Source of the DNA: Verrucomicrobiota bacterium
GTDB lineage: Bacteria > Verrucomicrobiota > Verrucomicrobiia > Limisphaerales > UBA11358
Assembly (NCBI GenBank): GCA_028873125.1
Contig: JAGWMQ010000016.1
Span: 1-42,263, forward strand
Length of the DNA: 42,263 nucleotides
Reading direction: 5' to 3'
Positions 1-42,263 of this stretch are shown here, piece by piece; position 1 is the stretch's first letter, and every line of letters starts with the position of its first letter. The notes under the pieces were generated by a model. The model was given only the letters and a program-made list of their open reading frames with translations. It did not search any database and was not told the DNA's origin. The translations under genes and the position numbers were made by a program.

Positions 1-160
1 CGTGCAAGTGGAGGTGTGGTTCAAGCTCAAGGCTGGCGGAGCGATCTGCCTGCCGCGGATCACCCAACCCGAATCAGCCCAGGCGATGCTATTGCACCAG
101 ATGAACTGGTCGCAGCCAGAACAGCCGCCGCCACGAATCTATCAGGATCGCTTCGCCCGT

Positions 161-328
161 GAACATCGGCGCCACCATGAGCGAAGGACCGAACATGAAC
201 TGGTCGTCAATTTCCCGCACCCTGGGATCATGGGGCCAATCCAGCACCAGCGCCCGGATGGGCGGGGTGCCGTGGCGATGATAGGTGTTGAAGGCCGAAT
301 ACAGGTAGGGTACAAGCCGCATCCCGCG
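161..328 (-). pseudogene. C-terminal fragment of a GH31 family glycosidase (alpha-glucosidase/xylosidase-like), decayed
   Basis: Minus-strand ORF 89..568 contains RGMRLVPYLYSAFNTYHRHGTPPIRALVLDWPHDPRVREIDDQFMFGPSLMVAPMF, matching the conserved GH31 segment 'LR..LiPYLYS...Pi.RpL...fP.D......dDQfMfG..llVAP'. The catalytic N-terminal part is absent (GH20 gene lies there) and the frame is lost soon after VAPMF. Confidence 0.6.
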
Positions 329-602
329 TAAAAATATTAAGGATTTGCGCCACGCGGCAGCTTGATCCTTTCTGACATGAACCCGCTGATTTCCCACAAG
401 CGCGGATGCCGAGGCCGCGCTGGGCAACCGAAATTGAAACACGTGTCTCCCCGGCCCCAGCGCATTGCCGGTCCGTGACAATACGGCAATATCCCGGCAC
501 ACCCGCTCGTAACCCCGCGGGTCGCCGTGGGACGGCGCCGCGATGAGGACCGGATTGTCTCTGGTCAAGCAGAGGCGAAACGTGCAAGCTCGGATGGATC
601 AA

Positions 603-3600
603 ATGAAATCATGGATACTTGGAATGGGTCTGGTTGTGCTGGCAACCAGCGTCTGCGCGGCGGCCGCGAACACGGTGCCCGTCATTCCCCGGCCACAACA
701 AATCGAGCGAAGCGCGGGCGACTTTCACCTGACGCGGGGCACAAAAATTTTCGCCAGCCCCGGTTCGCTCCTGACCGCGCGGCAATTGGCGGCCCGGCTG
801 CGCCCGGCCACCGGCTACCCGCTCCCGATTAAAACGAGGTTTGCTTCGACCGCGCCGGTTCCTGACGGCATTCTGCTGACGACCAAAAACGCCAGCCCCC
901 GTCTCGGCCCGGAGGGTTACGAGCTGCTCGTCAGCTCCAACTCCGTCGTCCTCCGCGCGCCGACGCAGGCGGGTTTGTTTTACGGCGCGCAAACACTGTG
1001 GCAACTGCTGCCGCCGGCGATTTTCGCCACGAATCTTGTGACCGGGACGGACTGGCGGGTGCCCTGCGTTCAAATCGAGGACTGTCCGCGGTTCAAGTGG
1101 CGCGGGCTGATGCTCGATGTCAGCAGGCACTTTTACACGAAGGCCGAGGTGGAAAAAATCCTCGACGTCATGGCCTTGTATAAATTGAACACCTTCCACT
1201 GGCACCTGACGGACGACCAGGGCTGGCGGATTGGAATCAAAAAATATCCCAAACTCACCCAGGTCGGCGCGTGGCGCTCCGGCATTGGCTGGGGGTTGAA
1301 CCCGCAATCCAGCACGGCCTACGGTCACGATGGCCGCTATGGAGGCTATTACACCCGGCAGGACATTCGCGAGGTGGTCGCTTACGCCGCGGCCCGGCAC
1401 ATCACCATCGTGCCGGAGATCGAGATGCCCGGGCACTCCGGGGCGGCACTGGAGGCCTATCCGCAGTTTGGCTGCACGAACGTTCCGGCCGGCCTGCCTC
1501 ACGATGTGTATGATCCGGCCAACCCCGCCACCTTCACCTTCTTGGAAAACGTGTTGGGCGAGGTGTTCCGGCTGTTCCCGGGCAAATACATCCACCTCGG
1601 CGGCGACGAGGTGCCGACGGGGGTTTGGGCCAAAGACCCGGGTTGTCAGGCGCTGATGAAGCGGGAAGGGCTGACGAACGAGGCGGAGTTGCAGAGCTGG
1701 TTCACCCGGCGCATCGAGCAATTCATCCACGCCCGCGGCAGGACGCTGATCGGCTGGAGCGAAATCGCGCGGGGCGGCCTGGCCACCAACGCGGTGGTGA
1801 TGGACTGGATCGGCGGCGGGAAAGGCGCCGCCACGGCCGGCCACGACGCGGTGATGACGCCCGAGGCGTTTTGTTACGTAAATTTTTATCAATCCACCAA
1901 CCGTCTGAGCGAGCCGCGCGCGCAGGGAGGTTACCTCTCGTTGCGCAAGGTGTATTCCTTCGAGCCGATCCCCGAAGGACTGCCGCCGCAGGACGATTCC
2001 AATATTCTCGGCGCGCAGGCCAACTTGTGGACCGAATGGATTCCGTCGCTGCCGCACGTCGAGTACATGCTCTTCCCGCGGCTGTGCGCCCTGGCGGAGG
2101 TGGACTGGTCATCCAAAAATGCGCGCGACTGGCCCGATTTCCGGCGGCGGATTCGGGCCAACGAACGGCGCTTGGACGACTTGGGCGTGAATTATCGGCG
2201 GCAATCCTCCGTAAATCTGACGACCCCGTATCTTCATGCGAGGATTTCCCTGAATTATCCGGAATTCGAGGGGTTGTCCGTGGACAGCCTGGGTCAGGAG
2301 CGATTTCCGCTGGTGATGACGGGAGCGCCGTCGGAGCCGTGGCGTCCGGTCCGGGCCACGCGGCACGGAAACCGGGTGGAATATCGCGGTCGAGGCGTCG
2401 CCCCTTCGGCGCCGCCCCGCTGGACGATCGAAGCGCGGACGAACGAGATTTGGCTGGTGTCGCATTGGTCGGCAGCGGACCCGCCCGAGCCCCTCGAGTT
2501 TGAAGCCGACAACAGTATCTGCCACGTCACCTTGCTTGGTTTGATGGGGACCAACGGCGCAAATCGGCTTCCAGTCGGTGTTACGCAATGGAACTCCGCC
2601 CATCCGGACACCAATGGCTCCATTCAACTCCCGGTGATCATGCATTTTCCCGACCAGGGAACATTTCGGATTACCGCCGAGCCGGCGGATGTAAAATCGC
2701 TTGGCTACGTCGCGGCAACGTATCAAACCAAAGTCATTCAGATCACCTTTCCGGCGGCGACGCGGGAAGATCCGGTGGTGGAGTATCGCTGGAAAGTGGT
2801 TTCCATTCATCCGAAAATTCCAGGCATTGCGGAGGATGAGCGATTCGCCGGCTTCCGCCGCGACTGGCTGAACATTTTTCAATTAAGCCCGCATTGGGGC
2901 ATGTTGGCCAATCACGTGAGCAGTGACACCTGCGCCTTTTGCTACTACGAATATGCGGACATTGCTGAACACACTCCACCGCTGGCCGAGGGACTGACGG
3001 CCTTGGACATGGTTCGGCAAACGCTGGACCGGATCATCGCCGGCGCCAATGCCTACGGCATGCCGGGACACGGAGCGTTTCCCGATTATGCCGCGGACAC
3101 GCTGCCGTCGCTTTTGATCGCCGCCGAGGATTACGTTCAAGGGAGCAAGGACGATCACTGGCTGGCCGCGAATTACGGGCATCTCCGGTCCTGGACCGAT
3201 AAGATGTTGTCCACCGACCGGGACGGCAGCGGCCTGATCGAATACACGTTGAGCGGCGATTCCGGTTCCTGGCCCGAGCACATCAAGTATCGTCCGGCCA
3301 ATTGGTGGGACTGCATCGGCTTTGGCCACCAGGACGCCTACGCCAATGCCCTGGCCTATCGGGCGCTGCGCGGCATGGAACAACTGGCGCAGCATGCAAA
3401 CCGGCCCGACGACCAGAGGCGTTACCGCGAGGCGGCGGACAAGCTGAAGGCGGTTTATTTCAATACATTTTACGACCCGGCAACCGGCGTTCTGGCCGGC
3501 TGGCGCAGCGCCGACGGACAACTTCATGACTACTATTTCCCCTGGGTCAACGGGATTGCCATCCATTACGGACTGGCGCCCCACGACAAGGCCAACGCGA

Positions 3601-4052
3601 TCATGGACCGTCTCCTGGCCAAAATGAAGGAGGTCGGCTGCACGAACTTTGCCTTGGGCCTGCCCGGCAATCTCGTTCCCGTGGCGCGGAAGGATTATGT
3701 GGACCATAATCACCGGTTTGGCGGGGGAACCAACGCCGATGGTTCCGATGGTTTCCAAATTTATGAAAACGGCGGCGCCACCGCCTGCTTTTCATACTTC
3801 ACCCTGGCGGCGCTTTACGATCTGGGCCGGATCCAGGACGGAGACCGGATTCTGTTTCCGCTGCTGGCGTCTTTTGCCAGGGGAAATTTTCAGGGGCGGG
3901 GCGGTGACGGCATGACCAAGGATTGGAAGGCGTGGGATGGGACGTGCTGGGGCTACGAGGGTTTTTTGGCGGACAACTATTACGCGATGCTGGCGGTCCT
4001 GGATCGCGAGGCCGCCTTGAAGCGAGCGCCCCCGGCGGCGTCCTCGCCTTGA
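603..4052 (+). CDS. Secreted multidomain glycosidase: GH20 beta-N-acetylhexosaminidase fused to a C-terminal six-hairpin ((alpha/alpha)6) glycosidase-like module
   Basis: Signal peptide MKSWILGMGLVVLATSVCAAA; GH20b-like N-domain 'VIPRPQQIERSAGDF'; GH20 catalytic motif 'HLGGDEVPTGVW'; after the GH20 barrel about 600 aa continue with 'EYTLSGDSGSWPEHIKYRPANWWDCIGFGHQDAYANALAYRAL', typical of six-hairpin glycosidases. ORF is open from 543; start chosen at ATG 603 (594 also possible). Confidence 0.85.
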   Translation: MKSWILGMGLVVLATSVCAAAANTVPVIPRPQQIERSAGDFHLTRGTKIFASPGSLLTARQLAARLRPATGYPLPIKTRFASTAPVPDGILLTTKNASPRLGPEGYELLVSSNSVVLRAPTQAGLFYGAQTLWQLLPPAIFATNLVTGTDWRVPCVQIEDCPRFKWRGLMLDVSRHFYTKAEVEKILDVMALYKLNTFHWHLTDDQGWRIGIKKYPKLTQVGAWRSGIGWGLNPQSSTAYGHDGRYGGYYTRQDIREVVAYAAARHITIVPEIEMPGHSGAALEAYPQFGCTNVPAGLPHDVYDPANPATFTFLENVLGEVFRLFPGKYIHLGGDEVPTGVWAKDPGCQALMKREGLTNEAELQSWFTRRIEQFIHARGRTLIGWSEIARGGLATNAVVMDWIGGGKGAATAGHDAVMTPEAFCYVNFYQSTNRLSEPRAQGGYLSLRKVYSFEPIPEGLPPQDDSNILGAQANLWTEWIPSLPHVEYMLFPRLCALAEVDWSSKNARDWPDFRRRIRANERRLDDLGVNYRRQSSVNLTTPYLHARISLNYPEFEGLSVDSLGQERFPLVMTGAPSEPWRPVRATRHGNRVEYRGRGVAPSAPPRWTIEARTNEIWLVSHWSAADPPEPLEFEADNSICHVTLLGLMGTNGANRLPVGVTQWNSAHPDTNGSIQLPVIMHFPDQGTFRITAEPADVKSLGYVAATYQTKVIQITFPAATREDPVVEYRWKVVSIHPKIPGIAEDERFAGFRRDWLNIFQLSPHWGMLANHVSSDTCAFCYYEYADIAEHTPPLAEGLTALDMVRQTLDRIIAGANAYGMPGHGAFPDYAADTLPSLLIAAEDYVQGSKDDHWLAANYGHLRSWTDKMLSTDRDGSGLIEYTLSGDSGSWPEHIKYRPANWWDCIGFGHQDAYANALAYRALRGMEQLAQHANRPDDQRRYREAADKLKAVYFNTFYDPATGVLAGWRSADGQLHDYYFPWVNGIAIHYGLAPHDKANAIMDRLLAKMKEVGCTNFALGLPGNLVPVARKDYVDHNHRFGGGTNADGSDGFQIYENGGATACFSYFTLAALYDLGRIQDGDRILFPLLASFARGNFQGRGGDGMTKDWKAWDGTCWGYEGFLADNYYAMLAVLDREAALKRAPPAASSP

Positions 4053-4107
4053 ACAGAGATGTCCACCGTTTCAAAATCGGCAGGTCGCCGCGTTCCACCG
4101 CACTGGA

Positions 4108-4803
4108 TTACGGAAACCAGGCCAGTTCGGAATTGTTGGTGATTCCCTTGTTGGCGGCGAAATTCCAATACACCGTGTTTTTGAACCACGCCACGTGGCC
4201 GTCCAGGAAGGCAAACTGCGCGCCGCGGCTGTGCAGGTTGGTGTGAACGTAGTTGGCGCCGCCGACCGCCGGCAGGTTCTTGCTGTCGAACAACCACGGC
4301 ACGACGCTTGGCCGCCGGATCGAAGCCAGTTTGATCAGACGATTGTAATCGCCGGTGCCGTTGACATCCTCGTTCAGGCAGTAGTGGAAGAGGTTGTTGG
4401 TCTTGCTGCTGGCATTGCAACGCCGGGAATTGGCCGGACAAATCCAGACCGATTTCCCCGGGTCAATGAACGGATTGGTGCGCCAGCACATGCCGGCATA
4501 GCGCGGCAGTTTCATCTGCGCCGGCAACTGGACATACCAGGCCTGATAGGCCGGATTGCTCAAATCGGCCTCCAGCGGCGTCGGCTTGCCCTCCCGCGGC
4601 AGGAAATCCACGTTGTCCACCGCGTAAAGCTGCGTCGCCAGAGCCCATTGTTTGAGATTGTTGCGGCAGGCGATGGCCTGGGCGGAAGCGCGGGCGCCGT
4701 TCAGCGCCGGCAACAACAACGCGGCGAGAATGGCGATGACGGCCATCACCACCAGCAATTCGATTAATGTGAAGGACCTCGTCCACCGCATACGGGTCTC
4801 CAT
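4108..4803 (-). CDS. Prepilin-like protein (type II secretion/DUF1559-like) with N-terminal methylation motif
   Basis: N-terminus [34 protein letters not shown] and C-terminal '[16 protein letters not shown]' motif; '[16 protein letters not shown]' is typical of PVC prepilin-like proteins. Confidence 0.88.
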
Positions 4804-4953
4804 CCTGAATCAATCCAGCTTATGGCAAAGGCCGGGCGAACACCAGCACATTTTTTCGTAATAAAACTGCCGGACCGGTGGTGAATCCGGTTGTCAACTG
4901 TCGGGATGCGCCCCGGCGTTGCCAGTGGGCGCGGCCGGCTCTAATCTGGACGG

Positions 4954-5631
4954 ATGGTGCGGCTCGTCTTGTTTGACATTGACGGCACGCTGGTCCACAC
5001 GGGCGGCGCGGGCGTGAAGGCCTTTACCCGGACGCTGGCCACCGAGTTCAACGCGCCGGACGGCGTGGAACGGGTCCGCTTCGGCGGGCGGACGGATTTG
5101 AATCTGGTGCGCGAATTGTTCGGCTTCCACGGCATCGCGCCAACGCCGGAGAATTTCCGGCGGTTTTTCGAGCGTTACGTCTTCTGGCTCGACCACATCC
5201 TCGCCGACAGCCCCGGCGGGCGGTGCGCCGGTGTGCCGGAATTTCTGGAGGCCCTGCGTACCTTGCCGCATCCGCCGCGGTGCGGTCTGCTCACCGGCAA
5301 CATCCGTCTGGGCGCGGAGATCAAGCTCCGCCGTCACAGGCTCTGGGAAACATTCGAGACCGGCGGGTTCGCCGACGACGGCGAGGACCGCAACCAGATC
5401 GCCGTCGCGGCGCGCGAGCGCGGCCGGCGTCTGCTCGGCGGCCGGTTGCGCGACGACGAAATCCTCGTGGTGGGCGACACGCCGCACGACATCCGCTGCG
5501 GAAAATTCATCGGCGCCAGGGTCCTGGCCGTGGCCACCGGCGGGGCCGGGTTGGAAGAATTAAAAAATCACCGGCCCGACTGGGCGGTGGAAGACCTGCG
5601 GCGGACCAGCGCGAAGGAAATTTGCGGGTAG
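4954..5631 (+). CDS. HAD-superfamily hydrolase (phosphoglycolate phosphatase-like)
   Basis: Motif I 'LVLFDIDGTLVHTGGAG', motif II 'CGLLTGNI', motif IV 'ILVVGDTPHDIRCG'. Confidence 0.88.
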   Translation: MVRLVLFDIDGTLVHTGGAGVKAFTRTLATEFNAPDGVERVRFGGRTDLNLVRELFGFHGIAPTPENFRRFFERYVFWLDHILADSPGGRCAGVPEFLEALRTLPHPPRCGLLTGNIRLGAEIKLRRHRLWETFETGGFADDGEDRNQIAVAARERGRRLLGGRLRDDEILVVGDTPHDIRCGKFIGARVLAVATGGAGLEELKNHRPDWAVEDLRRTSAKEICG

Positions 5632-5651
5632 CGCCCGCGTCCCGCGGGTGG

Positions 5652-5672
5652 TTTCGGGCGTCGCGCCCGAAA
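5652..5672. repeat. Perfect hairpin TTTCGGGCG-tcg-CGCCCGAAA in convergent intergenic region (REP-like)
   Basis: Seen directly: TTTCGGGCG (5652-5660) and its reverse complement CGCCCGAAA (5664-5672), between HAD gene (+) and FmdB-like gene (-); another hairpin CCCGCC/GGCGGG at 5765-5779. Confidence 0.7.
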
Positions 5673-5794
5673 CTCGCAGGCCAATCAGTCGGCTTGTTTC
5701 ACCGTGAGCCGCCTGCCATTTCAAGTCACCTGCCATTCGCAATTCGGCGCGACGCCAAATTGAACCCGCCGGAGGCGGGTGCCACCGAAAGGTT

Positions 5795-6007
5795 TCAATG
5801 GCAATGGCAACTGCCGCCGCAACAATGGCCGCCGCCGTTGCCCGATGGAGCCGGGCCGCCTCCGCCGGCCGCGGCGAAGGTGGACAGTTTTTTGGACAGC
5901 CTTTTCGAGCCGCAATGCGGGCATTCGGCGCCCTTCCAATTGGACGAACGGACGAGGATTTCGCTCTCGCGCCCGCATTTCTCGCAATGAAATTCGTAAA
6001 TCGGCAT
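5795..6007 (-). CDS. FmdB-family zinc-ribbon protein with Gly/Cys/His-rich tail
   Basis: MPIYEFHCEKCGRESEILV...CPHCGSKRLSKKLSTF plus C-terminal GGGHCCGGSCHCH. Confidence 0.85.
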   Translation of the reverse strand: MPIYEFHCEKCGRESEILVRSSNWKGAECPHCGSKRLSKKLSTFAAAGGGGPAPSGNGGGHCCGGSCHCH

Positions 6008-6127
6008 GGCTGAAAAATAACCGGCGTGGTGAAAAACTCAAGCGCGGAAAGCGGCATGATATCGCTTGCGGAATGGGAATTTCCCGGAAAATCTCGCCGC
6101 CTTGAACCACTGAACCGCCAAAGGCGA

Positions 6128-6213
6128 GGTAGGGCGCGTCACTCCGTGCGCGCCGTCTTGGAGCCAAGCGTCTCCTTCCCGTTTGCGGCGCGCAGAGGAC
6201 TGCGCGTCCTACC
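6128..6213. repeat. Interspersed palindromic repeat, family A copy 1
   Basis: GGTAGGGCGCGTCACTCCGTGCGCGCCG ... CGGCGCGCAGAGGACTGCGCGTCCTACC; ends are inverted repeats of each other; matches the reverse complement of 16475..16562. Confidence 0.8.
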
Positions 6214-6228
6214 GGACGGTTCATGGAA

Positions 6229-6666
6229 TTACGGCGATAATTCTTCGCGGTGCGGCTGGTGATCGCGGTTCCAACGGTCCAACGCGGCGTCGCTGGTGTC
6301 TTCAAACAGAAATTGCAGCGTCGGCGATGCAACGTGGCCGTCGCAAAACACCACGTTCAGGTGGCCTTGATGACGGGAATACTTTATGCGATGATGGCGG
6401 AACCATGCGTTCCAATCGGTCGAAGATCCGCGCATGAATGTAACCGCGCCGCCAAAAACGTCGCCTATCGCCATCATGTCGCTTGGCCTAACCACTTCCG
6501 ATTCTGCAATCGGAGCAACCGCGACGGTGTGATTTGAAAGTTCGGAATAGTGCCCCCTCAAGTCCAAAATTGTTGGTGAAGTTTCCAAAGCGAAGATCGC
6601 CAACGAGGCGGTTGGTCTTGGGGAGCACACGCGTCCCGCCGAACACCTCAAGCGCGCCGAAACCAC
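6229..6666 (-). pseudogene. Probable remnant (C-terminal half) of a prepilin-like/H-X9-DG protein
   Basis: Contains 'VVRPSDMMAIGDVFGG' and 'RHQGHLNVVFCDGHVASPTLQFLFED', typical of the C-terminal H-X9-DG region of PVC prepilin-like proteins, but no N-terminal FTLIELLVV segment; upstream residues appear in another frame (6488..6775). Confidence 0.55.
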
Positions 6667-6696
6667 ACGGTTTTGTTTGACTCGATCGCGCGCGGT

Positions 6697-6719
6697 CCAG
6701 TCGGCGCGACGCCGACTGG
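6697..6719. repeat. Perfect 10-bp stem palindrome CCAGTCGGCG-cga-CGCCGACTGG
   Basis: Seen directly at 6697-6706 and 6710-6719; related-looking sequence near 18840-18885. Confidence 0.7.
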
Positions 6720-6889
6720 TGCAACCGGGACGGCTGTGCTCCCCATTTTGAACTGCAAAGTTCCGTCATATCCAATCGGACGGTTGAATGGACAGAGGCT
6801 CACGCGATTTCCGCGCCCGTTTGGTGAACCCAACGAAAGAATCCCTCCTTTCGCCTTTTCTTTCAACGGCCCGCCATTAACCTTGCTGC

Positions 6890-7456
6890 ATGATGCATTT
6901 GCAACGGGCGATTGAAGACGCCGTCGCCACGCTGCGGAGTCTGGCCAGTTTGGAAGAGCCGCTGAATCGCGCGGCGGAGACGGTCCTGGCCTGCCTGACT
7001 TCCGGCCACAAGCTGCTCGTCTGCGGCAACGGCGGCAGCGCGTCGGACGCCACGCACCTGGCCACGGAATTTCTCTGCCGCTACCGCGACGACCGCCGGC
7101 CTTATCCGGCCCTTTCGCTCACTGCCAACGGCGAGTTCCTGACCGCCGTGTGCAACGATTATCACGCCGACGAAATTTTCGCCCGGCAGGTCTGGGGGCT
7201 GGGTGAAAAGGGCGACGTGCTGATCGCCTTCACCACCAGCGGCAAATCCAAAAACATCCTGCGGGCGCTCGAAGAAGCCCGGCGCAAAGGCCTTGAAAGC
7301 GTCTGTTTCCTCGGCCGCGACGGCGGTTTCACCAAGGGCGCGGCGACGATTGACTTGATTGTGCCCGGCGATTCCACGGCGCGGATTCAGGAGGGCCAGA
7401 AGCTGCTCATGCACGCGCTCTGCGAAATGGTGGATGAGAAGCTGCCCAGGAAATGA
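6890..7456 (+). CDS. gmhA: SIS-domain phosphoheptose isomerase (sedoheptulose-7-phosphate isomerase-like)
   Basis: 'LLVCGNGGSASDATHLATEFLCRY', 'FTTSGKSKNILRALEEA', C-terminal 'IQEGQKLLMHALCEMVDEKL'. Confidence 0.85.
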   Translation: MMHLQRAIEDAVATLRSLASLEEPLNRAAETVLACLTSGHKLLVCGNGGSASDATHLATEFLCRYRDDRRPYPALSLTANGEFLTAVCNDYHADEIFARQVWGLGEKGDVLIAFTTSGKSKNILRALEEARRKGLESVCFLGRDGGFTKGAATIDLIVPGDSTARIQEGQKLLMHALCEMVDEKLPRK

Positions 7457-7543
7457 AGAAGGCGGAATGCAGAAATCAGTCGTCACACTCTCAAAGCTCG
7501 CTCGTGGCGGCTGATTTCCGCATTCTTCATTCTGCCTTCGACC

Positions 7544-8119
7544 TTAGAAAAAATCCGGTTCGTTGCCGACCTTCCATTTGATGTTGCATCCCATGCTGGC
7601 CTTTTGGTCGGGCGGGAGCGGTCTGCCGGCAAGCACGGCGTCGAGCGCCGCGCGCAGGTCCTTTCCCGTCACGGGAATGCCATTGCCCGGACGGCTGTCG
7701 TCGAATTGGCCGCGATAGACGAGCTTGCAATTTTTGTCGAACAGGTAGATGTCGGGCGTGCAGGCGGCGCGGTAGGCCTTGGCCACGGTCTGCGTCTCGT
7801 CGTAAAGATACGGGAAAATGTAACCGGCGGACTTCACTTCCGCCTTCATTTTCTCCGGGCTGTCCTCGGGATAATTTTCCACGTCGTTGGAGTTGATGCC
7901 GACGATGCCGACGTGCTTCGGCTGGTAGTCCCGCGCCAGTTGCGCCAGGCCGCGGCGGATATGCTGCACGTAGGGACAATGGTTGCAGATGAACAACACC
8001 AGCAGCGCCGGCTTGTCCCGGAAATCCGCCAGCGAGACGGTTTTTCCATCGGTGTCCGGCAGTTTGAAATCGGGCGCCGCCGTGCCCAGCGGCAGCATGG
8101 TGGACGGAGTCAGTGCCAT
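7544..8119 (-). CDS. Thioredoxin-like/AhpC-TSA family redoxin
   Basis: MALTPSTMLPLGTAAPDFKLPDTDGKTVSLADFRDKPALLVLFICNHCPYVQHIRRGL...; start reassigned to ATG at 8119 because the longer 7544..8749 ORF overlaps a better + strand gene. Confidence 0.88.
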   Translation of the reverse strand: MALTPSTMLPLGTAAPDFKLPDTDGKTVSLADFRDKPALLVLFICNHCPYVQHIRRGLAQLARDYQPKHVGIVGINSNDVENYPEDSPEKMKAEVKSAGYIFPYLYDETQTVAKAYRAACTPDIYLFDKNCKLVYRGQFDDSRPGNGIPVTGKDLRAALDAVLAGRPLPPDQKASMGCNIKWKVGNEPDFF

Positions 8120-8163
8120 GAACGAAATTTGGCGCGGCATGGGAAATTTCGCAAGCCTTGATT

Positions 8164-8245
8164 CATTGACGGTCTGCGATTTGCGGTTTGCGCGGCCTGG
8201 CGAATCGTAAAAAAGCTCGTAAATCGTAAATCGTGAATTGTAAAT
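8164..8245. repeat. AT-rich inverted-repeat interspersed element, family C copy 1
   Basis: TGCGATTTGCGGTTTGCG...CGTAAATCGTGAATTGTAAAT, aligning by eye with 15289..15369; both sit between divergently transcribed genes. Confidence 0.65.
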
Positions 8246-8791
8246 TTGTGCGTCGTGGCCAAGAACATCGTCTATTTCGACCTGGAAACGCAGAAGTCCG
8301 CCGAGGAGGTTGGCGGCTGGAACCACATTTCGCGCATGGGCATGAGCGTGGGGGTGACCTTCAGCACCGCCCGCGGCGAATACCGGATTTACGGCGAGAG
8401 GGAGGTGGGCGATCTCATCGGGAACCTGCAGCGCGCCGACCTGGTGGTGGGCTTCAACGTGCTGCGGTTCGATTACGAGGTGCTGCACGGCTACACGCCG
8501 CTGGATCTGCGTCAGTTGCCGACGCTGGACATGATGGTGGAGTTGCAGAATAAGCTCCAGCACCGGCTGTCGTTGGACTCGATTGCGACGGCCACCTTCG
8601 GCCTGGAAAAGACCGCCGAAGGAATGCAGGCGATCCGGTGGTTCAAGGACGGCCGGCTGGCGGACATCGCCGAGTATTGCTGCTACGACGTGAAACTCAC
8701 CCGGCTCGTCCACGAATATGGCCTGCGCCACCGGCAATTGCATTATCACAACCGGTTCGGCAAAAAAATGACCGTGCCGGTGAGCTGGTGA
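8246..8791 (+). CDS. Stand-alone RNase H-like/3'-5' exonuclease-like domain protein
   Basis: 'VYFDLETQKSAEEVGGW' (DxE), 'DLVVGFNVLRFDYEVLHGY' and 'IAEYCCYDVKLTRLVHEYG' (YxxxD) resemble DEDDy-type exonuclease motifs. First codon uncertain. Confidence 0.75.
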   Translation: MCVVAKNIVYFDLETQKSAEEVGGWNHISRMGMSVGVTFSTARGEYRIYGEREVGDLIGNLQRADLVVGFNVLRFDYEVLHGYTPLDLRQLPTLDMMVELQNKLQHRLSLDSIATATFGLEKTAEGMQAIRWFKDGRLADIAEYCCYDVKLTRLVHEYGLRHRQLHYHNRFGKKMTVPVSW

Positions 8792-8978
8792 GAAGATGGC
8801 ATCAGGCCGCGTGGGACCTGATGTCGCGCAAGAACGGCAACGTCCGGTGATTCAATCGTTCAATGGCGGTCTGACTTCGCCCGGAGTGGCCGGGCCGGCT
8901 TGAGAAACCCTTGTTTCCTCCGGCTTGCATCAGAATTCAATTGTCCGCCGGTTCCGTCTGCGGCAGACTGGTCCGCCC

Positions 8979-10304
8979 ATGCAGCAAGTGAACCTGGGCA
9001 TGATCGGCGGCGGCACCGTGGGCAGCGGCGTGTTTCACGCCCTCCAGCTCAACGGCGCCCTCCTGGCTTTGCGCATCGGCGTCCCGGTCGCTGTCCGCAA
9101 GGTCGCGGTGAAGGCCTTCAACGAGCCGCGGCCCTATGAGATTCCCCGCTCGCTCATGACGACCGATTGGCGGGAGGTGGTTAACGACCCTGAGGTTCAC
9201 ATCGTCTCGGAACTTGCCGGCGGCACGACCCTGGCGCGAGAAATCATCCTGTCCGCGCTCCGGCTCGGCAAGCCGGTCATCACCGCAAACAAGGCCCTGT
9301 TGTCCGCGCACGGCGAGGAACTGTTCGCCGCGACGAAAGAACACGGGGCGAATCTCTATTACGAGGCCAGCGTCTGCGGCGGCATCCCCATCATCAAATC
9401 GCTGCGGGAAGGCTTTGTCGGCAACCGTATCACCGCCCTCTACGGCATCGTCAACGGCACCTGCAATTACATCCTCACCCGGATGAAACTCGAGGGCGCC
9501 GACTTCGGCGCCGTGCTCGCCGACGCCCAGAGGCAGGGCTACGCCGAGACACCGCCGGACCTGGACATTGACGGCTGGGATTCCCAGCACAAAATCGGCA
9601 TCCTCGCCTCGCTGTCGCACGGTTTCTGGGTCAGGCCGGAAGACATCTACGTGGAGGGCATCCGGCACATTTCGGCGCTGGACATCAAGTTCGCCGATGA
9701 ACTGGGCTACACGATCAAGCTGCTGGGCATCATCAAAATGGCGGAAAGCGGAAAGCGAAAAGAAAAAAGCTCCTGCCGGGTGCAGGTGTCGGTTTATCCG
9801 ACGCTTGTTCCGAACGCGCACGTGCTGGCCGGCGTCAATCATGTCTTCAACGCCGTGTTCGTGCGCGGCGACATCGTGGGCGACACGCTGTTTTACGGCC
9901 GCGGGGCCGGGAAGGACGCCACGGCCAGCGCCGTCCTGAGCGACCTGGCCGACGCCGCGCTGGATTTGAAATTCGTCTCCAAACACCGCGTGCCGCCGTT
10001 CGTGCCGCACGAGTGCGACGGCGCGGTGCTGCCGATCGAGGCCGTTGTCTCGTCGTATTTCGTGCGGCTCAACGTCGTGGACAAGCCCGGCGTGCTGGCC
10101 AAAATCGCCGCGGTGTTCGGCGAGTCGCGCATCGGGATTTCCTCCGTCATCCAGCCCGAAGGCCACGAAGGCGCAAGCGTGCCGTTGATTTTCATGCTGC
10201 ACCACGCGACCAACGGCGCGGTCGCCGGCGCGTTGAAAAAGATCGGTAGATTGTCCGTCGTCAAGGGCCAGCCGGTCATGTTGCGGGTGGAAACCTTTGA
10301 ATGA
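8979..10304 (+). CDS. hom: Homoserine dehydrogenase (NAD-binding, catalytic and C-terminal ACT domains)
   Basis: 'NLGMIGGGTVGSGVFHAL', 'VITANKALLSAHGEELFAA', 'YYEASVCGGIPIIKSLREGFVGNRITALYGIVNGTCNYILTRM', ACT region 'VVDKPGVLAKIAAVFGESRIGISSVIQ'. Confidence 0.96.
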   Translation: MQQVNLGMIGGGTVGSGVFHALQLNGALLALRIGVPVAVRKVAVKAFNEPRPYEIPRSLMTTDWREVVNDPEVHIVSELAGGTTLAREIILSALRLGKPVITANKALLSAHGEELFAATKEHGANLYYEASVCGGIPIIKSLREGFVGNRITALYGIVNGTCNYILTRMKLEGADFGAVLADAQRQGYAETPPDLDIDGWDSQHKIGILASLSHGFWVRPEDIYVEGIRHISALDIKFADELGYTIKLLGIIKMAESGKRKEKSSCRVQVSVYPTLVPNAHVLAGVNHVFNAVFVRGDIVGDTLFYGRGAGKDATASAVLSDLADAALDLKFVSKHRVPPFVPHECDGAVLPIEAVVSSYFVRLNVVDKPGVLAKIAAVFGESRIGISSVIQPEGHEGASVPLIFMLHHATNGAVAGALKKIGRLSVVKGQPVMLRVETFE

Positions 10305-10405
10305 ACTTCGAATGGCCTTCAAGGAGCACGAATTGCTTGTGGAGTGAGTGCGCTTCCGCGCCGGTTGATTCGTGCCCATCTGATATTATTGGTGGTTAAA
10401 ACCAA

Positions 10406-11761
10406 ATGGCTGCCCTCCTTCTTCACAGCACCAATGGCCGTTCACCCGCGGTCAATCTGCGCGAGGCGCTGCTGCGCGGGCTGGCGCCCGACCGCGGGCT
10501 TTATCTCCCGGAAAAATTCCCAAACCTGGCCCCGGCCGAAATCGCCGCATTCGCCCGATTGCCTTATCCCGAAATCGCCCGCCGCGTCCTCTCCAAATTC
10601 ACCGAGGGCGTCATGGACGGGAACGAACTGGCCGCGATTTGCCGCGACGCCTACGACTTCGACGTGCCGCTCGAAACCGTGTACAACCGCGTCCACGTCC
10701 TCCGGCTCGACCGCGGTCCGACGGCCTCGTTCAAGGATTTTGCCGCGCGCCTCATGGCGCGGCTCATGGGAAGATTTTTGCAGGCGGACCGGCGGCAACT
10801 GACCGTCCTCACCGCCACCAGCGGCGACACCGGCTCGGCCGTCGCGCACGCCTTCCACAGCGTGCCCGGCATCCGCGTCCTCGTGTTGTTTCCGTTCGCC
10901 GAGGTCAGCCCGCGCCAGCGCAAACTGATGACCACGCTCGGCGACAACGTCCGCACCGTGGCGGTGGACGGCAAATTCGACGATTGCCAGGACATGGTCA
11001 AACGCGCCTTTGCCGATCCGGCACTGGGAACCATTCCGCTGTCTTCCGCCAACTCCATCAACATCGGGCGCCTGCTGCCGCAGAGCGTTTATTATTTTTA
11101 CGCGGCGTCGCGCATGGCCCAATCGGGCGAGCCGACGGTCTTTTCGGTGCCGAGCGGCAACTTCGGCGACATGATGGGCGCGGTGGTGGCGCGGCAGATG
11201 GGGTTGCCCGTGAGAAAAATCATCGCGCCGGTCAACGACAACGACGCCTTCCCGCGTTTTCTCGCCAGCGGCCATTACGAAAAGATTTTCCCCTCGCGCA
11301 ACTCGCTGTCCAACGCCATGAATGTCGGCCATCCGAGCAACCTGGCGCGGCTGGTGGCGGTCTACGGCGGCTGGATGGACGAGAGCGGCCACATCCACCG
11401 CGCGCCCGACCTGGCTGCGATGCGACGCGACCTGTTCTCCAGTTCGGTCTCCGACGAACGCACGCGCGCGACGATTTGCGACGCCTGGCGGAAATACCGG
11501 TTGTTGCTGGAGCCGCACGGGGCGGTCGCCTGGCGCGGGTTTCTCGATTGGCAGGAACACGAATCGCCCCACGGCTCGCCCGCCGTGATCCTCGAAACGG
11601 CGCATCCGGCAAAGTTCCCGGAGGAAATCGAAAAGACGCTCGGCCTTTCGCCGGAAGTACCGCCGGCAATTTCCGCGGCCGAGAATCTGCCCGAGGACTA
11701 CGACCGGTTGGACGCGGATTACGAAAAATTCAAGGCCTATCTGCTGGCCAGACACGCCTGA
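10406..11761 (+). CDS. thrC: Threonine synthase
   Basis: 'LDRGPTASFKDFAARLMAR', 'LTATSGDTGSAVAHAF', 'SANSINIGRLLPQSVYYFYA', 'VPSGNFGDMMGAVVARQMGLP'. Confidence 0.95.
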   Translation: MAALLLHSTNGRSPAVNLREALLRGLAPDRGLYLPEKFPNLAPAEIAAFARLPYPEIARRVLSKFTEGVMDGNELAAICRDAYDFDVPLETVYNRVHVLRLDRGPTASFKDFAARLMARLMGRFLQADRRQLTVLTATSGDTGSAVAHAFHSVPGIRVLVLFPFAEVSPRQRKLMTTLGDNVRTVAVDGKFDDCQDMVKRAFADPALGTIPLSSANSINIGRLLPQSVYYFYAASRMAQSGEPTVFSVPSGNFGDMMGAVVARQMGLPVRKIIAPVNDNDAFPRFLASGHYEKIFPSRNSLSNAMNVGHPSNLARLVAVYGGWMDESGHIHRAPDLAAMRRDLFSSSVSDERTRATICDAWRKYRLLLEPHGAVAWRGFLDWQEHESPHGSPAVILETAHPAKFPEEIEKTLGLSPEVPPAISAAENLPEDYDRLDADYEKFKAYLLARHA

Positions 11762-11826
11762 CACCCTGCCCTGCAACAAAACGGCCGGCGCCGAAACTCT
11801 CCATGAACCGCCCGAAGTGCCGCCGG

Positions 11827-11930
11827 GTCTTGGAGTGCGGCGGGAAGCGAAGCGCCACGCCGCTTTCGTCGGGCGCCACACCAATCCCAAGGCACTGTCG
11901 CCGCTGCGCTCTGCCACCGCACTCCAAGAC
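11827..11930. repeat. Interspersed element, family B, with perfect 14-bp terminal inverted repeats
   Basis: GTCTTGGAGTGCGG at 11827-11840 and CCGCACTCCAAGAC at 11917-11930 are exact reverse complements; no ORF-like transposase inside the 104 bp. Confidence 0.85.
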
Positions 11931-12074
11931 GCTGGCGCGCCGGCGCAAGCGCCTTTCAGTTCGAAGTCTCCATGCGCGATTCGAGAATCGTGGGAACTAC
12001 TCAGGCACGACGAGCAACGCTTGGACACGGCTTTCCGCGCCCCCGGCCGATGTTCTGCCAGGCCGCATGGTTCC

Positions 12075-12120
12075 GACTTTTTGTGGTCCCATGGCCGGCG
12101 AGAACGGCCTGCAAAAAGTC
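12075..12120 (-). terminator. Inverted repeat overlapping the stop codon of the DUF883-like gene; possible terminator
   Basis: GACTTTTTG (12075-12083) / CAAAAAGTC (12112-12120) with inner GGCC...GGCC. Confidence 0.45.
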
Positions 12121-12424
12121 ACCGGCGACCGGCCAGCACGCCGATCAGCAGTCCCACGCCGAACGCGATCCCGGCGGCGACGCCGATGGACTCATAGGGA
12201 TGTTCACGAATCGTTTTGTCGGCCACCTTGGCGCCGGCAACCGTTTTTTCCTCGATCCGGTGATAGGTGGTTTTGGCGGTGTCGAGGGCCGTGGACAAAC
12301 GTTGGCGAAGTTCCTTCATCCTTTCGCCGGTCTGTCCGGCGGTCGCCTGCAACATCTCTTCCGCGTCGTGCGACAATTCCTTCAAATTGGTTCCGAGTTG
12401 TTCCATGTTGGCTTCATTTGGCAT
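12119..12424 (-). CDS. DUF883/ElaB-YqjD-like membrane-anchored stress protein
   Basis: MPNEANMEQLGTNLKELSHDAEEMLQATAGQTGERMKELRQRLSTAL...IREHPYESIGVAAGIAFGVGLLIGVLAGRR; amphipathic helix plus C-terminal TM and positively charged tail; AAAGGACAT RBS. Confidence 0.82.
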   Translation of the reverse strand: MPNEANMEQLGTNLKELSHDAEEMLQATAGQTGERMKELRQRLSTALDTAKTTYHRIEEKTVAGAKVADKTIREHPYESIGVAAGIAFGVGLLIGVLAGRR

Positions 12425-12699
12425 TGGATGTCCTTTCTCTTCTTTGGTTTTGATATCGGCGAGCCTGCGCCCGCAGGCCCGGTGATTCAACATAGTTCAG
12501 GTTGATCGAATGCGCCAAAAACATTTTCCCCAAAGAAGGTTTTGCCTGGACTGGACCGAATCCATCCTCCGGTCCGGCATGGTTGCCGGCGTTTGCCGCG
12601 ATGAACCCCGTCTTGCAAATCGCGTTCAAACGGCTATTTTCAACCGCTCGACAGACGCGCGCTCGCGGAGGGATTCCGCGTGGCTGGGCAGATTTCAGC

Positions 12700-13917
12700 A
12701 TGGCATTGATCGTTCAAAAGTACGGCGGCACCTCGGTGGGAAACCCCGGCCGCATCAAGAACGTCGCCCGGCGGGTGGCCGCCTGCCGCGCGCGCGGCGA
12801 CCAGGTGGTGGTCGTCGTTTCGGCCATGAGCGGCGTGACCGACCACCTGATCCGGCTGGCGAAGGAGATCATGCCCCTGCCGAGCGAGCGCGAAATGGAC
12901 GTGCTGCTGGCGACCGGCGAACAACAGACCATCGCCCTCACGGCCATTGCCTTGCATGCGCTGAACGTCCCGGCCGTGTCCCTTACCGGCGCCCAGGCGG
13001 GCATCGTCACCGACGGCGTCCACACCAAGGCCAAAATCCACAACCTCACGCCCAAGAAGGTCCACGAGTTGTTGAACCAGGGCCACGTCGTCATCGTCGC
13101 CGGATTCCAGGGCGAGACGCCGGAGGGGCAGATCACCACGCTGGGCCGGGGCGGATCGGATTTGACGGCGATCGCCCTGGCCGCCGCGCTCAAGGCCGAC
13201 CTGTGCCAGATTTACACGGATGTGGACGGGGTTTATACCGCCGATCCGAGGATCGTGCCGGGCGCCCGGAAGCTGGACGAGATTTCCTACGACGAAATGC
13301 TCGAGCTGGCCAGCCTCGGCGCCAAGGTGATGCAGTCGCGTTCGGTGGAATTTGCCAAGAAATTCGGCGTGGTCTTTGAAGTCCGCTCCAGCCTCAACGA
13401 ACATCCGGGAACGATTGTGAAAGAAGAAACCAAAAACATGGAAGAGGTGGTCGTGCGCGGGGTCGCGCTCGACAAACACCAGGCCAAACTCACGCTGGTG
13501 GCCGTGCCGGACAAACCCGGCGTGGCCGCGAAAATCTTCAAGGCGCTGGGCGACGCCGCCGTCAACGTGGACATGATCGTCCAGAACATCAGCCACGGCG
13601 CCGGCACGCCGCAGACGGACATTTCCTTCACCGTCGAGAAGGCGGACCTGCTCAAGGCGCGGAAGGTCATTGACGGTTTGAAAACCGGAATCGGCTATGG
13701 CGAGGTCATCGTGGCCGAACAGATCGGGAAGCTGTCCATCGTCGGCGTCGGCATGAAATCGCACTCCGGGGTGGCCGGAAAACTCTTTGAAACGCTGGCC
13801 AACGCGGGCATCAACATTGACATGATTTCCACCAGCGAAATCAAACTCTCCGTGGTGATTGATCTGGCCCGGGGGGAAGAAGCGATGAAGGCCGTTCACG
13901 CGGCGTTCATCGGGTAG
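12700..13917 (+). CDS. lysC: Aspartate kinase with C-terminal ACT domains
   Basis: MALIVQKYGGTSVGNPGRIKNVARRV, 'TLGRGGSDLTAIALAAALKADLCQIYTDVDGVYTADPRIVPGARKLDEISYDEMLELASLGAKVMQSRSVEFAKKF'. Confidence 0.97.
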   Translation: MALIVQKYGGTSVGNPGRIKNVARRVAACRARGDQVVVVVSAMSGVTDHLIRLAKEIMPLPSEREMDVLLATGEQQTIALTAIALHALNVPAVSLTGAQAGIVTDGVHTKAKIHNLTPKKVHELLNQGHVVIVAGFQGETPEGQITTLGRGGSDLTAIALAAALKADLCQIYTDVDGVYTADPRIVPGARKLDEISYDEMLELASLGAKVMQSRSVEFAKKFGVVFEVRSSLNEHPGTIVKEETKNMEEVVVRGVALDKHQAKLTLVAVPDKPGVAAKIFKALGDAAVNVDMIVQNISHGAGTPQTDISFTVEKADLLKARKVIDGLKTGIGYGEVIVAEQIGKLSIVGVGMKSHSGVAGKLFETLANAGINIDMISTSEIKLSVVIDLARGEEAMKAVHAAFIG

Positions 13918-13940
13918 GACCGGAGTCGCCCGGTCCGGCT

Positions 13941-14092
13941 TCAGGGCTTCAGCACGATTTTTCCGGCCAGCGCGCCGGTGTTTTGGATCGTGCTCGCCTC
14001 CTGCAAGCGGTGCGCATCGGCGGTTTGCGAGAGCGGCAACACGCGGTCAATCCGCGCCTTCAACTTGCCCGACGCCATCCAGCTCGTTGATG
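13941..14092 (-). pseudogene. C-terminal remnant of a zinc-type alcohol dehydrogenase/quinone oxidoreductase
   Basis: Minus-strand reading gives ...MASGKLKARIDRVLPLSQTADAHRLQEASTIQNTGALAGKIVLKP*, the typical C-terminus of MDR-family oxidoreductases; no upstream domain remains before leuB. Confidence 0.6.
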
Positions 14093-14169
14093 TAAGCGGC
14101 TCTCATCGCCGGCATTCCCGTTTTGGAAAATGAAAAGTCAACCGGCTGATTCGCGCCGGCGCCGGCGAT

Positions 14170-15279
14170 TCATCGCAACGCCGAGGCAATCGCCTCGCCC
14201 ATTTCGCGCGTGCCCACGCGGCGCGCGCCCGCTTCGTTGGGATTGAAAATGTCGCCGGTGCGATTGCCGGCTTCGATGGATTGCTGCACGGCGTTTTCAA
14301 TCGCCGCCGCCGCGTCGTTCAAACCGAGGCTGTGCCGCAGCATGAGCGCCGCCGAGAGAATTTGCGCGATGGGGTTCGCCAGATTTTTTCCGGCGATGTC
14401 CGGCGCGGTGCCGCCGGCCGGCTCGTAGAAACCGAAGGTCTTTTCCCCGCTCGTGGCGCCAAGGCTGGCGCTGGGCAACATGCCGAGCGAACCGGCCAGC
14501 GCCGCCGCCTCGTCGCTCAGGATGTCGCCGAACATGTTTTCACAGAGCATCACGTCGAACTGCGCCGGACGCAGCATGAGTTGCATCGCGCCGTTGTCCA
14601 CAAACATGTGTTCGAGTGTCACGCCGGAATAATGTTGGCCGACGCGCGTGACGACGTCGCGCCAGAGCACGCCGTTTTCGAGCACGTTCGCCTTGTCAAT
14701 GCTCGTGACCTTTTTGCGGCGCAGTTTCGCGGCGCGGAACGCCACGTGGGCGATGCGTTCGATTTCCGGCGTGCTATAGGCCATCGTGTCGGTCGCGCGG
14801 GCGTTGCCGCCGCCGAGGTCCTCGGTCTTTTTCGGCCGGCCGAAATACAGGCCGCCGGTCAGTTCGCGCACCACCAGGATGTCAATCCCGTCGCCCTGGC
14901 GTTCCCTGGTCAGCGGGCAGGCGTGGGCGAGGGCCTTGGGCAGCCGCACCGGGCGCAGGTTGGCAAACAGGCCGAACTCCTTGCGGAGGCGCAGCAAGGC
15001 GGCGCGCTCGGGGCGTTCCTCCTTGGGAATCGTCGGATCGCGGTCGGGCAGTCCGACCGAGCCGAAAAGAATCGCGTCTGATTTTTTGCACAGCGTCAGC
15101 GTAACGTCGGGCAGCGCCTTGCCGACGGCGTCAATGCCGGCCCAACCGACGGGCGCCTCGGTGATGTCGAGTTTGAAGCCGAATTTTTTTTCCGCGGCGC
15201 GAAGGACCCGGATGGCTTCGCGCATGACTTCGGGCCCGATGCCGTCACCGGCCAGGGCCGCGATGCTGAACATTTTCAT
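14170..15279 (-). CDS. leuB: 3-isopropylmalate dehydrogenase
   Basis: MKMFSIAALAGDGIGPEVMREAIRVL, 'RKEFGLFANLRPVR', 'VRELTGGLYFG', 'MLCENMFGDILSDEAAALAGSLGMLPSASLG'. Confidence 0.96.
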   Translation of the reverse strand: MKMFSIAALAGDGIGPEVMREAIRVLRAAEKKFGFKLDITEAPVGWAGIDAVGKALPDVTLTLCKKSDAILFGSVGLPDRDPTIPKEERPERAALLRLRKEFGLFANLRPVRLPKALAHACPLTRERQGDGIDILVVRELTGGLYFGRPKKTEDLGGGNARATDTMAYSTPEIERIAHVAFRAAKLRRKKVTSIDKANVLENGVLWRDVVTRVGQHYSGVTLEHMFVDNGAMQLMLRPAQFDVMLCENMFGDILSDEAAALAGSLGMLPSASLGATSGEKTFGFYEPAGGTAPDIAGKNLANPIAQILSAALMLRHSLGLNDAAAAIENAVQQSIEAGNRTGDIFNPNEAGARRVGTREMGEAIASALR

Positions 15280-15288
15280 GATTGAAGA

Positions 15289-15369
15289 ATTTACAATATG
15301 CGACTTACGATTTACGAGCCATTTTCTTAAATTGAGGCGCGCGCAATTCGTGAATCGCAAATTGTAAAT
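15289..15369. repeat. AT-rich inverted-repeat interspersed element, family C copy 2
   Basis: ATTTACAATATGCGACTTACGA ... TTCGTGAATCGCAAATTGTAAAT; ends are near-inverted repeats; aligns with 8164..8245. Confidence 0.7.
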
Positions 15370-15374
15370 CATAA

Positions 15375-15884
15375 ATGTCCTTGGTTTTGCCCTACAAAGT
15401 CGCCACGCTGCTCTACTGCTTCAACGAGCGCGGCGAAATCCTGCTGCTCGAACGGGCGCAGGAGCCCAACCGCGGCTTCTGGAGCCCGTGCGGCGGCAAG
15501 TTGAAAATGGACCGCGGCGAGTCGCCCTATGCCTGCGCCTGCCGCGAGGCGGGGGAGGAGTTGGGCGTCCAATTTTCCCCGGGCGATCTGCATTTGACCG
15601 GGCTGGTCAGCGAACACGGCTATCAAGGGCGGACGCACTGGCTGATGTTCCTGTTCGAGGTGAAGAAAAAATTGACCGCGCTGCCGCCGCCCCATGCGGA
15701 GGGACGGTTTCAGTTTTTTCCACGCGACCAGGTTTCCAGCCTGCACATTCCGCAGACCGACCGCGAGCAGATCTGGCCGTGGTTCTGGAAATTCCGCGGC
15801 GGCTTCTTCGCGGCCCACTGCCATTGCCACCCTGACGGGCGAAACGACTGGACGCTGGAGGAGGCCAGCCAGAAAGCCGAGTGA
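15375..15884 (+). CDS. NUDIX hydrolase
   Basis: 'GGKLKMDRGESPYACACREAGEELGVQF' matches the Nudix box GX5EX7REUXEEXGU apart from minor deviations. Confidence 0.88.
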   Translation: MSLVLPYKVATLLYCFNERGEILLLERAQEPNRGFWSPCGGKLKMDRGESPYACACREAGEELGVQFSPGDLHLTGLVSEHGYQGRTHWLMFLFEVKKKLTALPPPHAEGRFQFFPRDQVSSLHIPQTDREQIWPWFWKFRGGFFAAHCHCHPDGRNDWTLEEASQKAE

Positions 15885-15956
15885 AGACGCAGAGGCGCGG
15901 CCCCCCGACGGGTTTGAATTTTGATTCCGCCTGCCGCATTCTTCCTTCTTGATCTT

Positions 15957-16439
15957 ATGGACGAGCCGATCATTGACCTGCACAGCGACGACTTTTTCAT
16001 GCGCGAGGCGTTGCGCCAGGCGGCCCGGGCGCGCGAGGCCGGGGAAGTGCCCGTCGGCGCGGTCATCGTGCGCGAGGGCAGCATCGTGGCGCGCGCCTTC
16101 AACCAGGTGGAACTGCTCAAGGACGCCACGGCGCACGCGGAAATGCTCGCGTTGACACAGGCGCAGGAGGCGGCGGGCGACTGGCGGCTGACGGATTGCA
16201 CGCTTTACGTCACCAAGGAGCCGTGTCCGATGTGCGCCGGGGCCATCGTCCACACGCGCCTGGCGCGGGTCGTCTTTGGCGCGGGCGACCCGAAGGCCGG
16301 CGCGGCGGGCAGCGCGCTGAATTTGCTGCAGTTTCCAACGCTGAACCACCGCTGCGAAATCACCCGCGGCGTGCGCGAACCGGAGTGCCGCGCCCTGTTG
16401 CAAAATTTTTTCGCCGGGCGGCGCAATGCGTTGAAATGA
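15957..16439 (+). CDS. tadA: tRNA-specific adenosine deaminase
   Basis: 'ATAHAEMLAL' (HAE) and 'LYVTKEPCPMCAGAIVHTRLARVVFGAGDPKAGAAGS' (PCxxC) zinc-deaminase motifs characteristic of TadA. Confidence 0.94.
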   Translation: MDEPIIDLHSDDFFMREALRQAARAREAGEVPVGAVIVREGSIVARAFNQVELLKDATAHAEMLALTQAQEAAGDWRLTDCTLYVTKEPCPMCAGAIVHTRLARVVFGAGDPKAGAAGSALNLLQFPTLNHRCEITRGVREPECRALLQNFFAGRRNALK

Positions 16440-16474
16440 TGGCGCCCGGCCTGGACGTTTCCCTTGAATCTCCG

Positions 16475-16562
16475 GGCAGGGCGCGCAGTCCTCTGCGCGC
16501 CGCCGATGATGAAGGAGAGGTTTTGACCCGGGCCGGCGCGCGCGGAGTGGCGCGCCCTACCC
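16475..16562. repeat. Interspersed palindromic repeat, family A copy 2 (inverted relative to copy 1)
   Basis: GGCAGGGCGCGCAGTCCTCTGCGCGCCGCC...GGCCGGCGCGCGCGGAGTGGCGCGCCCTACC; reverse complement aligns with 6128..6213. Confidence 0.8.
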
Positions 16563-16625
16563 GCCTGGGGTTCAAAGCCCCCATGCGCGATTCGAGAATC
16601 GCCGGGGCCTTGGAAATGACAGAGA

Positions 16626-16663
16626 ACAAAAAAGCAAAGCGCCCTTTCGGGCGCCTTGCTTTG
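16626..16663 (-). terminator. Rho-independent terminator downstream of the prepilin-like gene
   Basis: On the minus strand AAAGCAAGGCGCCCGAAAGGGCGCTTTGCTTTTTTTGTT: GC-rich stem-loop followed by a T-tract. Confidence 0.85.
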
Positions 16664-16682
16664 TGTTGAAATCAAATCCCGG

Positions 16683-17561
16683 TTACTGTCCTTGGACAGT
16701 CTGCGGGAAATTGTAAACCACGGCCTGGCCGGCATTGTTGGTGGCGGCCTGCAGTGCGTCACGCAATCCGCTCACGGTCACCTGCTGCACGCTGCCGTCG
16801 GCCAATCCGATATTGCCGCGGCCGTCATGCAGGTCGCTGGATGTCCACGCCCAGGTGTTGATCGCGGAACTGCCGCCGGTGCCGCCGCCGGTAAACGAAG
16901 TGCCGTTGCCCGCGATGGTCATGTATTTGCCCGTGGCGCCCGGATTGTTGTTGTTGGCGCTGACGCCGGTGCTGCTGCCGGCGCTGGCCCAGTTCCGGTC
17001 GCCGGTGAGGATGGTCTGCGGCTGGGTGTCAATGGCGTCGCCACCGACCAAGTAGCTGCAGGAGCCGTAGTTGTTTTTGCCTTGGGTCGCATAGTCGGAC
17101 GCACCGACGATGCCGGTGCCGCTCAGGCCGGTGTAGAATTGGGTGGCGAAATTCGTGGCCGCGCTGCCACGGCTGTCCGAAGGGCAGTTTACAATTTTGG
17201 GCGTGCTCAACTCATTGGACATCACGCCAAAGGCCGCCGGCTCGCTGAAGGTCGGCGCGCCGTACGGCGCCCCGGCGGCGGCCATGAGCGAAGGACTGGG
17301 GCCGCCGGAATAGTCATATTGTCCGGCCCCGCCCGCGGAAGCCGAGACAGTCATGGGGAAACGGTCGTTGTTGTCGCCTTCCCACTCGCGGAAGGCCAGG
17401 CCGCACTGCTTGAGGTTGTTGACGCAGCTGATTTGCTGGGCCTTGCGCTTGGCGGCCGCCAGCGCCGGCAGCAACATGGCCGCCAGGATGGCAATGATGG
17501 CGATCACGACGAGCAATTCGATCAGCGTGAAAGCCTTTTTATGGTTCAGACTTTTTTTCAT
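16683..17561 (-). CDS. Prepilin-like protein with N-terminal methylation motif
   Basis: [66 protein letters not shown]...; '[21 protein letters not shown]' (H-X9-DG-like). Confidence 0.92.
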
Positions 17562-17740
17562 ATGCAACTAACTGGTGTTTGGTTTTGGTGTTATCGGTGA
17601 CAGCCGCAGTCTTCATCCGAAATCCGCGCGTTGTCAACAGACAATTACAAGAGACTCTTCCAGCAGATTCGGTGCCATGACCTCGCCCGGCGAAAAACCT
17701 TCGAAAAACCGGCCCTCTGAATTTTTGTCAAGTGTAACAT

Positions 17741-17797
17741 GCGTGAATTTCACGCATCCATGCGTGAATTTCACGCATCGGCGCGTGAATTTCACGC
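17741..17797. repeat. Three tandem copies of palindrome GCGTGAATTTCACGC at 21-bp period
   Basis: Exact copies at 17741-17755, 17762-17776 and 17783-17797, each GCGTGAA-T-TTCACGC. Confidence 0.97.
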
Positions 17798-17834
17798 ACG
17801 GGGGCGGGGTCTCTCCATGTGGGGGGCTGGCCGG

Positions 17835-18809
17835 TCAGCCGCCGATGGCAGTCATGGGACGGCAGGGCTGGTATTGATTGCGGAACTGGTGTTCCCACGG
17901 CTTCAACCGCAGTGCGGTCTCCAGCAACTCGCGCAGGACGGTGTCGTCTGCGCCGCGCCGCAGGGCGGAGCGCAAGTCCACCTCAATGTGATTGCCGAGA
18001 CAGGGGCGCACCTTGCCGTCGGCGGTGAGCCGCATCTTGTTGCACTGGTCGCAGAAATGCTGGTTGGTCAGGGCGCCGATGAAACCGACGAGCGCGCCGG
18101 TCTGTTTGAGCAGGAAATACCTGGCCGGGCCGTGGCCGAGTTTGCGGTCGGGTTGCGGAGCCATCTCATCCCGCTGTTCCAGCACCCGCATCGCTTCGCC
18201 GCAGGCCATGAAATTTCTCTCCGTCAGGACCTCCGTCGTCGTCACCGGCATCAGCTCGATGAGTCGCAGCGGAAGGCCGTGCGCGGCGGCAAACAACACC
18301 AGGGGCCAGAGTTCGCGCTCGTTGACGCCGCGCATGAGCACGCAGTTCAATTTCACGCGCTCGAAGCCCGCCGCCACCGCCGCGCGGATGCCGGCCAGCA
18401 CGCGCGCCACGTCGCCGCCGGTGATGCGCCGGTAAATTTCCGGGTCCAGCGCGTCGAGGCTCACATTGACGGTGCGCAAGCCGGCCTCGCGCAGCGGCTG
18501 CGCCTGCGCCGCCAGCTTCATGCCGTTGGTGGAAAGGCCGATGCTTTCGACCCCGGGGATTTCCGTCATGGCGCGGACAATGTCCGGCACGTCCCCGCGC
18601 ACGAGCGGTTCGCCGCCGGTGAGGCGGAACTTGCGGAACCCCAGGCCCGCCGCCGCGCGCACGATGCGGATGAGTTCCGCGGCGGTCAGATGGTCCGGCT
18701 GGCGTTCCCAGCCCTTGTAGCCCTCCGGCATGCAATAGAGGCAGCGCTCGTTGCACCGGTCGGTGACCGAGATTCGCAGGTAGTCAATTATGCGTCCAAA
18801 CGGATCCAT
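17835..18809 (-). CDS. moaA: GTP 3',8-cyclase (molybdenum cofactor biosynthesis)
   Basis: MDPFGRIIDYLRISVTDRCNERCLYCMPEGY (radical SAM CxxxCxxC), 'FRLTGGEPLVRGD', 'FCDQCNKMRLTADGKVRPCLG', C-terminal GG. Confidence 0.96.
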   Translation of the reverse strand: MDPFGRIIDYLRISVTDRCNERCLYCMPEGYKGWERQPDHLTAAELIRIVRAAAGLGFRKFRLTGGEPLVRGDVPDIVRAMTEIPGVESIGLSTNGMKLAAQAQPLREAGLRTVNVSLDALDPEIYRRITGGDVARVLAGIRAAVAAGFERVKLNCVLMRGVNERELWPLVLFAAAHGLPLRLIELMPVTTTEVLTERNFMACGEAMRVLEQRDEMAPQPDRKLGHGPARYFLLKQTGALVGFIGALTNQHFCDQCNKMRLTADGKVRPCLGNHIEVDLRSALRRGADDTVLRELLETALRLKPWEHQFRNQYQPCRPMTAIGG

Positions 18810-18970
18810 CTTGTTGCTGTTCGCACCGGTTTTCGCGCCGCGCGCCGCTCCGACGCCGGTCGGCGCGATTCCCGTGGCAGCCATCCCGACCACCATATCG
18901 CATTTCAATTGGTCTGCAACCTTCTTGGGGCTGCGCCGCCGCGATGTTTTGCGCCCGCCGGACGGGCGGC

Positions 18971-21631
18971 TTAATCCTGCCGCGGAAACGTTCCTCCGCC
19001 GGTGCGCAAATCAGCGACCGCTCTGGTTGGTGGACAGACTTTGCCGGCTACTCGCTCGGAATCCTCCTCCACGGGAACGGGTTTTCGGTTGCCCGGGTCC
19101 GCGTCCGGAAGCCGGACCAGGCCATGGCGCCGGGCCGCGTCATCAATCAGCGCCGCGACAACGAATTGAAAATCACGGCCTTGCTCGGCGACAAACCAGA
19201 ACGAGAGCGGCAGGGTGGCCGGGAGCAGCCACAGCCAGGGGAGTTGTTCCGCCAGCGCGGCAATGGCGAGCGCCTCGACCACGACGAGCGCGGCAAACAA
19301 CCATTTGACTTGGAACGACCAGAACGTTTCCAGCCGGCAGCGGAAGTTCTTCCTGCCCAATTCCAGTTCCTCGGTGACCGTGGTCAGGCGCAGCCGGCTC
19401 CAAGGGTTGCCCGTGATTTCCAGGTCGTAGCCTTCCCAGCCGGTGTCCGGTTCGAAGGCGCAGGCACAGCGCTCCAGGCCTTCCTGGATGCCGCGCAAAA
19501 GGTGGTATCGCTCCACGCCTCCCTGGGCCCAGTAGCACAGGAAGCCCGGCGCGTCGGCAGCGGCGGCGACCGGGACTTCCGGCAGGCGCGAGCCGCGGTT
19601 GCTGCGCGTGCGCAGGCGCCACTGGAAACGCGCCCAGCCGCGCACGAGCGGCTGCAAAAAGAACAACAGCGCGATCAACGGGCGCGACCAGAAACGGCGA
19701 TTGTGGCGCGGCAGATGGGCCTGGGCGGCGGCGACGGCGCAGACCCCGAGGGACAGGAGCAAGCTGGCCAGCGCCACGGGCAGAAGGAAGCCCATGTAAA
19801 CCGAAAGCACCAGCAGGGGCACGGTGACAAAGACGTGATAGCCGAGCGTGGTGCAGAGCATGAGCGGCAGGGACGGTTCGGGCGCGTAGAGCCGTTGAAA
19901 AAATCCGCTGCCAAAAAGCCCGTGGTAGATCACCGACCTTCCCACAATGACGCCGGCCTTGGCGGTGTTGTAAATCCGCCCGCGCCAGACCCCGCCGCCG
20001 AGGGAATTGAAACGGTCCGGGTGTTTGCGCAGCAGCAGCGCCTCGGCCTCGCCATAGCCGGCCTGTTGTTTGAGATAGGCCTGCACGGTGGAGCGACGGT
20101 AGTGCCAGACGAAACCGGCGGGGCTGAAGCCGAGCCTCAGACCGCAGGCGAGCAGGCGCCAGCAAACATCCACGTCGTCGCCCGCCTTGCGGAACGTCGG
20201 ATCAAACAGCCCGATTTGCTCCAGCGCCTCCATGTAAAAGGCCATGTTGCAGCCGGGAACGTGCTCCGCGTCGCGGTCGGTGAGCATGACGTGCGCCGGT
20301 CCGCCGGGCGAGGCGGCCACCACCGCCGCCACCGGCGAATCTTCCGGAGGCAGGAAGTTGTGCCCGCCGATGCCGGCGAAGCCGCCGCGCTGCAGATCGC
20401 CGACCAGATAGTACAACCAGTCCTCATCCACCCGGCAGTCGTCGTCGGTGAACGCCACGATCCGGCCGGTGGCGGCGCGGACGCCGGAGTTGCGCGCGGC
20501 GGAGAGACCCTGATTCGCCTGCCGAAGGCAGCGAACGGAAGGGAATTCGGCGGCAATCTCCGGTGTCTCGTCGGTCGAGCCGTCATCCACGACAATGACT
20601 TCGTAGTCGGGATAGTTCAGCCGGGTCAGGGACTGGAGACAGTTGCGGAGCGTGCGGGCGCCGTTGTAAGTGGCGACGACCACCGAGACTCTTGCCTCCG
20701 GACGCAGCGGGAATCGAGGGGCGATGCGGTAATGCCGCTGGACCGTGTGGAAGGAGGGCTTGGGGCGCCGGTCTCGCGTGGTCAAACCGAAGCCCCAGTC
20801 TTCAATCTGCTGTCCGCCCCGGAACCAGTCGTCCGTGAAGCTGAAGACGACCGTGCCGGCCAGGCCGCTGCGAAACGCGCCTTCGATCTGCCAGGCCAGA
20901 AACCCGCTCTGGCGCGCCTCGCCTTCACGGATCGAGTCCATGCCGAATTCGCCCAGCACCAGCGGCTTCGCTTCCGCGAGGGTCTGGAGCCGTGACAGAT
21001 ACCCCTCGAGGGCGTCGGGCTGGTGTAGATAGACGTTGAAACAAACGAAATCGGAGTTGGCCGGCCGCAAAAATTCCGTGGGCGGAAAGGAGGTGAACGT
21101 GAACAGGCCGGTCGGGTCCGCCGTCTTGGCCTGGTCGAGCAATTCCTCGATGAACCTTTCGACGCGCCGGGTCCCGCTCCAGCGCACGATGTCGGCGGGA
21201 ATTTCATTGACGACGCTGTGGGCGAAAACCGCCGGATGCCCCCGGGTCCGCGCCACCGTGTCTCGTACCGTTCGGCGCGCCCCGGCCCGTGATTGCTTGG
21301 AGTCCAGAAAGCACAGGTGCTTGGGCCAGGGAATGTCCACGAAGACCCTCAGTTGATGTTCCGCAGCCAGATCGAGCCACCACACCGGCGGCGGATAATA
21401 GACGCGGAGGGCGTTGGCGCCCAACTCGCGGATCAGCCGGAAGTCGCGCGCCGTCTGCTCCGGCGGGGCAAACGTCTCGCCGTCCGCGTTCGGGGCGAAG
21501 GGACCGTAAGTGACGCCCTTCAGGTGGAACTTTCGCGGGCCGAGGCGGAAAAACTTTCCGTCCACAACCACCCGGTCGGACGGGGCATTCACCGGAGTCA
21601 CAGGCTCTGGCATGGAGGATTGGACTGGCAT
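18971..21631 (-). CDS. Fusion protein: TIM-barrel glycosidase-like domain (GH2/GH5-like) + GT2 glycosyltransferase + transmembrane helices + C-terminal domain
   Basis: N-terminal 'FHLKGVTYGPFAPNADGETFAPPEQTARDFRLIRELGANALRVYYPPPVWWLDLA', 'HSVVNEIPAD', 'VLGEFGMDSIREGE'; then 'VSVVVATYNGARTLRNCLQSLTRLNYPDYEVIVVDDGSTDETPEIA...FTDDDCRVDEDWL'; then hydrophobic helices 'LGYHVFVTVPLLVLSVYMGFLLPVALASLLLSLGVCAVAA'. Confidence 0.88.
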   Translation of the reverse strand: MPVQSSMPEPVTPVNAPSDRVVVDGKFFRLGPRKFHLKGVTYGPFAPNADGETFAPPEQTARDFRLIRELGANALRVYYPPPVWWLDLAAEHQLRVFVDIPWPKHLCFLDSKQSRAGARRTVRDTVARTRGHPAVFAHSVVNEIPADIVRWSGTRRVERFIEELLDQAKTADPTGLFTFTSFPPTEFLRPANSDFVCFNVYLHQPDALEGYLSRLQTLAEAKPLVLGEFGMDSIREGEARQSGFLAWQIEGAFRSGLAGTVVFSFTDDWFRGGQQIEDWGFGLTTRDRRPKPSFHTVQRHYRIAPRFPLRPEARVSVVVATYNGARTLRNCLQSLTRLNYPDYEVIVVDDGSTDETPEIAAEFPSVRCLRQANQGLSAARNSGVRAATGRIVAFTDDDCRVDEDWLYYLVGDLQRGGFAGIGGHNFLPPEDSPVAAVVAASPGGPAHVMLTDRDAEHVPGCNMAFYMEALEQIGLFDPTFRKAGDDVDVCWRLLACGLRLGFSPAGFVWHYRRSTVQAYLKQQAGYGEAEALLLRKHPDRFNSLGGGVWRGRIYNTAKAGVIVGRSVIYHGLFGSGFFQRLYAPEPSLPLMLCTTLGYHVFVTVPLLVLSVYMGFLLPVALASLLLSLGVCAVAAAQAHLPRHNRRFWSRPLIALLFFLQPLVRGWARFQWRLRTRSNRGSRLPEVPVAAAADAPGFLCYWAQGGVERYHLLRGIQEGLERCACAFEPDTGWEGYDLEITGNPWSRLRLTTVTEELELGRKNFRCRLETFWSFQVKWLFAALVVVEALAIAALAEQLPWLWLLPATLPLSFWFVAEQGRDFQFVVAALIDDAARRHGLVRLPDADPGNRKPVPVEEDSERVAGKVCPPTRAVADLRTGGGTFPRQD

Positions 21632-21652
21632 TCAACGCCGGCGCCGGAGGGG

Positions 21653-22027
21653 TCATTCGCTCCCGGCCCGTTTGAGCGCGCGCCTCATCCGCTGCGGGAG
21701 GCGCCGCTGGAGTTCATTCTGCACGCTGATGTGGTATTTCCAAACCAGGTCGTCCGACGAGGGATGCGTCTGGTCCACCAGCCACGTGAGCCGTTGATCA
21801 TCCTCCAGCAGGACGTGGACGGGCAGGCCCGGCAGTTCCTGAATCAACTGTTGATACAACCGTTCGGCGGTCCGGGGACGGTTCTGGCCGTTCAGCAGGA
21901 TGAAATCTTCGCGCAGATTCGCGTGGGCCCACTGATTGACCAGAAACTGGCGGACGACCAAGACGTCGCAGAAGACGAGGACACCCAGGAAAATCAAAAA
22001 GAACCGATGGCGATTCAAGAATCGCAT
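21653..22027 (-). CDS. Small hypothetical protein with N-terminal transmembrane segment
   Basis: MRFLNRHRFFLIFLGVLVFCDVLVVRQFLVNQWAHANLREDFILLNGQNRPRTAERLYQQLIQELPGLPVHVLLEDDQRLTWLV...; adjacent to the GH-GT2 fusion gene. Start shortened because the upstream part of the ORF looks like intergenic repeat. Confidence 0.55.
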   Translation of the reverse strand: MRFLNRHRFFLIFLGVLVFCDVLVVRQFLVNQWAHANLREDFILLNGQNRPRTAERLYQQLIQELPGLPVHVLLEDDQRLTWLVDQTHPSSDDLVWKYHISVQNELQRRLPQRMRRALKRAGSE

Positions 22028-22328
22028 AGCCTCTTGAGACGCGCGACTGACCGCCCTGCCGGCGTGACAACCGCGACAGATCGGGCCGCTGTGCGCCCCT
22101 GATTTGAGTTCCTGCCCGGCAAAGCAATCAGTGTTCCGAGCTTCTGCCGGCAAGAAGGCGCGTTCAGTCCTGGAATGAAATTGGACAGGGCGTCCAACGG
22201 CGAGACCCTGTCCCGACGGGCCTGAGGCGAGGCCCAAGACCGCCGGCGCTGGCTCGTTTTTTGCTGCCGCAACCAGACGACACACCCGGCGGGTGGTGCG
22301 TTGCAGCCAACCTCAACCTCCCGGTGCA

Positions 22329-22357
22329 TTGACAAGCATGACATTGCCGGACATATT
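22329..22357 (+). promoter_or_regulatory. Candidate sigma-70-like promoter upstream of the 22431-37338 gene run
   Basis: TTGACA (22329-22334), 17-bp spacer, CATATT (22352-22357); no experimental support. Confidence 0.4.
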
Positions 22358-22430
22358 AAGCGCAGTTTGTTGGATTGTAAACGCGAACTTATTGAGGACG
22401 GGCCTTGATCCGACGGACGAATGCAAACCT

Positions 22431-23093
22431 ATGGAGGCGTCCAAAAAGAAGGCCGGTTTTACTCTGATCGAACTGTTGGTGGTCATCGCCATCATCGCCG
22501 TCCTGGCGGCGATGCTTCTGCCGGCGCTGGCCAAGGCCAAGGCCAAAGCCCTTCAGACGCAATGCGCCTCGAATTTGAAACAGGTGGGCGTGGCGCTCCA
22601 GATGTACGCGGACGACAACCGCGACTCGCTGCCGGGGCCGGCCTGGGCGGGCGCCATGGCCAGCTACGACATCAATTCCAGCGAGGAACTGATCTGGTTT
22701 ATCGCGACCGACCTCGGCCAGCCCAAGCCATCGCCCAAGATGGTCGTCGCCAAGGTCTTTGTCTGTCCGGCCTTTGAACAGGAGGCGCCGGCGCTGACGT
22801 CTCTGGTTGACCGGAAGGTCTATTTCGACAATCCCAACATCAGTCCGAACCCGACCAATTCGGAGGTGCGGCCCTTCGGCGACCCGGCTACGGGTCTGGA
22901 GCCGATGAAACTCAGCGCCGTCGGCGGCTACCAGTCCCCGTGCAATGTGTTTGCCATCTCGGACGTGGACCAGGCGCTGCCCCAATTGAATCCGAGCGTG
23001 TCGTGGTGGTGGGAACTGCCCAACCGGCCGGTGCATGGGGCGGTGCGCAACCAACTCTTCTTCGACTGGCACGCGGAAGCCGTGAAATGGTAG
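22431..23093 (+). CDS. Prepilin-like protein with N-terminal methylation motif
   Basis: [70 protein letters not shown]...; C-terminal '[21 protein letters not shown]'. Confidence 0.92.
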
Positions 23094-23121
23094 CGGGGCC
23101 GGTAAATTCAACGGGCGATTT

Positions 23122-24891
23122 ATGCGTGCAAACCGATTTTTGTTTTCAACGGTCGGCTTGGCTCTCTTTGTCCACCTCGCCGGGATGGGCCGGGCGGGAA
23201 CTCTGACCGGGACCTTCACTCCCATTGCCGCCGGGTCCAACGTGAATTTGACGGCGGAGGGAAAATTGGATTGGGTGCATTGGGGGCTTTACACCGCCGA
23301 CAGTCTGGACCGCAAAGCGGACGTGGCGCCGCAGATCAGCAACTTCACCTTGGTCGGCGACAATTCCTCTTACACGCTGGCGGCGTATCAGTACACCAAC
23401 AATGCCAACGGCTACACCTGGTATGATGGCGTGCCCACCACCAATGCCACCAACACCCCCACCGGCGTCTGGGCTTACGACTACGTCCCGTTCGGGTCCG
23501 GGTTCCAACTGACTGTTCCGGCCGACACGGCGCAGAGAACGCTGCAAGTTTTCGTCGGGGCGTTTGCCGCGGAAGGACAATTCACCGCGTTCTTGAGCGA
23601 CGGTAGCGCGCCCAATTTCACCAATGCCCCCAATGCCACGGTGAACAACACCGCCAACGGACCGGGCGGAGTTTTCACCATCAACTTCGCGGCCGACTCC
23701 AGCAACCAGACACTCACCGTCATCTGGACGCTTGCGAAAGTTTATGGGTCGCCCCTGGCTGCGCCCAATGTCACGCTGCAAGCCGCCGCTCTGACAGCGT
23801 CCAATGCTGACAACCCGCCGTATGTCGCCATCGCCAGCCCCGAGAACGCCGCCGCATTCCCGGCGCCGGCCACGATCACCCTGAGCGCGGATGCCCTGGA
23901 CTTTGACGGCACCGTGACCAACGTGGCCTTCTATTCCGGCACGAACCTGCTCGGACAAGTCGCGGCCAGCCCCTACAGTTTCACCTGGGCGAACGTCCCT
24001 AAGGGCCATTACACGGTGACGGCGCTGGCGGCCGACAATGGCGGCGCCAGCGGTCGCAGCCAGCCGGTGGACGTTTTCGTCTATGGCGCCGGCGGCGGCC
24101 AGACCAACGCCGTCGCCCAGCCGCCGTCGTCGGTGGACCTCACGGCCGAAGGCACGGCGGACTGGACGCACTGGGGCCTGACCACGAACACGAGTTTCGA
24201 TTACAAAAGCTCCGTGCCGCGTCAGATCGGCAACTTCACCGAGTTGGGCACCAACGCCGTTCAACAATACTCGGACAATTACACCGCCTTTTCCTGGTCC
24301 GACGGAGCGCCGACGTCGGCCGCCACCAACACCGCCACCGGCGTGTTCGTCACGGGCCAGACGAACGGTTTCCTCCTCACCGCGCCGGCGGACCTCTCGC
24401 CGCGGCAATTGCGGGTTTATGTCGGCGGTTACGGCGCGCAGGGCGAATTTCAGGCCTGGTTGAGCGACCTGAGCGCGCCGCCCTTTGACGACACCTCGGT
24501 CAGCAACGTCTATGGCAACAGTTACGCGGTTTATACCATCAACTACACCGCCGCCTCCACCAACCAGCAATTGATCGTGAGGTATCGCGCCGTGAATCTT
24601 TTTGATCTGACCTACGGCAACGTGACGTTGCAGGCGGCCACATTGCAAGGCGCCGTACCGCCCCCGCCGCCCGCGGCGGTGCAAATCGTGGATCCGCGAT
24701 GGCTCGGCAGTGGCTTTGCCTTGTCGTTCCAGACCCAGACGAACCAGAGCTACACCGTCCAATACACCTATTCGCTCAATCCCGTTTCCTGGCAGACGCT
24801 CACCAATTTTTCCGGGAACGGAACAATGACGAGCGTGACCAACCAAGCTCCGACCAACGCCACCTGCTTCTACCGGGTTTTGGAGCCGTAA
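23122..24891 (+). CDS. Secreted repeat protein with two 'VNLTAEG-x-DWVHWGL' domains, an Ig-like domain and a C-terminal 'FYRVLEP' module (paralog of 28671..30455)
   Basis: Signal peptide; 'SNVNLTAEGKLDWVHWGLYTADSLDRKADVAPQISNF' and 'SSVDLTAEGTADWTHWGLTTNTSFDYKSSVPRQIGNF'; Ig-like 'PPYVAIASPENAAAFPAPATITLSADALDFDGTVTNVAFYSG'; end 'YTVQYTYSLNPVSWQTLTNFSG...CFYRVLEP'. Confidence 0.85.
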   Translation: MRANRFLFSTVGLALFVHLAGMGRAGTLTGTFTPIAAGSNVNLTAEGKLDWVHWGLYTADSLDRKADVAPQISNFTLVGDNSSYTLAAYQYTNNANGYTWYDGVPTTNATNTPTGVWAYDYVPFGSGFQLTVPADTAQRTLQVFVGAFAAEGQFTAFLSDGSAPNFTNAPNATVNNTANGPGGVFTINFAADSSNQTLTVIWTLAKVYGSPLAAPNVTLQAAALTASNADNPPYVAIASPENAAAFPAPATITLSADALDFDGTVTNVAFYSGTNLLGQVAASPYSFTWANVPKGHYTVTALAADNGGASGRSQPVDVFVYGAGGGQTNAVAQPPSSVDLTAEGTADWTHWGLTTNTSFDYKSSVPRQIGNFTELGTNAVQQYSDNYTAFSWSDGAPTSAATNTATGVFVTGQTNGFLLTAPADLSPRQLRVYVGGYGAQGEFQAWLSDLSAPPFDDTSVSNVYGNSYAVYTINYTAASTNQQLIVRYRAVNLFDLTYGNVTLQAATLQGAVPPPPPAAVQIVDPRWLGSGFALSFQTQTNQSYTVQYTYSLNPVSWQTLTNFSGNGTMTSVTNQAPTNATCFYRVLEP

Positions 24892-24948
24892 CGGCGCGGT
24901 TGGGTTGTCCCGCGCGGCGGCTTCTGGTAAAAACGTCGCGGCCTGGAA

Positions 24949-26769
24949 ATGCAAAAATACCGACGATTGCTCCAGTATGCGCGAAGGCAACGGTTCCACT
25001 TTGTCCTGATCTTCGCGCTCACGGTCACGACCTCGGCGCTGGCGGCGTTGCAGCCCTGGCCGCTGAAGCTGCTGGCCGACCATGTCCTCGGCAAAGTTCC
25101 CGCGCCGGAGGTCCTGGACCATGCCCTCGGATGGTTTGCGCTGGAACCCACCAAGACCGTCCTGCTCTGGGTGGCCGTCCTGGGCGGCCTCGTCTTGTTC
25201 CTGTTGAACAGCGCGCTGGACGTGGTGCTCACCCAGTGGTGGACCTTTGCCGGGCGGCGCATGGTCTATGACCTGGCGGCCGATTTGTTCGCCCGGCTCC
25301 AACGCCGTTCGCTGCTCTTCCATTCGCGAAATACGGTCGGCGACACCCTGGGCCGTGTGACCGGCGACAGTTGGTGCGTTTATCAGGTGTTCGACACGGC
25401 ACTCTTCACGCCCGGCCACGCGCTGCTGATGTTGATCTTCATGGCGCTCTTGATGGCGGGGCTGGATCCGACCCTCACGCTGCTGGCGTTCGTGGTCGCG
25501 CCCTTCATGGTCGGCGCGTCCTTCCTGGTCAGCAAGCCGCTGCGGCTGGCGGCCAAACTCAAGCGCGACATCGAAATCCGCATCCAGTCCCACATCCAGC
25601 AAACGCTCACCGGCATTCCCGTGGTGCAGGCCTTCGTTCAGGAGGAACGCGAGCAGGAACGGTTTCAGCGGTTCGCCGACGGCGTCATCCGCGCCCAGCA
25701 GCGCAGCACGCTCATCGGCAGCCTCAACAGCCTCAGTTCCGGCCTGATTGCGACCCTGGGCACGGCGGTCATCCTCTGGGTCGGCGCGCTGCACGTGGCC
25801 GAGCACCGCCTGCCCGTCGGCGGCCTGCTGGTTTTCTTGTATTACCTCGGCTCGCTGCAAACCCAGATGAAAACGCTCGCCGGCGGCCCCACCGCGCTGC
25901 AGGGATTGAGCGCCGCCGTGGACCGCGTCAGCGAAATTCTTGAGGCGGCGCCCGAAGTGGCCGAACGCCCCGGCGCGCAGGCCCTGCCGCGCGCGCGCGG
26001 CGCGGTCCGGATGGAGAACGTCACGTTCGGTTACGAGCCGGGTCACGAGATTCTGCGCGGCGTTTCGCTGGAGGTCGAACCCGGGGAAACGCTCGCCATC
26101 GTCGGCTCCAGCGGCGTCGGCAAGACCACGCTGGTCCAACTGATCCCGCGTTTTTTCGATCCCTGGCAGGGGCGGGTGCGGGTGGACGGCCAGGACGTGC
26201 GGGACGTGCAATTGCGGAGCCTCCGGTCGCAAATCGCGCTGGTGGCGCAGGAGGCGTTTTTATTTCCCTTTTCGATTTCCGAGAACATCGCGTTGGGCCG
26301 GCCGGACGCCGCGCGCGCGGAAATCGAAGCCGCCGCGCGGGCCGCCAACGCGCATGAATTCATCCAGCGCCTGCCGCAAGGCTACGACACGGTCCTCGGC
26401 GAGCGCGGCGTCACCCTGTCCGGCGGCGAGCGCCAGCGCCTGTCCATCGCGCGCGCCCTGCTCAAGGACGCGCCGGTCCTGATCCTGGATGAACCCACCA
26501 GCGCGCTGGATGCCGAAACCGAACAGGCGATTCTGCAGGCGCTGGAGCGGCTGATGGAGGGCCGGACCACCTTCATCATCGCCCACCGGCTCTCGACGGT
26601 CCGCCGCGCCGACCGCATCGTCGTATTGGAAAACGGCGCCATCGCCGAGAGCGGCTCGCACGCCGAACTGCTTGGCCGCGGCGGGCTTTATGCGCGGTTG
26701 CATCACCTGCAGTTTGACACCGGGAAGCCGCCGCTGCCGGCGGCGCAATTGGGACCGTCGCAACTTTGA
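24949..26769 (+). CDS. ABC exporter half-transporter, TMD-NBD fusion (MsbA-like)
   Basis: N-terminal TM helices; Walker A 'IVGSSGVGKTT', signature 'LSGGERQRLSIARALL', Walker B 'PVLILDEPTSALDAE', H-loop 'IIAHRLST'. Confidence 0.95.
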   Translation: MQKYRRLLQYARRQRFHFVLIFALTVTTSALAALQPWPLKLLADHVLGKVPAPEVLDHALGWFALEPTKTVLLWVAVLGGLVLFLLNSALDVVLTQWWTFAGRRMVYDLAADLFARLQRRSLLFHSRNTVGDTLGRVTGDSWCVYQVFDTALFTPGHALLMLIFMALLMAGLDPTLTLLAFVVAPFMVGASFLVSKPLRLAAKLKRDIEIRIQSHIQQTLTGIPVVQAFVQEEREQERFQRFADGVIRAQQRSTLIGSLNSLSSGLIATLGTAVILWVGALHVAEHRLPVGGLLVFLYYLGSLQTQMKTLAGGPTALQGLSAAVDRVSEILEAAPEVAERPGAQALPRARGAVRMENVTFGYEPGHEILRGVSLEVEPGETLAIVGSSGVGKTTLVQLIPRFFDPWQGRVRVDGQDVRDVQLRSLRSQIALVAQEAFLFPFSISENIALGRPDAARAEIEAAARAANAHEFIQRLPQGYDTVLGERGVTLSGGERQRLSIARALLKDAPVLILDEPTSALDAETEQAILQALERLMEGRTTFIIAHRLSTVRRADRIVVLENGAIAESGSHAELLGRGGLYARLHHLQFDTGKPPLPAAQLGPSQL

Positions 26770-26776
26770 TCGCTCC

Positions 26777-28609
26777 GTGAACAAACCAACAGCACAATTG
26801 GGCGTGGTGGGTCTCTGCCGGTGGGCGCTCCGTTACGCGTTCCGACGCTGGCTGCCGCTGGTGGCGGTGCTGGCGACGATGCTGCTGAACGTGGGGCTGA
26901 ACGTGCTGAAACCCTGGCCGATGGTCTTTCTGATCGCCGTGCTGCGGGCGCAATTGCTGGGCGAGGCGATGCCGGCGTGGGCCTCCCGGCTGGTGGAGTT
27001 TCTGCCGGGCGCGCCGACCTTGAAGCATTTCATCGGCTGGAGTGTCGCGGCCACGGTGGTGATTTTTTTGTTGAGCTGGCTGGTCGGCCTGGCCAACGCT
27101 TTCGCCAACGTCAGCCTCGGGCAGCGGATGGTTTACGACCTGGCCGCCGACCTGTTCACGAAACTGCAACAACTGTCGCTGCGGTTTCACGCCAGCCGGT
27201 CGGTGGGCGACAATCTCCGGCGCGTCACCGCCGACAGCGCCTGCATTTCGCTCATCGTCAAGGACGCCCTGCTGCCGGTGGTGTCCTCGCTGGTCACGCT
27301 CGTGGTGATCTTCGGCATTCTCTGGCGGATTGACGCCACCCTCACCCTGATTGCGCTGGCGGTGGCGCCTTACATGCTCCTGATCTTCTATCTCTACGCG
27401 CAGCCCATGCTCCGGCTCAGTTACGTGGAACAGGAAACCGAGTCGCGCATCTACGAGGTCGCCGAGCAGACCTTGTCGGCCATTCCGGCGGTGCAGGCCT
27501 TTTGCCGCGAGGAACTCAACGACCGCCGTTTTCAACAGACGACCGGCGCCTCGCTGGCCGCCACCCTCACGCTCACCCGCGTGCAATTGCGGTTCAAGGT
27601 GCTGATGGGCCTGGCGACGGCCGTGGGGACGGCCGGCATTTATTGGCTCGGCGCCCGCCACGCGCTGGCCGGAAACACCCTCATGGATCCGGTCGCCACC
27701 ATCGTGCTGTTCCTGTCCTACCTCGGTTCGCTCTACGATCCGCTGGCCAACGTCATGTACACCTCGGCCACCATCCAGACCGCCGCCGGCAGCGTCCGGC
27801 GCGTCCGCGAAGTGCTGGAAACCGAGCGCGAAATCTCTGACAAACCCGGCGCGACACGGTTGCCCGCCCTCCGGGGACGCGTGGAGATTGAAGACGTCAC
27901 CTTCGGGTACGAACCGGACCGGCCCATCCTGCGCAACATCCGTCTGGCGGTGGAACCCGGCGAAACGGTGGCGTTGGTCGGCCCGACCGGCGCGGGCAAG
28001 AGCACGCTGGTCAGCCTGGTCCCGCGCTTTTTCGATCCCTGGCAGGGAAGCGTGCGGGTGGACGGACACGACGTCCGCGACGCGCAGTTGAAGAGCCTGC
28101 GCGGGCAGATCGCCATCGTTTTGCAGGAGCCGTTTCTGTTCCCGCTGTCGGTTGCCGAAAACATCGCCTACGGCCATCCGCAGGCGACGCGGGCGGAAAT
28201 CGAAGCCGCCGCGCGCGCCGCCAGCGCGCATGATTTCATCCAGCGCCTGCCGCAAGGTTACCAGACGGTCGTCGGCGAACGCGGCGCGACGCTTTCCGGC
28301 GGCGAACGGCAGCGCCTGTCCATTGCGCGCGCCCTGCTCAAGAACGCGCCCATCCTGATTCTCGACGAGCCGACCAGCGCGCTGGACGCCGAATCGGAGG
28401 CGGCGTTCCTTCAGGCGCTGGACCGCCTGGCGCAGGGCCGTTCCACCTTGGTCATCGCGCACCGGTTGTCCACGGCACGGCGCGCCAACCGCATCATCGT
28501 GCTGGAGAACGGCGGCATTGCCGAGAGCGGGACGCACGAGGAACTCCTGCGGCGCGGTGGCCGATATGCGAAATTTCACCGCATCCAGTTTGCCGGGACG
28601 GGGGACTGA
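26777..28609 (+). CDS. ABC exporter half-transporter, TMD-NBD fusion (paralog of preceding gene)
   Basis: GTG start at 26777, 7 bp after previous stop; Walker A 'LVGPTGAGKST', signature 'LSGGERQRLSIARALL', Walker B 'PILILDEPTSALDAE', H-loop 'VIAHRLST'. Confidence 0.94.
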   Translation: MNKPTAQLGVVGLCRWALRYAFRRWLPLVAVLATMLLNVGLNVLKPWPMVFLIAVLRAQLLGEAMPAWASRLVEFLPGAPTLKHFIGWSVAATVVIFLLSWLVGLANAFANVSLGQRMVYDLAADLFTKLQQLSLRFHASRSVGDNLRRVTADSACISLIVKDALLPVVSSLVTLVVIFGILWRIDATLTLIALAVAPYMLLIFYLYAQPMLRLSYVEQETESRIYEVAEQTLSAIPAVQAFCREELNDRRFQQTTGASLAATLTLTRVQLRFKVLMGLATAVGTAGIYWLGARHALAGNTLMDPVATIVLFLSYLGSLYDPLANVMYTSATIQTAAGSVRRVREVLETEREISDKPGATRLPALRGRVEIEDVTFGYEPDRPILRNIRLAVEPGETVALVGPTGAGKSTLVSLVPRFFDPWQGSVRVDGHDVRDAQLKSLRGQIAIVLQEPFLFPLSVAENIAYGHPQATRAEIEAAARAASAHDFIQRLPQGYQTVVGERGATLSGGERQRLSIARALLKNAPILILDEPTSALDAESEAAFLQALDRLAQGRSTLVIAHRLSTARRANRIIVLENGGIAESGTHEELLRRGGRYAKFHRIQFAGTGD

Positions 28610-28670
28610 TGTGACGCCATTTTAACTTGCCAATCCCCGAATCCCGGAGAACTCTGCCGGGAGAAAGCCA

Positions 28671-30455
28671 ATGAGGCGCCCGAACCGCTCAATTCGCCTG
28701 CCGGTGAAAATGCGTCCTTTGGCATTTTCGCTTCTGTGCGGGTTGGCCGCCGGGACGTATTTGTCATCCGCCGGGGCCGCGACGCTGTCCGGTTCCTTCA
28801 CGCCGTTGCCGTCGGGAACCAACGTCAACCTGACCGGCGCCGGCGCGTTGGACTGGGTGCATTGGGGGTTCGAGAGCGCGTGGACCGTCGAGCGCAAATA
28901 CGGTGTGACGCCGCAGATTACCAATACCTTTTTGGCGCCGTTCGACCTGAATTCGCGTTCTTACTACGACGGGCCGTTTCAACTCACGAATGGCCTGGAT
29001 ACGTTTACCTGGAGCGACGGCGCCTCGCTGGATCGGGCTGCCACCAACACGCGGACCGGCGTGTATATTTACGGCGACCAGAATAAATATTCGGGCAACG
29101 CTCCAACCGGCTTTCAAATTCAGTGTCCGGCGGACATCACGATGAAGCAGTTGAAGATTTACGTCGGCACCTCCGGGGTGAACGGAACCCTGACGGCCAG
29201 CTTGAGCGGGGCGGCCAGTTATACCGACAATTCATTGAACGGCGGCCCATCCAACGGCGTCTATACCATCAATTTTCAGGCCGACTCGGCCGGCCAGATG
29301 CTGACCGTCACTTTCACGAGCACCAACACCTCCGGCTATCTCGCTTTACAGGCCGCCACTTCGACCGGTCCAGACGCGCCGCCGTCAGTGTCCGTCACCG
29401 CCCCGGCCGACGCTTCGGTGTTCGCGGCCCCGGCGACTTTTTCACTGACGGCCACGGCGTCGGACAGCGACGGGTTCATCACCAATTTGTCCTTGCTGGA
29501 CGGCGCCACGATTTTGGGACAGACGAATTCGGGTTCTCTCGGCGTGAGCGTGAGCAACCTGCCTGGCGGCGCCTACAACTTCGTTGCCGTGGCCTCGGAC
29601 AACGGGGGTTTGTCCATCACCTCGTTCCCGGCGCGGGTGTTTGTAACCACCGGCGGCGGAACGTTGGCCGGCAGCGTCGTCGCGCCGCCGGCCAACCTGG
29701 ACCTGACCGCGGAAGGCGCGCTGGACTGGGTGCATTGGGGCCTGCTCTCGGCCACCAATTCGGACCGCAAGGCCGGGGTGACGCTGCTCATCCCGGATGT
29801 CCAGGTGTTGAACGCGACCACCACCGATCTTCTGCGCTACTCGGACAACTTGACCAGCTACAGTTGGACGGACGGCGCGCCGACGGCCAGCACCAGCGGC
29901 ACCACGACTGGCATTTTTCTTTACAGTACAAACCAGCCGCCGGCGGCGTTTCAGTTGACCGTCCCTGCGACCAGCACGCCGCGCGAGTTGAAAGTTTATG
30001 CCGGCCTTTACGGCGACCATGCCCGGATGGACGCCTGGTTGAGCGACTGGAGCGCGGTCTCCTACAGCGACGAGTCGCTTTCATCCGCATACGGCAACGG
30101 CTACGCGGTCTATACTTTCATTTACAGCTCCACCAATGCGGGCGCGACGCTCAATGTCCGTTGGAGTCCGGCCATCGTTTTGGACCCGTTCTATGGCAAC
30201 GTGACCTGGCAGGCGGCGACCTTGTCGTCGCCACCGGCGGCGACCGTGCTGACGGCGCCGGTTGTTTCGCCGGCGAGTGGATTTGATTTCTCGTTCTTTG
30301 CCGAGACCGGCGTGAATTACACGGTGTGGTATAGCGGTTCCCTCGGCCCCGTGAACTGGCAGGTGTTGACCAATTTCCCCGGCGTGGGCGGGGATGCAAC
30401 CATCAACGACTCCAGCACAAATGCGGCCCGGTTTTATCGGGTGCAGGCGCAATAA
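28671..30455 (+). CDS. Secreted repeat protein with two 'DWVHWG' domains, an Ig-like domain and a C-terminal 'FYRVQAQ' module (paralog of 23122..24891)
   Basis: 'TNVNLTGAGALDWVHWGFESAWTVERKYGVTPQITN' and 'ANLDLTAEGALDWVHWGLLSATNSDRKAGVTLLIPD'; Ig-like 'PPSVSVTAPADASVFAAPATFSLTATASDSDGFITNLSLLDG'; end 'NYTVWYSGSLGPVNWQVLTNFPG...RFYRVQAQ'. Confidence 0.85.
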   Translation: MRRPNRSIRLPVKMRPLAFSLLCGLAAGTYLSSAGAATLSGSFTPLPSGTNVNLTGAGALDWVHWGFESAWTVERKYGVTPQITNTFLAPFDLNSRSYYDGPFQLTNGLDTFTWSDGASLDRAATNTRTGVYIYGDQNKYSGNAPTGFQIQCPADITMKQLKIYVGTSGVNGTLTASLSGAASYTDNSLNGGPSNGVYTINFQADSAGQMLTVTFTSTNTSGYLALQAATSTGPDAPPSVSVTAPADASVFAAPATFSLTATASDSDGFITNLSLLDGATILGQTNSGSLGVSVSNLPGGAYNFVAVASDNGGLSITSFPARVFVTTGGGTLAGSVVAPPANLDLTAEGALDWVHWGLLSATNSDRKAGVTLLIPDVQVLNATTTDLLRYSDNLTSYSWTDGAPTASTSGTTTGIFLYSTNQPPAAFQLTVPATSTPRELKVYAGLYGDHARMDAWLSDWSAVSYSDESLSSAYGNGYAVYTFIYSSTNAGATLNVRWSPAIVLDPFYGNVTWQAATLSSPPAATVLTAPVVSPASGFDFSFFAETGVNYTVWYSGSLGPVNWQVLTNFPGVGGDATINDSSTNAARFYRVQAQ

Positions 30456-30498
30456 ATGCTGGACAATCCTCGCACCGGAAACCTAAACACCTAGCACT

Positions 30499-31086
30499 GT
30501 GAAAGCCAAGCACGAAACCATCACCGCCCTTGCGCCGGGCCGCTGGACCCACGGCGCGCCGCCGGCCAACGTGCGGCTGGGAAACGACACCGTCATCACC
30601 GGCGACCTGGCGTTCAAGCGCTTTCACAGCCGCGAGCCGGACGCGCTGGTCATCGGCGCGCAGTGTACGATGGACGGCGTGCATTTCGATCTCGGCGAAA
30701 AAGGCCGGATGACCATCGGCGACTTCTGTTACTTCACCAACGCCGTCCTGCTCTGCGAACTGGAAGTGCGCATCGGCAACTATGTCGTCATCGGCTGGAA
30801 CACGACGGTCGCCGACACCGACTTTCATCCGCTGGCTCCGGCCGAACGCGTCGCCGACGCCCTCGCCTGCTCGCCGCTGGGCGGGGGCCGGCCGCGGCCG
30901 GCAATTCCCAAGCTGCCGGTCCTCATCGAGGACGACGTGTGGATCGGGCCGAACGCGACCGTTCTCAAAGGCGTGCGCATCGGCGGCGGCGCGTGGATTG
31001 AGGCCGGTTCGCTGGTCACGCGCGACGTGCCGCCGCGCGCCCGCGTGCTCGGCAATCCGGCGCAAATCATTGGAACCATGCCGTGA
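30499..31086 (+). CDS. Hexapeptide-repeat (left-handed beta-helix) acyltransferase
   Basis: 'IGDFCYFTNAVLLCELEVRIGNYVVIGWNTTVADTDFHPL', 'VLIEDDVWIGPNATVLKGVRIGGGAWIEAGSLVTRDVPPRARVLGNPAQII'. GTG start. Confidence 0.9.
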   Translation: MKAKHETITALAPGRWTHGAPPANVRLGNDTVITGDLAFKRFHSREPDALVIGAQCTMDGVHFDLGEKGRMTIGDFCYFTNAVLLCELEVRIGNYVVIGWNTTVADTDFHPLAPAERVADALACSPLGGGRPRPAIPKLPVLIEDDVWIGPNATVLKGVRIGGGAWIEAGSLVTRDVPPRARVLGNPAQIIGTMP

Positions 31087-31682
31087 CCGCGGACCGAAAA
31101 CTCGAATGGGACTGGTATTCGGGGACTGTTCCGGAGAACGTGGTCCTTGACGACACGGCTTATTGCGAGACGGCGTTCAGCTTCCATTTTTATCGCAGCC
31201 GGTTGCCGGGCGGCGTCGAGTATGGCCGCGGCGCCTCGACCTATCTGGGCACGATGTTCGACGTCGGCCCGCGCGGGCGCGTGATACTTGGCGAGTGCGC
31301 GCTGATCCACGGCGCGCGCATCATCTGCGACGCGGAAATTCTCATCGGCGATTACGCGCTGATTTCCTGGAACGTGGTGTTGATGGACACGTATCGCGTT
31401 CCGTTGGATGCGCCAGAGCGGCGCCGGGAACTGGAACGGATCCCGGCGCGCGAACCGCGCCTGGCCTGCGCCGATGTTCCGGCCAAACCGGTTCGCATCG
31501 GGCGCAACGTCTGGATCGGTTTTGACGCCTGCGTGCTGCCCGGCGTGACCATCGGCGAAGGCTCGGTGGTCGGCGCCAAATCGGTGGTGAGGGAAAGCGT
31601 CCCGCCGTTTACCATCGTGGCCGGCAATCCGGCGCGGGTCATCCGCCCGCTCAATGCCGAAGAAAGGAGCCGCCATGCTTGA
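31083..31682 (+). CDS. Hexapeptide-repeat (left-handed beta-helix) acyltransferase, second copy
   Basis: 'LGECALIHGARIICDAEILIGDYALISWNVVLMDTYRVPL', 'VRIGRNVWIGFDACVLPGVTIGEGSVVGAKSVVRESVPPFTIVAGNPARVIR'. GTG start overlapping preceding TGA (GTGA). Confidence 0.9.
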   Translation: MTADRKLEWDWYSGTVPENVVLDDTAYCETAFSFHFYRSRLPGGVEYGRGASTYLGTMFDVGPRGRVILGECALIHGARIICDAEILIGDYALISWNVVLMDTYRVPLDAPERRRELERIPAREPRLACADVPAKPVRIGRNVWIGFDACVLPGVTIGEGSVVGAKSVVRESVPPFTIVAGNPARVIRPLNAEERSRHA

Positions 31683-32847
31683 GCCACCGCCGCGCAAAGG
31701 CAAAATCATCGTCTTCGGCATCTTGTTCTGGTATCCGCTGGCGGGCGTCACCTATCAGTTTTTACATTACCTGGTCGGCCTGCGGCGGCTCGGCTACGAT
31801 CCCTATTACATCGAAGATTCGGCGCGCTGGATTTACGATCCCCGGCTCAACGACCTTTCGCCGGATGCCACCGGCAACATCCAAACGGTCCTGCCGGCCT
31901 TGCAGGCGCATGGCTTTGGCGGCCGATGGGCGTTTCGTGGAAACTATCCGGATGGCCGGTGCTACGGCATGAGCGAGGTGCAAATCAAGCAACTTTACCG
32001 CGAGGCCGACGCCTTCCTGAACATTACCGGCGCCCAGGAGATCCGCGACGAGCACCGTGCCATCCCCCGCCGGATTTACGTCGAGTCCGATCCCTTCGCC
32101 TTGCAGGTCAAGGCGGCCAAGGGCGACGCCGGCACGATTAACATGCTGGCCGCCCACGACACGCTGTTCAGCTTCGGCGAAAACCTCGGTGCCCCCGACT
32201 GCGGCGTGCCCGTGGAAAAATGCCGGTGGCTGCCCACGCGCCAGCCGGTGGCGCTGGAATGGTGGGACGGCCCGGTCCGCGGCGGTGACACGTTCAACAC
32301 CATCACCACCTGGCACAACAAGGGCAAGGACATCGAGTGGCGGGGCGAGAAGTGGTATTGGACGAAAGACCGCGAGTTTGAAAAATTCCTGGATTTGCCG
32401 AAACGCCGGCCGGTGAAATTTGAACTGGCTGCGACCGTGGACGACGAGGTCAAGGCGCTGCTCAACCGCCACGGCTGGTTGCAGAGAAATTCCATTGAAA
32501 TCTCCCGCGACCCGGACCGTTACCGTGATTACATCCGGCGATCGCGTGGCGAGTTCACCGTGGCGCGCGACCAGTACACCCGGCCCCACACCGGCTGGTT
32601 CAGCGACCGCAGCGCCTGCTATCTCGCCGCCGGCCGGCCCGTCATCACCCAGGAAACCGGCTTCAGCAAATTTCTGCCGACCGGAAAGGGCTTGTTCGGC
32701 TTCAAAACGATGGACGACATTTTGAAGGCGGTGGACGTGATTGAAGGTGATTATGAAGGGCACTGCCGCGCCGCGCGGGAAATCGCCGCCGAATTTTTCG
32801 CCGCCGAAAGAGTAGTCGGCGACTTGATGCACAGGGCCGGATTGTGA
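31675..32847 (+). CDS. Glycosyltransferase-like protein (GT-B type, family 1-like)
   Basis: N-terminal 'IIVFGILFWYPLAGVTYQFLHYLVGLRRLGYDPYYIED'; C-terminal 'HTGWFSDRSACYLAAGRPVITQETGFSKFLPTGKGLFGFKTMDDIL', resembling C-terminal donor-binding halves of GT-B enzymes. Confidence 0.78.
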   Translation: MLEPPPRKGKIIVFGILFWYPLAGVTYQFLHYLVGLRRLGYDPYYIEDSARWIYDPRLNDLSPDATGNIQTVLPALQAHGFGGRWAFRGNYPDGRCYGMSEVQIKQLYREADAFLNITGAQEIRDEHRAIPRRIYVESDPFALQVKAAKGDAGTINMLAAHDTLFSFGENLGAPDCGVPVEKCRWLPTRQPVALEWWDGPVRGGDTFNTITTWHNKGKDIEWRGEKWYWTKDREFEKFLDLPKRRPVKFELAATVDDEVKALLNRHGWLQRNSIEISRDPDRYRDYIRRSRGEFTVARDQYTRPHTGWFSDRSACYLAAGRPVITQETGFSKFLPTGKGLFGFKTMDDILKAVDVIEGDYEGHCRAAREIAAEFFAAERVVGDLMHRAGL

Positions 32848-33980
32848 AAATCATTCTCGCCGGCACCATCGGACGCTCCGGTCTGGGCGGTCAGGCCTGG
32901 GCGAACCTGCAATACCTGCTGGGCCTGCGCGCGCTCGGCCACGAGGTTTGGTATCTCGAAGACTGCGGAGACACCTCTTTCGTTTGGGACTGGGAAAAGG
33001 CGGAATGGAATTACGAACTCGAATATCCCGCCGCCTGTGTCCGGGCCTGCCTCGCGCCGTTCGGCTTCGGCAAACGCTGGATTTACCGCGCCGGCGCCGG
33101 CGCGCGCGGCATGGCGCTGGAGCAGTTCCGCGAAATCTGCGCCGCGGCCGACCTCCTCATCCTGCGCGCCGCGCCGCTCTGGCTGTGGCGCCCGGAGTAT
33201 GATCTGCCGCGCCGGCGCGCGTTCATTGACGTGGATCCCGGCTTCACGCAAATCGCCATCGCCAACGGTGACCAGGGCGTTGCCGACGGCGTCGCGCGGT
33301 GCGAACGGCGCTTCACGGTTGCCCAACGCCTCGGCGTGGCGGATTGCCTCATTCCGCGAAACGGCGGTCCGTGGCTGAAGACCCTGCCGCCGGTGTTCCT
33401 GCCGGAATGGCCGGTGGCGGACTCTCCGGCCACGCAGTTCACTTCCATCATGCGCTGGCAGGGCTTCCGCGAGGCGAGCCACGGCGGAAGATCCTTCGGC
33501 CAGCGCGACCAGGAGTTTCCAAAATTCATCGGTCTGCCGAAGCTGACACCGCAAACATTTTGCATTGCCCTCATGGGTGTCAAACCGGAGGAATTGACGA
33601 AACGCGGCTGGGCAGTGGCGCCCGGCGAAGTGATCTCCCGGACGCCGGCGAGGTACCGCGAATTCATCCAGCAATCGCGGGCCGAATTTGGCGTGCCCAA
33701 ACACGGCTACGTCGAGATGCGCGGCGGCTGGTTCAGCGACCGCAGTGTCTGCTACCTCGCGTCGGGCCGGCCGGTGGCCGTCGAGGACACCGGCCTAGGC
33801 GACTGGCTGCAGGTCGGCGAGGGACTGCTGACTTTTGACGATGTGGATTCGGCTCGGCTGGCCGTGGAGAAGGTCAATTCCGATTACGAGCGCCACCGTC
33901 GCGCGGCCCGGGCGCTGGCGGAAAAAGTCTTTGCCACCGGCCGCGTGCTGCCGAGTTTGCTTGAAGCGGCCATGTATTGA
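32844..33980 (+). CDS. Glycosyltransferase-like protein (paralog of 31675..32847)
   Basis: 'IILAGTIGRSGLGGQAWANLQYLLGLRALGHEVWYLEDCGD'; C-terminal 'RGGWFSDRSVCYLASGRPVAVEDTGLGDWLQVGEGLLTFDDVDSA'. GTG start overlapping preceding TGA. Confidence 0.78.
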   Translation: MKIILAGTIGRSGLGGQAWANLQYLLGLRALGHEVWYLEDCGDTSFVWDWEKAEWNYELEYPAACVRACLAPFGFGKRWIYRAGAGARGMALEQFREICAAADLLILRAAPLWLWRPEYDLPRRRAFIDVDPGFTQIAIANGDQGVADGVARCERRFTVAQRLGVADCLIPRNGGPWLKTLPPVFLPEWPVADSPATQFTSIMRWQGFREASHGGRSFGQRDQEFPKFIGLPKLTPQTFCIALMGVKPEELTKRGWAVAPGEVISRTPARYREFIQQSRAEFGVPKHGYVEMRGGWFSDRSVCYLASGRPVAVEDTGLGDWLQVGEGLLTFDDVDSARLAVEKVNSDYERHRRAARALAEKVFATGRVLPSLLEAAMY

Positions 33981-34007
33981 TGCTTCCTTGGCCTCGGTGG
34001 AATCATT

Positions 34008-34556
34008 ATGAGCCAACTGTTGCCCGATAAGTTGAAAGAGTTGTGGCAGTCAGTCGAAGACCGCCGTCTCACCTTCGACGAATTCGAGGCGCGAAAACAG
34101 CAGTGGATGGACGAATACAAGGCCGTCTGGCGGGAAACGATTCTCTTCGGCGGCCTTCGGGACCTGAAGTTGAGCCTGGTGTCGGAACTCGCCCGGTTTT
34201 TCAACTGTAACGACCCGGCAGAAATTGAACGTCGCTGCCAGAGCGGGGCCGCGGCGGTCAAGGCGGATTGGGAAGTGAAGTGTCAGCGGGAAGACTCGCG
34301 CTCCGTCGAGCGGTTCTACGACGAGAGCCGGGCCTACATCTATGATTTGATGTGGTGGCACACGTTGGCGGGCGACGATTCGCCCTTGGCCTATGTCGTG
34401 GCCCTGCGCCTGGCGCAACAACACGCCTGCCGGCGCCCTCTCGACTTTGGCGCGGGCGTCGGCGCGGGCAGCATACCTTTTACGCGGCACGGCTTCGACA
34501 GCGCCCTGGCGGACATCAGTTCCACCCTGCTGGATTTCAGCCAACCGAGAGTCTAA
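34008..34556 (+). pseudogene. Truncated class I SAM-dependent methyltransferase
   Basis: Ends 'RRPLDFGAGVGAGSIPFTRHGFDSALADISSTLLDFSQPRV*': motif I (DFGAGVGAG) and the following acidic strand (ADIS) are present, but the rest of the Rossmann fold is missing. Confidence 0.7.
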
Positions 34557-35569
34557 TGCGCATCGCCCAAATATCCACCTTGGCAACGCCCGTCCTGCAA
34601 CACACCCATGGCAGCGTCGAGGCGCTGGTCTGGCTGTTGACGCGCGAATTGACGCGGTTGGGACACGCCGTGACGGTCTTCGGCTGTGGCGGTTCGGACG
34701 CTCCGGGGGAATTCGTCGAGACCCTGCCCGGCCCCTACGGCGCACCCGGCTCGTTTGACGACTGGCAATTGTGCGAATGGGTCAATCTATGCCGGGCCGT
34801 CAAAGAATCGTCCCGGTTTGACGTGTTGCACGCGCACGCCTATCTGTGGGGCATTCCCTTGGAACCCTTTTCCCGCGCGCCGCTGGCGCATACCTTGCAC
34901 ATCGTGCCGGATGAAAATGCAGCGCGACTGTGGTCCCGTTCGCCGCGCTCGAACGTCACCGCCATCTCGCGGCATCAATGGAGCGGACACCCGGAGATGC
35001 GGCCCTGCGCGGTCATCCCGCACGGCGTGGACGTGGCGCAATTTGCCTTTCAACCGGAGCCGGGAGATTACGTGTGCTACTTGGGACGTTTTGTTCCGGG
35101 CAAGGGCCCTGTCCAGGCCATCCAGGCGGCGCAGGCCCTGGGCCTGCGCCTGTTGTTGGCCGGACCCGAAAATTCCTACTTCCGGGAAAAAGTCAAGCCG
35201 CTCCTGGACGGCAAAAGAATCGAGTACGTCGGCTTTGTCCGCGGCGCGGAGCGCGATAAACTGCTCGGCGGCGCGCGGGCGTTGCTTTACCCGATTCAAT
35301 ATCCCGAGGCGTTCGGGCTGGTGCTGCTGGAGGCGATGCTGTGCGGCACCCCGGTGGCCGCGATGCGCCTGGGGGCGGTGCCGGAGATTGTAGACGAAGG
35401 GGTGACGGGGTCCTCGGCCGATTCGCTGGAGGACTTCTTGCCGGCGGTCCAAACGGCCCTGCAACTGGACCGCGCCCGCGTCCGCCGGCGGGCGGAACAA
35501 CGTTTTTCGGCGGAGCGCATGGCGCGTGAATACGCCGCCGTTTATGAACGGCTGGCCGCGAAGAAATAA
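34556..35569 (+). CDS. Glycosyltransferase family 4 protein
   Basis: 'MRIAQISTLATPVLQHTHGSVEALVWLLTRELTRLGHAVTVFGCGGSD', 'VIPHGVDVAQF', 'YLGRFVPGKGPVQAIQAAQ', 'EAFGLVLLEAMLCGTPVAAMRLGAVPEIV' (EX7E). ATG overlaps preceding TAA (TAATG). Confidence 0.92.
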   Translation: MRIAQISTLATPVLQHTHGSVEALVWLLTRELTRLGHAVTVFGCGGSDAPGEFVETLPGPYGAPGSFDDWQLCEWVNLCRAVKESSRFDVLHAHAYLWGIPLEPFSRAPLAHTLHIVPDENAARLWSRSPRSNVTAISRHQWSGHPEMRPCAVIPHGVDVAQFAFQPEPGDYVCYLGRFVPGKGPVQAIQAAQALGLRLLLAGPENSYFREKVKPLLDGKRIEYVGFVRGAERDKLLGGARALLYPIQYPEAFGLVLLEAMLCGTPVAAMRLGAVPEIVDEGVTGSSADSLEDFLPAVQTALQLDRARVRRRAEQRFSAERMAREYAAVYERLAAKK

Positions 35570-35575
35570 TTTCCC

Positions 35576-36199
35576 GTGAACGTTCTCGTCATGGCCCCTC
35601 ATCCGGACGATGAAGTCATCGGCTGCGGCGGCGCGCTGTGTTTGCACGCGCGGCGCGGCGACCGCATCAGCGCCGTTTTTTTGACCTCGGGCGAACTGGG
35701 GTTGAAAAAGCGGCCGCGCGAGGAAGCCTGGAAGATTCGCGAGGCCGAGGCGCGCCGCGCCGCCAAAATTCTGGGTTTGTCGGCGTTGCATTTTTTGCGC
35801 CAACCGGACTGGACGCTTGGGGAACACGTGACCGCCGCCGCCGCCGCCTTGTATCCGATCCTCCAACAACAAAAGCCGGGGCTGATTTACCTGCCGCACC
35901 CGCAGGAATGGCATCCCGATCACCAAGCGGCGCTGGCCATTGTGCGCCGGGCCTTGCGTCGCGGCGGAATGGCGCCGCCGAAATTGCGCGGGTACGAAGT
36001 CTGGACACCGATGAGCCGGTTTGACGAGGTGGAACACATCAGCGCGGTGATGGCCCGCAAGTTGCGGGCGCTGCGCGCCCACCGGTCGCAACTGGCCGAA
36101 TTCGATTACGTTCAAGCCGTCCGCGGCTTGAACCAATTTCGCGGCGCGCTGGCGGCCAGGACGCGTTTTGGGGAGGTCTTTCAACTTTTGAAAATGTGA
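35576..36199 (+). CDS. PIG-L family (LmbE-like) deacetylase
   Basis: 'VLVMAPHPDDEVIGCGGALCLHA' (PHPDDE) and 'LIYLPHPQEWHPDHQAALAIV' (HPDH). Confidence 0.94.
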   Translation: MNVLVMAPHPDDEVIGCGGALCLHARRGDRISAVFLTSGELGLKKRPREEAWKIREAEARRAAKILGLSALHFLRQPDWTLGEHVTAAAAALYPILQQQKPGLIYLPHPQEWHPDHQAALAIVRRALRRGGMAPPKLRGYEVWTPMSRFDEVEHISAVMARKLRALRAHRSQLAEFDYVQAVRGLNQFRGALAARTRFGEVFQLLKM

Positions 36200-36201
36200 G
36201 C

Positions 36202-37338
36202 ATGAGCAAGGCGCCGCTGGTCAGCATCGTTATTGACAGTTACAACTACGCCCGGTTTTTGCCGGAGGCCATTGACAGCGCCCTCAACCAGAATTACCCG
36301 CGCACGGAGGTCGTCGTGGTGGACGACGGTTCGACCGACCATTCGGCGGAGGTGATCGCGGGTTATGGCGACCGGATCGTGCCGGTGCTGCAGGAAAATC
36401 GCGGCCAGGCGGCGGCGTTCAACACCGGATTCCGCCGCAGCCGGGGCGAGGTGATTTTGATATTGGACTCCGATGACGCGTTGTTTCCGACCGCCGCCGC
36501 GAGCGCGGTGGAGGTCTTTCGCGATCCGCAAGTCATCAAGGCGCATTGGCCGCTTTACGTCATTGACGAGGAAGGCCACCGCACCGGAAAAATGTGCCCG
36601 CGGTTGTCGTTGACGGAAGGTGATTTAAGAAACGAAGTTTTGGCCGGTGGGCCGTGGTGCGTGGCCACGCCGCCGACTTCTTGCAACGCCTGGACGCGCC
36701 GCTTTTTGGAGCGGATCATGCCCGTGCCGGAGGCACCATACCGGATTTGCGCCGATTCCTATCTCATCACCTTGGGCTGGGTGTCCGGACGGACGCGGCT
36801 GGTGCGTGAGCCGCAGGGACTTTACCGCGTCCACGGCAAGAACAACTATGCCGGCCAGCCCTTCTTCCAGAAGCTGCGGCGGGACATGGAGGTGTACGAA
36901 CTGCTGTGCGGCTTGTTGAGCGATTTTTTTTCGCGTCAAGGCGCGGCGATCAAGCCGGAAAACTGGAAACGCCAATCCTGGCCGCATCGGCTTGCTCTAT
37001 CCGCGCAGGAAATCGCCGCAGCCATTCCCGCCGGCGAAACTTTTATCCTGCTGGACGACGACAATTGGGGCGGGCAGATTTGCGAGCGGCTTCGGCAACT
37101 CCCCTTTCTGGAGAAAGAGGGCCAGTACTGGGGTCCGCCGCCGGACGATGAAACGGCTTTGAGGGAATTGGAGCGGATGCGGAAGGAGCACGGCGCAAAT
37201 TTCATGGTCTTCGGCTGGCCGGCATTTTGGTGGCTGGAGCATTACCGGAAATTTGCCGAATATGTGCGCACCCATTTCCGGTGCTTGTTGCAAAACGAAC
37301 GGTTGGTGGTCTTTGACCTGCGAACTTCCTTGCCCTGA
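36202..37338 (+). CDS. GT2 glycosyltransferase with ~100-aa C-terminal extension
   Basis: 'LVSIVIDSYNYARFLPEAIDSALNQNYPRTEVVVVDDGSTDHSAEVI', 'ILILDSDDALFP'; C-terminal 'GANFMVFGWPAFWWLEHYRKFAEYVRTHFRCLLQNERLVVFDLR'. Confidence 0.92.
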   Translation: MSKAPLVSIVIDSYNYARFLPEAIDSALNQNYPRTEVVVVDDGSTDHSAEVIAGYGDRIVPVLQENRGQAAAFNTGFRRSRGEVILILDSDDALFPTAAASAVEVFRDPQVIKAHWPLYVIDEEGHRTGKMCPRLSLTEGDLRNEVLAGGPWCVATPPTSCNAWTRRFLERIMPVPEAPYRICADSYLITLGWVSGRTRLVREPQGLYRVHGKNNYAGQPFFQKLRRDMEVYELLCGLLSDFFSRQGAAIKPENWKRQSWPHRLALSAQEIAAAIPAGETFILLDDDNWGGQICERLRQLPFLEKEGQYWGPPPDDETALRELERMRKEHGANFMVFGWPAFWWLEHYRKFAEYVRTHFRCLLQNERLVVFDLRTSLP

Positions 37339-37520
37339 ATCCGGCGGCAGCACCGAATGCTTCCGGCAAAACCGCCCGCCGAAGTCGCCTCAACATGAGT
37401 CGTAATGGCGCTCGCGCCCGGTGCGGCTTTGTTTCATAATGGCACAGATCAGGCTCTAATCAGCGACTGACGGATTTGATAATATATTGATTTTTAGCTC
37501 GTTACAAATATATGATTTAA

Positions 37521-37538
37521 TTGGCACTCCGACTGCAT
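37521..37538 (+). promoter_or_regulatory. Candidate sigma-54 (-24/-12) promoter upstream of hsp20-like gene
   Basis: TTGGCAC-TCCGA-CTGCAT; GG and GC dinucleotides separated by 10 nt, close to consensus TGGCAC-N5-TTGCW; about 135 nt upstream of ATG 37673. Confidence 0.55.
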
Positions 37539-37672
37539 TGCTTTCAAGCATGAGGACGCGCAATTCGGGTGAAAGACGCGGGTTTCCTCGCCCACTTCAA
37601 CCGGAAAGATTGGCAGACGCGGTTGCGGTGTTCAACTTTTTAACCAGTCTGCACAAAGAAAGGATTGATCGT

Positions 37673-38134
37673 ATGAATGCATTGACTCGTTGGAATCCGT
37701 TCCGGGATATGGACGACTTGCAGCGACGGATGTCGTCCCTGCTCGATTGGGGTTCCTTCCATCGCGGCAGTCTGACCACGGACGAAGAAAACATCACCGT
37801 GCCCGAATGGGCGCCGTTGGTGGACATTGCCGAGGACGACAAGGAATACCTGATCAAGGTCGAGTTGCCCGAAGTCCAGAAGGACGACGTCAAGGTGACC
37901 GTCGAAAGCGGCACGTTGACCATCTCGGGCGAACGCAAGGCCGAGAAGGAGGAAAAAGGCCGCAAGTTCCATCGGCTGGAACGCTATTATGGCCGGTTTG
38001 AACGCAGCTTCAGCATCCCGGACGACGCGGATGCCGGCAAGGTCAACGCCGAGTTCAAGGACGGCGTGTTGCGGGTGCGTCTGGCCAAGAGCGAAAAGGC
38101 CCGTCCGAAACAAATCGAAGTGAAGGTCAGTTAA
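37673..38134 (+). CDS. Hsp20/alpha-crystallin family small heat shock protein
   Basis: MNALTRWNPFRDMDDLQRRMSSLLDWG...'YLIKVELPEVQKDDVKVTVESGTLTISGERKAEKEEKGRKFHRLERYYGRFERSFSIPDDADAGKVNAEFKDGVLRVRLAK'. Confidence 0.95.
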   Translation: MNALTRWNPFRDMDDLQRRMSSLLDWGSFHRGSLTTDEENITVPEWAPLVDIAEDDKEYLIKVELPEVQKDDVKVTVESGTLTISGERKAEKEEKGRKFHRLERYYGRFERSFSIPDDADAGKVNAEFKDGVLRVRLAKSEKARPKQIEVKVS

Positions 38135-38291
38135 ACCGAATCCGCCAGGAGCGCGTCCCGGCGATGCGTTCCTGGCGGAAGGGCAAGCCGGGCTGTCCGC
38201 GAGGCCGCCACAATCGGAAGCGCTCCCGCAAAAGTTGCCGCAGCGGCTCATTTTGATTTCGGGCGGCGGCTGAATCTTCTACCTTGGATTC

Positions 38292-39812
38292 GTGCCCGAT
38301 CTAATCGCCATCGTCGGACGGCCCAATGTGGGCAAGTCCGCCTTGTTCAACCGCCTCGTGGGCCGGCGCATTGCCATTGTCCACGACCAACCCGGCGTCA
38401 CGCGCGACCGCGTCAGCGCCGAGGCCGAATGGCGGGGAAGAACGTTCACGCTCGTGGACACCGGGGGGCTGGGTCTGGTCCGGGGCGAAAAAGCCGGCGA
38501 CCTGATCGCCGAGGCCGCGCTGGAACAGGCCGAGCTGGCAATCGAAGCCGCCAAAGGAATTATTTTTGTCGTCAACGTGCAGGAAGGCCTCGTGCCCTTG
38601 GACCGCGAGGTCGCAGACAAATTGCGCCGCAGCGGAAAGCCGGTTTGGGTGGCGGTCAACAAGGTGGACACGGCGCGCGCGGAAGAAGGCCTCGCCGAGT
38701 TTGCCGAACTGGGTTTCGAGAAGCTGTTCCCGGTCAGCGCCATCCACGGCGGGGGCGTTGAACAATTGGTGGACGCGGCCGTTGCAGATATTGAGCTTCC
38801 GGTTCCCGGCGAGGAGAACTCCGGCGCGCCTGAGGCGGAAAGCTTGAAACCGGAGACTCCCGCCGTCCTGAAACTGGCGGTGATCGGAAGACCGAACGTC
38901 GGAAAGTCCTCAATCATCAATGCCTTGACGCAATCCTCGCGCGTCATCGTCTCGCCCGCCCCAGGCACGACGCGCGACGCGATTGACGTGCCATTCGAGG
39001 TGGAGACCGACGGCGTTCGGCAGAAATACGTCCTGATTGACACTGCCGGAATGCGGAAGGCGCGGCGCGTGAACGATTCCATCGAGTTCTTCAGCGTGCA
39101 GCGCGCCGAGGATTCCATCGCCCGCGGCGATATTGTGATTCTGGTCCTGGACGCGGAGGCGGGCATCACCGAACAGGACAAGAAGATCGGCGACAAAATC
39201 GTCGGCTACAAGAAAGCATGCATCGTCGTCGTCAACAAATGGGACTTGTTCGAGGAGGCCGTCCGCCAGGCGCGCCAGGGGGAAATCCGGCGGCGCCAGA
39301 AAAAGGAGCGGCGTGAAGGTCAGGAGGGGGAAATGTCCACGCTCGCCGAATTCGGCGCCTGGGTGCAGGAAAAATTGTTCTTCCTCGATTACGCGCCGGT
39401 GATTTTCACGTCGGCCAAGTCCGGTTTTCACCTGGAGCGGCTGCTGGAAGCCGTGCGTTACGTGGCCGCACAGTTGCGGCAAAAGATTCCCACGGCGATT
39501 TTGAACCGCACGTTGCGCGACGCCGTGGAACGCCGCCAGCCCGTCAGCGTCGCCGGCCACCGCCTGAAGTTTTTTTACGCCACCCAGGTGAAACAGGCGC
39601 CGCCGACGTTCCTGCTGTTCGTCAACCGTGGCGAATTGTTTTCCGAATCCTACAAAAAATACCTGGCCGGCGAACTGCGCAAGGCGTTCGGCTACGAGGG
39701 GTGTCCGATCGTGCTGGCGCCGAAGGCCAGACCGAAAACCATCGAGCCGATCAGAAAGTTCAATCCCAAGCAGAGGCGCCCCCGGTTGCGATTTAGTCGA
39801 AGCCGGCGCTGA
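38292..39812 (+). CDS. der: Ribosome-biogenesis GTPase Der (EngA), two G domains plus KH-like domain
   Basis: 'IAIVGRPNVGKSALFNRLVGRRIAIVHDQPGVTRDRV' and 'LAVIGRPNVGKSSIINALTQSSRVIVSPAPGTTRDAIDVPFE', 'VVNKWDL', C-terminal 'PTAILNRTLRDAVERRQP'. Confidence 0.97.
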   Translation: MPDLIAIVGRPNVGKSALFNRLVGRRIAIVHDQPGVTRDRVSAEAEWRGRTFTLVDTGGLGLVRGEKAGDLIAEAALEQAELAIEAAKGIIFVVNVQEGLVPLDREVADKLRRSGKPVWVAVNKVDTARAEEGLAEFAELGFEKLFPVSAIHGGGVEQLVDAAVADIELPVPGEENSGAPEAESLKPETPAVLKLAVIGRPNVGKSSIINALTQSSRVIVSPAPGTTRDAIDVPFEVETDGVRQKYVLIDTAGMRKARRVNDSIEFFSVQRAEDSIARGDIVILVLDAEAGITEQDKKIGDKIVGYKKACIVVVNKWDLFEEAVRQARQGEIRRRQKKERREGQEGEMSTLAEFGAWVQEKLFFLDYAPVIFTSAKSGFHLERLLEAVRYVAAQLRQKIPTAILNRTLRDAVERRQPVSVAGHRLKFFYATQVKQAPPTFLLFVNRGELFSESYKKYLAGELRKAFGYEGCPIVLAPKARPKTIEPIRKFNPKQRRPRLRFSRSRR

Positions 39813-40043
39813 GGCACCTCAAATCGGGTAAGGCCAACTCCTACCCGGCCCCCATCCCGGCGTTGGAGCGCGGTCATTTCGATTCCCGAACGGGACGATT
39901 GCTGAATCCGATGCCCGTCTCCCCAAATCCACCGGCTGGTTATTCACCGCGGGGAACAAGTTTCAATTCTTCAACTCCGGCCCGGCGAATCCGGCGGATT
40001 TGTCTTGGGAATATCGTTTGCGTAACTTTCTTGAAAATTTTCC

Positions 40044-40071
40044 TTGAAAGCACAACAGGTAGTGGTATGAT
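40044..40071 (+). promoter_or_regulatory. Candidate sigma-70 promoter upstream of nrdJ-like gene
   Basis: TTGAAA (40044-40049), 16-bp spacer, TATGAT (40066-40071). Confidence 0.6.
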
Positions 40072-40074
40072 GCC

Positions 40075-40105
40075 TTTTGTTCCCCAACTAATTGGGGGAG
40101 CAAAA
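40075..40105 (+). promoter_or_regulatory. Strong hairpin at predicted 5' end of nrdJ-like leader
   Basis: TTTTGTTCCCC (40075-40085) pairs with GGGGAGCAAAA (40095-40105), 11-bp stem with one G-U wobble. Confidence 0.6.
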
Positions 40106-40216
40106 ACTTGGAAAACAGCCTGATTTTCTTGGAAAATGAGCCGTTTGGGAAGTCCAAGGGCTTCCGCTTCGCTTGAAGCGCCGGGCATTAACGTCTAACA
40201 TTGAATGGAGTGAAAC

Positions 40217-42263
40217 ATGATTGACGCACGCGAGGAGATGTTGGCGTCGGCGCCCCGCGCCGGGCGCCGGCGCGCCTCCAAAATATCGGTCACGCGCGGA
40301 ATGAAAAATCACAAGGACGCCGTGAAGAAGAAACTGTCCATCGAGCGCGTTTTCAGCGATTCCAATGTCAAGCCATTCGACCAGGTGGACTGGGAGCGGC
40401 GGACGGCGGAGATCGCCGACGATGCCGGCAAGGTCATCTTCAAACAGGAGGATGTGGAGGTGCCCAAGTCGTGGTCGCTGCTCGCCACGAAGGTCGTCGT
40501 CTCGAAATACTTTTACGGCGAGCAAAACACCTCCGAGCGCGAGACCTCGGTGCGCCAACTCATCCACCGCATCTGCCGGACGATTGCCGATTGGGGGGTG
40601 GCGGACGGCTATTTCAGCAAGGCCGGCGGCGAGGTGTTTTACGACGAGTTGTCCTGGCTTTGCCTCAACCAATACGGCGCGTTCAACTCGCCGGTGTGGT
40701 TCAACGTCGGGCTGTTGCATCAGTACGGCATCGGCAAAAATTCCGACAAGGGCAACTGGTTTTTCAACCGCCGGACCGGCCAGGCCGAGCGCGCCCGCAC
40801 GCAATACGAATACCCGCAGTGCAGCGCCTGCTTCATCCAGTCGGTGGACGACAACATGGAAAGCATCATGCGCCTGGCGCACAGCGAGGCGATGCTCTTC
40901 AAGTTCGGCTCCGGCACCGGCACGGATTTGTCGCCCCTGCGCTCGAAGCGCGAGAAGTTGAGCGGCGGCGGCCGGCCCAGCGGCCCGATGAGCTTTCTGA
41001 AAGTCTATGACCAGGTGGCCAACGTCGTGAAATCCGGCGGCAAAACCCGCCGCGCGGCCAAGATGAACACGCTGCGCGACTGGCACGGGGACATCGAGGA
41101 ATTCATTGACGCCAAGCAGAAGGAGGAAAAGAAGGCCTGGGCGCTGATCGAGCAGGGCTACGACGGCTCCTACAACGGCGACGCCTACGGCAGCGTGATG
41201 TATCAGAACGAAAATCTGTCCGTGCGCGCCAGCGACGAGTTCATGAACGCCGCGCTGGCGGGCAGGGAATGGTGGACGCGCGCGGTCACTACCGGCAAGC
41301 CGCTCGAAAAGAAGGACGCCGCCAGGCTGCTCTACAAAATCGCCGAGGGCACGTGGATTTGCGGCGACCCGGGCATGCAATATGACGGCGCCATCCAGAA
41401 ATGGCACACGTGCAAGGGCACCGAGCCGATCCACTCGACCAACCCGTGCAGCGAATACGTGTTCATCAACAACACCGCCTGCAATCTGGCGTCGCTGAAC
41501 CTGATGAAGTTCAAGCGCGAGGACGGCAAGTTCGACGTGGAACGTTTCAAGGCCGCGGTGCGCATCTTCATCACCGCGCAGGAAATCGTCGTGGACAACG
41601 CGAGCTACCCCACCAAGGACATCGCCGAGAACTCGCACATCTACCGCACCCTCGGGCTCGGCTACGCCAACCTCGGCTCGCTGTGCATGAGCTACGGCCT
41701 GCCCTATGACAGCGACGAGGGCCGCGCGCTGGCCGGCGCCATCACCGCCATCCTGACCGGCCACGCCTACGAGCAGAGCGCGGAAATCGCGGCGACCCTC
41801 GGCGCGTTTCCGGGCTACCGCGACGCCCGTTGCGCGCACGTTTCCAAACCGCTGGCGAACGACAACGTGGCTTCCATGCTCGGCGTCATGCAATTGCACC
41901 GGGACGCCGTCGAGGACATCCATCCGAGCGAGGAGTTCGGCTTTTTGAAAGAGGAGGCGCGCCGTTGCTGGGACCGTGCCCTCGCCCGCGGCCGGCAGAC
42001 GGGCTACCGCAACGCGCAGGTCACCGTGCTGGCGCCGACGGGCACCATTGCGTTTTTGATGGACTGCGACACGACCGGCGTGGAGCCGGACATCGCGCTG
42101 GTCAAGTACAAGCTGCTGGCCGGCGGCGGCATGTTGAAAATCGTCAACCGCGGCGTGCCCGATGCGTTGCGCCGGCTCGGTTACGACGAACCCGAAATTG
42201 CGAACATCCTCGCGCACATCGAGAAATTCGACACGATTGAAGACGTCGAGGGAAACGAATCTC
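40217..42263 (+). CDS. nrdJ: Adenosylcobalamin-dependent (class II) ribonucleoside-diphosphate reductase, partial at 3' edge
   Basis: Own translation from ATG 40217: MIDAREEMLASAPRAGRRRASKISVTRGMKNHKDAVKKKLSIERVFSD...'FNSPVWFNVGLLHQYGIG', 'QCSACFIQSVDDNMESIMRLAHSEAMLFKFGSGTGTDLSPLRSK', 'GGKTRRAAKMNTLRDWHGDIEEFI', 'NPCSEYVFINNTACNLASLNLMKF', 'APTGTIAFLMDCDTTGVEPD'. No stop before the window end, hence absent from the supplied track. Confidence 0.93.
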   Translation, partial: MIDAREEMLASAPRAGRRRASKISVTRGMKNHKDAVKKKLSIERVFSDSNVKPFDQVDWERRTAEIADDAGKVIFKQEDVEVPKSWSLLATKVVVSKYFYGEQNTSERETSVRQLIHRICRTIADWGVADGYFSKAGGEVFYDELSWLCLNQYGAFNSPVWFNVGLLHQYGIGKNSDKGNWFFNRRTGQAERARTQYEYPQCSACFIQSVDDNMESIMRLAHSEAMLFKFGSGTGTDLSPLRSKREKLSGGGRPSGPMSFLKVYDQVANVVKSGGKTRRAAKMNTLRDWHGDIEEFIDAKQKEEKKAWALIEQGYDGSYNGDAYGSVMYQNENLSVRASDEFMNAALAGREWWTRAVTTGKPLEKKDAARLLYKIAEGTWICGDPGMQYDGAIQKWHTCKGTEPIHSTNPCSEYVFINNTACNLASLNLMKFKREDGKFDVERFKAAVRIFITAQEIVVDNASYPTKDIAENSHIYRTLGLGYANLGSLCMSYGLPYDSDEGRALAGAITAILTGHAYEQSAEIAATLGAFPGYRDARCAHVSKPLANDNVASMLGVMQLHRDAVEDIHPSEEFGFLKEEARRCWDRALARGRQTGYRNAQVTVLAPTGTIAFLMDCDTTGVEPDIALVKYKLLAGGGMLKIVNRGVPDALRRLGYDEPEIANILAHIEKFDTIEDVEGNES

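Follow-up and report, generated by a model that had tools for sequence, protein, structure and literature searches.

A 21-bp-phased palindrome array in Verrucomicrobiota as a probable enhancer of a sigma-54-dependent prepilin promoter

We identified three exact palindromes upstream of a prepilin gene in a 42,263-nucleotide stretch of a Verrucomicrobiota genome, hereafter the window. Judging from their association with a sigma-54 promoter, their prepilin targets and their helical phasing, these palindromes are almost certainly upstream activating sequence (UAS, enhancer) sites for a sigma-54 enhancer-binding protein (bEBP). The array as a whole is very probably the UAS of a sigma-54-dependent pilin promoter, with the response regulator encoded at G000:C205 as its most likely activator. 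Sites, promoter, spacing rule, target gene and the presence of RpoN and of activators were obtained by sequence comparison.

The array, its promoter and its target

The 15-mer GCGTGAATTTCACGC occurs three times without mismatch at a period of 21 bp, as the first-pass annotation had reported, and the linkers between the copies are ATCCAT and ATCGGC. It is palindromic except for its central base, with GCGTGA and TCACGC as arms and a core that reads ATT or AAT. When up to three mismatches were allowed, 12 matches were found in the window, six of which are the two strand readings of the three sites; the same search of shuffled windows returned 3.1 ± 1.95 matches and reached 12 in 0 of 100 shuffles. 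TRF reported a single 21-bp array of 2.9 copies with 92% matches. The array lies between the end of moaA (17835-18908, minus strand; Radical_SAM and Mob_synth_C domains), 38 bp away, and a prepilin gene on the same strand. The distance of about 180 bp to the latter that had been claimed at the outset agrees with an ATG at 17561, 180 bp from the array. Between the palindromes, which serve the minus strand, and the prepilin gene there is a sigma-54 promoter. The features are as follows:

17783-17797, minus strand: putative UAS palindrome 3, distal, 42 bp farther from the promoter than palindrome 1; exact match
17762-17776, minus strand: putative UAS palindrome 2, 21 bp farther from the promoter than palindrome 1; exact match
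17741-17755, minus strand: putative UAS palindrome 1, promoter-proximal, minus-strand reading GCGTGAAATTCACGC; exact match, with the same arms in relatives
17678-17740, minus strand: spacer of 63 bp from the proximal palindrome to the -24 element; aligned by eye
17662-17677, minus strand: sigma-54 -24/-12 promoter TGGCACCGAATCTGCT; assigned from sequence, at the same position in relatives, with an RpoN gene in the genome
16683-17561, minus strand: prepilin, the target gene, 292 amino acids, with an N-terminal methylation motif and a DUF1559 domain; forms a single ortholog group together with prepilins that are UAS-linked in relatives

The promoter fits TGGCAY-N6-TGCT, with the GG of the -24 element and the GC of the -12 element 10 bp apart, and is conserved in relatives. 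Transcription would be expected to start near 17650 on the minus strand, and the prepilin ATG lies about 100 bp beyond the promoter. RpoN is represented in the genome by one PF04552 match (199.9 bits, C143). A TTGACA hexamer some 25-35 bp after the -12 element (about 17630-17640 in the window) recurs in many congeners and is possibly a second promoter.

A genome-wide search for the 15-mer, the check named beforehand, was run as a mismatch-tolerant pattern search of the 3.74-Mb assembly and returned two more arrays, each 63 bp from a sigma-54 promoter; the extent of the regulon is that given by pattern searches of this kind. One array (C125) is placed between divergent genes and is followed by a gene for a secreted repeat protein of 1,848 residues; its three sites are spaced at 21 and 22 bp, and one of them has an arm mismatch. 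The other (C15) combines the 17-mer GCGTGAAATTTTCACGC with one 15-mer and is followed by a prepilin gene. Beyond the palindromes of both, the DNA resembles the window spacer in an alignment by eye, with CTTGAC, then TTTTTC-AAGG-TTTTT and then GGCAY-N6-TGCT, and the last palindrome is 63 bp from the -24/-12 element at all three arrays. About 30 other sites in the genome match the 15-mer with two mismatches; they were set aside as array sites, as the ones inspected were solitary and coding-looking.

The window prepilin was compared, with the shared N-terminal helix excluded, to 63 other prepilins, nearly all of them UAS-linked. Matches at E<1e-5 were obtained for 58 of the 63 (best 4e-55), whereas the second prepilin of the window (22293) reached only 3e-5. 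The element therefore marks one orthologous group among the several prepilins of each genome, and we infer that the product of 16683-17561 is a candidate major pilin. The genome encodes five long homologs of type IV pilus/type II secretion ATPases, none of which exceeds the PilB cut-off, so that either a pilus or a secretion pseudopilus is plausible. A few large secreted proteins are also found behind the motif and may be co-regulated. Two large glycine-rich secreted repeat proteins from different genomes (L028:814-6360, minus strand, and L118:2265-7301, plus strand) are 38% identical, and each lies behind a similar UAS-sigma-54 promoter.

Distribution and helical phasing

Of 49 congeneric genomes, 34 contain a two-site half-site pattern with free core and linker, as do 74 of the 293 genomes examined in the order; the reversed control pattern gave no match in the same two sets. 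In a phylum-wide draw, 2 of 388 genomes matched besides that of the window, with cores that look like chance, and by this measure the arrangement appears to be essentially absent outside the order. A scan for sites plus promoter across 84,980 species, with one genome each, returned 69 loci labelled Verrucomicrobiota or bacterium, and the first downstream gene encoded a prepilin in 55 of them. Three loci (L085, L122, and L136) carry the labels Methylacidimicrobium fagopyrum and Akkermansia muciniphila and have promoters identical to those of genomes of the order; these labels look wrong.

Among loci fetched without a promoter requirement, [CT]GGCA[CT]N6TGC follows the sites in 53 of 63, at 56-102 bp, and a prepilin is next in 47 of 63. 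When the arms were shortened to CGTGA...TCACG, the outer bases, no longer required, were G and C in 58 of 62 cases, and a second half-site, likewise unrequired, was present 19-22 bp away in 23 of 31. Many of the instances counted in all of these searches are orthologous pilin promoters, so that the counts are not independent. The genus consensus is approximately GCGTGAnnnTCACGC-N5-GCGTGAAAATTTCACGC, 60 bp, TGGCATCGGCATTGCTAA. Relatives mostly have two sites only, compared with three in the window, whose perfect 15-mers form an exceptionally strong instance of this consensus. Selection on the palindromes had been proposed from their invariance next to differing linkers, and this contrast extends well beyond the window, as dozens of genomes keep the arms but differ in cores and linkers. 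Genome G232 has at least 11 pattern matches, many at 22-bp spacing, which suggests an expanded regulon.

Measured from the last GCGTGA to TGGCA, the distances of 85 non-redundant pairs cluster at 56-57, 66-70, 76-80, 86-91, and 100-102 bp. These steps give a Rayleigh R of about 0.82 at a period of 10.5-10.75 bp, with a nominal p of about 1e-20 for the 66 loci without a CATTGG spacer motif, a value overstated by shared ancestry; the observed circular concentration was reached in 0 of 5,000 uniform draws. Several distance modes one helical turn apart are hard to explain by ancestry alone. Successive half-sites are 20 bp apart in 59 cases, 21 bp in 10, 22 bp in 8, and 19 bp in 2, and a 15-mer beside a 17-mer at 20 bp corresponds to 21 bp from centre to centre. 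Dyad sites are thus found upstream of the promoter and in helical phase with it, as in the UAS of a bEBP, the exception being genome G112, where sites lie downstream. The conserved arms, the 19-22 bp spacing of the copies and the phased promoter distance favour the view, already put forward in the first-pass annotation, that protein would bind cooperatively along a single helical face ahead of the prepilin gene.

Two arrays of G112 overlap the start codon of a prepilin gene downstream of the sigma-54 promoter (L251, about 1059-1110, and L249, about 1574-1625). The overlapping sequence, ATG CGT GAG GTT CAC GCA CTT TGG CGT GAG GTT CAC GCA CGC CGT CGT GGT TTC ACG, corresponds to MREVHALWREVHARRRGFT. 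The L251 array would also encode the prepilin leader (ATGCGTGAGGTTCACGC... = MREVHALWREVHARRRGFTLIEL), and its L249 counterpart has a TTG start.

The candidate activator and alternative readings

The genome of the window encodes 11 full-strength bEBPs. A lead to the relevant one comes from a distant, unclassified MAG (L106), in which the genes gmk-coaC-coaB-histidine kinase-bEBP are followed directly by two palindromes, a sigma-54 promoter and a DUF1559 prepilin gene; its array reads GCGTGAATTTCACGC-GCGATT-GCGTGAACATCACGC, followed by the promoter TGGCATAATAGTTGCT. The best match to the L106 regulator among the 11 is the C205 regulator, and the two have the recognition-helix core RHSLRY in common. 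The C205 regulator is also preceded by gmk, coaC, and a kinase, in synteny with L106 (E=2e-61 for the kinase, 1e-32 for gmk, and 2e-54 for coaC). It has a receiver domain (PF00072), a sigma-54 activation domain (PF00158) and a Fis-type HTH (PF02954), with the GAFTGA motif of an NtrC-class bEBP. Nearly every genome of the order has a close ortholog, and the helix (S/T)RH(S/A)LRYRM is almost constant among them; GAFTGA was found in 42 of the 47 orthologs scanned, and kinase motifs upstream of all 47 examined. In G112 (91% complete), which has five arrays, only two true bEBPs were found, one of which is a C205 ortholog. On this comparative evidence, a C205-type regulator is likely to be the protein that reads the sites.

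It should be noted that the C205 regulator and the target prepilin, whose counterparts are linked in L106, are on different contigs in the window genome and that, since the regulator is nearly universal, its co-occurrence with the sites across the order is uninformative. In six families where arrays are rare or lacking, 45 genomes searched with a relaxed UAS-promoter pattern gave one match, versus two for the reversed control. This result counts against a simple one-to-one relation of regulator and site: in these families, the operators have either changed in sequence or shifted in position, or they are read by a different protein.

In the model that we infer for binding, cooperativity, looping, activator identity and the signal sensed, dimers of an NtrC-type activator would occupy each of the GCGTGA-N3-TCACGC palindromes. 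Their 21-bp period, equal to two helical turns, would align these dimers on one face and help the AAA+ oligomer to assemble. Bending or looping of the DNA would then bring the activator into contact with RNA polymerase-sigma-54 at TGGCAC-N6-TGCT, which on the minus strand lies 63 bp farther downstream, so that the promoter would melt and the prepilin gene 16683-17561 would be transcribed. The activator would be the C205 response regulator (15793-17283) acting with the adjacent membrane histidine kinase, a PilS/PilR-like pair beside coaC and gmk. A broader proposal is evenly balanced: this ancient gmk-coaC-adjacent pair may govern an order-wide Verrucomicrobiota regulon of pilins and surface proteins through its own 21-bp-phased operator code, and in the G112 family the operator may have moved to the pilin start codon, where it would be enhancer and leader-peptide code at once.

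The same enhancer could be read by another bEBP, such as PrsR (the PEP-CTERM regulator) or the AtoC-like C103, which we consider rather unlikely. One of the 11 bEBPs is a PrsR equivalog (TIGR02915) over the curated cut-off (L064, G000:C145; 610 versus 502.6 bits), and the C205 regulator also occurs in many genomes without recognisable sites. However, the C205-type pair directly adjoins the UAS in L106, and neither of the two bEBPs of the five-array G112 has a PrsR-like helix/HTH. PrsR is therefore not present wherever the sites occur and is disfavoured as their regulator. The AtoC-like type was not found in G121, a UAS-bearing genome that is 73% complete. The targets are mostly prepilins, and no PEP-CTERM match was detected in the two large secreted targets scanned. 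The PrsR score suggests in its own right that a PEP-CTERM system may exist in the window genome.

Readings outside sigma-54 control fare worse. GTGA and TCAC half-sites recall CRP sites, yet an operator for a CRP/FNR-type or other sigma-70 regulator is very improbable, as CRP-type sites have a 6-bp centre, compared with 3 or 5 bp here, and the constant neighbour, a sigma-54 promoter, depends on a bEBP. Even less weight can be given to a VNTR or mobile palindromic repeat with no regulatory role. The copies are exact and tandem, and the genome has three arrays; against this, dozens of species share the arms and differ in the cores, and the reversed pattern was never found. Random-length arrays with no promoter association had been named as the outcome that would speak against a binding array; what we found is two or three copies at fixed, phased distances from a sigma-54 promoter, and on these patterns the array is not a simple tandem repeat. 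RNA hairpins acting as a moaA terminator or processing signal are just as improbable, since the array, although it starts 38 bp past the moaA stop and allows a 6-bp hairpin per palindrome, has no T-run, lies between divergent genes at C125 and is phased to the promoter, a DNA-level property.

Comparison with known systems

NtrC-type enhancers have paired dimer sites, whose tandem palindromes share one helical face, precede a -24/-12 promoter and are helically phased. The architecture described here is alike, while operator sequence, target and lineage differ. A close functional parallel is the control of pilA by PilS-PilR and sigma-54 in Pseudomonas aeruginosa, and also in Geobacter and Dichelobacter (PMC6058289), which likewise involves a membrane histidine kinase, an NtrC-type regulator, a sigma-54 promoter, a pilin gene as target and upstream regulator sites. 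The PilR sites of P. aeruginosa are NifA-like, TGT-N11-AGA with GTCT elements (PMC6058289), a type to which the operator GCGTGA-N3-TCACGC does not conform. The regulator in the window genome is, in addition, unlinked to the pilin gene, and the kinase is under the Pfam threshold for 6TM_PilS: the C205-locus kinase gave no match, and that of L106 scored 19.6 bits against a cut-off of 27, each having four clear segments in a simple hydropathy analysis. The system would thus work like PilS-PilR pilin control by analogy, and membership in PilSR proper is not established because of the differing site type and the sensor domain below threshold.

Nla28 of Myxococcus xanthus is also a bEBP, and its sites ahead of sigma-54 promoters are likewise repeated and clustered, but these are imperfect 8-bp direct repeats with loose spacing (PMC9765219), in contrast to the strict palindromes at about 21 bp seen here. 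PrsK-PrsR (PEP-CTERM/exosortase; TIGR02915) likewise has a sigma-54 response regulator, which is present in the window genome; it differs in that the targets here are mostly prepilins and G112 carries its arrays without a PrsR-like bEBP. A 2025 survey of sigma-54 regulons reported PilA enrichment in beta- and gamma-proteobacteria (PMC12316311). In the open literature searched, we found no paper on pilin regulation in Verrucomicrobiota and no direct precedent. This would be a sigma-54 enhancer circuit of a familiar kind that seems not to have been described in Verrucomicrobiota, and with operator, promoter, candidate activator and target named to the base, it is directly testable.
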